Positions 1 to 64,000 of a DNA stretch of 64,000 bases are shown here, piece by piece. The DNA comes from Vibrio ziniensis. Lineage in GTDB: Bacteria > Pseudomonadota > Gammaproteobacteria > Enterobacterales > Vibrionaceae. Location of the stretch: assembly GCF_011064285.1 (NCBI RefSeq), contig NZ_CP049331.1, positions 1,302,001 through 1,366,000 on the forward strand, in the 5' to 3' direction. Made by a program: the position numbers and the translations under genes. The notes beneath the pieces are model-generated. The model had not been told where the DNA came from and made no database searches. It saw nothing but the letters and a program-made list of their open reading frames with translations. Position 1 is the stretch's first letter; each line of letters opens with the position of its first letter.

Positions 1-552
1 GAACGTACTCGTCAGTTACATCGCGCTAACAAGCAATTAGAAAAACTCTCACTGACTGACAGTCTTACTTCTTTGCCAAATAGGCGTCAAGCCATGCAAC
101 AGCTACATGATTACTGGCATCGAACGGTTGAGGACGGTACAAACCTGACATGCATGATGATTGATGCTGACCATTTCAAACAAGTCAATGATACCTGTGG
201 GCATGAAGCTGGAGACAATGTGTTGGTGGCGTTTTCTCGTTGCCTTAAAGAGAGATTTCGCAACGATGACATCGTGTGTCGATTAGGTGGTGATGAGTTC
301 TTTGTGATCTGTCCAAATACCGATTTAGATGGCGGTATGCATATTGCCCAGCAAGTTCTTATGGATATTAATCAGCTAAAAGTCCCCTTTGGTAACGATG
401 TTTGGGCCGGTAGTATGAGCGTCGGCGTCGCCCAATTTCATCCTGAGATGAAAGAATACTCAGTATTGATGAGCCTTGCCGATAAGGCACTGTATAAAGC
501 TAAGCAGCATGGGCGAAATCAAGTTCGTTCTGCTAAGTTCGAAAGTCTTTAA
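1..552 (+). CDS. GGDEF-domain diguanylate cyclase, C-terminal part (5' end outside window)
   Basis: The reading frame is open from base 1, so the N-terminal sensor part lies upstream of the window. The visible 183 residues are one GGDEF domain, which condenses two GTP into cyclic di-GMP. It opens with the usual D-x-LT-x-LPNRR motif (bases 58-90) and has the metal-binding DADHFKQVND segment. An intact GGDEF signature is encoded at 286-300, and an RxxD product-inhibition site (RNDD) lies five residues before it, so the enzyme should be active and feedback-controlled. The TTG at base 73 is internal to the domain and is not the start. The gene stops 292 bp before pheS and is probably a separate unit. 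Confidence 0.9.
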   Translation, partial: ERTRQLHRANKQLEKLSLTDSLTSLPNRRQAMQQLHDYWHRTVEDGTNLTCMMIDADHFKQVNDTCGHEAGDNVLVAFSRCLKERFRNDDIVCRLGGDEFFVICPNTDLDGGMHIAQQVLMDINQLKVPFGNDVWAGSMSVGVAQFHPEMKEYSVLMSLADKALYKAKQHGRNQVRSAKFESL

Positions 553-664
553 GTTGGCGTCAGCAGATCCCATTTTTAAGGGTGTAAAAGTGTCTAATAT
601 TTTGGGATTTAAGCATTCCGCCTTGTTGTCTAACTTCTGATAAATTTACTTGCTTAATATTTAA

Positions 665-716
665 ACGAAAGTGCAGTTGAAGCGTATTTCAATTTGGCTT
701 TAACGTCAGCTTTCGT
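665..716 (+). promoter_or_regulatory. Long hairpin in the pheST upstream region
   Basis: Bases 665-671 (ACGAAAG) pair perfectly with 710-716, and bases 676-683 pair with 697-704 with one G-U. They are separated by an internal loop, giving a 52-nt two-part stem. No T-run follows, so it is not a simple terminator. It lies in the 292-bp gap before pheS, where a leader or attenuator would be expected. Function is inferred from position only. Confidence 0.4.
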
Positions 717-792
717 TACTATGTACAGCTATTTGAGATATCCCAAGAAACCCATACGGTCACTCTTTATGACTCACATTTTGAGAGTCGAC

Positions 793-1828
<1,036 letters not shown>

Positions 1829-1846
1829 TTCAAGGGTAGAAACACA

Positions 1847-4234
1847 ATGAAATTCAGCGAATCATGGCTTCGTGAGTGGGTAAACCCAGCGGTTACTACT
1901 GACGAACTAACGCACCAAATCACTATGGCTGGTCTAGAAGTCGATGACGTACTTCCAGTAGCTGGCAAATTCACTGGCGTAAAAGTCGGTCACGTTGTTG
2001 AATGTGGCCAGCATCCCGACGCTGACAAACTACGTGTAACGAAAGTTGACGTGGGTGAGGCAGAGCTATTAGACATCGTTTGTGGCGCGCCAAACTGCCG
2101 CCAAGGTCTTAAAGTTGCTGTTGCAACTGTGGGCGCTGTACTTCCAGGCGATTTCACAATTAAGAAAGCGAAATTACGTGGTCAGCCTTCTCACGGCATG
2201 CTTTGTTCATTCTCTGAGCTAGGTATTGACGTAGAGTCAGAAGGCATCATGGAATTGGCTGAAGATGCGGTTATCGGTACTGATTTCCGTCAGTTCTTAA
2301 GCCTAGACGATGTGACTGTTGATGTTGACCTGACGGCAAACCGAGCGGACTGTTTTAGCATCCGCGGTATGGCTCGTGAAGTCGGCGTTTTAAACCGTGC
2401 AGACGTAACTGAACCTTCAGTTGCTCCAGTTGCTCCTTCAATTGATGATGTTGTTTCAATTGAAGTGAAAGCACCAGCGGCATGTCCACGTTACCTTGGT
2501 CGTGTTATCAAGAACGTAAACGTTCAAGCTGAAACGCCACTGTGGATGCAAGAGAAACTACGTCGTTGTGGTATTCGTTCGATCGATCCAGTGGTTGATA
2601 TCACAAACTACATGCTTCTAGAGCAAGGTCAGCCAATGCACGCATTTGACCTAGCGAAAATTGAAGGCGGTATTGTTGTTCGTCTAGCTGAACAAGGTGA
2701 AAAGTTAACTCTGTTAGATGGCACCGAAGCTGAGCTAAATGCTAACACTCTTGTGGTTGCTGACCACAAACAAGCACTAGCTATTGCAGGTATCTTCGGT
2801 GGTGAAGGTTCAGGCGTGAGTACTGAAACGAAAGACGTACTACTAGAGTGTGCATTCTTTGCACCTGACCATATCCGTGGTCGTGCTCGTAGCTACGGTC
2901 TACACACTGATTCTTCAATGCGTTTTGAGCGTGGTGTGGATTTCGCACTGCAAGTGAATGCAATGGAACGCGCAACACAGCTTCTTGTTGAAATCTGTGG
3001 TGGTGAAGTTGCACCTGTAGTAGCGGTTGAGTCAGAAGCTGACTTACCTCAGCCAAATACAGTATCACTGCGTCGTACTAAACTTGATAGCCTATTGGGC
3101 CACCACATTGCTGATGCAGAAGTGGTTGAGATCCTTGAACGCCTTGGTATGTCTGTTGAAACAACAGATGCAGGTTGGACTGCAAGAGCGCCAACATGGC
3201 GTTTCGATATTGCTATTGAGCAAGATTTGATTGAAGAAGTTGGTCGTATCTACGGTTACAACAAGATCCCAAATCAAGCACCGATTGCAGCACTAAACAT
3301 GAACGCTCAAAACGAAGCGAATTTGCCGCTTAAGCGTGTTCGTGACCTTCTTGTTGACCGTGGTTACCATGAAGCAATCACCTACAGCTTCGTTGAGCCT
3401 GAGCAACAAAAACTGATCGTTAATGATGTTGAACCTCTGATTCTGCCATTCCCAATTTCTGCGGACATGTCAGCAATGCGTTTAGGTCTGATCCAAGGTC
3501 TGCTAAACACCGTTGTTCATAACCAAAAACGTCAACAGCCACGTGTTCGTCTGTTCGAATATGGTCTACGTTTCATTCCATGTGAAACTGCGGAAAACGG
3601 TATGCGCCAAGAGCCGATGCTTGCTGGTGTTATTGCTGGTGCTCGTGGTGAAGAACACTGGGGCATGGAAACGGCAACGGTTGATTTCTTCGATCTGAAG
3701 GGCGATCTAGAAGCCATTCTAGAGCTATCAGCGAATGAAAAGGCTTACAGCTTCGTTGCAACTCGTCATCCTGCTCTACATCCAGGTCAGTCTGCTGCGA
3801 TTATTGTAGATGGCAAACAAGTGGGTGTGATGGGTACTGTTCATCCAGAACTTGAGCGTAAATTTGGCCTGAATGGTCGCACAGTTGTGTTTGAAATCGA
3901 GTGGAGCGCAATTAACTCACGCGTTATCCCTGAAGCCGCTTCAGTTTCGAAGTTCCCTTCAAACCGTCGTGACATTGCTGTTGTTGTAGATGAAAGCATT
4001 GCATCTGGCGATATCGTAGCTGCATGTTATGCCTCAGGTGGTGAACTTCTGAAAGACGCAAAACTGTTCGATGTATACGTAGGTAAGGGTATTGAAGAAG
4101 GTAAGAAGAGCCTTGCGATTGCACTAACCTTACAATCAGTTGAACGTACCCTTGAAGAAGCAGATATTGCAGCAGCAGTCGATGCTATCGTTAAAGCGGT
4201 ATCTGAACAGTTTGGTGCTAGTTTACGTGACTAA
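1847..4234 (+). CDS. pheT: Phenylalanine-tRNA ligase beta subunit
   Basis: Beta subunit of PheRS; it holds the tRNA-binding and editing modules, which hydrolyse mischarged Tyr-tRNA-Phe. The 795 residues match the bacterial family length. Domains in order are an N-terminal EMAP/tRNA-binding fold (about 40-148), the B3/B4 editing domain (about 210-385), B5 (about 400-470), a catalytic-like core, and a C-terminal FDX-ACB domain (about 700-793) that grips the anticodon. It is immediately downstream of pheS and followed by a strong terminator. In E. coli ihfA is transcribed from the same operon; here a terminator and a repeat element separate them. Confidence 0.98.
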
Positions 4235-4273
4235 CTGGGCTTATATCCCGATAAATCGATAAATTAGTTCTAG

Positions 4274-4303
4274 AGAGCAGGCCTAAAGCCTGCTCTTTTT
4301 TTT
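4274..4303 (+). terminator. Rho-independent terminator after pheT
   Basis: A nine-base perfect stem (AGAGCAGGC, 4274-4282, with its complement 4288-4296) and a five-base loop are followed by a run of T. It closes the pheST transcript. Confidence 0.9.
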
Positions 4304-4326
4304 ACTTATGGATTGTAAAGTAACTG

Positions 4327-4497
4327 ATACCATCCTAGATATAAATATGATCAGACTGAGCATCGGTAGAACAGCGAATAGGCGTCAAACGCAAACGCGC
4401 ATTCATTCGTCCCTGAAGCTCCGCCGAGCCATCCATGGCTCAGAGGGTTTGCTTATCGACGCCTATTCACTGATCAGGAAATTATCCAGAATGGTAT
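4327..4497. repeat. MITE-like palindromic repeat, copy A (171 bp)
   Basis: One of three related elements in the window. The ends are inverted (ATACCAT at 4327-4333 and ATGGTAT at 4491-4497). Inner arms pair perfectly (GAATAGGCGTC 4376-4386 with 4458-4468), and the centre is a 16-base hairpin (GAGCCAT-CC-ATGGCTC, 4426-4441). It encodes no convincing protein. Copy B (32447-32617) has the same orientation and exactly the same length; copy C (24201-24361) is inverted and diverged. The TA next to each end fits mobilisation by an IS630/mariner-type enzyme, but that is inference. Confidence 0.8.
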
Positions 4498-4883
4498 GAA
4501 ATGAGAAAAGGCGAGAAACTATATACAAATCAGGAAAAACTCTAATTTATTGATAAATAGCTAAATTATATAAGTTGGAAATAGGAAAATTTTTCCATTA
4601 CTCAATAAGATTTAAAATCTATAGAACGAAATTTATTTAGATTTATATTTTGAATATTGTCGGGTTATTGTTCATTATTTGGTTTTAAATTTTCTTTATG
4701 TCGGAATTATATGCGACTGATTTAATGTGACTTGTCGTTGGGAGCAAATAAAAAAGTTGGCGAAAATCATAAGCTTGGCATACACTTTTCTCGTAAAGCT
4801 GATATGTCGTTGATTGGCTAAACAAAATTGCTTTGGCGCTGTCGTTGGACAGCAAGGTTAAACATAGCTTTGAGGGAAGTTTT
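4498..4883 (+). other. AT-rich ihfA upstream region
   Basis: This gene-free stretch between repeat A and ihfA is strongly AT-rich in its first 240 bases, with no ORF or RNA I recognise. The last 130 bases hold the likely ihfA promoter. An in-frame extension of ihfA back to 4833 is possible, but it lacks a ribosome binding site and would be unlike the family. Confidence 0.5.
4757..4786 (+). promoter_or_regulatory. Likely sigma-70 promoter of ihfA
   Basis: TTGGCG (4757-4762) and TACACT (4781-4786) are separated by 18 bases, about 100 bp upstream of the ihfA start. With the pheT terminator upstream, ihfA needs its own promoter. This pair is the best candidate seen by eye. Confidence 0.4.
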
Positions 4884-5180
4884 ATGGCGCTCACAAAGGC
4901 CGAATTGGCTGAAAACCTGTTCGAAAAACTAGGGTTTAGTAAACGGGATGCCAAGGAAACGGTTGAAGTGTTTTTCGAAGAAATTCGTAAAGCACTAGAA
5001 GGTGGCGAACAGGTAAAACTCTCCGGTTTTGGTAATTTTGATTTACGTGACAAGAATGAACGTCCTGGTCGAAATCCAAAAACGGGTGAAGACATTCCGA
5101 TTACCGCTCGACGAGTTGTTACGTTCCGTCCGGGGCAAAAATTAAAAGCCCGCGTAGAGAACATTAAAGTCGCGAAATAG
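4884..5180 (+). CDS. ihfA: Integration host factor alpha subunit
   Basis: DNA-bending nucleoid protein that works as a heterodimer with IhfB in recombination, replication and sigma-54 transcription. From ATG 4884 the product is 98 residues, the family length. It begins [17 protein letters not shown] and carries the DNA-intercalating arm [14 protein letters not shown] followed by [23 protein letters not shown], 10 bases before the ATG, is the ribosome binding site. It follows pheT as in other gammaproteobacteria but is separated from it by a terminator and a repeat. A perfect IHF consensus occurs at 24034-24046 in this window. Confidence 0.97.
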
Positions 5181-5192
5181 TAGCCAGTATTA

Positions 5193-5218
5193 GACCACGC
5201 CAAGTTGCGTGGTCTTTT
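5193..5218 (+). terminator. Rho-independent terminator after ihfA
   Basis: Perfect eight-base stem GACCACGC (5193-5200) with its complement at 5207-5214, six-base loop, then TTTT. Confidence 0.85.
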
Positions 5219-5242
5219 GTTATCAGCCTTAATTATACTGAA

Positions 5243-5279
5243 TCAACCACCTATTACTTATGTAGTAACAGGTGGTTGA
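5243..5279 (-). terminator. Hairpin at the 3' end of relV
   Basis: Ten perfect pairs (TCAACCACCT with its complement) continue, after one mismatched pair, into five more. The hairpin sits seven bases past the relV stop. There is no clean T-run on the relV strand, so termination is likely but not certain; it could also protect the mRNA end. Confidence 0.6.
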
Positions 5280-5285
5280 ATTGTT

Positions 5286-6059
5286 TTAAGCGGCTTGGAT
5301 ATGCGTGGTGATGTATGGCTGCCAAGCCTGTTGGTAAAGATTTTTTGATTCGCTACGAATGCGATTAATCTTAGCCGTTTCTAGTGACGTGTAAGACCGT
5401 TGCTCTCGTTTAGCGAGTCGTTCTATGTGCTGGATTTGTTCATACAGTTTATGTTCAGCACCATTTTTCACGTCTGCAATCGCTTGTAAGTGAAACTGCA
5501 CTTCCGCGATGATGCCAGTTTTAGGTAACTCAACAAGAATGTTTAAGTCTCGATATCCTGACGGAGCAGGGGTTTTGAATCGATTCTTCACTTTTACAAT
5601 CGTTACTTCTTTACTGAGGGTTTCATAGGCATCCATCAGGCTAGAAATATCATTTGCTACAATTGTTGCTCGAGCTAAGTCAGTGATACGTGCTGTATCT
5701 CCATCCAGCTCAGTGTTCACTTTTTCCTTTGCTCGGTGAGCAGATTTGACACCTGCAAAATAAGCTTCGGTTGATGTTAGTAGGGCTGTGCTTTTGCATA
5801 GCGTTTCCAGCTCTGCTTGGGCATAGTGGGATTTGCTATAGAGTACATCGAAGTCATCGTATGGTTGAAATACGGTATCTTCGGTCGTTGAGATGGCATA
5901 CAAACCGCTTAAGCTATGTTTGAAGCGCTGGGATGTAAGTTGATTTTCAAATTCTCCACCTTGTGCTTTTGATGGCATTGTCGGTGGTACAGCTGCGAAC
6001 GCCGGTGCTCGGCTCAATACTAGAAGCATTAGGGCCGTGGTACGTAGGAACTGGCTCAT
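5286..6059 (-). CDS. relV: Small alarmone (p)ppGpp synthetase RelV, with an apparent signal peptide
   Basis: Synthetase-only RelA/SpoT-type protein of vibrios that makes (p)ppGpp from GTP/GDP and ATP. It is 257 residues and lies next to ihfA, as in V. cholerae. The synthetase fold is visible in RITDLARATIV (127-130 region) and SGYRDLNILVEL followed by EVQFH. K105, D127, R130, L148 and E186 align, with an offset of two, to residues I recall as essential in V. cholerae RelV. The start ATG at 6059 has a strong AAGGAG seven bases upstream. The first 22 residues read as a Sec signal peptide (positive start, TTALMLLVLS core, AFA cleavage site), which is odd for an enzyme using cytoplasmic nucleotides. 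No hydrolase domain is present. Confidence 0.85.
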   Translation of the reverse strand: MSQFLRTTALMLLVLSRAPAFAAVPPTMPSKAQGGEFENQLTSQRFKHSLSGLYAISTTEDTVFQPYDDFDVLYSKSHYAQAELETLCKSTALLTSTEAYFAGVKSAHRAKEKVNTELDGDTARITDLARATIVANDISSLMDAYETLSKEVTIVKVKNRFKTPAPSGYRDLNILVELPKTGIIAEVQFHLQAIADVKNGAEHKLYEQIQHIERLAKREQRSYTSLETAKINRIRSESKNLYQQAWQPYITTHIQAA

Positions 6060-6378
6060 TCACTCTCCTTGGTTTGTGCTGAAAAATCAAAAGTGGCATT
6101 TCAAGGCGCATTTTTCAGATTACAAAGCTAAGAAGCTTTACTAGTGATATGGAGTTATAACAGCTCGATTCAATGTCTTTTCTGAGTTCAATATTGTTAT
6201 TGTCTATAGGCTCACACTTTTCGCTTGTGTAAATAAGAGCTTTAACAGGTAGTTAGAGTTCCTATTGATGTTGTAAAAGAGTGTTACGCGTCATGTGCAG
6301 TGAGATTTGACTATCTCTGCGAATGAGAAATGGGTACTCTTACGAGCCAATAATCGTAGACACACTTTGAGAGTATTG

Positions 6379-7026
6379 ATGAAAGATCCCGAATTCTGGC
6401 ATAGCAAATGGGCATCCAACCAGATTGGTTTCCACTTAGATGATGTCAATCCGCTGTTAATGGACCACTGGCACAAAACAGAGCCTAAAAAAGAAGAAAA
6501 GGTCTTTGTTCCTTTGTGTGGCAAGAGCGAAGATCTGGTCTGGCTTGCGACGAAGCATGATGAAGTACACGGTGTTGAACTCAGTACTATTGCGGTTCGT
6601 TCATTCTTCGCTGAGCATTTTTACACTCCGTTAGTGATTCAGGTAAACGGGCATCACGAGCTATATCAGTTTGACGAACTTTCCATTTACACCGGCGATT
6701 ATTTTACTGCTCCTGTTGGCACTTACGACATTGTTTACGACAGAGCGGCACTCATCGCTCTACCTGAGGAGATGCGTAAAGAGTATGTCGAACGCCTTAA
6801 ATCGCTATTGAATCCGGGTGGGCGAATTTTGCTGGTTACATTAGATTATGAACAGCATGAAATGGCAGGCCCTCCATTTAGTGTTCCTCAAGTTGAAGTT
6901 GAAGAGCTGTTTGCTGAGTTTCGCGTAGAAAGGCTGTATCAAGATACGGCAAATGCTCAACATCCTAAGAGAGCGAAAAAAGGCCTATCGAGATTTTCAG
7001 AAGAGGTTTGGCTGATTAAAAGCTAA
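6379..7026 (+). CDS. tpm: Thiopurine S-methyltransferase
   Basis: SAM-dependent methyltransferase of the TPMT family; bacterial members methylate thiopurines and detoxify selenite or tellurite by methylation. From ATG 6379 the product is 215 residues, close to the 218 of other bacterial TPMTs, and starts [19 protein letters not shown] like the family. The motifs [16 protein letters not shown] (SAM binding) and [13 protein letters not shown] are characteristic. A longer in-frame start at 6307 adds residues not expected in the family. The gene is divergent from relV and shares a terminator region with convergent purT. Confidence 0.93.
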
Positions 7027-7040
7027 CTCTAGAAATGAAA

Positions 7041-7068
7041 GAACCCAGCATTTGCTGGGTTCTTTTTT
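7041..7068. terminator. Bidirectional terminator between tpm and purT
   Basis: Perfect nine-base stem GAACCCAGC (7041-7049) / GCTGGGTTC (7054-7062) followed by six T on the plus strand. It serves tpm and probably also purT, whose stop lies 12 bases beyond. Confidence 0.9.
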
Positions 7069-7079
7069 AAGAATTGAGC

Positions 7080-8255
7080 TTAGTAAATAATCTTCACTGC
7101 TTGCGCACAGTCCAGCGCTTTATCTACGGCTTCAGTGGTATCTTTACCACGAGCTAGAGCCACGCCTAAACGGCGACGACCGTCGATCTCCGGTTTCGCA
7201 AACAGACGAATTTGAGATTGAGGAATAGATAATGCTTCACCAATGCCGTCAAAACGGATGTTGGTTGAAGTGCCTTGGCCTAGAATTGCAACGGATGCCG
7301 AAGGTCCATATTGAGTAATTTGACCAATAGGCATGCCTGTAAACGCGCGCACATGTAATGCGAACTCAGAGACGTCTTGGGATACCAAAGTCACCAGACC
7401 AGTATCATGTGGTCGAGGAGACACTTCGTTAAAGATAACGTGGTCACCTTTAACAAACAGTTCAACACCGAAGATGCCATATCCACCAAGTGCATTCACG
7501 ATTTGCTCTGCAACGTATTCTGCCGCTTTTAGCGCATTTTCAGACATCGCTTGTGGCTGCCATGATTCACGATAGTCACCATCTTCTTGACGATGCCCAA
7601 TCGGCGCACAGAAGTGAACACCGTCAACCGCACGTACGGTCAATAGAGTAATTTCATAGTCGAAGTCGATGAAGCCTTCAACAATTACGCGACCAGCACC
7701 AGTGCGACCACCTTCTTGCGCGTATTTCCACGCTTTCTCGATGTCCGCTTCAGTTTTGATGACGCTTTGACCTTTACCAGAAGAGCTCATTACTGGCTTA
7801 CAAACACATGGGATACCAACATGCTGCACCGCGGCGACGAAATCTTCATAGCTATCTGCAAACTTAAATGGTGATGTTGGCAGAGATAATTCTTCAGCTG
7901 CTAAGCGACGGATACCTTCGCGGTTCATGGTTAAACGAGCCGCTCTAGCGGTTGGAACGACGTTCAGACCTTGTGCTTCTAATTCTACTAATTTTTGTGT
8001 CGCGATAGCTTCAATTTCTGGAACGACGTAATCAGGCTTTTCTAGTTCGATGATCTTCTGAAGTGCTTCACCATCTAGCATGTTAAGAACATGGCTACGG
8101 TGAGCAACTTGCATCGCAGGTGCATCTGCGTAGCGGTCACAAGCGATGACTTCAAGGCCTAGACGTTGGCATTCAATCGCCACTTCTTTGCCAAGTTCAC
8201 CAGAACCAAGTAAAAGTACACGGGTTGCGTTATCACGTGTAGCAGTCCCAAACAT
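7080..8255 (-). CDS. purT: Formate-dependent phosphoribosylglycinamide formyltransferase 2
   Basis: Third step of purine synthesis by the folate-independent route: formate, ATP and GAR give formyl-GAR. The 391-residue protein has the N-terminal nucleotide-binding start [19 protein letters not shown]. An ATP-grasp domain follows, with [15 protein letters not shown] as the glycine-rich loop and [24 protein letters not shown] for metal and phosphate binding. Length and order match the family. A perfect PurR operator lies 67 bp upstream. The next gene upstream on this strand ends just before that operator, so purT is its own unit. Confidence 0.97.
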
Positions 8256-8321
8256 AGAGATTCCTTTTGAATTATTAGGTAGTAGCTAAAACTGCCGTCA
8301 TGATACTGGAATAATTTAGAA

Positions 8322-8337
8322 AAGCAAACGTTTGCGT
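8322..8337. promoter_or_regulatory. PurR operator of purT
   Basis: The 16-mer AAGCAAACGTTTGCGT fits the PurR consensus ANGCAANCGNTTNCNT at every fixed position. It lies 67-82 bp before purT, so the gene should be repressed when hypoxanthine or guanine is plentiful. Confidence 0.88.
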
Positions 8338-8358
8338 AGGTCTTCTCTGCCTTTGATT

Positions 8359-9672
8359 TTATCGCATTACAAAGCGTTCAGAGTGGAAGTTTTGTTTGTT
8401 TAATCCCAATGTTAAAAGCTTACCTTTCAATATGTTGCCGAAATTGATTGGACCGCAAAAACTGACGCTAGCATCAGAAAGGTCGACAGTTTGAGCCACT
8501 CTGTCTGCACACAAGAACTCATTGTGGCTAGCGGTATAAATGTGCAAGTTAACAAACGGTAGTTTATTTACCAATTTTTCCAGCATTTTTACAAAGTAGG
8601 TTTGATCATCGTTGTCTCTGCAATAGAAGAGTTCAATGCGTCTGCTGGTAGAGTGAGGCATGCGAACCAGCTGATTTAGCCATGCAATGAACGGAACAAT
8701 ACCGATACCTGCACCAATCCAAACTTGGTTTGACGCTTTTGGTATATGGAATCGACCATAGCCACCTTCCACTGCGACTTTTCTACCAACTGAAAGGTTG
8801 TCGTAGAGTTCATGGGTATAGTCCCCTAGATCTTTAATGGCGAATTCTAACTCTTGATTATGAGTGTCGTAGCTCAATACTGAAAAAGGGTGAGGGGCTT
8901 CGCCATCATGGAAATTCACATAGGCAAATTGGCCTGCACTGTATTTCATTGAACCGTCCAGTTTCATTTTTACGTGCAGCACGCGAGATTGACTGACGTC
9001 GTCATGAACTCGTTCAATATCAGTAACTTCACCATTCACAATTCGTGCTCGGCCAATCAAACCAGTTAGAGAAACCAGAGCACAGATTGAACCAACAATT
9101 GCAGCCGCCCAAATTGCTAAGTTCATACCAACAGAACTCCATTGATAATCAAGTAACAATAAACCGTGGAAAGATCCTGCAAGGAATATGGCACCAGCAA
9201 TTTTATGTGTAAAACGGAACTTTCGGTAGCTTATCGCCTGAATAAGGCTGATCGCAACAAAGGCGATGAAGATATAAAAAGTGTATTCTCCCACGGCTTT
9301 AGCCCAGTGTGTCCAGTTAATGCCTTCTACCAATCCACCTAAACGTTGGCGTCGTTGTTGGCCTTCCATTAATCCTAGGCTTATCAGCCATTTTGGCGAT
9401 TCAATTAATACCCAGTGCATAATCATAGTAATAAGTGCACCAATACCCATCTGTTTGTGAAGAGCATAACCTTTATCTAAGCCATGAACATATTCTTCTA
9501 CTCTTGGAATACGCATTGCTAATAGCATTGCAACCGCCATGTAAGCAAAACCTATTGCACCTGTAAGCATAGTGAGCTGATGGCGCCAGTAAAAATAACT
9601 AGCATCAGATGACCATGTAAGCAGCACAGATGGCAGCCACAGTAATATGATGAGGGAGGTGATTCTTTTCAT
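8359..9672 (-). CDS. Ferric-reductase-like membrane flavocytochrome
   Basis: Integral membrane oxidoreductase. The N-terminal half is a ferric-reductase-like six-helix module with two histidine pairs suited to bind heme (H72/H86 and H156/H169). The C-terminal half is a ferredoxin-reductase module with an FAD-binding barrel (HPFSVLSYD), an NAD(P)-binding start (VWIGAGIGIVPF) and a terminal VSFCGP. At 437 residues it resembles bacterial NOX/FRE-type proteins that pass electrons from NAD(P)H through FAD and heme across the membrane. The natural acceptor is unknown. It has no partner gene here and lies between purT and a transporter. Confidence 0.8.
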   Translation of the reverse strand: MKRITSLIILLWLPSVLLTWSSDASYFYWRHQLTMLTGAIGFAYMAVAMLLAMRIPRVEEYVHGLDKGYALHKQMGIGALITMIMHWVLIESPKWLISLGLMEGQQRRQRLGGLVEGINWTHWAKAVGEYTFYIFIAFVAISLIQAISYRKFRFTHKIAGAIFLAGSFHGLLLLDYQWSSVGMNLAIWAAAIVGSICALVSLTGLIGRARIVNGEVTDIERVHDDVSQSRVLHVKMKLDGSMKYSAGQFAYVNFHDGEAPHPFSVLSYDTHNQELEFAIKDLGDYTHELYDNLSVGRKVAVEGGYGRFHIPKASNQVWIGAGIGIVPFIAWLNQLVRMPHSTSRRIELFYCRDNDDQTYFVKMLEKLVNKLPFVNLHIYTASHNEFLCADRVAQTVDLSDASVSFCGPINFGNILKGKLLTLGLNKQNFHSERFVMR

Positions 9673-9784
9673 GACAATTATTCCACAGGTTTCTTATGGT
9701 TTAATTGTAATTCTGATGATGTGGCTAAGAAATCGACTTTATGTTGTTTTACTCTTATTGACCTTGGTTTACGTATTTCATTCG

Positions 9785-10660
9785 CTAAAGTGAAAAGGCA
9801 AAAATCAGCAGTAAGGGTAGAGTGAAAATACTCAAAAAGTTACCAAACAAAACCATTGATGCAACATTGGTTGCTTCAATTTTGTAGCGTTCTGCAAAAA
9901 GGTAATTCATTACCGCCGGCGGCAGCATAGTGAACAATACCATCATCTTTAACTGCATTAGAGGCAGAGGGACGAAGTAATAAATACAGGCGAATGCTAT
10001 CGCTCCAGTAAAGAGTGATTGTGCGGTAGAGATTAATCCAATTTTGAACCCCGCCTTTTTCATATTGGTCATCTGCGATCCTAAAGACAACAACATCACA
10101 GGTACAGCGGCTTGACCTAGAAGTTTTGTTGCTTCGTGTAGCGGTCCCCATACAGATGTACCCGTTAAGTTAAGGCACATGGCAGCCGCCGCCGCAATAA
10201 AAACAGGGGCCGTGAAGATCTGTTTTAGTGAGCCCCCCTTACTTAATACAGCTAGTCCAATACTAATGTGTAGGCAGGCAGATACAACAAATAGCAACAC
10301 AGCAGATGAAAGAGCCGCTTCGCCAAAGGTATAGGTAAACAGGGGGATGGCTAAATTGCCGCTGTTTCTGAACATATGTAGAGGAGCCCAAGCTTTGTAG
10401 TTCCAATTACCGAGTTTACATATGGGGATCATCAATAAACCTGGGATAAGTACGGAAACCAATGATGCGCTAATCAGAGGCAGTTCATTTGCGCTTAATG
10501 GCATGGTTGAAAGGGATGAAAAAACAAGTGCAGGAACAAAGGCTTCCATGTTAATTCGGTTAATTGGCTGAAAGTCTGGTCTGAGCCAGCGTCCAATCAG
10601 ATAGCCGACTGTAACTAAGGCCATAACAGGAAAGAGTATCCCGATTACTTGTTCAAACAT
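9785..10660 (-). CDS. AEC-family transporter (auxin efflux carrier type)
   Basis: Inner-membrane permease of 291 residues with about ten hydrophobic helices and the AEC-family start (MFEQVIGILFPVMALVTVGYLIGRW). Members move small carboxylates such as malonate or malate, but the substrate cannot be read from the sequence. Conserved helix features include FRNSGNLAIPL in the fourth helix and MLPPAVMNYLFAERY near the C-terminus. AAGGA precedes the ATG at a good distance. It stands alone, with 112 bp to the flavocytochrome gene downstream. Confidence 0.85.
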   Translation of the reverse strand: MFEQVIGILFPVMALVTVGYLIGRWLRPDFQPINRINMEAFVPALVFSSLSTMPLSANELPLISASLVSVLIPGLLMIPICKLGNWNYKAWAPLHMFRNSGNLAIPLFTYTFGEAALSSAVLLFVVSACLHISIGLAVLSKGGSLKQIFTAPVFIAAAAAMCLNLTGTSVWGPLHEATKLLGQAAVPVMLLSLGSQMTNMKKAGFKIGLISTAQSLFTGAIAFACIYYFVPLPLMQLKMMVLFTMLPPAVMNYLFAERYKIEATNVASMVLFGNFLSIFTLPLLLIFAFSL

Positions 10661-10990
10661 GAGTATCCTTGCATACGTCTGATAACAGAAACTGAAATTA
10701 ACAGGGAATCAAATAGACGTCATGGGCGAGTTTGGAAATATGTGCACTGACTATAATTGGAAATGCGAGTGTTAAAGGTACTTAATATGATGTAATGACT
10801 GCATTTGCTGGTGTTATATTTCGAATAATTATCTTTATGTGGTGATAAATAATGTAAGGTGTCTATTTCTGTATTGGGAAATGTTTTTTTGTTTTCCCTG
10901 ATGAGTTAAGTGGAAGTATATCATTAATTTATTTATTTATAGCTTTATGTTATTTGTAAGCTAGGTACTCAATGAGTAACGGAAGATATT
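10661..10990. other. 330-bp divergent intergenic region
   Basis: Promoter region shared by the AEC transporter (minus) and the EAL protein (plus). It is AT-rich. I see a short GGGAAA/TTTCCC inverted repeat near 10878-10900 but no riboswitch, RNA gene or clear operator. Confidence 0.4.
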
Positions 10991-13723
10991 TTGAAGAACA
11001 AATTTCGTTTTGTAACGCTACACACCAAAACCGCTTTTCTGTTTGCAGTAGGTCTTGCGGGTATCATTTTTAGCAGCCTTTTTCTCACCCGTTATTTTTT
11101 CCTGTTCAGTCTCAATGAGCTTGAAAACATAGAGATCCACAAAGCAAGTTCGCAAGCTTCTTTCGTTATTCGCTCATTAAGTTCAAGGCAAGAAACTGCG
11201 TCTTATGACTGGGCGTATTGGAATGAGTCCTATGACCTACTCGCAAAGCAAGATGACGGATTTGCTGAACGAAATCTTCATGTTGATGAGCTCGATGTTT
11301 TAGGTTTGGACTTCATTTCGTACTTAACACCAGACAGAAGATTTCAAGTTGGCGTTGGTCGTGACATTGAAGATATCGAATCATTTACCACAACAGTCAT
11401 TAATGACGAAGGCATTGCTCATCACCTTATCGATATGCAGAGCAAACTTTCAGCAAATAAAACCAGTATTTCAGGTTTAATCCGTTTAGATGACGACATA
11501 TGGGTTGTTAGTGTTAGTCCGGTTCGAGACGGAGCCGCAGATGCTCCGTTTGCTGGCTGGATGATTTGGGGACAACATTTATCGCTCCGTTTCCCATCGG
11601 CATTTGAAGGTATATTGACGGCGAGTAATTCGATCATTGTCGATCAAGAGGAGATGGCGAGGCTCGATTTCCATAGCTATGATCTGAACTCTGATAGAGA
11701 GCATGACTCAGGAGTTAAAAGAAGCAAATCGGAGCTTTATCACTACACGTCACTCACTGATATATCTGGCAAAGTCATCGCTGTACTAGAGACCAAAGAG
11801 CCGCGAACTTATTATCAAAAGGGTGAAGCTGTTTTCTACTATTTGATCATTGCGATTGCTGTGGTTGCTAGCATAGTCGCTTGTATTACATTCGTTTTAT
11901 TCCGAAACAATATTGGTAAGCGATTTAATTACTTCGAACAAGATATTAAGTCATTGATATCTAGTTCAGATGTTGATTTGGAAGGCCACAAAGACGAGTT
12001 CGAACGCATTACTAAGTTGGTCCAATCTTTAGCTCATGCCTCTTCAAAGACGGAAGGGCAATTGAAGGATACTTTGCAAAAGTTTGAAGCGCTTTACCAC
12101 AGCCAATCACTAGGCATGGTGCTAGTGGTTGAAAAAATGATTGTGGATGTAAACCAAATGCTTTTGGATCTGCTGGGCTATCAGCGTGAAGATTTGGTCG
12201 GAAATAACATTGAAATACTTTGCTCACATGAGGCAGGAGATCTGTGCAGCGCTGACCAACTGTACATTAACCTTGCGCAAGGATTACGTCAGTTTGAGGC
12301 TTGGTTGTCCAACAAAGAGGGTGACACTGTCTATTGCATAATTGAGGCAACTCAATTTGAGCAAGATGGAAGAATCTCGGTCATGCTCTCTATCAAAGAT
12401 ATCAGTGAACAGAAACAACAAGCAGTGCTGATTGATTCACTGACTCATAAAGATGCCTCGACCGGTTTACTTAATAGACCAACAGTTATTAACTTGTTTA
12501 AGAGTTATTTCCAACATTCCTCAGAAGGTGATGGGTTTTCTCTGCTCTATTTCAATGCCACGCGTTTAAAAGAAATTGACGAAATCTACGGCCACGTCGC
12601 TCACGATGATGTACTCAAACACTTTGCAGAGTGCTTACTGCGCAACTTTGGCGACCAAAGTGTAGGGCGGATTAGTGAGAACGAGTTCCTTGTTTGGGAC
12701 GAAGAGAAGAACTACGTACATTTGGAAGAAATGGCAAATCGTGTGCTGGAAAAATATTCGTCAAAAATGCACGTTTCCGGGTTTGAGTTCGATATTGGTC
12801 TGAAATCCGCCTTGGTTCCGTCATCTTCACACTTCGATAGCTTTGAAAATTTCAGTTATGTAGGGCTTTATGCGCTGACCGAAATCAAAGCCGCGAGCAA
12901 AAAAGGCTTAGTGATTGTTGATGAAGAATTGAAGGTTCGCTCTAAAGAGTCGTTGTCGTTGAATCGTGACATCATGCTGGCTCTGAAAAATAACGAAATA
13001 GTGCCTTTCTATCAGCCAATAGTGAATGCGAGCAACGGTCAAGTTGTCGGCTTTGAAGCATTGGCAAGGTGGAAACACCCGTCTTTAGGTATGATTCCAC
13101 CGGGTGTGTTTATTCCGTTGGCTGAGCAGCGACGTTTGATTGTGGAATTGGGAGAGTCCATTCTCGATCAGGCATGCCAGTTTATTAAAGAGATTCAGCA
13201 GAAAAGCACCTCGTCGTCTCAGAATCGATTAAGCATCCATGTGAACCTTTCCAGTCCGCATTTTAATCATAAGAGTTTGGTCGAAACCTTGACTAAAATG
13301 ATTAAAAAATATCAGTTAACCCAAGGGCAGCTGGTGTTAGAACTGACAGAGAGTATTCTGTTGGGCAGTGAAGAAGAGATTATTGACCGTATGGATGTGA
13401 TTAAATCTCTCGGTGTACAGCTTGCCTTGGATGATTTCGGCACAGGGTATTCATCATTCAGCTCTTTATGTAACTTCCCATTGGATATTATCAAACTCGA
13501 TAAATCCTACATTGATGCTCTGGAAACCAACGATAAAGCCAAATCACTGGTTAGAAACATCATCCATATGTCTCAGGAGTTAGGAATGACCACTGTGGCA
13601 GAAGGTGTAGAAAATGCTTCACAGCTTCGTAAACTCAATGTTTGGAACGTGGATGAAGTGCAAGGCTACTACTTCTTTAAACCCATGGATAAAGAGAGTG
13701 CGTTGGAAAAATTTGCTCGATGA
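10991..13723 (+). CDS. CHASE4-PAS-GGDEF(degenerate)-EAL c-di-GMP phosphodiesterase
   Basis: Membrane-bound 910-residue enzyme likely to hydrolyse c-di-GMP to pGpG. A first helix (about 13-37) and a second (about 282-304) bracket a periplasmic CHASE4 sensor marked by SYDWAYWNESYDLL at 71-84. A PAS domain (about 370-470) and a GGDEF-like domain follow, whose signature is ruined (SENEF), so it should not synthesise c-di-GMP. The EAL domain has its key residues: EAL at 689-691, ELTES, and DDFGTGYSS. The start is TTG, supported by GGAAG nine bases upstream; no nearer ATG gives the first helix. Confidence 0.88.
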   Translation: MKNKFRFVTLHTKTAFLFAVGLAGIIFSSLFLTRYFFLFSLNELENIEIHKASSQASFVIRSLSSRQETASYDWAYWNESYDLLAKQDDGFAERNLHVDELDVLGLDFISYLTPDRRFQVGVGRDIEDIESFTTTVINDEGIAHHLIDMQSKLSANKTSISGLIRLDDDIWVVSVSPVRDGAADAPFAGWMIWGQHLSLRFPSAFEGILTASNSIIVDQEEMARLDFHSYDLNSDREHDSGVKRSKSELYHYTSLTDISGKVIAVLETKEPRTYYQKGEAVFYYLIIAIAVVASIVACITFVLFRNNIGKRFNYFEQDIKSLISSSDVDLEGHKDEFERITKLVQSLAHASSKTEGQLKDTLQKFEALYHSQSLGMVLVVEKMIVDVNQMLLDLLGYQREDLVGNNIEILCSHEAGDLCSADQLYINLAQGLRQFEAWLSNKEGDTVYCIIEATQFEQDGRISVMLSIKDISEQKQQAVLIDSLTHKDASTGLLNRPTVINLFKSYFQHSSEGDGFSLLYFNATRLKEIDEIYGHVAHDDVLKHFAECLLRNFGDQSVGRISENEFLVWDEEKNYVHLEEMANRVLEKYSSKMHVSGFEFDIGLKSALVPSSSHFDSFENFSYVGLYALTEIKAASKKGLVIVDEELKVRSKESLSLNRDIMLALKNNEIVPFYQPIVNASNGQVVGFEALARWKHPSLGMIPPGVFIPLAEQRRLIVELGESILDQACQFIKEIQQKSTSSSQNRLSIHVNLSSPHFNHKSLVETLTKMIKKYQLTQGQLVLELTESILLGSEEEIIDRMDVIKSLGVQLALDDFGTGYSSFSSLCNFPLDIIKLDKSYIDALETNDKAKSLVRNIIHMSQELGMTTVAEGVENASQLRKLNVWNVDEVQGYYFFKPMDKESALEKFAR

Positions 13724-13746
13724 GATAACGAGTGAAGTTGATTAGA

Positions 13747-13774
13747 CAAAAAAGCCAGACAACAGTCTGGCTTT
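13747..13774. terminator. Bidirectional terminator between the EAL gene and cdd
   Basis: Perfect eight-base stem AGCCAGAC (13753-13760) / GTCTGGCT (13765-13772). A-run on its left and TT on its right, so it acts best for cdd on the minus strand. Confidence 0.85.
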
Positions 13775-13792
13775 CTACTTTCTACTTCTAGC

Positions 13793-14680
13793 TTAGAGCT
13801 CGATGTAACTCACTTCTAACTGTGGATTAAGCGATGCGAGCGTCGCTTTGGTATCAACCAAATGGCTAACACTACCTTTCTTTAGTTCCGCTAATGTGGC
13901 CGCTTCTATGTTGTCAAATGACTCACCAGCCATACGCATCTGAATCAAGGCAACTTGCAGCGGCGGAAGGCTAGGGTTGAACGCAGCATTTTCTGCATAA
14001 GCACCCAAGTAGCATTTGCCTGATTTTGATTTCAAAGCTACACCGCTTAGGTTTTCAGAATACGGTGCGTAACTGGTATTTAATGCTGAAATGGCAGATT
14101 GAACGAGTGGGTCTGAATTTTCGCAGCTATAACCGTGATCGTTTTTATGCATTAATACCGTCGTGATACCTAAGTCAGCAGGACCGAAAGATTCCGGCAA
14201 GTAGTATTGCAGTGAATTAGCGTCACGTTTTGGCAGCTGGATCATCAAGCTCTTTGAGGTCGTCAGCTCATTCATAAACTGTCGGCAGTGACCACATGGG
14301 CTGTAGTTAACCGTAATATCACTGATGCCTTCTTCACCTTTTATCCATGCATGGCTGATTGCAGCTTGTTCCGCGTGGATGGTTTGTCCCATTTGAACTT
14401 TAGAGAACTCCATATTTCCACCGAAGTAAATACGGCCTGACAACCCACGAGCTAGTGCACCAACATAGAATTTCGAAATAGGCACGTAAGCAAAAGCGGC
14501 AGCAAGAGGCAAGAGCGCAATACGAAGGTCTGCATCACTTATTTCCGAAACGGAGAGTAGCTGCTTGAATTGGTCAGGAGATAATGTCGCGTCAAAATCA
14601 TCAGCGAGTACGATAGGCGCTAAAAACGCTGCCATCGGTTGTTGCATGTCTGCTAATGCCTGTTCAATACGGCCTTTCAT
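13793..14680 (-). CDS. cdd: Cytidine deaminase
   Basis: Deaminates cytidine and deoxycytidine to uridine and deoxyuridine for pyrimidine salvage. The 295-residue protein is the long, E. coli-type homodimer form with two CDA-like domains. The first domain carries the zinc site: TIHAEQAA supplies His and the proton-shuttling Glu, and SPCGHCRQF supplies the two Cys. It follows yohK after 201 bp in the order yohJ-yohK-cdd known from E. coli. The spacer holds CRP-like sites, consistent with catabolite and nucleoside control of cdd in enterics. Confidence 0.96.
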
Positions 14681-14759
14681 AGATATTCCTAATTAATACA
14701 TTGAGCTTTAGTGTAGGGGAATATGCTAGATTTACTGAGATCAAAATCTCATTAATGAA

Positions 14760-14800
14760 TGTAACGCGTTTCACGTTTTCATAATTAGAGTGATATCACA
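14760..14800 (-). promoter_or_regulatory. Two CRP-like sites upstream of cdd
   Basis: On the cdd strand, bases 14775-14760 read CGTGA-N6-TTACA and bases 14800-14785 read TGTGA-N6-TCTAA. Both resemble the TGTGA-N6-TCACA consensus with one to two mismatches each. They lie 80-120 bp before the cdd start. This fits CRP (and possibly CytR) control as described for E. coli cdd, but is unproven here. Confidence 0.45.
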
Positions 14801-14820
14801 CATATTAAAAGGTGGAAAGT

Positions 14821-14863
14821 AATTTGGCTTAGAACAAAGGCTAAGTATTTTCTGAGCCAAATT
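14821..14863 (-). other. Hairpin in the yohK-cdd spacer
   Basis: Bases 14821-14833 pair with 14851-14863 over 13 positions (one G-U), with a 17-base loop, 18 bp past the yohK stop. Without a T-run it looks more like an mRNA-processing or stabilising structure than a terminator. Confidence 0.4.
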
Positions 14864-14881
14864 ATATTTCATGAGATTAGG

Positions 14882-15562
14882 TTAGCTCGCAAACCAAAGA
14901 ACAAAAGCAAAAAGACTTGGTGCTAGGACGGAGGTAATCACGCCACATACTACTAATGCGAGTGAGCTAAAAGCGGCGTCTCTTTGATCCTTCTCAGCAC
15001 AAGTTGCTGTGCCAAGTGCATGGGAAATATTACCCATTGTCAGCCCTCGAGCTATTGGGTGGGTAATATTAAGTAGGTTATAAATTGGGTAAGCCATGAT
15101 AGCGCCAAACACGCCTACAAGTAGAACCATAATAGCAGCAATGGCTGGCTCACCACCTAAGTTACTCGCCACTTCCATAGCAATAGGTGTGGTAACTGAT
15201 TTGCCCATTAATGCTGCAATCAAAGCAATATCGGTATGCATGGCAGCGGCAATTAATCCTGCAGTAAGCATAGACATCGCACTGCCCACGCCACAAGCTA
15301 GCATAATGATTTTCCAATTGGCTCGAATCTGAGGCAGTTGCTCGTACAATGGATACGCCAATGCAACCACGGCTGGCTGGAGTAAATAGTTCACCCACTG
15401 ATTATCTAGAGCGTAAGTTTCATAAGGAACTTTAAGCAAAATCAGAGTTGGAATGATAATGCCGATGCTGATTAACAAAGGGTTTGCAAAAGGTGAGTTA
15501 AGCTTGCGTGCCGCCCAACGCGCAAAAAAGAATACAGCAATGGTGACTAACAACCACATCAT
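14882..15562 (-). CDS. yohK: CidB/LrgB family membrane protein (YohK)
   Basis: Inner-membrane protein of 226 residues with about seven hydrophobic segments, the partner of the CidA/LrgA protein encoded just upstream. The LrgB family signature is visible in [16 protein letters not shown] and [10 protein letters not shown]. Family members are described as holin/antiholin-like modulators of murein hydrolase activity and as transporters of small metabolites such as pyruvate or glycolate; the role here is not known. Its start overlaps the yohJ stop by four bases (ATGA), indicating translational coupling. Confidence 0.9.
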
Positions 15563-15924
15563 TCACCCCCTTTCTTTAGTAAACGATCAAGAGAGAATGC
15601 GAGCACAACAAGCACAATGGTTGTCCCACCTATAGCGCTGGCCAAAATTGCCCAGATGTTATCCATCAACATATCTAAATGAACCATAAGTCCAACGCTG
15701 ATTGGAATAAATAGCAGAACCATGTAGCGAATAAACAAGCTAGCACTTGGCTTAACCCAAGTGGAAGGTAATAGCCCGCTTGCCATGAGCCCGAAGAGGA
15801 TCAACATGCCGATGATGCTACCCGGAATAGATATGTCCAACCAAGATTGAAGATTGTTCCCTGCCAGCAAACAGAGAAAAATCATTCCCATAGAAACAAG
15901 ATATTTAAGTGCGGTTTGAGCCAT
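15559..15924 (-). CDS. yohJ: CidA/LrgA family membrane protein (YohJ)
   Basis: Small 121-residue inner-membrane protein with four hydrophobic segments. It carries the LrgA-type motifs [16 protein letters not shown] and [11 protein letters not shown]. It is thought to act with YohK as a two-part membrane system. It is the first gene of the yohJ-yohK-cdd group. The ribosome binding site before ATG 15924 is weak. Linkage with cdd suggests expression during nucleoside use, which is inference. Confidence 0.9.
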
Positions 15925-15952
15925 GAAACGTTGTTGCCATTAATAAGTACAT

Positions 15953-15975
15953 AAAACTAGGGCTGATAGTCCTAG
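15953..15975 (-). terminator. Weak terminator at the sbcB 3' end
   Basis: Six-base stem (15957-15962 with 15970-15975, one G-U), overlapping the sbcB stop and followed by TTTT on the minus strand. It lies just upstream of yohJ. Confidence 0.45.
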
Positions 15976-17396
15976 GAAACGAGTTTTTCGACGTATTGAT
16001 AAACGGATTTTAAAATAGCGATTTTCTTTTCGTCACTCTCATGCTCATGAACTAAGTTCTCTAAATTGAGCATGTAATCTTCAATGCGTGATTCATAAAA
16101 ATCACGGCAATGATTAGCCCAGCGTCGCTGCTCTGTCTCATCCAAAGTCCAAGGATAATGACGAGCTCGATAACGAAACAGTAGCGGTTCGATGCGTTTA
16201 TCCGCGAAAGTAATGTCCAGAGCACCTAAGTTTTCTGGTGGCGTGTTACGTATGATATCCATTGCAGCCTTGTCAGCTGGTGAGAAGAAACCATCGTACA
16301 GCTGAGTATCGACATCATTGCTTTGTTCATATTCACGATCGATTGAAAACAGTACCACCAGTTTTTCTCTGATTTCTGGATGCTGACGAATCAGCGCCAA
16401 ATTAGCTAAACACTGCTCACGGTTAATACCAATTTTGTCGGCATTCTCGGCGGTGAGCGTCTTTGCAGGCGCGAGAATAGGGCATTTATTTAGATGCACT
16501 AGCTTCACTGGGACTGGGAGTTCATCAGGTGCCAGTTCATCATGTTTTGTATAAAGACGCGTGTGAAGCTCTTCGCTAGACAAATCAATCAAAGGTTGTG
16601 GATTCTTCGCTAAGTCCGCCACTATCACTGCATTTTGATTGGTGGGATGCCAAGCAATAGGCACGATCCAACTTGTATATTGGCACTCTCTGCCTAACAT
16701 GCCAGAGACATGCATGAGAGGTGTCATGTTGACGATATCTACGAGTTCAGTGAGTTTGCGTTTGTGGCGCATGGTAAAGAAGTAATCAAACAACTTTGGT
16801 TGAGCTGCTTTTACCCTTTTTGCTAGTTCGATGGTAGCAATAACGTCTGCCATTGCATCGTGTGCATTTTCATGTTCTATGCCATTAGCTTTAGATAGAT
16901 GTTCAAGTTTGAAGCTAGCAAATCCCTCTTCGTTCTCTGGCCACGCAATGCCTTCTGGACGAAGGGCATGACAAGCACGCATGATGTCCAGTAAGTCCCA
17001 ACGTGAATTGTTGTTCTGCCAACTCCAAGAGTACGGATCGAAAAAGTTGCGATAGCAAGTATAACGGGTCACTTCGTCATCAAATCGAATGCTGTTGTAA
17101 CCAAGGCTAGTGGTATTCGGTTGAGACAGTTCGTTGTGGATGCGCGCGATGAATTCGGGCTCAGATAACCCTTGTGCCATGGCTTTTTGCGGCGTAATAC
17201 CTGTAATCAACGCGGCTTCCGGCGCTGGCAAATAATCGGAAGGTAATTGGCAGTAGATAACTAATGGTTCTCCGATAATATTGAAATCCATATCGGTGCG
17301 TACGCCAGCAAACTGACTAGGACGATCTTTCGCTGGGCTAGTGCCCCAAGTTTCGTAGTCAAAAAAGAAGTATGTTGGCAAGTGTTCCTGCTGCAT
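15972..17396 (-). CDS. sbcB: Exodeoxyribonuclease I
   Basis: Degrades single-stranded DNA 3' to 5' and takes part in mismatch repair and suppression of recombination. The 474-residue protein matches the family length. It begins with the DEDD-type exonuclease domain: FFDYETWGTSPAKDRPSQFAGVRTD holds the first catalytic Asp and Glu, LGYNSIRFDDEVTRY the second motif, and HDAMADVIATIELAK the third. SH3-like and C-terminal helical parts follow. It is monocistronic between yohJ and a NAD(P)-binding protein gene. Confidence 0.96.
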   Translation of the reverse strand: MQQEHLPTYFFFDYETWGTSPAKDRPSQFAGVRTDMDFNIIGEPLVIYCQLPSDYLPAPEAALITGITPQKAMAQGLSEPEFIARIHNELSQPNTTSLGYNSIRFDDEVTRYTCYRNFFDPYSWSWQNNNSRWDLLDIMRACHALRPEGIAWPENEEGFASFKLEHLSKANGIEHENAHDAMADVIATIELAKRVKAAQPKLFDYFFTMRHKRKLTELVDIVNMTPLMHVSGMLGRECQYTSWIVPIAWHPTNQNAVIVADLAKNPQPLIDLSSEELHTRLYTKHDELAPDELPVPVKLVHLNKCPILAPAKTLTAENADKIGINREQCLANLALIRQHPEIREKLVVLFSIDREYEQSNDVDTQLYDGFFSPADKAAMDIIRNTPPENLGALDITFADKRIEPLLFRYRARHYPWTLDETEQRRWANHCRDFYESRIEDYMLNLENLVHEHESDEKKIAILKSVYQYVEKLVS

Positions 17397-17538
17397 TTGT
17401 GGTTACCAAATCGTTGAAAGATTTGTTGGTATTAGAACATCCCCTATACGACTAAGCAATCATCATGGCAGGTTGTAATTACATGTTCGGTCAGTAGAGT
17501 TGTTGCCTGGTTAATAATCGCTCAAATTTACACTTAAA

Positions 17539-18255
17539 TCAGCGATATTTGTTGAGCATGTTTTGCATGGCTATGCTGTCGAGAACAGAGACGGACTTAG
17601 TCTGTTTATCGAACAGGCTGTACAGCATACTCTGAGCCACATCTTCGGCTTTGATTGGCGCCAGATTCTTAAGCTTGCCGAATAATAAGTATTTGCCTAC
17701 TGCCATTGCTTTTTGTACCAGCACTTCATCCGTTCTAGCTATGCTTCTCTTTCCGACTAAAGGCCCTGGTCTGACAAAAGTGACATGAGCAAAACCGAGT
17801 TGTCGAATAGCTTCTTCCATCCGACCTTTACAGCGTAGGTAGTGAGAACCTGACCTTTTATGAGCGCCATAGCTAGAAACGACGGCTAGTCGTTCAACAC
17901 CTAATAGTTTCATTTGCTGAGCAACGTGACAAACCAATTCAAAATCGACTTTCTCTAATCCTTGTTTTGAGCCTGCTTGTTTTAAGGTCGTGCCGAGGGC
18001 AATGACGCCTAGCTGTGGACGAACATCGTCATCGTCCCAATGTTTTACGTTTAAGTTGGCGTCAATCAGCTGGGTAAGTTTATAAGTAAGTTCTGGAAAT
18101 GTGGTCGGTGTCAGCGGTTTTCTACTCAATGTGTAGACATGTTCAATAGCATTTTCTTGCAAAGAAATTTTAAGACAACAAGAGCCAACTAAGCCCGATG
18201 CCCCTGCAATGATAAGGCAGGGCTTATAGGGGGATGAGATAGAGTTTTTGTCCAT
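17539..18255 (-). CDS. NAD(P)-binding Rossmann protein (HTATIP2/NmrA-like)
   Basis: About 238 residues with a nucleotide-binding start, CLIIAGASGLVGSCCLK, typical of atypical short-chain dehydrogenases. VVSSYGAHKRSGSHYLRCKGRMEEA follows the S-x-Y-x-K layout seen in the HTATIP2-like group, and FVRPGPLVGKR follows it. These proteins bind NADP and their substrates in bacteria are mostly unknown. I start at ATG 18255 instead of the GTG four codons earlier because a GGA lies eight bases upstream of it. It is divergent from cobT across about 165 bp. Confidence 0.75.
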   Translation of the reverse strand: MDKNSISSPYKPCLIIAGASGLVGSCCLKISLQENAIEHVYTLSRKPLTPTTFPELTYKLTQLIDANLNVKHWDDDDVRPQLGVIALGTTLKQAGSKQGLEKVDFELVCHVAQQMKLLGVERLAVVSSYGAHKRSGSHYLRCKGRMEEAIRQLGFAHVTFVRPGPLVGKRSIARTDEVLVQKAMAVGKYLLFGKLKNLAPIKAEDVAQSMLYSLFDKQTKSVSVLDSIAMQNMLNKYR

Positions 18256-18421
18256 AGTTGTATCCACTTGTGATGACTTAATGATTTGAAATTACGCTAA
18301 TTGCTCGAAAATATACAAGTATTTTATCTATATAGGCTTTGTTGGTTTGCCGTTGAATAGGTTTTGTGAGTAGACTGCTTCATCTCTTTTCTAAATTGAA
18401 GCATTGTTCAAGGAACCAATA

Positions 18422-19450
18422 ATGTTAGATGACGCATTTAACGATGCTATTTGGCACCGTATCAATCAAAAAACCAAGCCACTAGGTTCATTAGGTCAAT
18501 TAGAACAGGTCGCTCATCAATTGGCGCAGATTCAAAGCCAAGGTGCACCGCAAGCTGTAAAACATATCTCCATTGTTCAACCAACAGTTCTCGTTTTTGC
18601 TGGCGATCATGGTATTGCTGACGAAGGGGTTAGTATTGCTCCTAGCGCTGTAACACAACAAATGGTATTGAATTTTCTTGCTGGTGGTGCGGCGATCAAC
18701 TGTTTCTGTCGAGCGAACAATGTAGCACTGAAGGTGATTGATACAGGCATTTTGCTGCCTGTAGAAAGCCAACACCTAGATTTTATTGTTCAACGTTTAG
18801 GTGGGCGTACCCAGAACTTTGCTCAGCAAGCTGCAATGGCTTTAGAGCAAGTTGAACAAGGGTTAGACTACGGTCAATCACTGGTTGAAAGTGTTATTGA
18901 TGCCGGTAGTAACTTGGTTATGTTCGGTGAAATGGGCATCGCTAATACTTCTAGCGCTGCTGCATTGTTGGCGAGTCTGTCTGACCTTTCTGTTACAGAG
19001 TGTGTTGGTAAAGGAACGGGTATTTCAGAGGAGCAGCTAGAGAAAAAATATCAGTTGGTTGCAAAAGGTGTTGAACGCACTAAAGGTAAAAGCGCGAAAG
19101 AAACATTAGCTGAAGTCGGTGGTTATGAGATTGTCCAAATGGTTGGTGCATTCCTAGGGGCTTACCATAAGCGAACTCCCGTTCTTGTCGATGGTTTTAT
19201 TGTTACTGTTGCAGCTTATGTGGCTACTCTTATCGAACCTGAGTGCCGAGACTACATGATATTTGCTCATTGTTCTGATGAGTCGGGTCACAAAAAGGTA
19301 CTACAACTGCTCAGAGCTAAGCCGCTATTGAGCTTGAGTTTGAGGCTTGGAGAAGGAACTGGTGCTGTACTTGCTGTTCCACTTATCAAAGCTGCAGCAG
19401 AGTTCTATAACAGTATGGCGAGTTTTGAAGAGGCAGGAGTGACAGTGTAA
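18422..19450 (+). CDS. cobT: Nicotinate-nucleotide-dimethylbenzimidazole phosphoribosyltransferase
   Basis: Makes alpha-ribazole phosphate, the lower-ligand precursor of cobalamin. The 342-residue protein has the family features [46 protein letters not shown] and GKGTGI. ATG 18422 has AAGGA at the right distance; an upstream in-frame TTG at 18404 is less likely. It is first in a cobT-cobS-cobU operon for nucleotide-loop assembly and overlaps cobS by one base (TAATG). No cobalamin riboswitch motif is visible upstream. Confidence 0.96.
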
Positions 19451-20250
19451 TGCTGGCTAAACTCAAATATCAGTTTGAACTGTTTCTTTTGGCGCTCAGT
19501 TTTTTTTCTCGAGTTCCTGTTCCGGCTAACTTGCCGTACAGCAGTGAAAGAATGAATCAGTCAGGTCGGTATTTTGCTCTGGTAGGAATATTACTCGGCT
19601 CTCTCTGCGCGGGCTTTTATGCTTGCGCAGAACTCTTATTGACGCCTGAAATCAGTATTTTTTTAACCATGGTGCTGAGTCTGATGCTAACTGGAGCCTT
19701 CCATGAAGACGGCTTGGCTGACATGGCGGATGGGATTGGCGGCGGGATGACGGTTGAACGTCGTTTAACCATTATGAAAGATAGTCGTATTGGTACTTAT
19801 GGCTCGTCAGCTTTGATTATGGCGTTGTTAGGTAAATATGTATTGCTGACGGCCATTAGCAACTTTATTTCCCTGATTCCGGTTTGGTTAGTCGGATATA
19901 CGCTAAGTCGCTCTGTTGCATCTTCGTTCATTTTCAACACGCCGTATGTCTCAGATAGTGATACAAGCAAAAGCAAACCACTTGCTCATAAACAGAGTTA
20001 CAGTGAATTGGCTGTAGTTATTATTACAGGTTTAATTCCCTGTGTTCTTCTCGATGGGTATTTAACTCTGGTCCTTATTAGTGCTGCATTTTTATTCCGA
20101 CAGCTGTTCAAACGTTGGCTAATAAGTCGACTCGGTGGGTTTACTGGAGACTGTTTGGGTGCAGCGCAGCAACTGATGGAACTGACAATTTACCTTGTCA
20201 TTGTCATCTTTGCTCAAAATGGTTTACCGGTAATGGGAGTGGCTTGGTGA
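19450..20250 (+). CDS. cobS: Adenosylcobinamide-GDP ribazoletransferase (cobalamin synthase)
   Basis: Inner-membrane enzyme joining adenosylcobinamide-GDP and alpha-ribazole to form adenosylcobalamin (or its phosphate). The 266-residue, multi-helix protein has the signature stretch [19 protein letters not shown] and [37 protein letters not shown] near the end is also typical. It overlaps cobT by one base and cobU by four, so the three genes are translated as a coupled set. Confidence 0.96.
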
Positions 20251-20786
20251 CAGTGAGATTAATTCTCGGTGGTGCTCGTAGTGGTAAATCCAGTTTTGCA
20301 GAAAAGTTATTAAAGCATATGAGAAGCCTTGATAGCACAAAGCAACTGCACTACGTGGCAACCGCTATTCCATTTGATGATGAGATGGTAGCTCGTATCC
20401 GACACCATCAGAATCAGCGTGGAGAAGGATGGAATGTTCATGAAAGCTCATACCAACTGTCAGAGACACTTCAACAATTTTCTTCTAACGATATAGTGCT
20501 GGTAGATTGTCTAACGCTATGGTTGAACAACGTAATTTACAACGATGGTCAGATGCGTGATGCTCACCTAACAAGGCTGGAGATTAAGTGTCTCATTGAT
20601 GTATTAAAACGGACATCTGCAGATATCACGTTGGTGTCTAATGAAGTTGGAATGGGGTTGGTACCAGAAGGCGAGGTATCGAATCTCTTCGTAGAATTTG
20701 CGGGATTGGCTAACCAATGGGTTGCAGACGTGTCTTCCAGTGTTTTCTTTGTTGCTGCAGGTTTACCGAAAACAATGAAAGGTTAA
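20247..20786 (+). CDS. cobU: Adenosylcobinamide kinase / guanylyltransferase
   Basis: Bifunctional enzyme that phosphorylates adenosylcobinamide and then transfers GMP. It is 179 residues from GTG 20247, which overlaps the cobS stop (GTGA); a second GTG at 20253 is also possible. Family features are the P-loop [38 protein letters not shown] (with the guanylylated His region), [12 protein letters not shown] and [12 protein letters not shown]. An ORF extending back to 20115 only reads through the end of cobS in another frame and is not used. Confidence 0.95.
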
Positions 20787-21065
20787 GCATTTCAGTTCGA
20801 AATAAGCAAGTTGGATAAAAGAAAATCCAAAAGTGAGATTTAAGACAAGGGTTTCAATGAATTGAAACCGATTGGGTATAGAGTCTCAAAAGCAGTTAGG
20901 ATAGAATTCGCCTTCAAACTAATCCAGCAATAGTCGAACAGGTTATAAAAGTACAGCAGGCATATTTCATTTTATATTGAGGTTCAGCTCAATAAGTGGG
21001 ATCACTTCAACATAAATTGTTTGCTCAATTCTTTAACATACCGCTGTGCAATAAAGGAGTAGCGC

Positions 21066-22094
21066 ATGACGAAGTCTCTATTTCGCCAATCTTTTCTTTT
21101 CGACAGTCTAGATCTTGAACAATCAGTGAAGTCTTGTGAGTTGACGATACCTAATGGTGCCACTCTTAAACTGCTTCAACGCGGCATATTGGAAGTCATC
21201 CCAGCTAAACTAGATGCAGATACCAAAAATGTTGTCATCTCATGCGGTATCCACGGAGATGAAACGGCTCCAATGGAGCTTATCGACAAACTTGTGAATG
21301 ATATTCTAAGTGGCTTCCAAACCGTCAGTGAAAGATGTTTGTTCATTATTGCGAACCCTGAAGCAACGAAATTGCATGTACGTTCGTTAGATGAAAACTT
21401 GAATCACTTGTTTGATGAAAAGGCGCATAATCATAGCAAAGAGCTCGCCATTGCAGATAATCTTAAAATTGTGATCAAGGATTTCTACGCTCAAACTGAC
21501 GTTAAAACTCGTTGGCATCTAGATTTGCATTGCGCTATTCGAAATTCAAAACACTACTCATTTGCAGTGAGCCCTAAATCTCGCCATCCAGTTCGTAGTA
21601 AAGCTCTTTTGGATTTTATTGAAAACGGCCATGTCGATGCAGTGATGTTTTCTAATGCGCCAGCTTGTACCTTCAGTTGGTACAGTGCAGACACTTACGC
21701 TGCGCAGGCGATGATGATTGAGTTAGGACAGGTTGCTGAAATTGGCTGTAATGACATGCATCGTTTAACGGCGTTTGATTTAGCATTACGTGATTTGATC
21801 TCTAGAACCCAATCCGAGCACTTACCAAGAAAAGCGACCATGTACCGTGTCAGCCGTACCATTGTGCGCATCCATGACGATTTTGATTTCTTATTTGACG
21901 ATAACATTGATAACTTTACGACTTTTATGCACGGTGAAGTTTTTGGTCATGATGGTGATAAACCACTGATGGCTAAGAATGAAGAAGAAGCGATAGTGTT
22001 TCCGAACCGCCATGCAGCGGTGGGTGAGCGTGCAGCTTTAATGGTGTGTAGAGTAAAAATTCGTTATGACGATGACCAAGCGGTATACGATTAA
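21066..22094 (+). CDS. astE: Succinylglutamate desuccinylase
   Basis: Last step of the arginine succinyltransferase (AST) pathway: N-succinylglutamate to succinate and glutamate. It is a zinc metallopeptidase-fold enzyme of 342 residues. The zinc ligands appear as H63 and E66 in CGIHGDETAPMEL and H155 in HLDLHCA, and the catalytic Glu lies in the MMIELGQVAEIG segment. AAAGGAG seven bases before ATG 21066 supports the start. The rest of the ast operon is not here; astE stands alone between the cobalamin biosynthesis and uptake genes. Confidence 0.92.
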   Translation: MTKSLFRQSFLFDSLDLEQSVKSCELTIPNGATLKLLQRGILEVIPAKLDADTKNVVISCGIHGDETAPMELIDKLVNDILSGFQTVSERCLFIIANPEATKLHVRSLDENLNHLFDEKAHNHSKELAIADNLKIVIKDFYAQTDVKTRWHLDLHCAIRNSKHYSFAVSPKSRHPVRSKALLDFIENGHVDAVMFSNAPACTFSWYSADTYAAQAMMIELGQVAEIGCNDMHRLTAFDLALRDLISRTQSEHLPRKATMYRVSRTIVRIHDDFDFLFDDNIDNFTTFMHGEVFGHDGDKPLMAKNEEEAIVFPNRHAAVGERAALMVCRVKIRYDDDQAVYD

Positions 22095-22135
22095 CAGACT
22101 TAAACATCGTCTTTCATATTGACGCTTTATATTTG

Positions 22136-22171
22136 AATGGCTTAACGGTAAGGTTAAGCCATTCTTTTTTT
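22136..22171 (+). terminator. Rho-independent terminator after astE
   Basis: Perfect 11-base stem AATGGCTTAAC (22136-22146) with its complement (22153-22163), six-base loop, then a long T-run. Confidence 0.92.
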
Positions 22172-22200
22172 CACTATCATTATTCCTCAATTAAAACACT

Positions 22201-23196
22201 ATGGATTTCAATCAACTCATGTTGCATAAGCAGCAGCGCTGGAAAAGAGCAGGCTATTTTTTGCTTGCAGTATTATTGTTTGCCAGTGCGGTCTATTTGA
22301 TGGTTGGTGAAATTTTTATCTCGCCTTTACGCTCGTTGGACGACCTAGAAACGCGTTTAGTTTTAGACTTGCGTTTACCAAGGTTGCTCGCCGCAATGAT
22401 GATTGGTGCAGCATTAGCTGTTTCAGGAGCAACACTTCAAGTTTTGCTCGGTAATGTACTTGCTGAGCCTGGGATCATTGGTATTTCAGGGGGGGCAAGT
22501 GTAGCAATGGTTATTTTGCTGTTTTTCTTTCCTGCAATTGCTAGCCCAGAAGCTTTTATGGTTTCTGCAATTATTGGGGCTCTGTTGTTCACTTTATTGC
22601 TGGTGTTTGTAGCCAATGCAATGCGGCTTACAACAACACGTCTACTGTTAGTGGGGGTCGCTCTTGGAATTTTGTCTGGTTCAGTCGTTACATGGGCATT
22701 TTACTTTAGTGATGAACTCAGTCTACGTCAGCTTATGTACTGGCTGATGGGTAGTATTGGTGGTGCCAGTTGGTATCAACACACTCTCACTCTTATTGCT
22801 TTACCGATCATGATTTGGTTGCTGTTTCAAGGCTCTGTGCTGGATAAGCTGATGTTAGGTGAAACTCATGCCAAACAGTTAGGTGTTGATATCAATAAAA
22901 TTCGGTGGAAATTGATCGTTGCTGTATCGGTATTGGTGGGAGCTGCGGTTGCATTAGGCGGGGTGATAGGATTTGTTGGTTTGGTTGTCCCTCATTTGTT
23001 GCGATTAGCGTTAGGGTCTGAAAATCGGATGTTGCTGCCTCTGAGTGCTCTCTGTGGAGCGCTTCTAATGGTGCTTGCCGATATGGTTGCACGCCTCGCT
23101 TTGGATTCTGCTGAGCTGCCTTTAGGTGTTGTAACAACTACTATTGGCGCTCCAATTTTTATCTGGATGCTGGTAAAAAATCATGATTCGCGTTAA
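22201..23196 (+). CDS. btuC: Vitamin B12 ABC transporter permease BtuC
   Basis: Inner-membrane permease of the B12 importer BtuCDF; FecCD family. The 331 residues form about ten helices with the family motifs [20 protein letters not shown] and [16 protein letters not shown]. Upstream lies the astE terminator, so the gene has its own promoter in a 107-bp gap where no riboswitch is seen. The ribosome binding site is weak; a second ATG at 22219 is an alternative start. It overlaps btuD by 14 bases. btuF is not in the window. Confidence 0.93.
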
Positions 23197-23938
23197 CAGT
23201 TTGCACGTCAATGAGCGTTTATTGCCACTATCGTTCCAGTGTGAGGCTGGAGAAATTCTCCATGTTGTTGGCCCAAATGGAAGTGGTAAAAGTACTCTTC
23301 TGTCTGCACTAGCAGGAATAATTGATAGTTCGGGAGAGATCTTACTTGGAGAGTTCAATATAAAAAAACATTCTCTAAGTGAGTTAGCTCTCCATAGAGC
23401 CTATCTATCTCAAAGTGAAAAGCCCGCCTTTAATCTGGATGTTTTTCAATACTTAGCGTTATCTCTACCAATCAATAGCTCCCTGCAAGATCCTAAAGTT
23501 AACAATGCAGTGAAGCACTTTACTCAATTATTGAAGATTAACGACAAGCTTCACCGTTCAATCCATCAGCTATCTGGCGGAGAATGGCAGCGAGTCCGTT
23601 TAGCTGGTAGTTGTTTACAAGTATGGCCTGATATCAACCCTTATTCTAAATTATTGATTCTCGACGAACCTGGTGCACCTTTAGATATCGCTCAAGAAGG
23701 GTTGTTATATCAGCTTATTGCACAAATGGCTCAAGAAGGACTGGCTATCGTTATGGCTAATCATGATTTAAACAGGAGCTTACGTAATGCTGATAAGGTT
23801 TTGCTTCTAGAACAGGGAATTGCTCAGAGTATTGGTGTGCCAAGTGAAGTATTGAGTGAAGAGCATCTTCGTAGTGTATTTAATACATCTGTGAAATGTG
23901 TAGCAATTGATGGAAAACCTTACTTAGTTTTCGATTAG
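23183..23938 (+). CDS. btuD: Vitamin B12 ABC transporter ATP-binding protein BtuD
   Basis: ATPase of the B12 importer, 251 residues (E. coli BtuD is 249). Walker A is [13 protein letters not shown], the ABC signature is [15 protein letters not shown], and Walker B is [12 protein letters not shown] followed by the switch His in [11 protein letters not shown]. The start lies inside the btuC 3' end, so translation is coupled. With cobTSU upstream it makes a local cobalamin salvage and uptake group. Confidence 0.94.
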
Positions 23939-23940
23939 TT

Positions 23941-23959
23941 TTGGTGCATCGAGCACAAA
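23941..23959. promoter_or_regulatory. Imperfect dyad, candidate enhancer site for a sigma-54 activator
   Basis: GTGC (23944-23947) and GCAC (23953-23956) are inverted around ATCGA, with flanking TT and AA also symmetric. The dyad sits about 140 bp before the predicted sigma-54 start, a normal distance for enhancer-binding proteins. Which activator binds is unknown. Confidence 0.35.
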
Positions 23960-24033
23960 TCTGGTTCAGCCTTCAATATGCTAGCTTGCTAACTCATTGT
24001 TTATATTAAACGCCTATACATTATATTCTTTAA

Positions 24034-24046
24034 TATCAATGGGTTA
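24034..24046 (+). promoter_or_regulatory. IHF-binding site, perfect consensus
   Basis: TATCAATGGGTTA matches WATCAANNNNTTR at every position. It is centred about 49 bp before the predicted start of the sigma-54 promoter, where IHF commonly bends DNA to bring the activator to the polymerase. Confidence 0.55.
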
Positions 24047-24061
24047 TTTAATTTTTAAAAG

Positions 24062-24078
24062 TTGGCACGCAATTAGCA
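24062..24078 (+). promoter_or_regulatory. Sigma-54 promoter
   Basis: TTGGCACGCAATTAGCA matches the YTGGCACG-N4-TTGCW consensus. GG is at 24064-24065 and GC at 24076-24077 with the required ten bases between; the one deviation is TAGCA instead of TTGCA. The predicted start is about 24089. No protein gene lies downstream on this strand before the terminator. Confidence 0.6.
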
Positions 24079-24088
24079 TTAATAAGAG

Positions 24089-24160
24089 TGATACATTCTC
24101 GTTCTTGTTAGGCTTTTTATAGTCTCATTAGCCACCTTGCTCCCAAGGTGGCCTTTTTTT
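24089..24160 (+). ncRNA. Candidate sigma-54-dependent small RNA (about 72 nt)
   Basis: A sigma-54 promoter and a strong terminator enclose about 72 bases with no start codon followed by a usable reading frame. The unit lies between btuD and a minus-strand gene, so it cannot be the promoter of a neighbouring protein gene. The sequence does not match the quorum-regulatory Qrr RNAs or GlmY/GlmZ as I know them. The 3' stem-loop plus T-run is of the kind recognised by Hfq. It is a prediction from promoter, IHF site and terminator only. Confidence 0.5.
24131..24160 (+). terminator. Rho-independent terminator of the candidate sRNA
   Basis: Eight-base stem GCCACCTT (24131-24138) / AAGGTGGC (24145-24152), extended by G24139-C24144, followed by seven T. 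Confidence 0.9.
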
Positions 24161-24200
24161 ATCAGTTAGTTATGGTGCTGAATGAGACATTGGTAGGATT

Positions 24201-24361
24201 ATACCAATTGCCTTAATTTCCTGATCAAGTAGACATTGAGTGCCGATAAGCAAACCCTCCGAGCCATGGATGGCTCGGCGGAGCCCCAAGGATGGGTTTA
24301 TGCGTGTTTGCGTTCGGTGCTCTTTGTCTAAGACTGAACAGTTTAATAGTGCAATTAGTAT
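24201..24361. repeat. MITE-like palindromic repeat, copy C (inverted, 161 bp)
   Basis: Inverted relative to copies A and B and more diverged. It shares the core CGATAAGCAAACCCTCCGAG and the central hairpin CCGAGCCATGGATGGCTCGG (24261-24280 region). Its ends are ATACCAATTG (24201) and CAATTAGTAT (24352-24361). Its inner arms (24238-24246 and 24314-24322) have a different sequence from those of A but still pair over nine positions. The right end coincides with the stop codon of the MazG-like gene. Confidence 0.75.
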
Positions 24362-24936
24362 TACTGTGTTAACGCTTCTAGGTTTGCTGGGCGGTAGTAT
24401 ACTGACTTCAATACTTTACCTTGGCGAATCGTTTTGCTATCAGAAACAAAGTCTTCTGCACATTTTGCAATTAGGTAGTCACCTTTTTGCACAGCCATCA
24501 ACTTGATGCCTTGCTCCGCGTAATAAGCTTCTGTATCGCCGTATTCTTTCTCGTTGCGACATACTTTGCTCATGTTTGAGCTATGAACTTCATCCCAGCA
24601 AGGAAGGAAATCGATGTTGCGGTTTACTGCAACGTTGAGTAGCAAGTCAATCAAATAGCTGATAGCTATGTTGTCATTAATATTACTGTGACCAAGATGA
24701 ACTAGGCGTCCCATAAGGACATAAACACTGTCTACAATCGCATCAGCTTGCTCGGTTTTGCTGTCTGCTTCAGCAAGTTCTGTAAGCTCTTCGATTGCTA
24801 ATGAGGTGTGAAGGGTATCTGCTTTTGTATCTAAGCTAGACGGGTCCGCTACTGGTAAGTCAAAAGTGCTACGGAATTCGTTGATGTCGCGGTATAGGTG
24901 ATCATAAATTTCTTGTGTCAGCTTAGATAAATGCAT
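24361..24936 (-). CDS. MazG-like NTP pyrophosphohydrolase-type protein
   Basis: A 191-residue cytoplasmic protein starting MHLSKLTQEIYDHLYRDINEF. HTSLAIEELTELAEADSKTEQADAIVDSVYVLMGRL resembles the EExxE...ExxD metal-binding helices of the MazG / HisE / dUTPase-like all-alpha pyrophosphohydrolases, with E69-E70-E73 and D84 in suitable places. Members cleave NTPs to NMP and PPi. The substrate here is unknown. I start at ATG 24936; an upstream in-frame start would add a short hydrophobic, non-conserved lead. The stop codon touches the right end of repeat C. Confidence 0.65.
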   Translation of the reverse strand: MHLSKLTQEIYDHLYRDINEFRSTFDLPVADPSSLDTKADTLHTSLAIEELTELAEADSKTEQADAIVDSVYVLMGRLVHLGHSNINDNIAISYLIDLLLNVAVNRNIDFLPCWDEVHSSNMSKVCRNEKEYGDTEAYYAEQGIKLMAVQKGDYLIAKCAEDFVSDSKTIRQGKVLKSVYYRPANLEALTQ

Positions 24937-24997
24937 GGGGTTAATCCAGTTGAAAATGAACAGGCGGTCATAGTAACAAAGCTCGAACCACAAATAC

Positions 24998-25027
24998 AAA
25001 ACAAGACGCGAATAGCGTCTTGTTTTA
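24998..25027 (-). terminator. Terminator after the DUF2750 gene
   Basis: Perfect 12-base stem (AAAACAAGACGC, 24998-25009, with 25015-25026) and GAATA loop. On the minus strand the stem itself ends in TTTT. Confidence 0.85.
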
Positions 25028-25055
25028 TGGCTTGATGAAAGGGAACAGAGTTCGC

Positions 25056-25406
25056 TTAAAGGTACATTTTTGCCAGTTCTGATGGTTCAAGTTCTTTACC
25101 ATCTAAAGTCTGATTCCAGTTAACACCAACAAGCACACCATCTTCATCAAGAGTAATCAGCCAATCTTCAACGAATATATCTAGTGGGATCTCTAGAACT
25201 TCAAAGTCTGCCCATTCTTCAACATTGTGCAGCTCAGCATCTTCTTTTGAAGACCAGAAAGGCATAACTTCACTTTCTTCAAATTCTGTTGATTCACATG
25301 ATAACCAACCTTCTTCATTTCGTAAGCCCCAAACCAATTGGTTTTCTTTAGTCTCTTTGATGAAAAGTTCTAAGTTAGCTTGAACATCTGCTGTTAATTT
25401 GGTCAT
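25056..25406 (-). CDS. DUF2750 family protein
   Basis: A 116-residue acidic, soluble protein of unknown function. I recognise the family from the layout LFIKETKENQLVWGLRNEEGW, FWSSKEDAE, WADFEVLEIPLDIFVEDWL and the closing DEDGVLVGVNW. DUF2750 proteins are widespread small cytoplasmic proteins without an assigned activity. It is a single-gene unit with its own terminator and no informative neighbour. Confidence 0.75.
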   Translation of the reverse strand: MTKLTADVQANLELFIKETKENQLVWGLRNEEGWLSCESTEFEESEVMPFWSSKEDAELHNVEEWADFEVLEIPLDIFVEDWLITLDEDGVLVGVNWNQTLDGKELEPSELAKMYL

Positions 25407-25483
25407 TTTATTTTCTCATTAAGAATGATGCTCGAAGGGTAGCACTTCACAGCATTTTTTCCCATTAACATTTGGAAAGACAT

Positions 25484-25510
25484 AAGAAAAAGGCGGCTAA
25501 GCGCCGCCTT
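25484..25510 (-). terminator. Terminator after the TolC-like/OmpA-like pair
   Basis: Perfect eight-base GC-rich stem (AAGGCGGC 25490-25497 / GCCGCCTT 25503-25510) followed on the minus strand by TTTTTCTT. Confidence 0.9.
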
Positions 25511-25525
25511 GATAGAGATGTAACA

Positions 25526-26149
25526 CTAGTTAGGTAACGCAGTGAATACGTTCCACTCTTTAACTATTGCACTTTTATAACCGATAACGCTTGCTGTCAC
25601 TCTTCTGTTGATGGCATGTGCGGTCTCTGAATCTTCAACTGATGCTAGCTCAGTGTCGCCAAAGCCAACAATTCTTACTCTGTTGCTTTCAATGCCATAA
25701 CGAAGTAATTGAGCTTCTACCGCCTCTGAACGTCTTTGAGATAGTTTGAGATTATGATTCTGATTGCCAACCTTGCTTGCATATCCCTTGATCTCGATTG
25801 AGGTTGAAGGATAAGTTTTCAAAAATTCGGCCATTTGGCGAATCTGGCTAATAAATACTGGTGGTATGTTGTTAGAATCATTAGCAAATAAAATATGTAA
25901 GTATTGAAGCTTTGATGTTTTAACAAAAGTACCACAGCCATCATTGTCAATGTCAGAAAATGAAGGCGTGTCGGGGCAAAGATCTCGGGCGTTGATTACT
26001 CCGTCATTATCATTGTCTTCCAAATCTGCTATTTGATTGATTTCAGGTACAGCAATGTAATCATATTCATCGCTAGCTACATTTTCTCCAGCATAAACGA
26101 ACATTGCAGTGCTTAATGTCGCTGTAAGAACAACTAATGCGCTTTTCAT
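25526..26149 (-). CDS. OmpA-family protein with a thrombospondin type-3 calcium motif
   Basis: A 207-residue exported protein. The signal peptide ends at VYA-GEN (residue 20). A type-3 thrombospondin-like calcium repeat, DNDNDGVINARDLCPDTP, lies at about 46-63. The C-terminal OmpA domain (about 85-190) has the peptidoglycan-binding region around IEIKGYASKVG and LSQRRSEAV...RVRIVGFGD. There is no transmembrane barrel, so it is probably periplasmic and anchored to murein. It starts one base after the TolC-like gene ends and shares its terminator, so it should work with that exporter. Such a gene pair next to a giant adhesin is also seen in Lap/Bap-type loci. Confidence 0.85.
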   Translation of the reverse strand: MKSALVVLTATLSTAMFVYAGENVASDEYDYIAVPEINQIADLEDNDNDGVINARDLCPDTPSFSDIDNDGCGTFVKTSKLQYLHILFANDSNNIPPVFISQIRQMAEFLKTYPSTSIEIKGYASKVGNQNHNLKLSQRRSEAVEAQLLRYGIESNRVRIVGFGDTELASVEDSETAHAINRRVTASVIGYKSAIVKEWNVFTALPN

Positions 26150-26150
26150 C

Positions 26151-27491
26151 TTAATACTTCACCTTCTCTATCCATTCAGGTGCTACGTCCACTCGTAGCG
26201 CATCTAACAAATTGCCTGTGGAATTCATTACTCGATATTTAGCGTATTGCTCAGCATATTTAGCATCCAGATAGTCTTTACGTGCTTGAAACAGCTCATT
26301 TTCAGTGTTGAGAAGATCTAGCAGTGTACGCTGACCGATCAAGTATTGCTTTCTATAAGAGGCGACAGTCTGAGAAGTTGAATCTACGTGGTCAGATAAA
26401 AACTCTTTTTGTTGGAGCGTTAAATCTAGCGCACTCCATGACAAGCGTAGTCCTTCTTCTACGGAGCGAAATGTGTTCTCACGTAAGTCTTTTGCTTTAT
26501 TAAGTTGATAAGCAGCACTTTCGGATTGGTCGCTGTCGCTACCACCGTTATAGATGTTGTAGCGTAGTCGTACCATTGCTGTGAGCTCATCACTGCTACC
26601 CTTGTTCCCATCAGCATCGTCATACCAACTTTGAGAAGCTTCAAATGATATTGTTGGGTAGTAGGGAGCTTTTGACTGCTTATATTGGAAGCGTGCTGCA
26701 TCCACATCTGTTTGAGCAACTTTAATAACAGGGTGCTCGTTGAATGCTTTTTTTAAGGCTTCTTCTACTGTGTTGGGAATTGCGGTACTGTCTGCTCTAG
26801 GAAAAGTTAGACCTAATGGCTCCTGTCCAACTAAGCGGCGAAATTGGGTATGTGTGTCATACAAATTATTTTGTGCTGCAAGTAAGTTACCCATAGCTTT
26901 CGCAATACGTGCTTCCACTTGAGTTACATCTGCAATAGAGCCAACCCCAGAGTCTGCTCGTTTTTTTATGTCTCTGTATATCTCTTTATGCGTAGCCAGA
27001 TTTTTTTCTGACAAAACTAATACTTCGTATGCCTTTGTTGCCTCGAGATAAACATTAGTGACTTCGAGGGCTTTGTTCGATGCGTCTGAAAGTAGCTGGT
27101 AACGGTCAGATTCCGCTTCAGCTGCCGTACGATCCATATTGTTTAATGTCGATGAACCATCCCAAATAAGTTGGGTGAGTGTAATGGATGCATCTTTCCG
27201 AGTCATTTCCGTGTCAGGGTTACCTGTAGAAGACGCTGGGTTTATACCTTCATAGCCGATGCCTGCATCCAGATCGATTTTAGGTAGATATGCGCCAGAG
27301 GATGAATTCGAGTCGGATAGACGGCTTTTATATTGGTTAAACGCACTTTTCAATTCAGGGTTGGAGGCAAGTGTAAGTGATACTGCTTGCTCAAGTGTTT
27401 GAGCAGAAACAGATCCTGCTAAGGATACTGAAAGCCAAATAAGCGTTCTAATTGGAAACCCTTTCAAAATGAACTCCATCAAAAATGACAT
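26151..27491 (-). CDS. TolC-family outer-membrane channel of a type I secretion system (LapE/AggA-like)
   Basis: A 446-residue outer-membrane efflux protein with a signal peptide ending SVSA-QTLEQAV. Two homologous OEP halves are visible (the repeats start near TLEQAVSLTLASNPEL and TVEEALKKAFNEHPVI). It has the AggA/LapE-type ending LLDLLNTENELFQARKDYLDAKY followed by MNSTGNLLDALRV. It is divergent from the RTX adhesin gene and is presumably its export channel. The inner-membrane ABC protein and membrane-fusion protein of the same system are not in the window. The first ATG is used; ATG 27479 would give a tighter signal peptide. Confidence 0.88.
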   Translation of the reverse strand: MSFLMEFILKGFPIRTLIWLSVSLAGSVSAQTLEQAVSLTLASNPELKSAFNQYKSRLSDSNSSSGAYLPKIDLDAGIGYEGINPASSTGNPDTEMTRKDASITLTQLIWDGSSTLNNMDRTAAEAESDRYQLLSDASNKALEVTNVYLEATKAYEVLVLSEKNLATHKEIYRDIKKRADSGVGSIADVTQVEARIAKAMGNLLAAQNNLYDTHTQFRRLVGQEPLGLTFPRADSTAIPNTVEEALKKAFNEHPVIKVAQTDVDAARFQYKQSKAPYYPTISFEASQSWYDDADGNKGSSDELTAMVRLRYNIYNGGSDSDQSESAAYQLNKAKDLRENTFRSVEEGLRLSWSALDLTLQQKEFLSDHVDSTSQTVASYRKQYLIGQRTLLDLLNTENELFQARKDYLDAKYAEQYAKYRVMNSTGNLLDALRVDVAPEWIEKVKY

Positions 27492-27670
27492 GTAAAACGG
27501 TCGTTGAGTCTATGATAAAAATTGTCTTATTAATAAGACTGGGGAAGGTATGTGTCAAAAATGTGACTAAATTTGTGATTAATATATGATTTTTGCATGT
27601 ATTAAATGTGTTCCATATTATCGAATTTTTATAACTTACTAATATTTATCGATTTTATTTGTTAAACAAA

Positions 27671-27686
27671 GTAAGAAATTTCTTAC
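27671..27686. promoter_or_regulatory. 16-bp perfect palindrome, candidate operator (copy 1)
   Basis: GTAAGAAATTTCTTAC is its own reverse complement. A near copy occurs 143 bp further on. It lies between the divergent exporter and adhesin genes, so a shared regulator is likely. Confidence 0.5.
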
Positions 27687-27813
27687 ATTTATGCTATCAT
27701 GAAATGTGATATTAGTTCATGAAATAATTTGATATAAACTCTAAATGTGTCAAAAAAATGAATATTCGCTGCAATATTCGCCTTCCTGGGACAGGGGATT
27801 GGTGATATTGTGT

Positions 27814-27829
27814 GTAAGAAATTTCCCAC
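27814..27829. promoter_or_regulatory. Near copy of the palindrome (copy 2)
   Basis: GTAAGAAATTTCCCAC matches copy 1 in 14 of 16 positions, and TGTG/CACA frame it. It is about 75 bp before the preferred adhesin start. Confidence 0.4.
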
Positions 27830-27904
27830 AAAGCAGTCGTGATTTTATCGGTTATTAGACGATTAATTATTGAAATGCAGGTAATGAGTATTTTTGAGGC
27901 TTCT

Positions 27905-30900
27905 ATGGATAAAAGTTCTTTATTATCAATCGCAAATTTAGCAATAAATCAAATGATTGTGATTGACAAAAATGGCGATTTAAAAATAGCAACTATTGGC
28001 GAAAAATTGCCTGAAGGAACGGTAATCATCCAAAGAGGCGATGAGATGATTTCTAATGACGAATTTGTCACTAAAATCATCGGTCCAAATAATGAGCCTC
28101 AAAATGTGAGTGACGATGTTGCACAGTTACTTTCTGCTTTAGAAGAAGGACAGGATCCGACACAGCTTGGTGATGAACTAGCTCCTGCAGCTGGAGGCAG
28201 TCAAGGCTCCTCACTTACAGATTCTGCAAGTGTTGAACGGTCAGCTTCAGAAACTATTGCTACAACAAGTTTTAGCACTACAGGATTTGAATCTTTGGGC
28301 TTTTCTCAAACCCAAAGTCTAGCGTTGATTAGTCTTACCAGTACCAGCTCAAACTCTGCAGAAATCGTCACTCAAAATAGTGCACCAAATGCTGAAAATG
28401 ACACCATAACTGTAAATGAAGATACATCAATAACAATTGACGTATTGAATAACGATATTGACGAGGATGGTGATGCATTAACTATTGTGTCTGCAACCGT
28501 TTCTGAAGACGAAGGTACCATCGAAATTGTCGATGGCAAGTTAGTCTTTACTCCAGCTGAAAATTTCAATGGTGAAGTTAGTATTGAATACACAATTACT
28601 GACAATCAAGGTGGTACTGATACAGCGCAAGTAACTGTCACGGTTAATGCGGTCAATGACGCGCCGACCACCACCTCTGTCGACTTGGGCAGTGTGGAAG
28701 AAGACGGCTCGGTGCTCATCACCACCGCGCAGCTGCTGGCTAACGCGTCCGATATTGAAAGCGATACTCTCTTTATCAGCGGGTTGACCGCGAGCCGCGG
28801 CAGTCTGGTGGACAACGGCGACGGCACCTGGACCTATACGCCAGAGGCTGACGACGACAGCGCGGTGAGCTTTAGCTACACCATCACGGACAATGGCACC
28901 ACCGACGGCGAGAGCGATCCGCAATCGGTGAGTGGCAGCGCCACGTTAGACATTACGCCGGTCAATGACGCGCCGACCACCTCGGCCGTGAACTTGGGCA
29001 GCGTGGAAGAAGACGGCTCGGTGCTCATCACTACCGCGCAGCTGCTGGCTAACGCGTCCGATATTGAAAGCGATACTCTCTTTATCAGCGGGTTGACCGC
29101 GAGCCGCGGCAGTCTGGTGGACAACGGCGACGGCACCTGGACCTATACGCCGGTGGCTGACGACGACAGCGCGGTGAGCTTTAGCTACACCATCACGGAT
29201 AATGGCACCACCGACGGCGAGAGCGATCCGCAATCGGTGAGTGGCAGCGCCACGTTAGACATTACGCCGGTCAATGACGCGCCGACCACCACCTCTGTCG
29301 ACTTAGGCAGTGTGGAAGAAGACGGCTCGGTGCTCATCACCACCGCGCAGCTGCTGGCTAACGCGTCCGATATTGAAAGCGATACTCTCTCCATCAGCGG
29401 GTTGACCGCGAGCAGCGGCAGTCTGGTGGACAACGGCGACGGCACCTGGACTTATACGCCGGTGGCTGACGACGACAGCGCGGTGAGCTTTAGCTACACC
29501 ATCACGGATAATGGCACCACCGACGGCGAGAGCGATCCGCAATCGGTGAGTGGCAGCGCCACGTTAGACATTACGCCGGTCAATGACGCGCCGACCACCA
29601 CCTCTGTCGACTTAGGCAGTGTGGAAGAAGACGGCTCGGTGCTCATCACCACCGCGCAGCTGCTGGCTAACGCGTCCGATATTGAAAGCGATACTCTCTC
29701 CATCAGCGGGTTGACCGCGAGCAGCGGCAGTCTGGTGGACAACGGCGACGGCACCTGGACTTATACGCCGGCAGCTAACGATGACAACGTGAGCTTTAGT
29801 TACACCATTACTGATAATGGTGAGACTAACGGTGTTGCTGATCCAAAATCTGTACAAGGAAGTGCAGTTTTAGAGGTAAACAATATTCCAACAATTGATT
29901 TGAACTTTGATACATCTGAAGATGCGACTCACTCAGTTTCCGTAAGTGCCGAAACGAGTGGTACAGATGTTATTGGTTATTATATTGTTAATGATGACGG
30001 CACAATAAGCCAAAAAGGAGCTATTGTGTCTACTAATAACTGGAATTCTGCTTCTTATGAAGATGGGATTGCAGCATTACTGGCATCTGGCGGAACTGTA
30101 TATCTCTTTGCTGTTACCTTAACATCGAGCTCTGTCATTGCTGCCGTAAGCAATGGTGATTTTGACGTAAATAGTGATGGTACTGTTACTGTATCAAGCT
30201 CTAGCTCATCATCATCTACAGTAACCTCTACAGCTCTAGATGACCTGTTGGATGTTGCTAACCTCGGTCTTGTAGTGAGTAATAATACTCTGACTTCAAC
30301 TAATGATGATGTTGAAGTTACTTATGATAGCCGTACCAATACTTATACAGTTAGCATCGATGGGGTGTCTTACGAGGGTGTGACTGTTAGTTCTGGCGGA
30401 AGCATTGTGTTGGATGATTTCAGAGTAGTGATCAATGATGATGGTGATATCAATATTGGTATTGAAGATTGGACGGACAATGATTACAACGATTTAGCTA
30501 TTACTTTCTCAGGCTATGATGTTGGTGTTGATGCAGATGTTAGCGGTACGGTAGGTGTCCCTGTATCGATTGTGAGTGAAAACATAGCCATTGGTGATGA
30601 TGAAAACGCGATTAGCTCGGTGACATTAACGGTTTCAACCGTGGATGGCGAACTGTTTATAGGTGGCAGTGCTATTGATAGCGAAACATCAACAGTTATT
30701 GTGAGTGGTCAAGAATATGTTGTTAGTATTTCTAACGGTACTTACACATTTACCTCTATTGACGATAGCGGTAATGAAGTATCCGCAACTACCGAACAGT
30801 ATGAAGAACTGTTGCAATCTATTACTTATAGCAGCGAGATCGAAGGCTACGGCACTATTACTATCACAGTAACTGATGATGCAGGGCAGACTGCTACTGC

Positions 30901-32395
30901 GACATCCACAATTTATGTCGAATCTGACGGTTCTAGCGATTCTATTCATATTCAGGATGACACGTTGAGCTACTCTCAGAGTTACGGTGGTAATGGTGAA
31001 ACCGTTCAATACAACAATGGTGGCAATCATACCGTGGAGATTGAGCTTGATTCTTCTGTATCGACTATTACAGTCTCTTTAGCTGATAAAGATAGTGGGA
31101 AAAATGGTAACGAGTACGGTCAATGGACGGTTTACGGTGAAAACGAAGACGGTACAATCAACTACGATTCGGTTATCGCATACGGTACATTTAGCGTTGA
31201 CGATGATGGTGGTATTTCCGACGCAGTCGTGACGTACCCACAAGATGGGTCGTTTACAGTAGAGGTGGATGGTAGTTCAATTACTATTAGTAGTGGTTCG
31301 ACGGTAATTGAAAATGTGGTTTTTTCAGCGGTGAGTCCAGGTAGCCATTACTATGTAACAGGCTATAGTACGAGTTACGCTATTACTAATAATACGATTA
31401 CTATCGCTGCTGCTACGTTGCTGGCCAATGACACCACTACTAGTGGTGCTACATTGTCCCTACTAGCAAGTTCGTTAACCAGCGATGATTCAAATGTGAG
31501 TGATATCGCTTATGATGAAACCACAGGCAGCATTATCATTACGTTAGTTGATGGTGTGAGTTCTTCTGATGATTCTGTTGATATTTCCTTCAGTTACAAA
31601 GCTACTGATGGCACCTTGATATCAGATGCCGCCACTGTAACTCTATCAGCAACATCCAACGGCTCTGATACCTCTCATAGTTTTGAAGGTTTTACGGGGG
31701 ACATTGATAGTGCTATCAATGAGTATGCATCTGCCAATTATGACTATGCATATTATTCGCACAATACATACGGTACATCAGGAAATGACCATATCGTAGG
31801 TTACAACTATTATAGTGACACTTTAGCTAGTGGTGATGGTGACGATTGGATACAAGGGCAAAGTGGCAGTGATATTATCGATGCCGGTGATGGTGATGAC
31901 TTGCTACAAGGTGGTAGTGGCAATGACACCCTGTACGGCGGTGACGGTAACGATATTCTTGTTGGTGGCAACGATGAGGGATATTACTGTGTATCCGACA
32001 ACGATAAACTTTATGGTGGTGACGGGAATGACGTCCTGATAGGTGGAAGTGGTCATGACATCTTAACAGGTGGTGATGGAAGCGACTTGTTCGTGCTTGG
32101 CTCAGGTTCTGAAAATTCAGACACAATAGTGGATTTTGATTCAGAAGAAGATGCAATTGATATTTCAGATTTACTTGATGTCGGAAGCAGTGATGATATT
32201 CAGAGTTATATAGAAGCACATATAACTATTTCTACTGATAGTGAAGGGGCTTATACGTTGGAGGTAACCGATTCATCTGGATGCAGTTCAACCTCGTATG
32301 ATGCAGCGACGTTTGGTCAAGATTCGAATATAGGGTCTGGAGACATTATCTCGGTCATATTTAACAACCAAGAGTATAAAGTGACTGTTGATTAG
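27905..32395 (+). CDS. Large LapA/BapA-type RTX adhesin with retention module
   Basis: Surface adhesin secreted by a type I system, 1496 residues from ATG 27905. That start has GAGG five bases upstream; in-frame starts at 27884 and 27839 are alternatives. Order: a retention module (INQMIVIDKNGDLKIATIGEKLPEGTVI); a PAAG di-alanine site at 94-97, like the LapG cleavage motif; a cadherin/VCBS-like domain; four 103-residue tandem repeats; a DUF4114-like stretch (EDWTDNDYNDLAITFSG); more Ig-like regions; and about six GGxGxDxL calcium nonapeptides near the end, then a type I signal region (DTIVDFDSEEDAIDISDLL). It should mediate calcium-dependent attachment or biofilm formation, with release by a LapG-type protease under c-di-GMP control. 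It has no inner-membrane transporter genes beside it. Confidence 0.88.
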   Translation: MDKSSLLSIANLAINQMIVIDKNGDLKIATIGEKLPEGTVIIQRGDEMISNDEFVTKIIGPNNEPQNVSDDVAQLLSALEEGQDPTQLGDELAPAAGGSQGSSLTDSASVERSASETIATTSFSTTGFESLGFSQTQSLALISLTSTSSNSAEIVTQNSAPNAENDTITVNEDTSITIDVLNNDIDEDGDALTIVSATVSEDEGTIEIVDGKLVFTPAENFNGEVSIEYTITDNQGGTDTAQVTVTVNAVNDAPTTTSVDLGSVEEDGSVLITTAQLLANASDIESDTLFISGLTASRGSLVDNGDGTWTYTPEADDDSAVSFSYTITDNGTTDGESDPQSVSGSATLDITPVNDAPTTSAVNLGSVEEDGSVLITTAQLLANASDIESDTLFISGLTASRGSLVDNGDGTWTYTPVADDDSAVSFSYTITDNGTTDGESDPQSVSGSATLDITPVNDAPTTTSVDLGSVEEDGSVLITTAQLLANASDIESDTLSISGLTASSGSLVDNGDGTWTYTPVADDDSAVSFSYTITDNGTTDGESDPQSVSGSATLDITPVNDAPTTTSVDLGSVEEDGSVLITTAQLLANASDIESDTLSISGLTASSGSLVDNGDGTWTYTPAANDDNVSFSYTITDNGETNGVADPKSVQGSAVLEVNNIPTIDLNFDTSEDATHSVSVSAETSGTDVIGYYIVNDDGTISQKGAIVSTNNWNSASYEDGIAALLASGGTVYLFAVTLTSSSVIAAVSNGDFDVNSDGTVTVSSSSSSSSTVTSTALDDLLDVANLGLVVSNNTLTSTNDDVEVTYDSRTNTYTVSIDGVSYEGVTVSSGGSIVLDDFRVVINDDGDINIGIEDWTDNDYNDLAITFSGYDVGVDADVSGTVGVPVSIVSENIAIGDDENAISSVTLTVSTVDGELFIGGSAIDSETSTVIVSGQEYVVSISNGTYTFTSIDDSGNEVSATTEQYEELLQSITYSSEIEGYGTITITVTDDAGQTATATSTIYVESDGSSDSIHIQDDTLSYSQSYGGNGETVQYNNGGNHTVEIELDSSVSTITVSLADKDSGKNGNEYGQWTVYGENEDGTINYDSVIAYGTFSVDDDGGISDAVVTYPQDGSFTVEVDGSSITISSGSTVIENVVFSAVSPGSHYYVTGYSTSYAITNNTITIAAATLLANDTTTSGATLSLLASSLTSDDSNVSDIAYDETTGSIIITLVDGVSSSDDSVDISFSYKATDGTLISDAATVTLSATSNGSDTSHSFEGFTGDIDSAINEYASANYDYAYYSHNTYGTSGNDHIVGYNYYSDTLASGDGDDWIQGQSGSDIIDAGDGDDLLQGGSGNDTLYGGDGNDILVGGNDEGYYCVSDNDKLYGGDGNDVLIGGSGHDILTGGDGSDLFVLGSGSENSDTIVDFDSEEDAIDISDLLDVGSSDDIQSYIEAHITISTDSEGAYTLEVTDSSGCSSTSYDAATFGQDSNIGSGDIISVIFNNQEYKVTVD
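28652..29887 (+). repeat. Four tandem 309-bp repeats inside the adhesin gene
   Basis: Units begin at 28652, 28961, 29270 and 29579 (each opening GTCAATGACGCGCCGACCAC) and encode 103 residues. Copies 3 and 4 are virtually identical until about 29770, after which copy 4 diverges. Copies 1 and 2 share variants that 3 and 4 lack. The repeats are visibly GC-richer than the rest of the gene and use different codons. This suggests recent duplication or transfer, and a copy number that could vary or be miscounted in an assembly. Confidence 0.93.
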
Positions 32396-32416
32396 AGTTG
32401 TCATATCAGCATGAAT

Positions 32417-32446
32417 AAAAAGACTGGAATTCTCTCCGGTCTTTTT
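32417..32446 (+). terminator. Terminator after the adhesin gene
   Basis: An 11-position stem (AAAAAGACTGG with CCGGTCTTTTT, one G-U), eight-base loop, ending in T. It directly abuts repeat copy B. Confidence 0.85.
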
Positions 32447-32617
32447 ATTCCATCCTAGATAAAAATATGATCAGACTGAGCATCGGTAGAACAGCGAATA
32501 GGCGTTAAACGCAAACGCGCATTCATTCGTCCCTAAAGCTCCGCCGAGCCATCCATGGCTCGGAGGGTTTGCTTATCGACGCCAATTAACTGATCAGGAA
32601 ATAATCCAGAATGGCAT
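32447..32617. repeat. MITE-like palindromic repeat, copy B (171 bp)
   Basis: Same length and orientation as copy A and identical over most positions, including ATATGATCAGACTGAGCATC, the arm GAATAGGCGTT (32496-32506) and a central hairpin CCGAGCCAT-CC-ATGGCTCGG. The right arm has drifted. Its last base is the first base of the stop codon of the DUF1415 gene on the minus strand, and its left end touches the adhesin terminator. Confidence 0.8.
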
Positions 32618-33174
32618 CAGAACAAATAAGGAAACAGCTTCTTCCTTTCTTCGGTGCTAAGGCTACTTACTCGTTCGATATTGATATCCGGGATATCTTC
32701 AGGATTTGGATAGTGCTTGAGAACCTTTTCCATGCTCTCTTCACGAATAAGGTGGAAGATTGGGTATGGAGAACGGTTGGTTAAGTTTTCTGCGTCTTCG
32801 GGATCAGTTCCAGCAAAGTAATAGTCTGGGTGGAACGTCGCCACCTGAAAAACACCTTCCCAATCTTGCTGCTTTATTAATGCTTCGACCCAATCGATGA
32901 AAAAATTGTACTCAATAAAGTCAGTTAGCATATTAGGAACCACAACGAGTGTGGTTTCTAACTCGCTAGGTTCTTTTGTATCTAACTCCAATAACTGGTC
33001 TAGGATGTCTTGCAGTAGGTTTTCTTCGCTAGCCGCTTCACTGACGTAAATTTTTATCTGTTTATTACGTTGTGGCTTTGCGGCAAAAGGGCAAAGATTT
33101 AAACCAATCACTACGTCATTGAGCCATTGGTTAACTTGTTGAGTAATGTTTTGAATATCAGTTGTTGAGCTCAT
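32617..33174 (-). CDS. DUF1415 family protein
   Basis: A 185-residue soluble protein of unknown function. The family is recognised from WLNDVVIGLNLCPFAAKP near the start, the central TTLVVVPNML, QVATFHPDYYFAGT and NRSPYPIFHLIREESM. The Cys in LCPFA and the His in FHPDY are candidate functional residues by conservation, which is inference. It is common in gammaproteobacteria and usually stands alone, as here. Its stop codon overlaps the end of repeat B. Confidence 0.85.
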   Translation of the reverse strand: MSSTTDIQNITQQVNQWLNDVVIGLNLCPFAAKPQRNKQIKIYVSEAASEENLLQDILDQLLELDTKEPSELETTLVVVPNMLTDFIEYNFFIDWVEALIKQQDWEGVFQVATFHPDYYFAGTDPEDAENLTNRSPYPIFHLIREESMEKVLKHYPNPEDIPDINIERVSSLSTEERKKLFPYLF

Positions 33175-33239
33175 AATTGCGGATATATGTCATAGCTATT
33201 ATTTGCCGCAAGCATACCACACTTAGTCCGTTGAATTGA

Positions 33240-34457
33240 TTAGTGCGTTGAATTGAGCATTGCGGTTTGATTCGCTACAGGTAAGCGTGAAGTCCGGCTT
33301 AGCTTCCAACACAAACCAAACATTAAGGCATATATAGCCAAACCTGCCGCCGCAACCATTGTCCAACCGCCATGCTGCCAAAAATAGAGTAAGTAGAAGC
33401 CACCTAAACTACCGCCAATATAGTAATGAGAAAGATACAAAGCTGTTGCTGTTGCCTTGGCTTCTGTAGCTTTCTGGCTTACCCAAGCATAGGCTAGAGT
33501 ATGAGTAAAAAAAGCGCCGAAGCTAATCAGCATTAAACCAATAAGCATAAAGGGTATGGAGTCGACAATGGCAACCAACATACCACTAAGGCTGCTCACA
33601 CCACCCAACACCATTCCCGAAATTGGAGCAAAGCGTTTACTCCAATTGGAAGTCAACTTTGAACTTAGCGTTCCTGCAAGGTAACAAACGAAGATCAGAG
33701 AAGCTAAACCGATGGGTAAGTTGTATGGTTGGCTGACGAGTCTGAATCCCATAACCGAATACAGGTTTACAAAAAGTGCAAAGTTAGCACCACCTATGAG
33801 CATGGCAAACCAGAGTGTTTTGTTTGATAGGTGTTTAATCAGGGCGCGATTGTGATGGAAGAAAAGACCTTTTTGAGGTTTGAAATTCTTCTGAACGGGC
33901 AGCAAGACAAGAACTAAGATGGCTCCAAATAGAGTAAAGATAGCCGCAATGATGAGTGCCTCTTTCCAACCTAACGCGTCAGTAAGTAAACCACCGAAAA
34001 TACGTCCGCTGATCCCACCTAAAGAGTTTGCTGCAATATAGCCACCAATCGCTTTACTAAATGCTTGTGGTGATAGTTCTTCAACCATGTAGGCAACTGC
34101 GACCGAAGCGAATGCTGCTAATGCAATGCCAAGTAGCGCTCTTGCCGCGACCATAACCCAAAATTCGCCACTGATTAGCATCACTAGGCTTATGAAAGGC
34201 ATGGCGAATAAGCCAAGCAACATAACCTTTCTGCGACCAATCGCTTCTGAAGTAATCGCCCAAGGCACCAAGCATACAGACAGTGCAAAAGTAGATGCGG
34301 CAAATAACCAGTTAATTTGTGTTTCAGAAACAGCAAAGTGCTTCGCCATGTAGGGCAACATTGGTTGGAAAAGATAGAGGTTGCAGAATACGAGGAATGA
34401 ACCAAATGCGAGAGCAAAAGTGACTTTCTTGTATTGCGGACTTTGTAATTCGATCAT
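33240..34457 (-). CDS. MFS transporter (YnfM-like)
   Basis: A 405-residue inner-membrane permease with 12 hydrophobic segments and major-facilitator signatures, including EAIGRRKVMLLGLFAMP between helices 2 and 3. It resembles the YnfM group of drug or metabolite efflux proteins. The substrate is unknown. It is divergent from a LysR-type regulator across 133 bp of AT-rich DNA, a classic regulator/target arrangement, so the regulator probably controls it in response to the transported compound. Confidence 0.85.
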   Translation of the reverse strand: MIELQSPQYKKVTFALAFGSFLVFCNLYLFQPMLPYMAKHFAVSETQINWLFAASTFALSVCLVPWAITSEAIGRRKVMLLGLFAMPFISLVMLISGEFWVMVAARALLGIALAAFASVAVAYMVEELSPQAFSKAIGGYIAANSLGGISGRIFGGLLTDALGWKEALIIAAIFTLFGAILVLVLLPVQKNFKPQKGLFFHHNRALIKHLSNKTLWFAMLIGGANFALFVNLYSVMGFRLVSQPYNLPIGLASLIFVCYLAGTLSSKLTSNWSKRFAPISGMVLGGVSSLSGMLVAIVDSIPFMLIGLMLISFGAFFTHTLAYAWVSQKATEAKATATALYLSHYYIGGSLGGFYLLYFWQHGGWTMVAAAGLAIYALMFGLCWKLSRTSRLPVANQTAMLNSTH

Positions 34458-34590
34458 AACGCTCTCAACACACCAACGGGTGAATAAAACTGGAAGACGC
34501 TCACAAATTATCAGTGAAATATAAATTAATAAAATATATTAAAACTATAATCGTAATATAAATAATTAATAGCTAGTCGTTGGTCTGCAC

Positions 34591-35460
34591 ATGGAAACTC
34601 GCCACCTCAAATATTTTGTCGCTGTTGCTGAGCAGCAAAGCTTTACTCATGCAGCGAATGCTTTGCATATTGCTCAGCCTGCATTGAGTATTGCCATCAA
34701 AAAATTTGAGCAACAGCTAGGGGTAACCCTGTTTAAACGTGATGAAAGGAAAGTTAGCCTGACCCATGAAGGCGAAGTATTGCTTGAACACGCTTTGCGG
34801 ATATTACGACAGCTCGAAGACGCGCAATTGGCTGTGGATGAGTTGAAAGGTCTGGTGAAGGGGGAAGTTCGGCTTGGCACGCCCAGCATGATGGGGTCGT
34901 ATTTCTTTCCAGAGATCATCATGGCATTCAAAAGCTATTTTCCTAACCTCAAGATGACCATGGTGGAGGCGGGTACGCAATCAATACGTAAAATGCTGCT
35001 TTCAGGCGAACTTGATATAGGCGTTATTCTCAATCATGACTTACCGCCGGACTTGGAAGTAGACCCGCTATTATCGTCGCAAATGGTTGCCGTAGTGGGT
35101 AAGGATCATGAGTTTGCTGATAAGAAAAAAATCGAGTTTGAAGAGTTTTTTGAACATGAGTTGGTGATGTTCAAACCGGGGTATTTTCACCGCGACTTCA
35201 TCGACAACACATGTAAAGAACACAAATTAACAGCCAATATTTCGTTTGAAACCAACCTGCTGCCAATGATTCTGAGTATTGTGAAGCACGAGTACGCCAT
35301 TACTGCGTTGCTTGAGCTGGTTACTGACCACGAACCAGAAGTTCGGGCAATACCCTTTAATCCACCGGTTTATCTTGATTTGGCACTAGCTTGGCGAAAA
35401 GAAGGTTACTTGTCTAATGCGGACAGAACCTTTATTGAGTTCGTGAAAAAGTACGTCTAG
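34591..35460 (+). CDS. LysR-type transcriptional regulator
   Basis: A 289-residue DNA-binding regulator. The N-terminal winged helix-turn-helix is METRHLKYFVAVAEQQSFTHAANALHIAQPALSIAIKKFEQQLGVTLFKR, and a periplasmic-binding-protein-like effector domain (about 90-289) follows. It is divergent from the MFS gene, which is its likely target along with itself. The effector is unknown. The intergenic DNA is too AT-rich to point to a single T-N11-A box. Confidence 0.92.
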   Translation: METRHLKYFVAVAEQQSFTHAANALHIAQPALSIAIKKFEQQLGVTLFKRDERKVSLTHEGEVLLEHALRILRQLEDAQLAVDELKGLVKGEVRLGTPSMMGSYFFPEIIMAFKSYFPNLKMTMVEAGTQSIRKMLLSGELDIGVILNHDLPPDLEVDPLLSSQMVAVVGKDHEFADKKKIEFEEFFEHELVMFKPGYFHRDFIDNTCKEHKLTANISFETNLLPMILSIVKHEYAITALLELVTDHEPEVRAIPFNPPVYLDLALAWRKEGYLSNADRTFIEFVKKYV

Positions 35461-35475
35461 TCTAACCGAGCAGAC

Positions 35476-35706
35476 TTAGCCATTTCCGTAAATGCGGTCG
35501 AAGTTATTTGGATTCCAGCCAATCATTACGCGATCACCAATTTTCAATACAGGAACGCTGCGAGCGCCCATTGCGTCGAGTTCTTTACGACCACGTTCCA
35601 TTTTCGCATTACACAAGCGGTACTTTATGCCTTTAGAATCAAGGTATCGCTGTGCGTCTTTGCAATGTGGACATTTGTCTTTGACGTATAAAACAACTCG
35701 TTTCAT
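35476..35706 (-). CDS. Glutaredoxin-like protein
   Basis: A 76-residue thioredoxin-fold protein with a redox-active CPHC motif (VKDKCPHCKDAQRYL) and the cis-Pro region RSVPVLKIGDRVMIGWNP. It resembles the NrdH/glutaredoxin group and should carry out thiol-disulfide exchange in the cytoplasm. I start at ATG 35706; the longer reading frame has no support. It is convergent with the LysR gene and not in an operon. Confidence 0.82.
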   Translation of the reverse strand: MKRVVLYVKDKCPHCKDAQRYLDSKGIKYRLCNAKMERGRKELDAMGARSVPVLKIGDRVMIGWNPNNFDRIYGNG

Positions 35707-35889
35707 TGTATTAACTCTGTTCGTAAAAGTGGCTGAGGTAACATGAAATAGAAAGCGGCAAAGTGTACCTATACTCATCTAGCGATGCAAACCCATAAAC
35801 ATATACTGTAGCTCTTGCCTAATACGTGAATCATGCATGAGTTTCAGCTAAACTGTGCGGCTTCGTTTTAAGGCTTTCAAAAAATACGT

Positions 35890-36399
35890 ATGAATTCAGT
35901 ACTCAGATACATTCAAGGTTATCCTGCTCATATTGTCGAGTCGGTGCAGAAACTGGTTGATTCCGATAAGCTCATTGCTTGGTTCGAGCAGCGTTACCCT
36001 GACCGTCATTCTATTCAAAGTGAAAAGGCACTGTTTGAATATACGATGGCGATTAAGAATCAGTATATGAAGAAGACCGCACCTCTAAGCAAAGTGGTTT
36101 ATGACAGTAAAATACACCTAATAAACAACGCGCTTGGACTTCATACCTACGTATCGAAAGTACATGGCAATAAAATCAAGTCAAAGAACGAGATTCGCAT
36201 AGCTAGTATGTTTAAGAATGCGCCAGAGCCACTTTTACGTATGCTGGTGATTCACGAACTGGCGCATCTGCGTGAAAAAGATCACAACAAGTCTTTTTAC
36301 CAGCTTTGCTGTCATATGGAACCCAATTATCACCAATATGAGTTGGATGCACGTATTTACATGATGGTTTTAGAATTAAGCCGAGGTAACAACGGATGA
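35890..36399 (+). CDS. YgjP-like zinc metallopeptidase-type protein
   Basis: A 169-residue cytoplasmic protein with an HELAH motif (H122, E123, H126) followed by [10 protein letters not shown] (H132), the layout of the YgjP/DUF45 and M48-related metal-dependent hydrolases. The activity of this family is not established to my knowledge. The stop overlaps the start of rlmF by four bases (ATGA), so the two are translationally coupled. Confidence 0.8.
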
Positions 36400-37565
36400 A
36401 CAATAAACCAAGCACGGGTAAAGCTCGCAGCAGTGTGCCAAACAACAAACCGTCAACTGCAAAACTCGGTCGTAAGAAAGGGGGCTCTTCAAATCAGCCG
36501 TCTAAGCCCAAAGCAAAGGTTCAATCACAATTGAGTGTGCAGAAAACATCATCGACTAAGCCAAAGCCTGCGGTAAATTCAGCTCAGGCAACAAAAGGCA
36601 AAGAGGGATTGCACAATAGGAATCGCCATAAAGGTAACTACGATTTTATGGCGCTGTGTAAAGTGCTACCTGAGTTAAAACCGCATCTGATTAAGAATCC
36701 TAAAGGTGATTGGAGTATTGCTTTCTCTGATCCAATCGCAGTGAAACTATTGAATAAGGCTCTGTTAGCTCTTCATTACGGTGTCACGTTCTGGGATGTT
36801 CCAAAAGGTTACTTGTGTCCACCCATCCCGGGGCGAGCAGACTACATTCACCGTGTTGCGGATCTTCTGCAATCAGAGAACAAATTACTCAAACAAAGCC
36901 GAGTTCGCGCTTTAGATATTGGTGTAGGCGCTAACTGTATTTATCCAATTATTGGCGTGACTGAGTATGGATGGAACTATGTCGGCAGTGATGTTGATCC
37001 TGTATCGGTAAAACAAGCGAACAACATTGCCCAATACAACGACAATTTGCGCGGGCGTATCGAGTGTCGTTTTCAGGGAGATAGCAAATCGATATTTGCA
37101 GGCATTATCCAGCCTAATGAAAAATACGATGTGACTACGTGTAATCCACCTTTTCACTCTTCATTAGCAGAAGCGGAGCAGGGAACGCTGCGCAAGTTAA
37201 AAAATCTTCAAGCCAATAAGAAGAAAAAGGGTTTAGGTAGCCAGCCGATGAACTCAAAGCAAGGTGAAAATGCGACGCTTAATTTCGGTGGGCAAAAGGC
37301 GGAACTCTGGTGTCCAGGTGGTGAAGCTGAATTTATTAAAAACATGGCGTTTGAAAGTCAACAATTTGCGGAGCAGGTTCTTTGGTTCACTACTTTGATA
37401 TCGAAAAGTGAAAACGTACGCTGGATGAAAAAACAACTTCAGAAAGTGGGTGTGGAGTCGATAAAAGTAGTAGAGATGCAGCAAGGACAGAAGATAAGTC
37501 GTTTTATTGCATGGACTTTTCAAAATGTTGATCAGCGCAAGCTGTGGTTACAAAGTAAGTGCTAA
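36396..37565 (+). CDS. rlmF: 23S rRNA (adenine-1618-N6) methyltransferase
   Basis: SAM-dependent enzyme that methylates A1618 of 23S rRNA. The SAM site is [16 protein letters not shown] with GSDVDP downstream, and the amino-methyltransferase motif is NPPFHSS. The 389-residue product is about 80 residues longer than E. coli RlmF. The extra part (1-75) is rich in Lys, Ser, Pro and Asn, probably a disordered RNA-binding tail; the enzyme proper begins near [15 protein letters not shown]. It is coupled to the YgjP-like gene. Confidence 0.92.
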
Positions 37566-37615
37566 TCTGACAGTAGTGGGACTAACTTGCTGAATGAGAA
37601 ACTGAGGAGGTAAGC

Positions 37616-37837
37616 ATGGACATTGTGTTCTTTCAACCTTGCCAACCCGATTGGATATGCAAACCATTTCTAAGCGTGTTCTCATTGTTACTGATTGTTG
37701 GATTGGTTCTCTTTATTCGCATTGTTTATCGCGAATATCTAAAGATAAAGCGAGTTAAGAAGGTGCGACGTTTGCGCCGAGTTCATTATCGCGATAGAAA
37801 AGGCGGCAATAGTAGCCGCCCTAACAACGCAAAGTAA
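37616..37837 (+). CDS. Small single-helix membrane protein, unknown function
   Basis: A 73-residue protein with one hydrophobic helix (about 18-38, FLSVFSLLLIVGLVLFIRIV) followed by a strongly basic tail (KIKRVKKVRRLRRVHYRDRK). A very good Shine-Dalgarno (GAGGAGGT) precedes the ATG, and the gene follows rlmF after 50 bases. By the positive-inside rule the tail is cytoplasmic. I do not recognise a family. Confidence 0.6.
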   Translation: MDIVFFQPCQPDWICKPFLSVFSLLLIVGLVLFIRIVYREYLKIKRVKKVRRLRRVHYRDRKGGNSSRPNNAK

Positions 37838-37845
37838 TAACAACT

Positions 37846-38556
37846 TTATTGCTGTTTCAACAGTAATAAATATTTCTGCTCTAACTCAGAATTGCCTGTT
37901 CGTCTCTCCAAACTGGCTAGCAACAGCAAAGAGGCTTTCTTATACCCATAGCTCAGATGGAACTGCATTAGTCTCTCTCTAGCTTTAGATAATTCTCCTG
38001 AATCTATCTCAAGTTTCGATAGTTGTAAGATTGAGTGAAAACGCTGTGGATCATGGCCCACTGCTCGGCTGAAATACTGCCTAGCTCTATGTAAATCACC
38101 ATACTTGATGGCGCATAGTCCCGCATTTTCATAGCTTTCTGCAATCAAATAATAATTGGGTTGTGCTATGGCCTGATTAAAGTATTGATCCGCTTGGCGG
38201 AATTCCCCTTTTTTACAAAGAAACGCACCATAGTTATTAAGCACTTGACCGTTATCACTATGCTTATTTAGCGCGTTGTCATAAGAAACTTGAGCTTTCT
38301 CTGTTTCTCCAACCATATCGTAATAATGAGCGATAGCTAGCATGGCTCTATAGTGTTCAGGCGTGTACTGTAAAGCTTTTTCAAGATTTTCCTTTGCTTT
38401 AACCATATTACCAATTTTTAAATAGCCTAAGCCTAAAGTGATCCTAGATTCGGCTTTCTCGATAGGGTCACTATTAAGCTTAGGGCTATTTTCTTGTTCA
38501 TATGTTATGCAGCCTAACAAATAAAACGATAACAATATGATGAGTACAGATTTCAT
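37846..38556 (-). CDS. pilW: PilW/PilF-like TPR lipoprotein (type IV pilus biogenesis)
   Basis: A 236-residue outer-membrane lipoprotein. The signal peptide ends in the lipobox LLGC (Cys16). The rest is a series of tetratricopeptide repeats, e.g. KAKENLEKALQYTPEHYRAMLAIAHYY and QVLNNYGAFLCKKGEFRQADQYFNQAI, which is the PilW/PilF layout. PilW helps the PilQ secretin assemble in the outer membrane. In many gammaproteobacteria pilW lies beside rlmN and rodZ; here it is alone, convergent with the small membrane protein gene. A general TPR lipoprotein remains possible. Confidence 0.75.
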   Translation of the reverse strand: MKSVLIILLSFYLLGCITYEQENSPKLNSDPIEKAESRITLGLGYLKIGNMVKAKENLEKALQYTPEHYRAMLAIAHYYDMVGETEKAQVSYDNALNKHSDNGQVLNNYGAFLCKKGEFRQADQYFNQAIAQPNYYLIAESYENAGLCAIKYGDLHRARQYFSRAVGHDPQRFHSILQLSKLEIDSGELSKARERLMQFHLSYGYKKASLLLLASLERRTGNSELEQKYLLLLKQQ

Positions 38557-38680
38557 TTTCTTACTCTCTATGTTTTTGAAAGTATGATAATAAAATCAAA
38601 TGATTATCGAAGTTGAACAGAAAGCTTCTGCGACAGGTTTTGCATATTCACCGCTATTTTTATTATTCAAATAGGTGAAT

Positions 38681-38708
38681 AAAAAGCCCGCTTGTTATTT
38701 GCGGGCTT
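38681..38708 (-). terminator. Terminator after metA
   Basis: Eight-base stem AAGCCCGC (38684-38691) / GCGGGCTT (38701-38708) followed by TTTTT-ATT on the minus strand. Confidence 0.88.
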
Positions 38709-38735
38709 ATCGTCTTAGCTTAGATTCACTTCTTA

Positions 38736-39677
38736 CTAATCATCTTTAGTGAATTTGTCTTCACTGAAGTGTTCTAAATCAAACGGAGTTTGTTGGTAAA
38801 CGCAGTAGTTGAGCCAGTTGGAAAACAAAAGATGTCCGTGACTACGCCAGCTAGCTCTTGGCAGATTATCCGGATTATCATTTGGGTAGTAATTGACAGG
38901 AATCATAGGTTCCATTCCTTCCCCTAAATCGCGTACGTACTCATTGTGTAGAGTATTAGCGTCGTATTCAGGATGACCAGTGACAAACACATTACGTTTG
39001 TCTTTGGTTGATGCTAAATACACACCAGCTACGTCAGAGGTCGCAAGGATATCTAGGTCGGTATGCTCACCCAAATAATCGGCATCAAAATCTGCATAAC
39101 GAGAGTGAGGAGCCAAAAACGTATCATCGAACCCACGTAGAATAGGGTGGAATGGTTGATGGATATCGTGGTGGTATACGCCCGATAGCTTTTCTTTGCG
39201 TGTTCTTTTCGGCAGGTTATACAACAACTTCAAACCCGCTTGTGCAGCCCAACAGACATAAAGTGTTGATGTAACATGATGTTTTGCCCAAGTCATGATG
39301 GTTTGTAGATGATCCCAATAGGCTACATCTTCAAATTGAACTAACCCTAAAGGCGCACCCGTGATAATAAGACCATCGAAGTTACGATCTTTAATTTTAT
39401 CGAATTGGCGGTAGAAGGCATTAAGGTGTTCTTCAGGTGTATTTTTACTTGGACGATCATCGATGCGTAACAGCTCAATATCCAATTGAAGGGGCGAATT
39501 GGAGAGCAGACGTAAAAATTGAGTTTCAGTCTCAATTTTTTTCGGCATCAGATTCAAGATCAATATTTTTAATGGGCGGATTTCCTGCGTTGAGGCTCGG
39601 GACTCGGGCATCACGAAGATGTTCTCTTTGCGCAATACATCACTTGCAGGTAGTTGATCGGGGATCCTAATTGGCAC
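38736..39677 (-). CDS. metA: Homoserine O-succinyltransferase
   Basis: First committed step of methionine synthesis: acyl transfer to the hydroxyl of homoserine. The 313-residue protein has the catalytic Cys142 ([13 protein letters not shown]) and the His235/Glu237 pair (FVTGHPEYD). Position 111 is Gly ([12 protein letters not shown]); in this family Gly is associated with succinyl-CoA and Glu with acetyl-CoA, so I call it a succinyltransferase. Three tandem Met boxes upstream indicate MetJ repression. It has its own terminator. Confidence 0.96.
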
Positions 39678-39702
39678 AGCTTTCTCCCTTAGCTAACATT
39701 TT

Positions 39703-39726
39703 GGACGTCTATACATCTAGACTTAT
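39703..39726. promoter_or_regulatory. MetJ operator (three tandem Met boxes)
   Basis: Consecutive 8-mers GGACGTCT, ATACATCT and AGACTTAT match the AGACGTCT Met box in 7, 6 and 6 positions. They lie 26-49 bp before metA, so S-adenosylmethionine-bound MetJ should repress the gene. Confidence 0.8.
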
Positions 39727-39838
39727 AGCTTAACTATGCACAGATGTCGATAGCAAAATGCAGACAAACCAAAATTAAGTTAATATTCGCGTCCTACATG
39801 GTCATTTCATCATTTTATATCTTACAACTGGGTTCCTA

Positions 39839-40210
39839 ATGCTGACTCTCACTCTTATCCGTGGTTTGCCAGGCTCTGGTAAATCAACTTTAGCAAAAAC
39901 ACTCAACGGCGTGCATTTGGAGGCGGATATGTATTTTGTGAATGAGCAGGGGGAATATCTGTATCGTCCTGAAGCGATTGGAGAGGCTCACCAATGGTGT
40001 CAGAGCCAGGCAGATTATTGGCTGCATCAGAGGGAAAATGTTGTTGTTTCAAACACTTTTGTAAAACTCTGGGAAATGAGTGCGTACAAGAAGTTAGCTA
40101 AAAAATACAAAGCCAAGCTTAAGATTATTGTTTGTCGCGAATCCTATGGAAATATCCACGGAGTAGGGGAAGATGTCATTGAGAGAATGAGAAAAGACTG
40201 GCAAGAATAA
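39839..40210 (+). CDS. P-loop kinase/ATPase (AAA_33 type)
   Basis: A 123-residue protein with a perfect Walker A (IRGLPGSGKSTLAKTL) near the N-terminus and a VVVSNTFVKLWEM segment typical of small polynucleotide-kinase-like or N4BP2-like P-loop proteins. It is shorter than most kinases and ends soon after IIVCRESYGNIHGVGEDVIERM. The substrate is unknown. It is divergent from metA and convergent with the efflux operon. Confidence 0.75.
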   Translation: MLTLTLIRGLPGSGKSTLAKTLNGVHLEADMYFVNEQGEYLYRPEAIGEAHQWCQSQADYWLHQRENVVVSNTFVKLWEMSAYKKLAKKYKAKLKIIVCRESYGNIHGVGEDVIERMRKDWQE

Positions 40211-40230
40211 AACAACCTGCCATCTCTTTC

Positions 40231-41379
40231 TTATTTCGCCTTAATAACGTCAGGGCGCAGTGTTTTTCTATGTTGCCACCAAGCCAAAAACAGCCAGACC
40301 AAAACCTGTCCCCACAATAAAGTCCACTGTGGTGCGATCTGCCGCCACTCAGCACTCATTTGATTCAGTGCTAAGAAACCTTGTATCGCTGGAGTACTTG
40401 GAAAAAGTTTTGAAGCCCACACGATTGGTTGAGGTAAGGCTTCTATCGGCCATATAAAACCGGCAGAAAAAATTAAAGGCATTGAACTTAGCAATACTAC
40501 TAACGTTACCAGTTCCCTCCTTGGTGTGATTGAACCAAGCCAAATCCCGATAAAGCAAGAAGAAAGCAAAAACGGTAGTAGGAGCATCAGCAGTTCTGTT
40601 GCATGAGCAAGTGTGTTTACGCCATGCAAGCTAAAGCTAGCGCCGAAGTAATACATACTTAGCAGATAGTAAATTGGGACGATTACAACGCTTCTTAACG
40701 CAATGAGCTTCAGACTCGAAAGTTGGCTCCAGTATCCATGACCATGCTTTTGTGTTCCTACCATCATGCCTGAAGCAATCAGCATTGTTTGTTGCAGTAT
40801 GAGTACGAACACAGCAGGGACAACGTAATCAACATAACCCATTCGAGCATTGAATGTAGGCTTGAGGTTTTGCCCTGTTGGGGAGTAATGTTTTGACGCA
40901 AGAGAAAGTGGTTCTCCATCAACCAACAGGCGAGCAACCTTGGTTTTTGCTGCTATTGTGCCTCCCGCCTGAGCCAATCCCTCAACTAACGTTCCGTAAA
41001 CTAAGAAGTAAGATGCATCGCCAGCATAGGCGAGTGAAGTACTTTTCTCTAGCATTAAGTCTTTATAGAAATGTTCAGGAATGACCAGAATGCCACTGAC
41101 GTCTTTGTTTAAAAAGGCTTTCTTCGCTTCTTCAATCGTGGAATTTCGCTGTACCACTTGAACTTGAGGAGTGGCATCAACCATACGTTCTAATTGAAAA
41201 CTAGCTTGGCTCTTATCCAAGTTCACGATGGTGAGAGTTTGTTCTCTAGGTGTTTGCTGACTGTAAGGAAGTGGGTACAGAAATGAATAGAATACAACAC
41301 CGCCAAACACAGTGAGAACGACTACGGGGTTAGTGAACAGTGCTTTTACTTCAGCTTTAATTAATTTAAACCAGCTCAT
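40231..41379 (-). CDS. ABC-2 type permease of an efflux operon (second permease)
   Basis: A 382-residue inner-membrane protein with one N-terminal helix, a large periplasmic domain and five C-terminal helices, the ABC-2 (YhhJ/YbhR-like) layout. DYVVPAVFVLILQQTMLIASGMMVG and SSMPLIFSAGFIWPIEALP are typical. ATG 41379 has GAGG seven bases upstream and overlaps the previous gene by 14 bases; the GTG two codons earlier is less likely. It is last in the operon. The operon lacks any ATPase gene. Confidence 0.85.
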   Translation of the reverse strand: MSWFKLIKAEVKALFTNPVVVLTVFGGVVFYSFLYPLPYSQQTPREQTLTIVNLDKSQASFQLERMVDATPQVQVVQRNSTIEEAKKAFLNKDVSGILVIPEHFYKDLMLEKSTSLAYAGDASYFLVYGTLVEGLAQAGGTIAAKTKVARLLVDGEPLSLASKHYSPTGQNLKPTFNARMGYVDYVVPAVFVLILQQTMLIASGMMVGTQKHGHGYWSQLSSLKLIALRSVVIVPIYYLLSMYYFGASFSLHGVNTLAHATELLMLLLPFLLSSCFIGIWLGSITPRRELVTLVVLLSSMPLIFSAGFIWPIEALPQPIVWASKLFPSTPAIQGFLALNQMSAEWRQIAPQWTLLWGQVLVWLFLAWWQHRKTLRPDVIKAK

Positions 41380-42562
41380 GAGCACACCTCTTTTTTAAGT
41401 CAGCTTGCAGGTGTTTTTTAAGTAGCAGTAAAGTTAACCCAAATGGCACTAGATAGCCCAACATTGGCCATAAAGACGCAAGTGAATGATATGCGTCAAA
41501 CCCGTAACTGGCTTGGCTTACCTGAACATCAATATAGTGACTCACCGGAAGTAAACTGCGCCAAATTTGAGCCAATAGACCCATGTCGCTAGTTGGAAAC
41601 GTAATACCCATAAACGCAAAACTGGGCGCAGTGTAAGCCGCGGCAAAGCTCATTGCTCTCGCTGGATCGAGTGAAATAAAGAAAAACAGTGAGCCCATAA
41701 TCATACAGGCGATGACGGTAAACCATTGAGCAATGAGTATCGTTGATATTTGACCGTGGAGCGGCCAGTCTAACCCATGATAAAACCAAGTGAGAAACAC
41801 TGCTCCCTGAAGCACAAACACTAAAGAATAAGGGGCTAGTGTTGCTACTAATCGAGAGAGAGGATTAGTTTTTGCCCAAATCGCTAATCCATAAGTTCTG
41901 TGATTAGCCGTTAATATCATAATGGTGGTGACCACCATAGCGATTTGCCATATGGCAGGCACAACGGCAGAAACTAGAAATTGAGCGTAGTTTGTATTCT
42001 TATTAAATAATGGTGTTATTTGCGTTCGTATCGGCAACACATGGCTCATTGCACCAAGTGTGGTTTGCTGGCCTTTGGCGAGCGTCTTCACTACTTCGAT
42101 TTGCGCATTAAAAGTGGATTGAGCTTGCACAACTGCTGAGTTGATTAACCTTCCCACCAATATCATTTGGCTGTTAAAGAAGGTTGTTATCTGCGGTTGA
42201 TCTCCTCGATAAATCGATTTGTCGAACTGACGTGGAATAACCACGTAAGCATATATCTCAGTAGCTTTTAAATCCTCGCTAGCTTGTGCAACGTTTGTAT
42301 AACTGCGAATGACGGAGAGGGTAGATGTCGCATCAAGCTCTCTGGTCAGTTGACGAGAAAGACGGCTATTCGATAAGTCCACCACGCCCACGGGTAGATC
42401 GCGAACAATAGCTTGCGAAAATATCCACCAGATTGTTACGGCTAGTGCAATAGGAATCCAAGTTAGGCATGAGAGCAGCCATCGATCTCTCCGGAGTAAT
42501 TGCCATTGGGATTCGATAGCTGGTGAAGCGGTAGACGTTGAAACCACGGGGTGTTCCATCAT
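41366..42562 (-). CDS. ABC-2 type permease of an efflux operon (first permease)
   Basis: A 398-residue paralogue of the downstream permease with the same layout: a helix near 30-50, a periplasmic domain of about 150 residues and a C-terminal bundle ending AAAYTAPSFAFMGITFPTSDMG. It overlaps the HlyD-like gene by one base. The two permeases probably form a heterodimer that hands a substrate to the HlyD/TolC conduit. Energy source and substrate cannot be read from the operon. Confidence 0.85.
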   Translation of the reverse strand: MMEHPVVSTSTASPAIESQWQLLRRDRWLLSCLTWIPIALAVTIWWIFSQAIVRDLPVGVVDLSNSRLSRQLTRELDATSTLSVIRSYTNVAQASEDLKATEIYAYVVIPRQFDKSIYRGDQPQITTFFNSQMILVGRLINSAVVQAQSTFNAQIEVVKTLAKGQQTTLGAMSHVLPIRTQITPLFNKNTNYAQFLVSAVVPAIWQIAMVVTTIMILTANHRTYGLAIWAKTNPLSRLVATLAPYSLVFVLQGAVFLTWFYHGLDWPLHGQISTILIAQWFTVIACMIMGSLFFFISLDPARAMSFAAAYTAPSFAFMGITFPTSDMGLLAQIWRSLLPVSHYIDVQVSQASYGFDAYHSLASLWPMLGYLVPFGLTLLLLKKHLQADLKKRCAHELV

Positions 42563-43536
42563 TAAAGTTCTACCACCACGCTCATACCCATACGTAAACC
42601 TTCGATAGGTCCTACAGGGCGAGCCTCCACTTCAAAAGTGCGTAGGTCGAAACCTTGTGTTGCATCAGTAGAACGCCAAGTCGCAAAATCGCCCATTACC
42701 GCAATATGGGTAACTTTAAATGGCAATGTTTTGTTTAGAGCCGGTACATAAGCATTAAACTGTGTATCTTTCGGAAAATGACTGAGCAAGTCTTCACGAA
42801 CGTTAAGAACGGCCCATGAATCCTGTGTATCAACAACAGTGACCACAGGAAATCCCTGCGGCGCGAGTTCACCGCTTTGCATTAGTACTTGCGCGACTTC
42901 GCCGTTAAACCAGCTAGAAATCTGGGTATCCGCAGCATAAGCTTCAACTTCGGCAACCGCACCTTCTGCCATGCGAACTTTCTCTGCCGCCGCTTGTTTG
43001 GTTTCTTCGCGAGCGCCTTCTTGTGCCATGTTATACATCTGCAACGCTGAACTTTCAGTGTATTTTGCGGCTTGCCATTGCGTTAACGCTTCATCTTTTT
43101 TCTGCTCAGCAAGCACACCGTCTTTATATAAGTTATTGACACGTAGATACGTTTTCTCAGCTAATTGAGACGCTGCACGAGCTTTCAACCATTGATCTTT
43201 CGCTGCTTGAATTTGTTGCTCTCGAGCTCCATTTTCTGCCTCTTTCGCGAGTGCGCCAGCGGCTTTTTTGCCAGCAATAGCTTGGTCAAGTTTGGCTTCA
43301 ATTTCTGGACTGTGAATGGTGAAAATAAGTTGTCCTTTTTCGACCATATCTCCCTTGCGTACATACACTTGATCAATGCGTCCCGGCACTTTTGAAGAAA
43401 TACTGTATTGTTGCGACTCAATTTGACCCTGCAAATGAATAGGCTTAGGTTGATACGCTTTATAAAAGCCATAACCGATCCATGACACTACCGCTAGGGC
43501 AGAAATAGCAACCAAAGTCGTTTTTACAGCTTTCAT
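42562..43536 (-). CDS. HlyD-family periplasmic adaptor (membrane fusion protein)
   Basis: A 324-residue protein with an N-terminal membrane anchor (TTLVAISALAVVSWIGYGFY). A split biotinyl-lipoyl domain (IDQVYVRKGDMVEKGQLIFTIHSPE and WFNGEVAQVLMQSGELAPQGFPVV) flanks a long alpha-hairpin (about 80-195), with a beta-barrel after it. It bridges the ABC-2 permeases and the TolC-like channel. It resembles the YbhG/YhiI group. Its start overlaps the end of the TolC-like gene (ATGA). Confidence 0.9.
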   Translation of the reverse strand: MKAVKTTLVAISALAVVSWIGYGFYKAYQPKPIHLQGQIESQQYSISSKVPGRIDQVYVRKGDMVEKGQLIFTIHSPEIEAKLDQAIAGKKAAGALAKEAENGAREQQIQAAKDQWLKARAASQLAEKTYLRVNNLYKDGVLAEQKKDEALTQWQAAKYTESSALQMYNMAQEGAREETKQAAAEKVRMAEGAVAEVEAYAADTQISSWFNGEVAQVLMQSGELAPQGFPVVTVVDTQDSWAVLNVREDLLSHFPKDTQFNAYVPALNKTLPFKVTHIAVMGDFATWRSTDATQGFDLRTFEVEARPVGPIEGLRMGMSVVVEL

Positions 43537-44951
43537 GATGGATCCTTTTCATTCGAAATGGGCTGATTGTTTGAGGTAGTCAGAGGAATTGACGACTTTT
43601 TATAAGTGTCAAAAGTATCCATCTCACTGGTAAGCGCAAGCAATTTATTTAGTGAGATTAAGTAGTTGAAGCTAGCGACATATTGCTGTGTTTTAATACT
43701 TGCCAAGTAAAGTTCAGCATCGACGACCTCAACAGAGGTGGCTAGGCCTTGAGCGAATGCTTTCTGACGTAGTCTAAGATTCTCTTGAGCAAGATTAAGA
43801 CTAGAATTGAGTCCAGTCACTTCTTCAAGCGCTTGCTCAGCTTCGAGGTAGGTTTTCTTTACTAGCACTTGTAAGTCTTGCCTTGCTTGCGCCTTTAAGA
43901 ATTTTACCTGAGAAACCGCACTTTGTGCCGCTTTCATCTGATCACTACGTCCGGTGTTTTCCAGCAAAGGAACACTAACCCCAATACCAACCAACCAATC
44001 TGGTGTCATTTGGCTAGCCAATGAGTCATCTTCATAAATATTGTAATCGCCATAAAGATAGACTTCGGGGTAGTACTTGCCTTTCTCTGCACTAATTAAA
44101 CTACTGGCTTGTTTTTCCTTGGCGTCAAGCAAATCCAGCCCTGGATAGGTGTTTAGAGTTTGCTCAATAAAGGCATTCATAGGAGGAAGGTTTTGGTTGA
44201 TAAATAGCACACCGTCTGGTTCAACGAGTGTTGTTTGTCCTAGAATTTCGGTTAGTGCACTCTGAGCAATATCAAGATCTTTCTGAGCTTTTTTGCGTTC
44301 AACGGTCGCTTTATCTAGTGACGCATCAGCTTGCAGCCTTTCAACATGCGCAATTTGCCCTTGTTGTTCCAACTTGAGTGCGTTATCTCTATGTTTGGTT
44401 AATCCTGTTTCAACAGAAGAGCGAGTCTCCAAGACTTGCTGAGCTAATATGACACTGAAATAGTATTTGGCTAAGTCTTCGTAGCGTGCTTGAGTTTCCA
44501 TCGCAAGTTGACTTTGTGCTTCTTCTTTTTGTCCATCGGCTGCATTTTGAGCTGCGGAAATTCGTCCACCGGTAAATATTGGCCAAACAGCTCGGATTGA
44601 TGAGCTGAATATGTCTCTTTCAGTAATCGTTGAAGTTAATGAGCTTAGAGAGCTGAGTGCAGCGGGTAAAGCGACTGATTGCCCCGTACTTTCCATTATT
44701 TGCTGACCAGAAAGGGTGACGTCTTTGTCTAAGTGCGTGTAGTTCGCAGAAATACTGATAGATGGTAAGTTGAGGCTACCTTTAGAATTAGTTAGATGTT
44801 CATAACGCTCTACATTGGCACGTTCTGCGGCTAGGGAATTATTGTTCTGTTGGAGTATTTCCCAAGCTTGTTGAAACGAAATTGGCGCAGAATAAGCAGT
44901 TTGAATACCAAGCAAAGAGCATATAAAAAGAACGACTTTTTTTGTCTTCAT
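43533..44951 (-). CDS. TolC-family outer-membrane channel of the efflux operon
   Basis: A 472-residue outer-membrane efflux protein with a signal peptide ending AYS-APIS and two OEP repeats (FQQAWEILQQNNNSLAAERANVERYE in the first; LVKKTYLEAEQALEEV...FAQGLATSVEVVDAELYLAS in the second). It is first in the operon TolC-HlyD-permease-permease. A 28-bp perfect palindrome 20 bp upstream of its start probably controls the whole operon. It is a different subgroup from the TolC-like protein at 26-27 kb. Confidence 0.9.
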   Translation of the reverse strand: MKTKKVVLFICSLLGIQTAYSAPISFQQAWEILQQNNNSLAAERANVERYEHLTNSKGSLNLPSISISANYTHLDKDVTLSGQQIMESTGQSVALPAALSSLSSLTSTITERDIFSSSIRAVWPIFTGGRISAAQNAADGQKEEAQSQLAMETQARYEDLAKYYFSVILAQQVLETRSSVETGLTKHRDNALKLEQQGQIAHVERLQADASLDKATVERKKAQKDLDIAQSALTEILGQTTLVEPDGVLFINQNLPPMNAFIEQTLNTYPGLDLLDAKEKQASSLISAEKGKYYPEVYLYGDYNIYEDDSLASQMTPDWLVGIGVSVPLLENTGRSDQMKAAQSAVSQVKFLKAQARQDLQVLVKKTYLEAEQALEEVTGLNSSLNLAQENLRLRQKAFAQGLATSVEVVDAELYLASIKTQQYVASFNYLISLNKLLALTSEMDTFDTYKKSSIPLTTSNNQPISNEKDPS

Positions 44952-44970
44952 TTTTAGCTCAGTTATAAAT

Positions 44971-44998
44971 AATAATTAGAGCATATGCTCTAATTATT
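44971..44998. promoter_or_regulatory. 28-bp perfect palindrome, candidate operator of the efflux operon
   Basis: The half-site AATAATTAGAGCAT is followed directly by its exact reverse complement. The core AGAGCATATGCTCT is of a size and symmetry used by MarR- or TetR-type dimers. It lies 20-47 bp before the TolC-like gene. No regulator gene of either type is adjacent, so the controlling protein is encoded elsewhere. Confidence 0.6.
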
Positions 44999-45078
44999 TG
45001 TGTGTTAAGTCAATGAGTTTTAGAAAGCTCTGTATTCTAGTAAGAATAGCTGTTTCTTAGAAAACCAAACAGCGATTG

Positions 45079-45312
45079 TCAGAAATGATAGTCAGAAGGA
45101 CAAAAATAATCGGCACGCCAAACCAATTTTTTGGTGCTTTGCATGGTACTAAGTAATTCTCTACCAGACATTTGTGGGAAGGATAGAAGAACTAACATCT
45201 CTTCCACGCATTCATCATCTGGGTCATACGCTCTTACATGTGTAAATGTTGAACACAGCTGTTCAGATAACATATCTTTAGAAAGACAAATCCCTAAGTC
45301 GTCCCGTTCCAT
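45079..45312 (-). CDS. Hypothetical 77-residue protein
   Basis: A small acidic protein starting MERDDLGICLSKDMLSEQLC, with three Cys in 77 residues (Cys9, Cys20, Cys35) and a fourth near the end (YFCPSDYHF). GGGGT seven bases before the ATG is a fair ribosome binding site. The composition is protein-like, but I recognise no family and no neighbour points to a role. It may be spurious. Confidence 0.4.
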   Translation of the reverse strand: MERDDLGICLSKDMLSEQLCSTFTHVRAYDPDDECVEEMLVLLSFPQMSGRELLSTMQSTKKLVWRADYFCPSDYHF

Positions 45313-45646
45313 AAATTACCCCGTAAAATTTTAGTCGTACTTCCGAAAACGCATTCGTCAAAAATAATCCACATACAACTTTGCTAGCTAATAATTACGC
45401 ATATTTGTCTATTAATTATACAGCCCGTTTTTTGACTCTGTCGAAGTAAAGCGTCCCTACACTTTGTGACTTCTGCCAAATTTAGGGGATGTAATTAAAC
45501 TTTTTTACTAGCTCTTCAGGGGTAATTATTCATTCTATCTTGTTACAAATAGATTCCGTTTTTTATTGCGATAAGTTGTTCACACTATACGCTACCTGTT
45601 TAGCGGTTATGTTAATTAAGTGTTACTTTCAACATGGAGGTGAGAC
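45313..45646. other. 334-bp divergent intergenic region
   Basis: AT-rich DNA between the small hypothetical gene and the sensor kinase gene. It must hold the kinase promoter. I see no RNA, clear operator or repeat in it. Confidence 0.4.
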
Positions 45647-47266
45647 ATGACTTGGAACAGCATCAGTTTTCGCAAACGCTTGTTAATCATAATGACGTTG
45701 TCAGGATTGATTGAACTGCTACTTTTGGTTGCAGCAGGCTTTGCATACGTAAAACACAGCCAAGAGGAAGAAGTCGGATTAAAAGCGTTGGGTGTTGCCT
45801 CATTCCTTGCCCAGTCGCCAAGTGTTATCAATATGCTCCAAACTGGACATGCAACTATAGAGCAGCAAGAACGATTTCGAGATCTTACCCAGCTTATTGG
45901 AGCCGCTTTTATTTCTATCGGAGATAAGCAGGGAATTCGACTTGTTCATCCATTCGATGAGCGTATTGGTGAACCTATGGTTGGAGGTGATAACTATAGG
46001 GCATTAATTTCCGGTGAATCTTATGTCTCATATGCCAAAGGGTCGCTTGGCAAATCGGTTCGAGGGAAGTCTGCAATTCGTGATGAAAACGACCAAATCA
46101 TTGGCGTTGTTTCCGTCGGCTATTTGATTGATAGCCTGCAGAATCGAATTGAGCCATTTCTCATCTATTTAACGGGCATGGCGTTGTTGGTAGTGGCTGC
46201 AAACGTTGTTGTTTCAAGTTATGCGTCTCTCCGTTTTCAGAAAGCTATTTTAGGATTCGAGCCCGAAGAAATAGGTCGTCTCTATGTAGAATTAGATGTA
46301 ACTATGAGCACTATCAAAGAAGGGATTTTAAGTATCGATTCAAAAGGCTATTTAAGGTCCATAAATAAGAGTGCTTGTGAGATTTTAGGTTTAGATAAAG
46401 AGCTGGTACTTAATCGTTTATTAACGGAATCTCTGCCAGATAGCGACCTATATACGATTTTGGAAACCCGCGAAACGGACAAAGATATTGAGCTATATCT
46501 TAACAACCAGAGGCTGATTGCCAACCGAAGTGCAATTATCGTGGACGGAGAGGTAGTCGGAGCTGTGTCAAGTTTCCGTTTGAGAGATGAAATTAATGAC
46601 CTCACCGAGCAACTATCGCAAACCAAGGAATATGCAGAGATGCTTCGCTCTCAGACCCATGAGCACCGTAATAAACTTAACACGATTAGCGGATTGGTTC
46701 AGATGGGAGAGCTAGACGCAGTGCAACAATTAATTGGTCAGGAAACCGCACTGTATCAAAACCTTATCGAATTTTTACGTGAGACCGTCAAAGACCCGCT
46801 GATTGCTGGTTTACTTTTAGGCAAAACCGAAAGAGCGAGGGAGTTGGGATTTGAGCTCTTTGTTGAGCCGGGATCGAAGCTTGAAAGCCTGCCTGCACAT
46901 ATTAAAGCTGAAGATATCGTTACCATACTTGGCAATCTGATCGACAACGCCTTCGAAGCTTGTCAAGCATCAATTCGAAGTGGCACTTATATTCCTCCTG
47001 AACGGCGAGTTATTCAAGTTTCCATTAGCGACTATGGTCATGAATTGATTTTGGAAGTTGAAGACCAAGGTTGTGGTTTACCTGAAGGTTTAAGCCCAGA
47101 GCAGTTGTTACAGAAGGGCGTTTCCAGTAAAGCCAATCACAACAGGGGCGTTGGATTGTACTTGGTTAAGCAACTTACAGTGCGTTACTTAGGACAGGTT
47201 GAAATGGTTGCTAATACACCATTTGGTACGCGTATAACGGTTTATCTACCAAAGGAACAGCAATGA
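45647..47266 (+). CDS. CitA/DcuS-family sensor histidine kinase
   Basis: A 539-residue membrane kinase for di- or tricarboxylate sensing. It has two helices (about 12-35 and 172-192) around a periplasmic PDC/PAS sensor (GIRLVHPFDERIGEPMVGGD, whose basic residues suit carboxylate binding). A cytoplasmic PAS (about 215-310), the SpoB-type phosphoacceptor helix (H338 in QTHEHRNKLNTISGLVQ) and an ATPase domain with NLIDNAFEAC and GVGLYLVKQL follow. The Shine-Dalgarno GGAGGTGAG is strong. The response regulator gene overlaps by four bases. No carboxylate transporter or metabolic gene is adjacent, so the regulon is elsewhere. Confidence 0.9.
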   Translation: MTWNSISFRKRLLIIMTLSGLIELLLLVAAGFAYVKHSQEEEVGLKALGVASFLAQSPSVINMLQTGHATIEQQERFRDLTQLIGAAFISIGDKQGIRLVHPFDERIGEPMVGGDNYRALISGESYVSYAKGSLGKSVRGKSAIRDENDQIIGVVSVGYLIDSLQNRIEPFLIYLTGMALLVVAANVVVSSYASLRFQKAILGFEPEEIGRLYVELDVTMSTIKEGILSIDSKGYLRSINKSACEILGLDKELVLNRLLTESLPDSDLYTILETRETDKDIELYLNNQRLIANRSAIIVDGEVVGAVSSFRLRDEINDLTEQLSQTKEYAEMLRSQTHEHRNKLNTISGLVQMGELDAVQQLIGQETALYQNLIEFLRETVKDPLIAGLLLGKTERARELGFELFVEPGSKLESLPAHIKAEDIVTILGNLIDNAFEACQASIRSGTYIPPERRVIQVSISDYGHELILEVEDQGCGLPEGLSPEQLLQKGVSSKANHNRGVGLYLVKQLTVRYLGQVEMVANTPFGTRITVYLPKEQQ

Positions 47267-47943
47267 GTATTCGAGTATTGATCGTAGAAGACGATGTATC
47301 TATAGCTCAGCTTCATCACAAATATTTAGATAAGATAGACGGATTTGAAGTGGTTGGCATCGCTACTAACCAAGCTGAAGCAGAGATGCAGCTTGATGTT
47401 CTTAAACCAAATTTGGTTCTTTTGGACGTTTATCTACCAGACGGTACGGGATTAAACATCATTCATCGTATGAGAGGGCAAAACGACAGTTGTGACGTTA
47501 TTTTGATTACTGCAGCGAGAGAAGTAGAAACACTTCAACAGGCAATGAGAGGTGGGGTAGTCGATTATCTGTTAAAACCTGTGATATTCCCTCGCCTAGA
47601 AGCCGCATTAAACAAATATCGAATAAGGCAAGCAGAGTTAGGAAAATTAGCGGATTTGGATCAGTCACTGGTCGATAAGATGATGACTGCCAATTTAGCT
47701 GATGAGCCTAAACACTACCGACTTCCCAAAGGTATTGATTCTGTTACCTTGGATAAAATTCGTTATTTATTTCAGACGCCAACAAGTTTAACGGCTGACG
47801 AAGCCGGAGAAAAAATTGGTGCAAGCCGAACCACTGCAAGGAGATATCTAGAATACCTGATTAGCACTGGTGAATTATTAGCGGATCTCAAATATGGCAC
47901 AGTGGGAAGACCTGAGCGCAGTTACAAAAAGCTTGTGCGGTAG
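47263..47943 (+). CDS. CitB/DcuR-family response regulator
   Basis: Partner of the kinase just upstream, 226 residues. The receiver domain has the phosphorylation site D55 (LVLLDVYLPDG) with acidic ED residues near position 9-10 and Lys in YLLKPV. The C-terminal helix-turn-helix (SLTADEAGEKIGASRTTARRYLEYL) is the CitB/DcuR type. It overlaps the kinase gene by four bases. Likely targets are carboxylate uptake or fermentation genes, which is family knowledge. Confidence 0.92.
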   Translation: MSIRVLIVEDDVSIAQLHHKYLDKIDGFEVVGIATNQAEAEMQLDVLKPNLVLLDVYLPDGTGLNIIHRMRGQNDSCDVILITAAREVETLQQAMRGGVVDYLLKPVIFPRLEAALNKYRIRQAELGKLADLDQSLVDKMMTANLADEPKHYRLPKGIDSVTLDKIRYLFQTPTSLTADEAGEKIGASRTTARRYLEYLISTGELLADLKYGTVGRPERSYKKLVR

Positions 47944-48028
47944 TGGTCAATTTTTCTGCAATATTTTGATAACCATCTAAAGTATAAGAAGCTGCTAAAC
48001 ATAGGTTTGCCGCAGGGGGGGAATTCAG

Positions 48029-48796
48029 GTGTTTCGACAATTATTGATATTCTTGATTTTACTGCTGTCTGCCAATATGTCGGTGGTAAAAGCCAGTGCC
48101 CTTGAGTCTCTGATTTATTATACCGAAGACTACCCACCATTTAATTTTCGTGAAAACGGTGTGATTAAAGGCATCTCAGTGGATTTACTGCGTGAAGTGA
48201 CTGCGATGTCTGGTGTTGAAATACCTGATAGCAATATTATCCTATTACCATGGTCACGTTCTTATCGCTCCGCACTAATTCAAAACAATAGTGGGCTGTT
48301 TTCCACCACAAAAACGTCCCATAGAGAAGAACTTTTTCAATGGGTGGGGCCTATTGATATAGCTAAAGTAACGGTAATGGCACGGAAAGGAAGCAATATT
48401 GTCATTAACTCGCCTATTGATATGGCAAATTATCGCATCGGAGTCATGCGTGACGATGTCGGTGAGCAAATGCTTTTTTCATTGGGCGTACCAAGAGAAT
48501 CGATGCAGGAAGCAAGTATCATTAGCCAATTGATAGAACAGCTTTACAAAAATCGCATTGATTTAATGGTGTACGATGAACGTTCGGCAAGTTGGCTGAT
48601 CGGAAAGGCTGGTTATGAGCCGGACAGCTTTGAAACGGTCTACATATTAGAGCAAAGTGAAATCTATTACGCATTTAATAAGAATGTTGATAAAGCATTG
48701 GTAAAAGAGTTACAGAAAAATCTCGACAAAATTAAAAGTTCAACGGACTCTAACGGTATTAATAGATATCAGGCAATTGTAGAAAAATATCAATAA
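48029..48796 (+). CDS. Periplasmic solute-binding protein (family 3, amino-acid type)
   Basis: A 255-residue exported protein with a signal peptide (MFRQLLIFLILLLSANMSVVKA) and an SBP_bac_3 fold: YYTEDYPPFNFRENGVIKGISVDLL at the start and MARKGSNIVINSPIDMANYRIGV in the middle. No permease or ATPase gene is adjacent, so it may act as a stand-alone sensor-type binding protein of the kind common in vibrios and shewanellae. It lies 85 bp downstream of the CitB-like gene with its own SD-like GGGGGG. Confidence 0.82.
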   Translation: MFRQLLIFLILLLSANMSVVKASALESLIYYTEDYPPFNFRENGVIKGISVDLLREVTAMSGVEIPDSNIILLPWSRSYRSALIQNNSGLFSTTKTSHREELFQWVGPIDIAKVTVMARKGSNIVINSPIDMANYRIGVMRDDVGEQMLFSLGVPRESMQEASIISQLIEQLYKNRIDLMVYDERSASWLIGKAGYEPDSFETVYILEQSEIYYAFNKNVDKALVKELQKNLDKIKSSTDSNGINRYQAIVEKYQ

Positions 48797-48954
48797 TCAT
48801 CACTAATTACGTTAAAACTGAAATTATCAATTGCTAGATGCCCTTCGCTGTATCAACATCTCTCAAAAGTTACCTTCAATACTGGTTTTTCTATATAACT
48901 TCGGTTATGAATTAACGTGTTAGCGTCGTTTAGCTCAGGAGTCGGCTTCATATT

Positions 48955-49647
48955 ATGACCAACATATTCATCGTTGTTGCCATTTTGGTTTTGTTTTTTT
49001 ATGTCATACAGAAAACAGTCACTCGTCGTGATGAAACTAAAGACTTTGCGTACAAAACGAAAGGTTCAGTTTTAAATTCGACGGAAAGCGCTTTTTTTAA
49101 CGCTCTGAAGACTGCGGTAGGTGAGCATGGTGTCGTATTAGCGAAAGTGAATATGGCCAATCTAATCTCGCCAACCAAAACCAATAATAAGAAACAGTGG
49201 TTCATTGCCTATAACCGTATTGCAAAAAGCTATTTTGACTTCGTTGTTTGCGACGCTCGAACATTGGAACCGAGGGTAGTGATTGAACTTGATGACGGAA
49301 AGGAACTAAAAAAAGGCAAAGTTGAACGCGAGAAGCTTCTTATTCATGTGTGTAAGTCAGCAAACATTCCATTAATTGGTACCAATGTAAAATTGAGCTA
49401 TCAGGTCAGTAAGTTAAGAAGGTTATTAGCCGCGCATATTGATCTTATTGAATCAGATAAAGAAGTACGTTTTTGTAAACGTTGCGGTAGTCCGATGGTG
49501 ATTAAAACGGCCAGCCAAGGCGATTTCAAGGGGCGCCGATTTTTTACCTGTAGCCGCCAGCCACACTGTACTTATACCGAAAACTACAACGTGGTGTATG
49601 AGCTGGACAACTATGATGAAGATTTGGATATTGAACGCTTAGATTGA
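48955..49647 (+). CDS. DUF2726 protein with a C-terminal topoisomerase-type zinc ribbon
   Basis: A 230-residue protein. One N-terminal membrane helix (IFIVVAILVLFFYVI) is followed by a DUF2726 domain (about 40-155). That domain has an endonuclease-like core (FDFVVCDARTLEPRVVIELDD...EREKLLIHVCKSANIPLI) in which D, E and K positions resemble the PD-(D/E)xK fold. A C4 zinc ribbon (FCKRCGSPMVIK...RRFFTCSRQPHC) closes the protein. Nuclease-like function is inference from the fold resemblance. It has an AGGAG ribosome binding site and is convergent with a GGDEF gene. Confidence 0.78.
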   Translation: MTNIFIVVAILVLFFYVIQKTVTRRDETKDFAYKTKGSVLNSTESAFFNALKTAVGEHGVVLAKVNMANLISPTKTNNKKQWFIAYNRIAKSYFDFVVCDARTLEPRVVIELDDGKELKKGKVEREKLLIHVCKSANIPLIGTNVKLSYQVSKLRRLLAAHIDLIESDKEVRFCKRCGSPMVIKTASQGDFKGRRFFTCSRQPHCTYTENYNVVYELDNYDEDLDIERLD

Positions 49648-49656
49648 GAAAGTATC

Positions 49657-50709
49657 TTAGCAAGTGCTGGTATCTTCAGTGAAATCTTTTGAAGGGCGAC
49701 TTAAACGGACTTGATTACGTCCGTTTTCTTTTGCCTGATAAAGCTGAATATCTGCCAGCTTTAGCAAATCACTGAGTTTGTCACCATCACTATATTCGCA
49801 GATGCCGACACTCAATGTAATCTGAATCCTCTTGTCTCCGAATGCAAAAATATGGTGACTCATCATCGAACGAACTCGTTCACCGATTTGCTCTGCTTGC
49901 TCAATCGGATGATCAAATAGTGTTACGCAAAATTCTTCACCCCCGATTCGGTAAAGATTATCATCTCCCACCACTTGGCATAACAATCGAGTGGTTTCCA
50001 TTAACACTTTGTCACCCGCATCATGCCCATATTGGTCATTCACTTTTTTGAAATAATCTAAATCAACGAAAAGCAGGCAAAGCTTTGTGTCTTGGTCTTT
50101 ATTCGATTCAAAATAATGAAATGTCGAAGTGAGTGAAAGGCGGTTATGAGCGCCTGTTAATGAATCTCGAGATGCTAAATAAGTTAGAGAGTTTTCTATG
50201 TTGCCTCGATTGAGCTCATAGATGTGAGCGATAATCCAAACGCATATGTAGCAAGCGATGAGGTTAATGAAAGTCGGAAATGCTGCAAACGATTCGTGTG
50301 AATCAACCTTGTGATAGATGCTCGCAAGATGAATAGCAAGAACAGCAAAACAGAAAATCCTACCTCGATTTAAACCCAATAATGAATAGAAGAACACAGG
50401 GAATAGCATGGTCCACAAATAAGTACCGTGTTCTATTGGTTGAGTATAGATGCTAGTCGAAGCGACAAAGGTAAGTAGGTAAACAAACCCATGTATGTGG
50501 AATTTTTTATGTTTGTTTTTCTTGGCTAGTTGATATGCATAGAAAGAGTATGAACCTAACGCTAGGTCCAGTGTTAAGAGGAAATAATTGCCTGTAACTT
50601 GGAAATGGAATACTGAGAAGCACAGTGCAATAAATGAAATGAAAAGACTTACTCCCGCCAAAACGGAAGCTCTAAGAGTGTGTGAGTTATCGAAAATATG
50701 AACGTCCAT
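49657..50709 (-). CDS. Membrane-bound diguanylate cyclase (GGDEF)
   Basis: A 350-residue protein with six to seven hydrophobic helices in the first 165 residues and a C-terminal GGDEF domain (about 180-340). The domain has DSLTGAHNRLSL, the signature GGEEF at 256-260, and YGHDAGDKVL, so it should make c-di-GMP. The RxxD inhibition site is missing (VGDD at that position), so feedback inhibition through the I-site is not expected. It is a single-gene unit on the minus strand, upstream of which lie two tRNA genes on the plus strand. Confidence 0.9.
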   Translation of the reverse strand: MDVHIFDNSHTLRASVLAGVSLFISFIALCFSVFHFQVTGNYFLLTLDLALGSYSFYAYQLAKKNKHKKFHIHGFVYLLTFVASTSIYTQPIEHGTYLWTMLFPVFFYSLLGLNRGRIFCFAVLAIHLASIYHKVDSHESFAAFPTFINLIACYICVWIIAHIYELNRGNIENSLTYLASRDSLTGAHNRLSLTSTFHYFESNKDQDTKLCLLFVDLDYFKKVNDQYGHDAGDKVLMETTRLLCQVVGDDNLYRIGGEEFCVTLFDHPIEQAEQIGERVRSMMSHHIFAFGDKRIQITLSVGICEYSDGDKLSDLLKLADIQLYQAKENGRNQVRLSRPSKDFTEDTSTC

Positions 50710-50951
50710 TCACTACTTTGATGTCAGCTATCATTGTCATTTTTTACATAAATTCCATATTACGTTTTTGGAGTAATCAATCAATCTGTTTTTTGGGTGA
50801 ATATCACAAAATCAAAGAGAAGTGGTTTGTTTGTGTCTTATTAATAAGATTGTTTCTAACGGTCGAAAAATAAAAGTTTTGCTAGTGTGAATAAAAAATC
50901 AGCAAACTGTCGATAGAAGAGCCAATTAGTTCAAAAACATAGAAATTGCAC

Positions 50952-50980
50952 TTGCATGGTTCAGTCTCTGTCGATAATAT
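50952..50980 (+). promoter_or_regulatory. Promoter of the tRNA-Val pair
   Basis: TTGCAT (50952-50957) and TAATAT (50975-50980) with an ideal 17-base spacer, about 20 bp before the first tRNA. Confidence 0.65.
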
Positions 50981-51000
50981 CGCTTTCGTTCTAAAGCAGT

Positions 51001-51077
51001 GCGTCCGTAGCTCAGTTGGTTAGAGTATCGCCTTGACATGGCGGGGGTCGGTGGTTCGAGTCCACTCGGACGCACCA
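51001..51077 (+). tRNA. tRNA-Val (GAC)
   Basis: A 77-base cloverleaf with acceptor stem GCGTCCG/CGGACGC, D-arm with AGTTGGTTA, anticodon loop TTGACAT (anticodon GAC) and T-loop TTCGAGT, with CCA encoded. It is nearly the same as an E. coli tRNA-Val(GAC). Confidence 0.97.
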
Positions 51078-51112
51078 TTCATTTTGTTAAGAATACTTAG
51101 AACACAGAATTT

Positions 51113-51189
51113 GGGTCTATAGCTCAGTTGGTTAGAGTACTACCTTGACATGGTAGGGGTCGGCGATTCGAGTTCGCCTAGACCCACCA
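51113..51189 (+). tRNA. tRNA-Val (GAC), second copy with a different acceptor stem
   Basis: A 77-base cloverleaf with acceptor stem GGGTCTA/TAGACCC, the same D-arm and anticodon loop TTGACAT, a T-stem GGCGA/TCGCC, and CCA encoded. It is 35 bases after the first tRNA and shares its promoter and terminator. Confidence 0.96.
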
Positions 51190-51201
51190 AATTTATAAGA
51201 T

Positions 51202-51230
51202 AGCCCACCTTTTTAGGTGGGCTTTTCTTT
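51202..51230 (+). terminator. Terminator of the tRNA-Val operon
   Basis: Perfect nine-base stem AGCCCACCT (51202-51210) / AGGTGGGCT (51215-51223) with TTTT loop and a T-rich tail. Confidence 0.9.
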
Positions 51231-51549
51231 GCGTGTAATTTGTGATTCCCATAGTTATCTTCTGTTTTAAACACGTTAAAATCGATTTTGCAACAGTTCT
51301 GAAGGTAAGTGACTAATGGCTAGGGCTTATAATTTTTAAATTAGTGTGCTAGTTCTAAAGTTTATTTAGCGCTGTTTGTCGTCTAATCCTTCATTATTAT
51401 AAAAAATACTAATATCAACGTCGGTTTTAATTGCATGCCTATCAACACACATCATATTATTAGTTTTGTGAATAAGGTGTTACTCGCCATTTAGGTTAGG
51501 CTACAACACCGAGTATTAGATTCGAACATTGTCTAAGTAGGGAGGGTCA
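51231..51549 (+). other. Intergenic region upstream of the 7TMR-DISM gene
   Basis: About 320 AT-rich bases with no gene. GGTGTT/AACACC and ACTCG/CGAGT inverted pairs near 51476-51515 could form alternative short stems. The last bases are the strong Shine-Dalgarno GGGAGGG of the upstream peptide ORF. Confidence 0.4.
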
Positions 51550-51600
51550 ATGAAACAGTTTCTTTTGAAAGCCCTCATTGTTGGGATGCGCGAATGCTGA
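51550..51600 (+). CDS. Possible 16-residue leader peptide coupled to the 7TMR-DISM gene
   Basis: ATG 51550 follows a strong GGGAGGG Shine-Dalgarno and reads MKQFLLKALIVGMREC before a TGA that overlaps the next start (ATGCTGA). The main gene itself lacks an equally good ribosome binding site. This fits translational coupling through a short upstream ORF. A frameshifted N-terminus is unlikely, because the downstream ATG already begins a full signal peptide. Confidence 0.4.
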   Translation: MKQFLLKALIVGMREC

Positions 51601-53294
51601 GACTTTTTTTTACTACCTTATTTACGTTCATTTTTTCAGTGAACATAGCTTATGCTAATTATACCGGAAGTGGAGATTTAATTACTGGTATAGAGCATTT
51701 TCAGGAGCCTTCCGAGCAGCCTATGAACTTGGTGGAAGCTCAAGAGTATTTTCAACAAAACCCTGTGTTTTCAGCAAGAAGCAGCCTACTTAATTTTGGT
51801 ATCAGTGATAAAGCGAGTTGGGTTCGATTATCACTAAATAATACCAGCAAAGACTCCGTTTTCAAACGTCTTACTGCCGGGCAGACGTGGTTGGAGAGAG
51901 TCGATGTCTACTTGGTCACGGATACACTGAACCAGCACTGGTATTCAGGAGATGGTGAGAGAGCAAATCATCATTTGATTCCAGATGTCGGAATTGTTTT
52001 TGATCTGGAAGTGCCTGCTGGTGAAAGCGCCATTTTAATCAGAGCTCAGTCATTTGATCCTATGACTTTGCCGATAGAATTAATTACCAACGAAGAAGCG
52101 AGACAGAAAGATACTATTAATCATGTGATGTCAGGGATCTTGTATGGCATTCTGTTCGCACTTGTCGGTTATAACATTATTCTCTTTTTCACATTGAAGC
52201 AGGCTGACAGTTTATATTATTGCCTTTATATCGCTTGTTTTATTGTGATGAATTTAGGCTATAGCGGATATGCCTTTTTGTGGTTGTATCCCGATTCACC
52301 GACAATACAAAACTACAGCACACTTTTCTTTATGGTTCTTCATGGAGTGTGTGGACTGATATTTGTGTCTCATTTTCTGAATTTGCCTGCGCGAATGCCT
52401 AAATTGGAGCGTTTTATTCAGGGATATATCACTTGCGGTATTGCGGTGATTTCATTATTGGTTATCTTGCAGAAACATCAGCCTAGCGCTGTCGTCGCAT
52501 TTGTCTTTCTATCTTTTACAACACTTGTCATGATCGTCATTGGTATTGTAAATTTGGGCAAAGTACGAGATGCACAGTACTTTTTGTTAGCAGTTTCGTG
52601 CAGTATGCTCGGTCTTTTACTGACCACATTATCTGTTTGGGGAGTGATTCCTTATACCTACCAAGGATACAACGGAGCAGTGTATGGCGTTCTTTTAGAA
52701 GCCTTGATATTAGCCTTTGTTTTGGCAAATAGATTGAAAGTAATTGAAAATGAGCGTGTCACAGCCAAGTTTCTTTCTTCTTATGACCCGTTGACTCAAT
52801 TGTTTAACCGCCATTCTTTTGTACAGGCGGGAACTAAGATTATTCAAGATGATACCAAGTACAATGCCTCAATAAGCTTTATCATTTTGGACATCGATTA
52901 TTTCAAATCAGTCAACGATAGCTATGGGCATCAAGTCGGGGATCGTGCATTGTGTCATATCTCAAATTTACTGCAGAAGTACTGTAGAAACAGTGACGTT
53001 GTGGCTCGATGGGGCGGTGAAGAAATGGTTATCCTATTGCCGAATACCGACATGTCAGAGGCTTTAAATTGTGCTGAAAATCTGCGTTCAATCATAGAAA
53101 AAACGCCATTATGTATTGATGGCGAAGTCATTTCACTGACGGCAAGTTTTGGCATTTCAAGTAGAGTCAATAACGAAAATTTAGATCAACTATTCAAGCA
53201 TGCGGATAAACAGCTTTATATTGCCAAAAACCGTGGCCGTAACCGAGTTGAGCCTCAAAGAGATAATTTATCGGCATTATCACTAAATAGATAA
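51594..53294 (+). CDS. 7TMR-DISM diguanylate cyclase (GGDEF)
   Basis: A 566-residue receptor-type cyclase. The signal peptide (MLRLFFTTLFTFIFSVNIAYA) leads a periplasmic 7TMR-DISMED2 carbohydrate-binding-like domain (about 30-165, with ASWVRLSLNN). Seven helices (about 180-385) and a GGDEF domain (about 395-555) follow. The signature is GGEEM at 474-478, with RNSD as a normal RxxD inhibition site before it, so activity is likely. It opens a run of c-di-GMP genes on the plus strand and may be translationally coupled to a short upstream ORF. Confidence 0.9.
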   Translation: MLRLFFTTLFTFIFSVNIAYANYTGSGDLITGIEHFQEPSEQPMNLVEAQEYFQQNPVFSARSSLLNFGISDKASWVRLSLNNTSKDSVFKRLTAGQTWLERVDVYLVTDTLNQHWYSGDGERANHHLIPDVGIVFDLEVPAGESAILIRAQSFDPMTLPIELITNEEARQKDTINHVMSGILYGILFALVGYNIILFFTLKQADSLYYCLYIACFIVMNLGYSGYAFLWLYPDSPTIQNYSTLFFMVLHGVCGLIFVSHFLNLPARMPKLERFIQGYITCGIAVISLLVILQKHQPSAVVAFVFLSFTTLVMIVIGIVNLGKVRDAQYFLLAVSCSMLGLLLTTLSVWGVIPYTYQGYNGAVYGVLLEALILAFVLANRLKVIENERVTAKFLSSYDPLTQLFNRHSFVQAGTKIIQDDTKYNASISFIILDIDYFKSVNDSYGHQVGDRALCHISNLLQKYCRNSDVVARWGGEEMVILLPNTDMSEALNCAENLRSIIEKTPLCIDGEVISLTASFGISSRVNNENLDQLFKHADKQLYIAKNRGRNRVEPQRDNLSALSLNR

Positions 53295-53483
53295 CAAGTA
53301 AATTTGTTCTCCAATCATACTAATAGTGTGTAATAGGAGGCTTCTGACAGCAATAGTAGATATTTCACCTCTACTTTGCTTTATTCATTCTATATGGTGT
53401 AGCGCCTACTTAATTCAACAACTAAAGTTTATTAAGTAAAGAGTAAAAACTCACAGTTTAATCTTCAACGTTAGAGTAACGCC

Positions 53484-53816
53484 GTGTCAGCAACATCATT
53501 TATTAATCGCCGTAAGTCTACTCGTACAGAATTGGAAACAATGGTGCCTGCTTCATGCCTGTTTAATCGCTGGTTTAAGCCTGTCATTAAAGTACAAATT
53601 GTCGACGTTTCTAATCATGGTATGAAAATTTTCTCCTCTGATTACCTAAAGCTATCGAATGCCTCTATAAGGATTGATGTTTTAGGCGAAACGGTAAAAG
53701 GTAAGATTGTATGGAGAACCGAGCGTGAAGGAGGATACATGTGCGGTTTTCTGGTGCAGGAAGGTGATGAAATCTCTGATGAGGACATTGAGAATCTTGG
53801 TCATTTACAACCATAG
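53484..53816 (+). CDS. PilZ-domain c-di-GMP receptor
   Basis: A 110-residue single-domain protein. The c-di-GMP-binding motif is present: RRKSTR (residues 9-14, RxxxR) and DVSNHG (41-46, D/NxSxxG). The product should bind the nucleotide and act on a partner protein such as a motility or pilus component. The start is GTG. It sits 189 bp after one cyclase gene and 280 bp before another signalling operon, so it is a plausible local effector. Confidence 0.9.
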   Translation: MSATSFINRRKSTRTELETMVPASCLFNRWFKPVIKVQIVDVSNHGMKIFSSDYLKLSNASIRIDVLGETVKGKIVWRTEREGGYMCGFLVQEGDEISDEDIENLGHLQP

Positions 53817-54096
53817 GTTTTGCGATTTGGCTCTTAATCGAAAGTTACTATGTAATAAATTGTCTCATATTTGAAACAATCGTTAATTTGTATCGAGAAC
53901 GAGAAAAAAAGCTGAACAATTTCAGCAAGCTATAAGCCTTGTATTTAAAGACTTCAGTTAATTTCTAACCTGAACCTTCTATTTAAAACAAGGTATTCCC
54001 GATGAATCGGAGGTTAGTTTGCCATTGAAGATACCTAATTAATATGATTATTATTTTAGTAATTTTGTCTATTAGCCTAGCTTGTCACAATAAAGT

Positions 54097-55056
54097 ATGA
54101 AAGTTCTTATCTGCGATGATTCTGCATTAGCTCGAAAATCCCTAAGTCGGACTCTAGTTAATTTGTACAATGTTGACATTTTATTTGCGGAGAATGGCAG
54201 AGAAGCGCTTGATGTGCTTTCACGAAACCCAATTGATTTTTTCTTCCTCGATCTCACTATGCCTGTTATGGATGGTTACGATGTACTAGGGGCTTTGCCA
54301 GTTAACTCATACCCAACCAAGGTAGTTGTCATTTCAGGGGATGTACAAAAAGCGGCGAAAGAGCGTTGTTTTACGTTGGGCGCAGCAGATTTTATTGAAA
54401 AGCCTTTCAAAATAGAGCAACTAGAATCAGTTTTTAAAGGTTCTCCTGTTGAAGTAGCGGCCCCTAAACCTGTAGCTTCAGAGTTTCAAATCGATCCAGA
54501 CTCTAAATTTAAAGAGCTCACCAATATCGCTTTGGGTAAGTGTGTTGCCCTGATTTCAGACAGTGTCGGTGATTTTATCAATATGCCCTTACCTGCGGTT
54601 GGGGTGTTAGAGCCGTCGGATCTAGAAATGACGGTACATGATGTTTTGTACCGTGACAGTGTAAACGCTGTAACCCAGCGTTTTACTGGGGCAGGTATCC
54701 ATGGTGAATCTCTCGTTACTATTAGAGGTAAAGAGTTTCCCAAAGTGGGGGAACGCCTTGGCTATCCATTGCAAGATGCTAACAGTAATGAATCGTTGCT
54801 TAACATCTCCAATTTGGCTGTATCAACTTTTTTGCGTGTGTTAGCAGATCTTATCACCGTCAGTTTTACGCTTCGTCAGCCAGTACTTATAAATAGTTAC
54901 GAGAAAGAGTTGCTTTCACAGCAAAAGATTAACAAGTCTGCTTTTACCATTGAGTTTTCCTATTCTGCTGAAAATCTTGATTTTCAGTGTGACATTTTGT
55001 TGTTGATAGATATGGAGTCGGTAAAAGTTATTTATAAAATGATGGAATCTTTCTGA
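54097..55056 (+). CDS. Receiver domain fused to a CheC/CheX-like domain
   Basis: A 319-residue cytoplasmic protein. The receiver (1-115) has D7-D8, phosphoacceptor D52 (FFFLDLTMPVMDG), and K102 (IEKPF). The rest (about 140-319) resembles CheC/CheX-type phosphatases (KFKELTNIALGKCVALISDSVG, with the repeat-like second half ESLLNISNLAVSTFLRVLADLITV). Such proteins dephosphorylate receivers, so it may tune CheY-like signalling. It overlaps the next gene, a PAS-GGDEF protein, by one base (TGATG), so the two form an operon. Confidence 0.8.
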   Translation: MKVLICDDSALARKSLSRTLVNLYNVDILFAENGREALDVLSRNPIDFFFLDLTMPVMDGYDVLGALPVNSYPTKVVVISGDVQKAAKERCFTLGAADFIEKPFKIEQLESVFKGSPVEVAAPKPVASEFQIDPDSKFKELTNIALGKCVALISDSVGDFINMPLPAVGVLEPSDLEMTVHDVLYRDSVNAVTQRFTGAGIHGESLVTIRGKEFPKVGERLGYPLQDANSNESLLNISNLAVSTFLRVLADLITVSFTLRQPVLINSYEKELLSQQKINKSAFTIEFSYSAENLDFQCDILLLIDMESVKVIYKMMESF

Positions 55057-56012
55057 TGCCGAATTTAACTGTAAATGTGCGAGATTTTCATTGGGGAATT
55101 CAAGCGTTAGACACTATTGATGTTGGTTTAGTTGTTCTTGATATTAATTATGAGGTCTGTCTTTGGAATAGCTTCATGCAGAACTATTCAGGTGTGATTT
55201 CGACGAGAATAATGGCAAAGAACCTATTTGACGTTGTCTCTGAGCTTCCAGAAGCATGGCTTAAAGCCAAAATTGATGCTGCAGTGAAATTAGACACGAG
55301 AACATTTTCTCGTTGGGAAGACAGACCTTACGTATTTCATTTCAAAAACTATTCGCCTTATACCAATGAGAGCACGATCATGTATCAAAACATGGTTGTT
55401 ACGCCACTTAAATCGCTCAATGGCGATGTTTCTCATGTATGCATAATGATTCAAGATGTTTCTGATATTGCGAAGAACAAACTGCATTTGGAACAGTCAA
55501 ACCAGCATCTATCTACTATGAGTCGCACAGATGGACTTACCCAGTTGCTTAACCGCAGTTATTGGGAATCTTTGTTAATTAAGAAGTACGAAAAAATCAG
55601 TGCTACTGAGGATCCTGCTTCTCTGGTTATTTTTGATATTGACCACTTTAAGAGTGTCAATGATACCTACGGGCACTCTGCGGGTGATGATGTCATCCGT
55701 AAAACTGCAGAATTACTGCGTAAAACAGCCAGAGCGACTGACCATTGTGGACGTTATGGCGGTGAAGAATTCACTGTATTGCTGCCTAATACCACCGTTG
55801 ACCAAGCACGTTACTTTGCTGAAAGGCTGCGTAAGCGAATTGAAGCGGAAGTTGTGAGTACTGAACAAGGCGAAATCAGATACACTATCAGCCTTGGGGT
55901 TTGTGCCTTTGATAAGAAATTCAGATCACACTCCGAATGGCTAGAGCATGCGGATAAAGCGCTCTATGAGTCAAAAGAGCAGGGGCGTAATCAGACGACC
56001 GTGGCAGCCTAA
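55056..56012 (+). CDS. PAS-GGDEF diguanylate cyclase
   Basis: A 318-residue soluble cyclase with an N-terminal PAS domain (about 18-140, DTIDVGLVVLDINYEVCLWNSFM) and a GGDEF domain (about 150-315). The signature GGEEF is at 235-239, and RATD is an RxxD inhibition site five residues before it. The metal-binding region is FDIDHFKSVND. The domain should be active. It is translationally coupled to the receiver-CheC-like gene, suggesting that phosphorelay input and c-di-GMP output are linked. Confidence 0.92.
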   Translation: MPNLTVNVRDFHWGIQALDTIDVGLVVLDINYEVCLWNSFMQNYSGVISTRIMAKNLFDVVSELPEAWLKAKIDAAVKLDTRTFSRWEDRPYVFHFKNYSPYTNESTIMYQNMVVTPLKSLNGDVSHVCIMIQDVSDIAKNKLHLEQSNQHLSTMSRTDGLTQLLNRSYWESLLIKKYEKISATEDPASLVIFDIDHFKSVNDTYGHSAGDDVIRKTAELLRKTARATDHCGRYGGEEFTVLLPNTTVDQARYFAERLRKRIEAEVVSTEQGEIRYTISLGVCAFDKKFRSHSEWLEHADKALYESKEQGRNQTTVAA

Positions 56013-56032
56013 CGATTCACTACAACTTTATC

Positions 56033-56073
56033 AAAAAGGCCAGATAGTGAATCAGACACTATTTGGCCTTTTT
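56033..56073. terminator. Strong bidirectional terminator
   Basis: A 17-position stem (AAAAAGGCCAGATAGTG with its complement, one G-U) with a seven-base loop; the A-run on one side and T-run on the other serve the GGDEF operon and the convergent DMT transporter gene. Confidence 0.93.
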
Positions 56074-56076
56074 GTT

Positions 56077-56979
56077 TTATCGGGAAGTCAAATTAAGTAG
56101 TTTCGGTTTTTTCTGGGATAACACTAGACCAATAAATATCAGTGTCAGTGCCGTGTAGGTAGATGAGTCGATAGTATCACCAAGTAGTATCACACTGATG
56201 ATCATGCCAAATACCGGAACCAGATAGTTATTGAAAGAGGTGAACGTCGCGCCTACTTGTGCCAACAAGTTGTAAAGCAAGAAGTAAGCAAAACAAGTGC
56301 AGGCGAGTGCCAATATTAATAAAGCGGACATTGAACGAGCATTAAAAGTAAATGAGCTTAGGTCCTCAACCATTAATGCAATTGGCATGGATAATATTGC
56401 TGAACAGATCAGAATTCCGGCTGAATTTGCCAGAGGGTTGTATTGAGTGATCTTACTTCTACGAGCATAAACAGCAGATACACCATAACAGCATGCCGCG
56501 ATGATGACCGCAAGTTGTGCCCAAATATGTGCTCCGAAACCTTGTAGTGCATCAACACCAATCAACACAACCACACCACCACAGCCAAGGACGACACCCA
56601 TCAACTTGTTTAACGACATCTTTTCATCGTCAGTCAGGTAGTGAGCTGAGATTAAGGTGGCGAGAGGAATCAACCCCATTAACACTGAAGCTAAAGCCGC
56701 ATCTATGTACTGCTCTCCCCAAGTAATTAAAACGAATGGAACAATATTTCCGACTATAGCGACAACCGAATAGTGTTTCCAAACTTTCAGTTCTGTTGGG
56801 ATTTTTAGTCTAAAGGCATAGATAAATATCGACATCGCAATAGCCGATAAAGTTAAGCGCATGGCAACCGTTAGGATAGGAGAGTAGCTTTCTAAAGCTA
56901 TTTTGAGGAAAGGAAAGGAGCTGCCCCAAATGGCTGCTAATAAAAGCAGCATAAGGTAGTGCTTAGTTTTTACTTGCAT
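56077..56979 (-). CDS. EamA/DMT-family transporter
   Basis: A 300-residue inner-membrane protein with ten helices in two EamA repeats (LLLAAIWGSSFPFLKIALE begins the first; SALLILALACTCFAYFLLYNLLAQVG is in the second). Members export amino acids, nucleobases or drugs. The substrate is unknown. It is divergent from pxpB across about 215 bp. That might point to an amino-acid-related compound, but this is only positional. Confidence 0.85.
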   Translation of the reverse strand: MQVKTKHYLMLLLLAAIWGSSFPFLKIALESYSPILTVAMRLTLSAIAMSIFIYAFRLKIPTELKVWKHYSVVAIVGNIVPFVLITWGEQYIDAALASVLMGLIPLATLISAHYLTDDEKMSLNKLMGVVLGCGGVVVLIGVDALQGFGAHIWAQLAVIIAACCYGVSAVYARRSKITQYNPLANSAGILICSAILSMPIALMVEDLSSFTFNARSMSALLILALACTCFAYFLLYNLLAQVGATFTSFNNYLVPVFGMIISVILLGDTIDSSTYTALTLIFIGLVLSQKKPKLLNLTSR

Positions 56980-57194
56980 CTTATTAATCCGTTAATCATT
57001 TTTAATGAGCACCTTGCTCAAAATGTAATAAAGTCTGGAACCGTTGCTTGCTCGATAACGATATCCAAACAAATTGACAACATGTCAAAAGTCTTTAGGA
57101 TTTTGATTTTACTCAGCTTGTATATGATGAATAAAAAATATCTAGAGATAAGGATACTCTTTAATGACATTCAATGAAACAAAGTGATTGACCG

Positions 57195-57884
57195 ATGAAG
57201 GTAGAGATTTACCGGGTATCCGAAACAAGTCTAATTGTCTATTTTGGTCATTCGATTAATTTGGAATTGATCGAGCGTATTGCACTATTTAGCCATACCG
57301 TTCAGCAAAGGTATCAAGGTAAAATTATTGAAGTAATACCGTCATATACAACGTTGTTGATGGAGTATCACCCTGTAAAAACTGATGTTCAAGAGCTAAT
57401 GTATTGGTGTAAAACCCAAGCTGAGCAAATGGCGAACAGTAAGGCTGTGACCTCCGAATCTAAGACAGTAACTTTTCCTGTTTATTATCACCCTGAAGTC
57501 GCTCCAGATTTGGAACATATAGCGAAAGAAAAACAGTTGAGTGTACAGCAAGTTATTGATATTCATAGCAAAAATGAATATACCGTCTGTGCTATCGGTT
57601 TCGCTCCGGGTTTCGCTTTTCTAGGGACTGTAGATCCTAAAATCGCTATACCTCGCCACTCTGAACCCCGCCTTAACGTTGCGAAAGGCAGTGTCGCAAT
57701 TGCCGACGAACAAACTGCTATTTATCCGCAGCAAACTCCGGGTGGTTGGCAGATAATCGGCAATTGTCCTGTGGATCTGTTCAACATTGAACAGGAGCCA
57801 ATGATGCCATTTGAAGTAGGGGACAAAGTTCGTTTTGAACCTATTTCACGAGAGAAGTATTTGGCTTTAGGAGGCGTCCTATGA
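57195..57884 (+). CDS. pxpB: 5-oxoprolinase subunit PxpB
   Basis: A 229-residue subunit (KipI family) of the ATP-dependent enzyme that opens 5-oxoproline (pyroglutamate), a damage product of glutamine, to glutamate. Diagnostic motifs are YPVYYHPEVAPDL-type (here FPVYYHPEVAPDLE), IGFAPGFAFLGTVD and QQTPGGWQIIG. It overlaps pxpC by four bases. The third subunit gene, pxpA, is not found on either side. Confidence 0.92.
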   Translation: MKVEIYRVSETSLIVYFGHSINLELIERIALFSHTVQQRYQGKIIEVIPSYTTLLMEYHPVKTDVQELMYWCKTQAEQMANSKAVTSESKTVTFPVYYHPEVAPDLEHIAKEKQLSVQQVIDIHSKNEYTVCAIGFAPGFAFLGTVDPKIAIPRHSEPRLNVAKGSVAIADEQTAIYPQQTPGGWQIIGNCPVDLFNIEQEPMMPFEVGDKVRFEPISREKYLALGGVL

Positions 57885-58816
57885 ATGGTTTGCAAGTCAT
57901 CTCATCTGGAATGTTAAGCCTAATCCAAGATCTAGGTCGATTCGGAGTCGCTAATCATGGATTAAGCGTAGGGGGGGCCGCTGATCTTCACGCTCACTGT
58001 TGGGCCAATAAGTTACTTGAGAATCCAACCAATGCTTCGGTTCTCGAAATTACAATGGGAAATGCTTCCTTCATGGCATTAGAGGATACTTTATTGTCGA
58101 TAACGGGAGCGGAAACCAATCCCCAAATTGATGGTGCACCTATTTCTACATGGCGAAGCTTGCTGTTGAGAAAAGGACAGACACTCAAGCTTGGTTATGC
58201 AAAAGCAGGATTCCGTTGTTATTTAGCGGTTGCTGGTGGTTTTCATGTACCGAAAGTATTCGGCAGCAGTGCGACTGTGGTACGTAACCAACTTGGAGGT
58301 ATGGAAGGAGCCCCGGGTAAGGCAATACAAAAGGGAGATGTTTTACCTGTTGCTGAATCATATAAAGGTGATCCTCAAAAATTTAACTGGGTACCAAGAC
58401 ACTTTATTCCTAAGTATTCCAACGAAATGAGTCTCGCGGTGATTGAATCTTATCAGTCACATCTATTTAGTCATCAGGCGAAACAAACTTTTTATTCCCA
58501 ACCATATGAAATAAGTGATAAGTCGGATCGAATGGGTATCCGATTAAAAGGAAAATCAGTCCAAATGGGGATGAGTGGCGTTATATCAGAAGGTATTGCC
58601 TACGGTTCAATTCAGTTTCCGTCAAATGGTCAGCCAATTATTCTGCTTAATGACCGTCAAACACTTGGCGGTTATCCTAAAATCGGCTGTGTATCGAAAA
58701 TGAGTTTAATGAAATTGGCGCAAGCAAGACCTGGTAGTTTGATTCATTTTTATAGAGGTGACATAGACCTTGAAACTAAAGCGTATTGCGAATTTGTGAG
58801 CTATTTCTCGCTTTAG
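57881..58816 (+). CDS. pxpC: 5-oxoprolinase subunit PxpC
   Basis: A 311-residue partner of PxpB (KipA / biotin-dependent carboxylase-like family). The start LQVISSGMLSLIQDLGRFGVANHGLSVGGAAD and the later SDRMGIRLKG, EGIAYGSIQFPSNGQPIIL and TLGGYPKIGCV are family hallmarks. It is translationally coupled to pxpB. Without a local pxpA the complex must use a copy from another locus. Confidence 0.92.
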   Translation: MNGLQVISSGMLSLIQDLGRFGVANHGLSVGGAADLHAHCWANKLLENPTNASVLEITMGNASFMALEDTLLSITGAETNPQIDGAPISTWRSLLLRKGQTLKLGYAKAGFRCYLAVAGGFHVPKVFGSSATVVRNQLGGMEGAPGKAIQKGDVLPVAESYKGDPQKFNWVPRHFIPKYSNEMSLAVIESYQSHLFSHQAKQTFYSQPYEISDKSDRMGIRLKGKSVQMGMSGVISEGIAYGSIQFPSNGQPIILLNDRQTLGGYPKIGCVSKMSLMKLAQARPGSLIHFYRGDIDLETKAYCEFVSYFSL

Positions 58817-59081
58817 TCTATTACTTTGGTATGTATCTATTTATTGACTGCAATAGTTTACCATTCCTACTTCTACTCTTTTTTCTATAAAAATCAGACA
58901 TCTTCCCTCATATGTTTGATCGCAAAGTAGGCTGGTGGTGTTAGAAAATTGTTACGCATATCATATGATGGTTGATACATATTTAGTCGTAACTACTTGC
59001 AGCCTTCAACAATACAGACTAGACGTTTAAAGGAGTAAAACTAGAAACCGTACATTGGTTCATAAACGAAGGTTTAGTTAA

Positions 59082-61322
59082 ATGTCAGATGGTCGCTTCG
59101 TCTTTGCAGACGATCCAAGTAGCTCTGTGTCTATAAATACGCTTGAGTGCGTGACCCAACCGAATTGGAAAGTACTTACCGTAGATGATGATCAAGGTTA
59201 TCAGCAGTCCCTTATCTATAGTTTGAATGATCTCGAGGTGAATGGACGTTCTGTTGAAGTACTTTCGGCCAGTTCTGCAACCGAGGCTGCTTATATATTA
59301 ACTCAACATCAAGATATAGCGCTAATTCTACTTGATGTAGTCATGGAGCAAGACGACGCAGGGCTTCGGCTAGTCGAAACTATTCGTAATGTTCAGGGTA
59401 ACTCATTGGTTCGTATCATTTTACTGACTGGGCAGCCGGGCTTTGCGCCTCGTAAAGATGTAATGCTTCAATACGATATTAATGAATACTGGAACAAGTC
59501 TGAAGTTGACCATGAAACATTGAAATCGATAGCTGCAGCAAATTTTCGTTCTTGGCAATCCATGTACGAACTGGACAAAGCCAGAATGGGGCTGCAATTG
59601 GTGGTTGATGCATCTCGAAATATAGCTAGTAAATATGACACACACACGTTTATCCAAGTTGTTATTAAAGAGATTGTTGGTCTGTTTGGTGGTTTTGGAG
59701 AGCCCATTCTCTGCGTTTTACGTTTTGATAAAGACACACAACTTGAAACTGCACCGATTATCGCTTCTTCAGGAATTTCAGGTGTAGAACAAGGTACTGT
59801 TCTGACTGATGAATTGATATTGAAGTTTGAAGAGCTTTGCCACCAGGCAATTGCCCATCAAAACCATAAATTTAAGAACAACTTATCGGTTTTGTATTTC
59901 TCTGGTGATAATCAAGGCAGTTATTACTATTTGGTTCTTGCCGAAAGTAAACAATGTTTGAGTGAATACCATATCAGATTGTTGCAAGTGTTTAGTGAAA
60001 ACATTAGTTCAGGGTTTATGCAAATCGCATTGGTTAATCAGTTATCAAAATTGGCCTATCAAGATACAGATCTCGATGTAAAAAACCGAAACTGGTTATT
60101 ACGCGAGCTCGAAATGATGAATCAAGAAGATATCAGTCAACTAGAAATGCTGGTTGTGGAGCTGGATGAATATGACACGCACGCGATTTCTTTCAATCAA
60201 CAGTCACTAATGGAGCTTGTTGGCTCCGTGTGTCAACGGCTTGTAGATACATTTCATCCGTCTTCAGTTGTTTCTCGGGTTGGCTCTGATCGATTTGCAA
60301 TCTTGTATAACAAGAGTTACTCATTGTCAGACGATGAACTGATTACTTTGTCGAGCTCATCATACACAGTCGGTGAGTTTCAAGTTCGATGTACGCTAAC
60401 CTTTGCAAGGATTGAATTGAGTCGATTAGCAACTTATCCCGCACAGCAAATTCTACATATGGCGCGAAGCTTACTGTGTTTCGCTCGAGATAAAAAATTA
60501 CAACTAGTGACTTATGAGCCTTCGTACCGTGAAAGTCTAATGCGTGACTATCAAATTCTCGGAGATTTAAAAGCAGCAATCGATAGCGACGAGTTTTATG
60601 TGGTTTTGCAGCCTAAGTGCGACCTGCGTACTGGTCTTGCAGTAGGCTTAGAAGCGTTGCTACGATGGAAAAAGCAAGAAATGATGATTCCACCGAGTAT
60701 CTTTATTCCGATTGCTGAGCGTAGTGGTTTGGTCAATAAATTGGATGGAATTGCGGCGAAGCTAACGTTTCAAGCGCTTCATGTACTTGAAGATGCAGGT
60801 TTTAGTCTTCCTACTTCTATTAACGCAACGGTGAAAGATCTTACAGATCCAGACTATATTGGTTTGTTATTGGATTTAGTGCGCGTTGAGGGGTTGAGTC
60901 CAGATCTCATTGAAGTTGAAATCACCGAGAGCCAAGCGATGGAATCCTATGTGGAGATTAAGCCCATTCTTGACCACTTACACAATGCAGGGATAAAGAT
61001 CAGTATCGATGACTTTGGTACTGGTTATTCCTCTCTTTCTCATATATCTCAGCTTGCTGTTGATACGATCAAAATTGATATCTCTTTTATTCGACGCCTA
61101 CATGAAGACATGGCTAGTCAACAAGTTGTTGAGTTAGTCATGAGTCTAGCTCATTTGTTTGAATTTTCTGTTGTTGCAGAAGGTGTTGAGACTGATGTAC
61201 AGCGTAATGCATTGCTAGAGAGAGGCTGTACTGTTGCTCAAGGATATTTGTACGCAAAACCCATGGTATTAGACGATCTATTGGGCTGGTTAAAACAAAA
61301 CAAATCTGATTGTAACGAATGA
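59082..61322 (+). CDS. Receiver-DUF3369-GGDEF(degenerate)-EAL phosphodiesterase
   Basis: A 746-residue cytoplasmic response regulator with c-di-GMP hydrolase output. The receiver (about 28-150) has D35-D37, phosphoacceptor D85 (LILLDVVMEQ), T116 and K139. DUF3369 (about 165-320), a GAF-like module usual in this architecture, follows. The GGDEF-like part has GSDRF in place of the signature and should be inactive. The EAL domain has E524 (GLEALLRWKK), the Asn in INATVKDL, VEITES and DDFGTGYSS, so phosphodiesterase activity is expected. It overlaps the next gene, a histidine kinase, by four bases. Confidence 0.9.
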   Translation: MSDGRFVFADDPSSSVSINTLECVTQPNWKVLTVDDDQGYQQSLIYSLNDLEVNGRSVEVLSASSATEAAYILTQHQDIALILLDVVMEQDDAGLRLVETIRNVQGNSLVRIILLTGQPGFAPRKDVMLQYDINEYWNKSEVDHETLKSIAAANFRSWQSMYELDKARMGLQLVVDASRNIASKYDTHTFIQVVIKEIVGLFGGFGEPILCVLRFDKDTQLETAPIIASSGISGVEQGTVLTDELILKFEELCHQAIAHQNHKFKNNLSVLYFSGDNQGSYYYLVLAESKQCLSEYHIRLLQVFSENISSGFMQIALVNQLSKLAYQDTDLDVKNRNWLLRELEMMNQEDISQLEMLVVELDEYDTHAISFNQQSLMELVGSVCQRLVDTFHPSSVVSRVGSDRFAILYNKSYSLSDDELITLSSSSYTVGEFQVRCTLTFARIELSRLATYPAQQILHMARSLLCFARDKKLQLVTYEPSYRESLMRDYQILGDLKAAIDSDEFYVVLQPKCDLRTGLAVGLEALLRWKKQEMMIPPSIFIPIAERSGLVNKLDGIAAKLTFQALHVLEDAGFSLPTSINATVKDLTDPDYIGLLLDLVRVEGLSPDLIEVEITESQAMESYVEIKPILDHLHNAGIKISIDDFGTGYSSLSHISQLAVDTIKIDISFIRRLHEDMASQQVVELVMSLAHLFEFSVVAEGVETDVQRNALLERGCTVAQGYLYAKPMVLDDLLGWLKQNKSDCNE

Positions 61323-63211
61323 AAATAAGAAAGTTAGAGCGGTCATTTCGACGAAACATATTACTGTTGTTTTTCTTTGGTCTGGTTATTTGTGGGTTAC
61401 TCGGGGGGCTATTGTATCGTAACGATATCAATCATCGTTTGGATACGGTTTCCATTGAACAGCAAAGAAAGATTGCTCAAGCTGAAGTCTTATGGGGGCA
61501 AAATATTGGTGATATTCGGCATATCATAAAAATTCTCTACCGTTCTCCTGCTTTTACCTATGCCCTTGCTGAAGATAAAGAATTAAATACCGGTTTAATC
61601 CAGCGCATATTTATCTCTTTTGCTGAGAGTGTGCACTCCCTAATGCAAGTTCGTTGGCTCGATGAAAATGGTTTGGAAAAAGTTCGTGTAGACGTAAAAA
61701 ATGGACAGGTCGTCACTATTGCAGAACAAAATTTGCAAAATAAGATGGACCGATATTATGTCGCAGAAGGTTTCAAGTTGGATGAAGGGAAGATTTATCT
61801 TTCGAACATTGACTTAAACGTAGAAAATGGTGCCATAGAAGTTCCATTTAAACCGACCATTCGAGCGACGATAAAAACAGGGGCTTCAAATGGACTTAGG
61901 GCTGGTTTGCTTGTTCTTAATTACGATTTAGGCGAGCTGTTAGCGGTTATTCGTTCTTTTGATTCTGAGAGAGTGACTCTGCAGATCGTTGATAAAAATG
62001 GTTATTGGTTAAAGAATTCAGACCAAAGTCTTGAATGGGGAAGAGATCTGAAAAATGAAACAAATAATATTTCCGTCCTTATCCCAGAAGTTTGGAATCA
62101 AATCAATAAACAGCCTTCATTGAGCCAATTCTCTCATGCTTCCGGTTTCGCCAGTTATGAATGTAATAACTTAGCTGGTAATACTTTCTCTGTGGATATC
62201 ACGCGTAGCCCATCACTGTGTTTCCTAGCAAGCACTTCACAATCGGTAATGACCCAGCTAAAAATCGACGCGTTGATTCCATCTCTGTTTTTATGTGCGA
62301 CGATTGTTCTGCTTGGCATTTTTATCCTTCGCCGGGAGTGGGATTTAAAGATGAAGTTAATTGGTCTCTATAGAGAACAGGAGCGTGACAAGCATAAAAT
62401 TGAAGAGGGTTATGAGAACAACCGAAATTTATTACAGCAGCAGCAGTTGCTACAAAACGATCTGGTGGAGTCTCGTAAGTTATCTGCTTTGGGGATGATG
62501 GTTGCGGGTGTTGCACATGAGCTCAATACACCGATTGGTACGGCGATATTGGCGGCATCTCGTCTTAAGTCTGAGCATAAACGCTTAGCCAAAGCAGTGT
62601 TGGAGGGACTGAGTAGGAACTCTTTAGATCAGTATTTAGTTTCAACCCAAACAGGGCTAGAGTTAGTCGAGAAAAGCCAGAAAAAAGCTGCAGAATTAGT
62701 AAAAAGTTTCAAACGATTAGCAATAGATAGGGCGAGAGAAGATGTTGTTTCTTATCGTTTGGATGTTGTTGTCGGCGATTTGATTACTACTTTGTCTCCT
62801 CGTTTAAAAGACAGCCAAATAGAGTTAATTACTGATATTGAATCTATCGAAATGGTCGGTAGGCCAGGCATTGTCTCCCATGTCCTGCAAAACCTATTAG
62901 TTAATGCTTTACAACATGCTTTTAAAAAGGAAATCGGAGGAAAACTCACCGTGACTGCTGTTTTGTGTACAAATCAACGGGATGTAGAAATCCGAGTATC
63001 GGATAATGGTAAAGGCATTGCCCCAGAAGTCTTATCAAATCTGTTTGATCCATTTGTTACTACTAATAGGGCTGAAGGTAATACGGGCTTGGGTATGCAC
63101 TTCGTTCATCAATGGGTGATAAACTCTCTTAATGGCTCAATTTCGGTTGTATCAGAACAGCATAAAGGTACAACGTTTATTATTAAGCTGCCCAGACAGT
63201 ATCAAGAATAA
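61319..63211 (+). CDS. Membrane sensor histidine kinase paired with the EAL response regulator
   Basis: A 630-residue kinase with a helix near 13-33, a periplasmic sensor of about 270 residues (two PDC-like halves) and a second helix near 320-340. A coiled-coil dimerisation helix carries phosphoacceptor H400 (AGVAHELNTPIG). The ATPase domain has N (HVLQNLLVNALQHAF), G1 (VSDNGKGI), F (LFDPFVTT) and G2 (TGLGMHFV) boxes. It overlaps the REC-EAL gene, so the two form a two-component system that changes c-di-GMP breakdown in response to an unknown external signal. Confidence 0.9.
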   Translation: MKIRKLERSFRRNILLLFFFGLVICGLLGGLLYRNDINHRLDTVSIEQQRKIAQAEVLWGQNIGDIRHIIKILYRSPAFTYALAEDKELNTGLIQRIFISFAESVHSLMQVRWLDENGLEKVRVDVKNGQVVTIAEQNLQNKMDRYYVAEGFKLDEGKIYLSNIDLNVENGAIEVPFKPTIRATIKTGASNGLRAGLLVLNYDLGELLAVIRSFDSERVTLQIVDKNGYWLKNSDQSLEWGRDLKNETNNISVLIPEVWNQINKQPSLSQFSHASGFASYECNNLAGNTFSVDITRSPSLCFLASTSQSVMTQLKIDALIPSLFLCATIVLLGIFILRREWDLKMKLIGLYREQERDKHKIEEGYENNRNLLQQQQLLQNDLVESRKLSALGMMVAGVAHELNTPIGTAILAASRLKSEHKRLAKAVLEGLSRNSLDQYLVSTQTGLELVEKSQKKAAELVKSFKRLAIDRAREDVVSYRLDVVVGDLITTLSPRLKDSQIELITDIESIEMVGRPGIVSHVLQNLLVNALQHAFKKEIGGKLTVTAVLCTNQRDVEIRVSDNGKGIAPEVLSNLFDPFVTTNRAEGNTGLGMHFVHQWVINSLNGSISVVSEQHKGTTFIIKLPRQYQE

Positions 63212-63241
63212 AAATAGTTAGGTGGTGTTAATCACATAAGA

Positions 63242-63279
63242 AAGAGCAGAATGAATGTGTCATAGAGAGTTCTGCTCTT
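63242..63279. terminator. Hairpin between the kinase and the DMT gene
   Basis: Perfect ten-base stem AAGAGCAGAA (63242-63251) / TTCTGCTCTT (63270-63279) with an 18-base loop. It is followed by CTTTCTT-like T-richness on the minus strand, so mainly a terminator for the DMT gene. Confidence 0.55.
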
Positions 63280-63305
63280 GCAAAAAGTTAGGGGGAGTAA
63301 AGTCG

Positions 63306-64000
63306 TTATTGCGTTTTGCTCGTCTTACCCATCGTCACCATATAGATACCACTACAAACTAGCACTAGAGCAACAATGTTCTTCCATTCCAAAATCGTCT
63401 CACCAAGGAATATTGAAGAAAGACCGCTGCCAAAAACTGGCACCAGGAAGTTGAATATGGTCACTGTGCTGACCGGGTTGTGTTTCAGCAGTACGCTCCA
63501 AAGAGCAAATGCGGCAGAAGATAGGCAAGCAAGGTATATAAGCAGCGCAACGCTAGAGAAATCGAAGTTGCCCGAGTGACCGCCAAATACATAGCCTACA
63601 CACAAAAGCGCTAGACCACCAATGGCTAATTGCCACGCTGTCATTACCATTGCATCAATGCCTTGAGAGATTTTCTTTCCGTAAATCGATGCGGCTGCGA
63701 GAATAAATGCGGCAAAAATCACGGAACCTTCTCCCAGTAGACTGAATTGGAAATCAAGTAGTGACTGGTTGAAGTTAACAATGAACACACCTAAGAAGCC
63801 AACGGTACAGCCAAGAGCTTTTCTTTGAGTCAATCGGTCATTGTGGTAGATGAAATGTGCTAGTAGCACGCTAAAGAACGTGCCAGTTGCGTTTAGGATT
63901 GAAGCTTTAACTCCTGTCGCAAATGCCACGCCCAGATAGAAGAAAATGTATTGAAGACTGGTTTGAGTTAGTCCCAAAACCACAATTTGACGCACTTTGG
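63306..64000 (-). CDS. EamA/DMT-family transporter, C-terminal part (5' end outside window)
   Basis: The minus-strand frame is open to the last base of the window, so the N-terminus is missing. About 231 residues are visible, with roughly eight helices: the end of the first EamA repeat (QTSLQYIFFYLGVAFATGVKASILNATGTFFSVLLA) and the whole second repeat (GLALLCVGYVFGG through LVLVCSGIYMVTMGK). The GTG at 63995 is internal and not the true start. The substrate is unknown. It belongs to the same superfamily as the protein at 56-57 kb but is clearly different in sequence. Confidence 0.88.
   Translation of the reverse strand, partial: KVRQIVVLGLTQTSLQYIFFYLGVAFATGVKASILNATGTFFSVLLAHFIYHNDRLTQRKALGCTVGFLGVFIVNFNQSLLDFQFSLLGEGSVIFAAFILAAASIYGKKISQGIDAMVMTAWQLAIGGLALLCVGYVFGGHSGNFDFSSVALLIYLACLSSAAFALWSVLLKHNPVSTVTIFNFLVPVFGSGLSSIFLGETILEWKNIVALVLVCSGIYMVTMGKTSKTQ

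Follow-up and report, generated by a model that had tools for sequence, protein, structure and literature searches.

The window, by which we mean the whole 64,000-nucleotide stretch of DNA that was analysed, carries an intergenic region between btuD and a convergent MazG-like gene. The initial annotation proposed an undescribed sigma-54-dependent small RNA (sRNA) gene there. The locus is laid out as follows:

23183..23938, + strand: btuD, vitamin B12 ABC transporter ATP-binding protein, the upstream neighbour (NCBIfam PRK03695.1 equivalog above cut-off)
23942..23968, + strand: predicted enhancer (UAS) with NtrC-type half-sites TGGTGCA, AGCAC and TGGTTCA (NtrC matrix, conserved dyad)
24034..24046, + strand: IHF consensus site TATCAATGGGTTA (sequence; conserved position in relatives)
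24063..24078, + strand: predicted sigma-54 promoter TGGCACGCAATTAGCA (-24/-12), the best in the window (conserved TGGC-N9-GC)
24090..24160, + strand: small RNA, predicted start 24089 or 24090 (alignments A1 and A2, fold, model R1)
24090..24113, + strand: conserved 5′ head GATACATTCTCGTTCTTGTTAGGC, mostly single-stranded, presumed seed (conservation, unpaired probability)
24131..24160, + strand: intrinsic terminator, 9-bp stem and T run (terminator scan, covariation)
24361..24936, - strand: MazG-like gene (all-alpha NTP pyrophosphohydrolase type), convergent (Pfam PF01503 PRA-PH above cut-off)

The MazG-like gene has no NCBIfam match in the profile search. The gene next downstream of the small RNA sits on the opposite strand, in keeping with the claim that no protein gene follows on the same strand. 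Among 54 distinct loci, a few of which end too early to judge, btuD lies upstream in 44 and a convergent MazG-like gene downstream in 41, with both present in 34. Two loci (L026 and L036) are sited elsewhere, with an astE-like gene convergent downstream and btuD absent. Further along the window, positions 27839-32395 encode a large adhesin-like protein with cadherin-like, Big and RTX repeats; near it are an OmpA-family protein (25526-26149) and, judged by eye, a look-alike of TolC-type outer membrane proteins (26151-27491).

Sigma-54 promoters have the consensus TGGCACGNNNNTTGCW, and TGGCACGCAATTAGCA at 24063-24078 is its sole one-mismatch match in the 64-kb window; the near-consensus -24/-12 promoter had been placed at 24064-24077. 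Window sites with at most two mismatches to the consensus number 6, against 6.3 in shuffles. A consensus match alone proves little, and on that measure the promoter is weak; it is conservation that raises it above chance. TGGC-N9-GC precedes the head at 31 of 31 sites (30 loci listed) from a search blind to the promoter, at -27 in 30 cases and at -28 in one, so that the -24/-12 elements are retained in relatives, a point on which the proposal could have failed. Loci L016-L058 were retrieved by a pattern that contains the promoter, and are excluded as evidence for it. A -24 GG and a -12 GC at fixed spacing, kept in relatives, are what would be expected of a sigma-54 promoter. The perfect IHF consensus reported for 24034-24046 lies at exactly those positions, and an IHF consensus is found at -54 to -57 in 29 of 52 upstream regions (shuffled rate 0.6%), with the exact consensus at 17 of the 31 promoter-blind sites (30 loci listed).

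The predicted transcript (24090-24160) has a length of about 71-72 nt, the annotated figure of about 72 nt being recovered from a start at 24089 or 24090. Its predicted fold energy is below that of 200 of 200 shuffles (z -3.9), and nucleotides 1-20 of the head have a mean unpaired probability of 0.83. The terminator, annotated at 24131-24160, consists of the stem GCCACCTTG-CTCC-CAAGGTGGC at 24131-24152 followed by a T run; the scan gave one terminator, against a shuffle mean of 0.1. The stem covaries, eight of its nine pairs having changes on both sides in relatives with 92.6% of cells paired, and none of 500 shuffles has as high a pairing score (24 distinct rows). A simple scan finds a terminator at 26 of the 31 promoter-blind sites (30 loci listed). 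The predicted U-tailed intrinsic terminator and the apparently single-stranded, conserved seed are features of Hfq-type base-pairing sRNAs. The short transcript lacks an ATG, as the claimed absence of a start codon required, and the only ORF of at least 40 aa over it starts with TTG and spans the promoter too.

The first 16 bases of the head are invariant in 26 aligned short forms, the invariance of the first 13 of these being a product of locus selection. All 54 loci were found via patterns holding the first 13 or 15 head bases, so invariance there in A1 and A2 follows from selection; long forms and TCGTCC-variant loci were left out of A2. Base 14 is C in five loci of the larger head alignment. 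The middle of the RNA is variable, the total ranging among loci from about 72 nt to about 150 nt. Longer RNAs of up to about 150 nt are seen in coralliilyticus/tubiashii-like lineages (L017, L025, L028, L033, L038, L040, L050 and relatives), in which a stretch around ATGGCAGCTTNCGCCACC, conserved by eye, enters the terminator stem.

The exact head 15-mer GATACATTCTCGTTC is found in 59 of 196 Vibrio genomes, at 62 sites (reversed control 2). A DNA similarity search of 41 genomes gave a match in 15, nine of which (window included) hold the RNA, and GATACATTCTCGT, the first 13 head bases, is unchanged in all eight RNA loci found in this way (L002-L009). Among the other matches, three are different sigma-54 promoters (by eye pspA in L010, and qrr in L011 and L015), and the head is absent from L012-L014. 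A pattern scan of named species genomes that required the promoter gave 43 loci, all titled Vibrio, with carriers that include V. plantisponsor, V. furnissii, V. anguillarum, V. metschnikovii, V. coralliilyticus, V. metoecus, V. ruber and V. litoralis. Model R1, comprising promoter and head, found the RNA in at least 67 of 296 genomes of the family, a lower bound given its strict filters, and all of these belong to one of 13 genera. Genomes are called RNA-bearing or RNA-lacking here on the basis of the 15-mer and R1 searches. Where a MazG-like gene is present and the 15-mer is missing (29 genomes), the head is absent from that place in 26 and variant in 3 (L203, L207 and L208, two of which hold GATACATTCTCGT and one TACATTCTCGTTCT), so that in most cases the module is either there in its entirety or missing altogether; some of the 26 head-less places do have TGGC-type matches. 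Some genomes have more than one copy: L061 (G154) holds two tandem RNA genes 351 bp apart (at 1500 and 1851), each with an NtrC site and a sigma-54 promoter, V. hannami KACC 19277 has two copies on different contigs (L021 and L045), and G116 and G177 have two head matches each.

Only a tRNA reached its gathering score in an Rfam scan of the window, so the RNA has no Rfam family; a permissive Rfam search of 23900-24200 gave five weak matches, the best being the patAB leader (E 0.029), far below cut-off, with Qrr absent. In the literature as represented by titles and the starts of abstracts, with subscription papers mostly outside its scope, a description of an sRNA between btuD and a MazG-like gene was not found, and it is possible that the RNA has been detected in RNA-seq tables elsewhere. 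The same titles and abstract starts yielded no nitrogen-regulated sRNA for Vibrio. Taken with the conserved promoter, IHF phasing and terminator covariation, the distribution of the locus supports the proposed reading: a small RNA gene of the sigma-54 type, conserved, distinct from Qrr and without a family in Rfam.

The upstream dyad, annotated as an imperfect one at 23941-23959, is GTGCATCGAGCAC at 23944-23956, and forms the left part of a longer element with three half-sites, TGGTGCA-TCG-AGCAC-AAATC-TGGTTCA (23942-23968), in which an NtrC dimer site, GCAC-N7-GTTC, occupies 23953-23967. Dyad positions were compared over 53 upstream regions, window included, after two of 55 were dropped for being shorter than 200 nt: the dyad lies at -123 to -126 in 31, at -135 to -138 in 10 and at -146 in 3, of which the window is one. 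These positions step by about one helical turn. The inner dyad GTGC-N5-GCAC is kept within one mismatch in 45 of the 53 (including L088, where its position is off), and has two or more mismatches in the other 8. The dyad-plus-promoter pattern occurs once in the window's genome (control 0). The dyad alone failed as a finder of further regulon members, its relaxed form (at most two mismatches) giving 170 sites genome-wide against 112 in the control. With the promoter at a shorter distance, there were 8 matches against 4 in the control in 25 relatives, one of them the RNA of the btuD-MazG locus. A separate match outside the small RNA locus, L096 (G013:C3:195546-195646), has a dyad GGTGCACAATGCACC followed by TGGC-N9-GC.

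The NtrC box of E. coli is given as TGCACCAnnnTGGTGCA (PMC8743547, partial text). A position matrix for NtrC was built from glnA, which in 41 genomes gave 30 loci and 29 extracted promoters (one lacked a recognised start), and 28 sites after one poor site was dropped. The window region scores 12.4 with this matrix, with none of 60 shuffles as good, these shuffles and those of the motif counts preserving base composition only. Over the 52 upstream regions remaining when three of 55 shorter than 250 nt were dropped from the matrix and motif comparisons, the matrix beats all 60 shuffles in 30 and is equalled by at most three of 60 in 45, leaving 7 in which more than 3 of 60 shuffles do as well. 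Scores run from -5 to 17 at the RNA, against 18 to 28 at glnA, which is the training set. At L018 and L044 the matrix gives no recognisable site, though the promoter and a variant head are present. Counted directly, GCAC-N7-GTGC is exact in 8 of the 52 regions, within one mismatch in 25 (the window copy has one mismatch) and within two in 50. Within one mismatch, other spacings occur in 4 (N5), 3 (N6), 0 (N8) and 3 (N9) regions, so that N7 alone is enriched, and six control motifs (four spacings, swapped and mirrored halves) match in 0-4 regions within one mismatch and in 13-30 within two. At L021, L026, L036 and L061 (twice), GTGC-N5-GCAC is off by one or two bases and the NtrC dimer site is perfect. 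By both the counts and the glnA matrix, a putative NtrC site of the E. coli box type lies at enhancer distance. The constancy of the inner dyad perhaps reflects an unusual arrangement, in which two overlapping dimers share strong inner half-sites.

The initial annotation left the activator open as NtrC, LuxO or another enhancer-binding protein. The glnA matrix and the N7 spacing favour the first of these and make NtrC the most likely activator. A Qrr-like quorum-sensing RNA driven by LuxO or SypG came into consideration since Qrr RNAs are sigma-54-driven and the 5-3-5 spacing of LuxO half-sites resembles GTGCA-N3-TGCAC; LuxO sites have the form TTGCAWWWTGCAA and SypG sites the form TTCTCANNNTGMDWN (PMC10162802, partial text). 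Neither motif occurs within one mismatch in any of the 52 upstream regions, and Rfam gives only one tRNA in the window, so that LuxO is set aside on the motif counts and hardly any weight can be given to this explanation. It is also conceivable, if unlikely, that the same RNA answers to another enhancer-binding protein of NtrC-related specificity, such as the regulators L131, L132 and L133 or the DctD-like L136. Sigma54_activat matches in the window's genome number 17 (14 strong), several without a proven site, and the most constant part of the element, the inner dyad, departs from the geometry of the NtrC box; against this, NtrC is singled out by matrix and spacing among the three motifs compared (NtrC, LuxO and SypG), and the stretch before the tungstate transporter-like genes beside L133 lacks such a dyad. 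HMMs above their cut-offs name NtrC, LuxO, NifA, NorR, PspF, TyrR and a PEP-CTERM-type regulator in this genome, with FlrA, FlrC, VpsR, DctD and AcoR being names given by eye to other regulators. A resemblance to DctD enhancer sites was considered and dropped, and the response regulator beside the tungstate-like genes (L133/L146) was rejected, the neighbouring sigma-54-like promoter having no such dyad. At L146 (7793-9247 and 9413), a sigma-54-type response regulator and a kinase lie beside genes resembling a tungstate ABC transporter, which a sigma-54-like promoter precedes. The NifA match (L129, G000:C2:560694-561194) is above the NCBIfam nifA cut-off, and suggests that the host is probably a nitrogen-fixing Vibrio.

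A different kind of objection concerns the product rather than its activator. Instead of a trans-acting sRNA, the transcript might be a leader or encode a tiny protein, or the head might be conserved as a DNA or protein-binding element. In favour of this, the head is constant where the middle differs in length from form to form (72 to about 150 nt), and in some long forms, by eye, a short reading frame with an ATG overlaps the terminator stem. Such a reading is distinctly improbable, given that the terminator is kept by covariation and lies close behind the head in the short forms, that the next gene is on the opposite strand, and that no ATG is common to the heads of the 26 aligned short forms. 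We put the probability of a stand-alone regulatory sRNA gene at this locus, activated by NtrC and sigma-54 in nitrogen starvation, with a product that acts by base pairing, at roughly 0.82.

The mRNA of the ammonium transporter gene amt is a candidate target of the RNA, with a chance of about one in three. A search of four genomes for complements of the 16-mer head with at most three mismatches gave no excess (135 sites, against 134 in the control), and one of the 30 places listed (L254, in G126) lies over the point where an ammonium transporter gene starts, its start codon included. The lead is post hoc, and the pairing test was repeated without the four discovery genomes. In the window's genome (G000), the amt Shine-Dalgarno/start region, GGAGTGTAACGAGAATG, is complementary to bases 5-14 of the RNA; this amt (G000:C1:1591786-1592994) matches Pfam PF00909 and, at 313.8, scores under the NCBIfam amt cut-off of 343.3. 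Amt was found in 21 of 26 chosen genomes (E <= 1e-60), all five without it being RNA-bearing (5 of 20). Of the 15 RNA-bearing genomes with amt, six have ACGAGAATG at the amt start (G000, G063, G126, G172, G111 and G118), G171 and G013 have it with one change, and seven lack a clean site. None of the six RNA-lacking genomes has it, a difference (6/15 against 0/6, one-sided Fisher 0.09) that is not significant alone.

Pairing energies were computed with the window's head for every genome, including some (G014, G022) that differ after base 13 or 16. The mean energy of head-amt pairing over the 15 RNA-bearing genomes is matched by 4 of 1000 shuffled heads (the head beats 996), and in the six RNA-lacking genomes 300 of 1000 are as good; the difference between the two sets is matched by 17 of 1000 shuffles. 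Without G126 and G171, 8 of 1000 shuffles reach the value, and 5 of 1000 do so for the 10 genomes that remain once G171 and the four discovery genomes have been removed. The motif GGAG-N1-6-ACGAGAATG has 26 sites (control 6) in 35 RNA-bearing genomes, and 8 (control 9) in 25 RNA-lacking ones. Of these 34 places 30 are listed, and of the other four the one in G111 is the amt start known from L287. On the places so identified, 9 of 35 RNA-bearing genomes carry the motif where amt starts, against a single one (G056) of the 25 RNA-lacking genomes (one-sided Fisher 0.026, taking no account of relatedness). In a sample of 425 gene starts from the window's genome, amt ranks 10th by pairing energy and joint first by perfect run, which is not significant alone; the sample relied on simple ORF calling, and one stretch was chosen to contain amt.

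In 9 of 21 genomes, the two sites that the NtrC matrix ranks highest fall about 40 and about 240-260 bases upstream of the amt start codon, in a ranking without a shuffle control. Upstream of the window genome's amt (L286), an NtrC-type site is seen between a sigma-54-like promoter (by eye) and the amt start, with another far upstream; the near site might act as a brake. Whether amt is the target is a separate question from the nature of the RNA, and its odds are not to be added to those above. That this is a real NtrC-dependent sRNA whose true conserved target was missed, amt not being it, is rather probable, as amt is absent or site-less in many RNA-bearing genomes and the complement search showed no excess, even with a pairing that is specific to RNA-bearing genomes and NtrC-type sites that precede amt. 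Targets besides amt are expected. GGAG-N3-ACGAGAATG also stands at the start of a gene identified by eye as tyrS, in 6 of 35 RNA-bearing and 0 of 25 RNA-lacking genomes among the matches listed (L298, L299, L309, L310, L312 and L316), possibly as a second target or through a clade effect. The same start motif is found at pntB, again by eye, in two genomes among the matches listed; the tyrS and pntB matches may be further targets or chance.

The promoter, IHF site, NtrC-type enhancer, terminator and conserved head can be recognised in the DNA itself, and from them we infer activation by NtrC in the cell, production of the RNA and its use of Hfq. Under nitrogen limitation, NtrC would bind the enhancer at 23942-23968, IHF would bend the DNA between enhancer and promoter, and NtrC would open the sigma-54 promoter at 24063-24078. 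The product would be a 72-nt RNA, its 5′ head exposed and its terminator U-tailed, acting via base pairing, probably with Hfq. On weaker grounds, the head may pair with the amt Shine-Dalgarno/start region and damp translation. As amt is preceded by NtrC-type sites, such pairing would make a feed-forward loop, in which NtrC drives both the transporter gene and the RNA that damps it. Extended to the genus, and only tentatively, this pictures a Vibrio sRNA family in an incoherent feed-forward loop with NtrC, in which the head covers the amt start codon and limits transporter synthesis, the head staying fixed as target sites come and go between lineages. The locus would connect post-transcriptional control with nitrogen starvation in Vibrio, where the sigma-54 RNAs known best, the Qrr RNAs, serve quorum sensing. 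Its predicted promoter anatomy is complete, and it comes with a concrete candidate target. At a single site, some lineages have this regulatory module and others do not, and its enhancer, apparently built of overlapping NtrC half-sites, slides by whole helical turns.

Three known systems invite comparison. The sRNA GlnZ, from the glnA 3′ UTR of Enterobacteriaceae, is linked to nitrogen like the Vibrio RNA, but is released from glnA mRNA, whereas the Vibrio RNA has its own predicted promoter. The published account ties that sRNA to nitrogen limitation (PMC9731577). Vibrio Qrr RNAs share with the RNA described here a sigma-54 promoter, a distant enhancer and an intergenic sRNA gene in Vibrio, but they have the LuxO enhancer TTGCAWWWTGCAA. 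The RNA of the btuD-MazG locus has a different head and neither that enhancer (0 of 52) nor an Rfam match, which bears out the early impression that it does not look like Qrr. NrsZ of Pseudomonas aeruginosa, as described in PMC9308961, is at least 226 nt long, is processed, adjoins ntrC and has the motif ACAGGCAG. The Vibrio RNA has a short form of about 72 nt, and it is set apart from NrsZ by motif and position: ACAGGCAG is absent from 24090-24160, and ntrC (G000:C1, about 142 kb) is not adjacent to the small RNA (1326 kb). What the two would have in common is a stand-alone sRNA gene induced by NtrC and sigma-54 when nitrogen is limiting, as described for NrsZ with NtrB/C and RpoN (PMC9308961, partial text).
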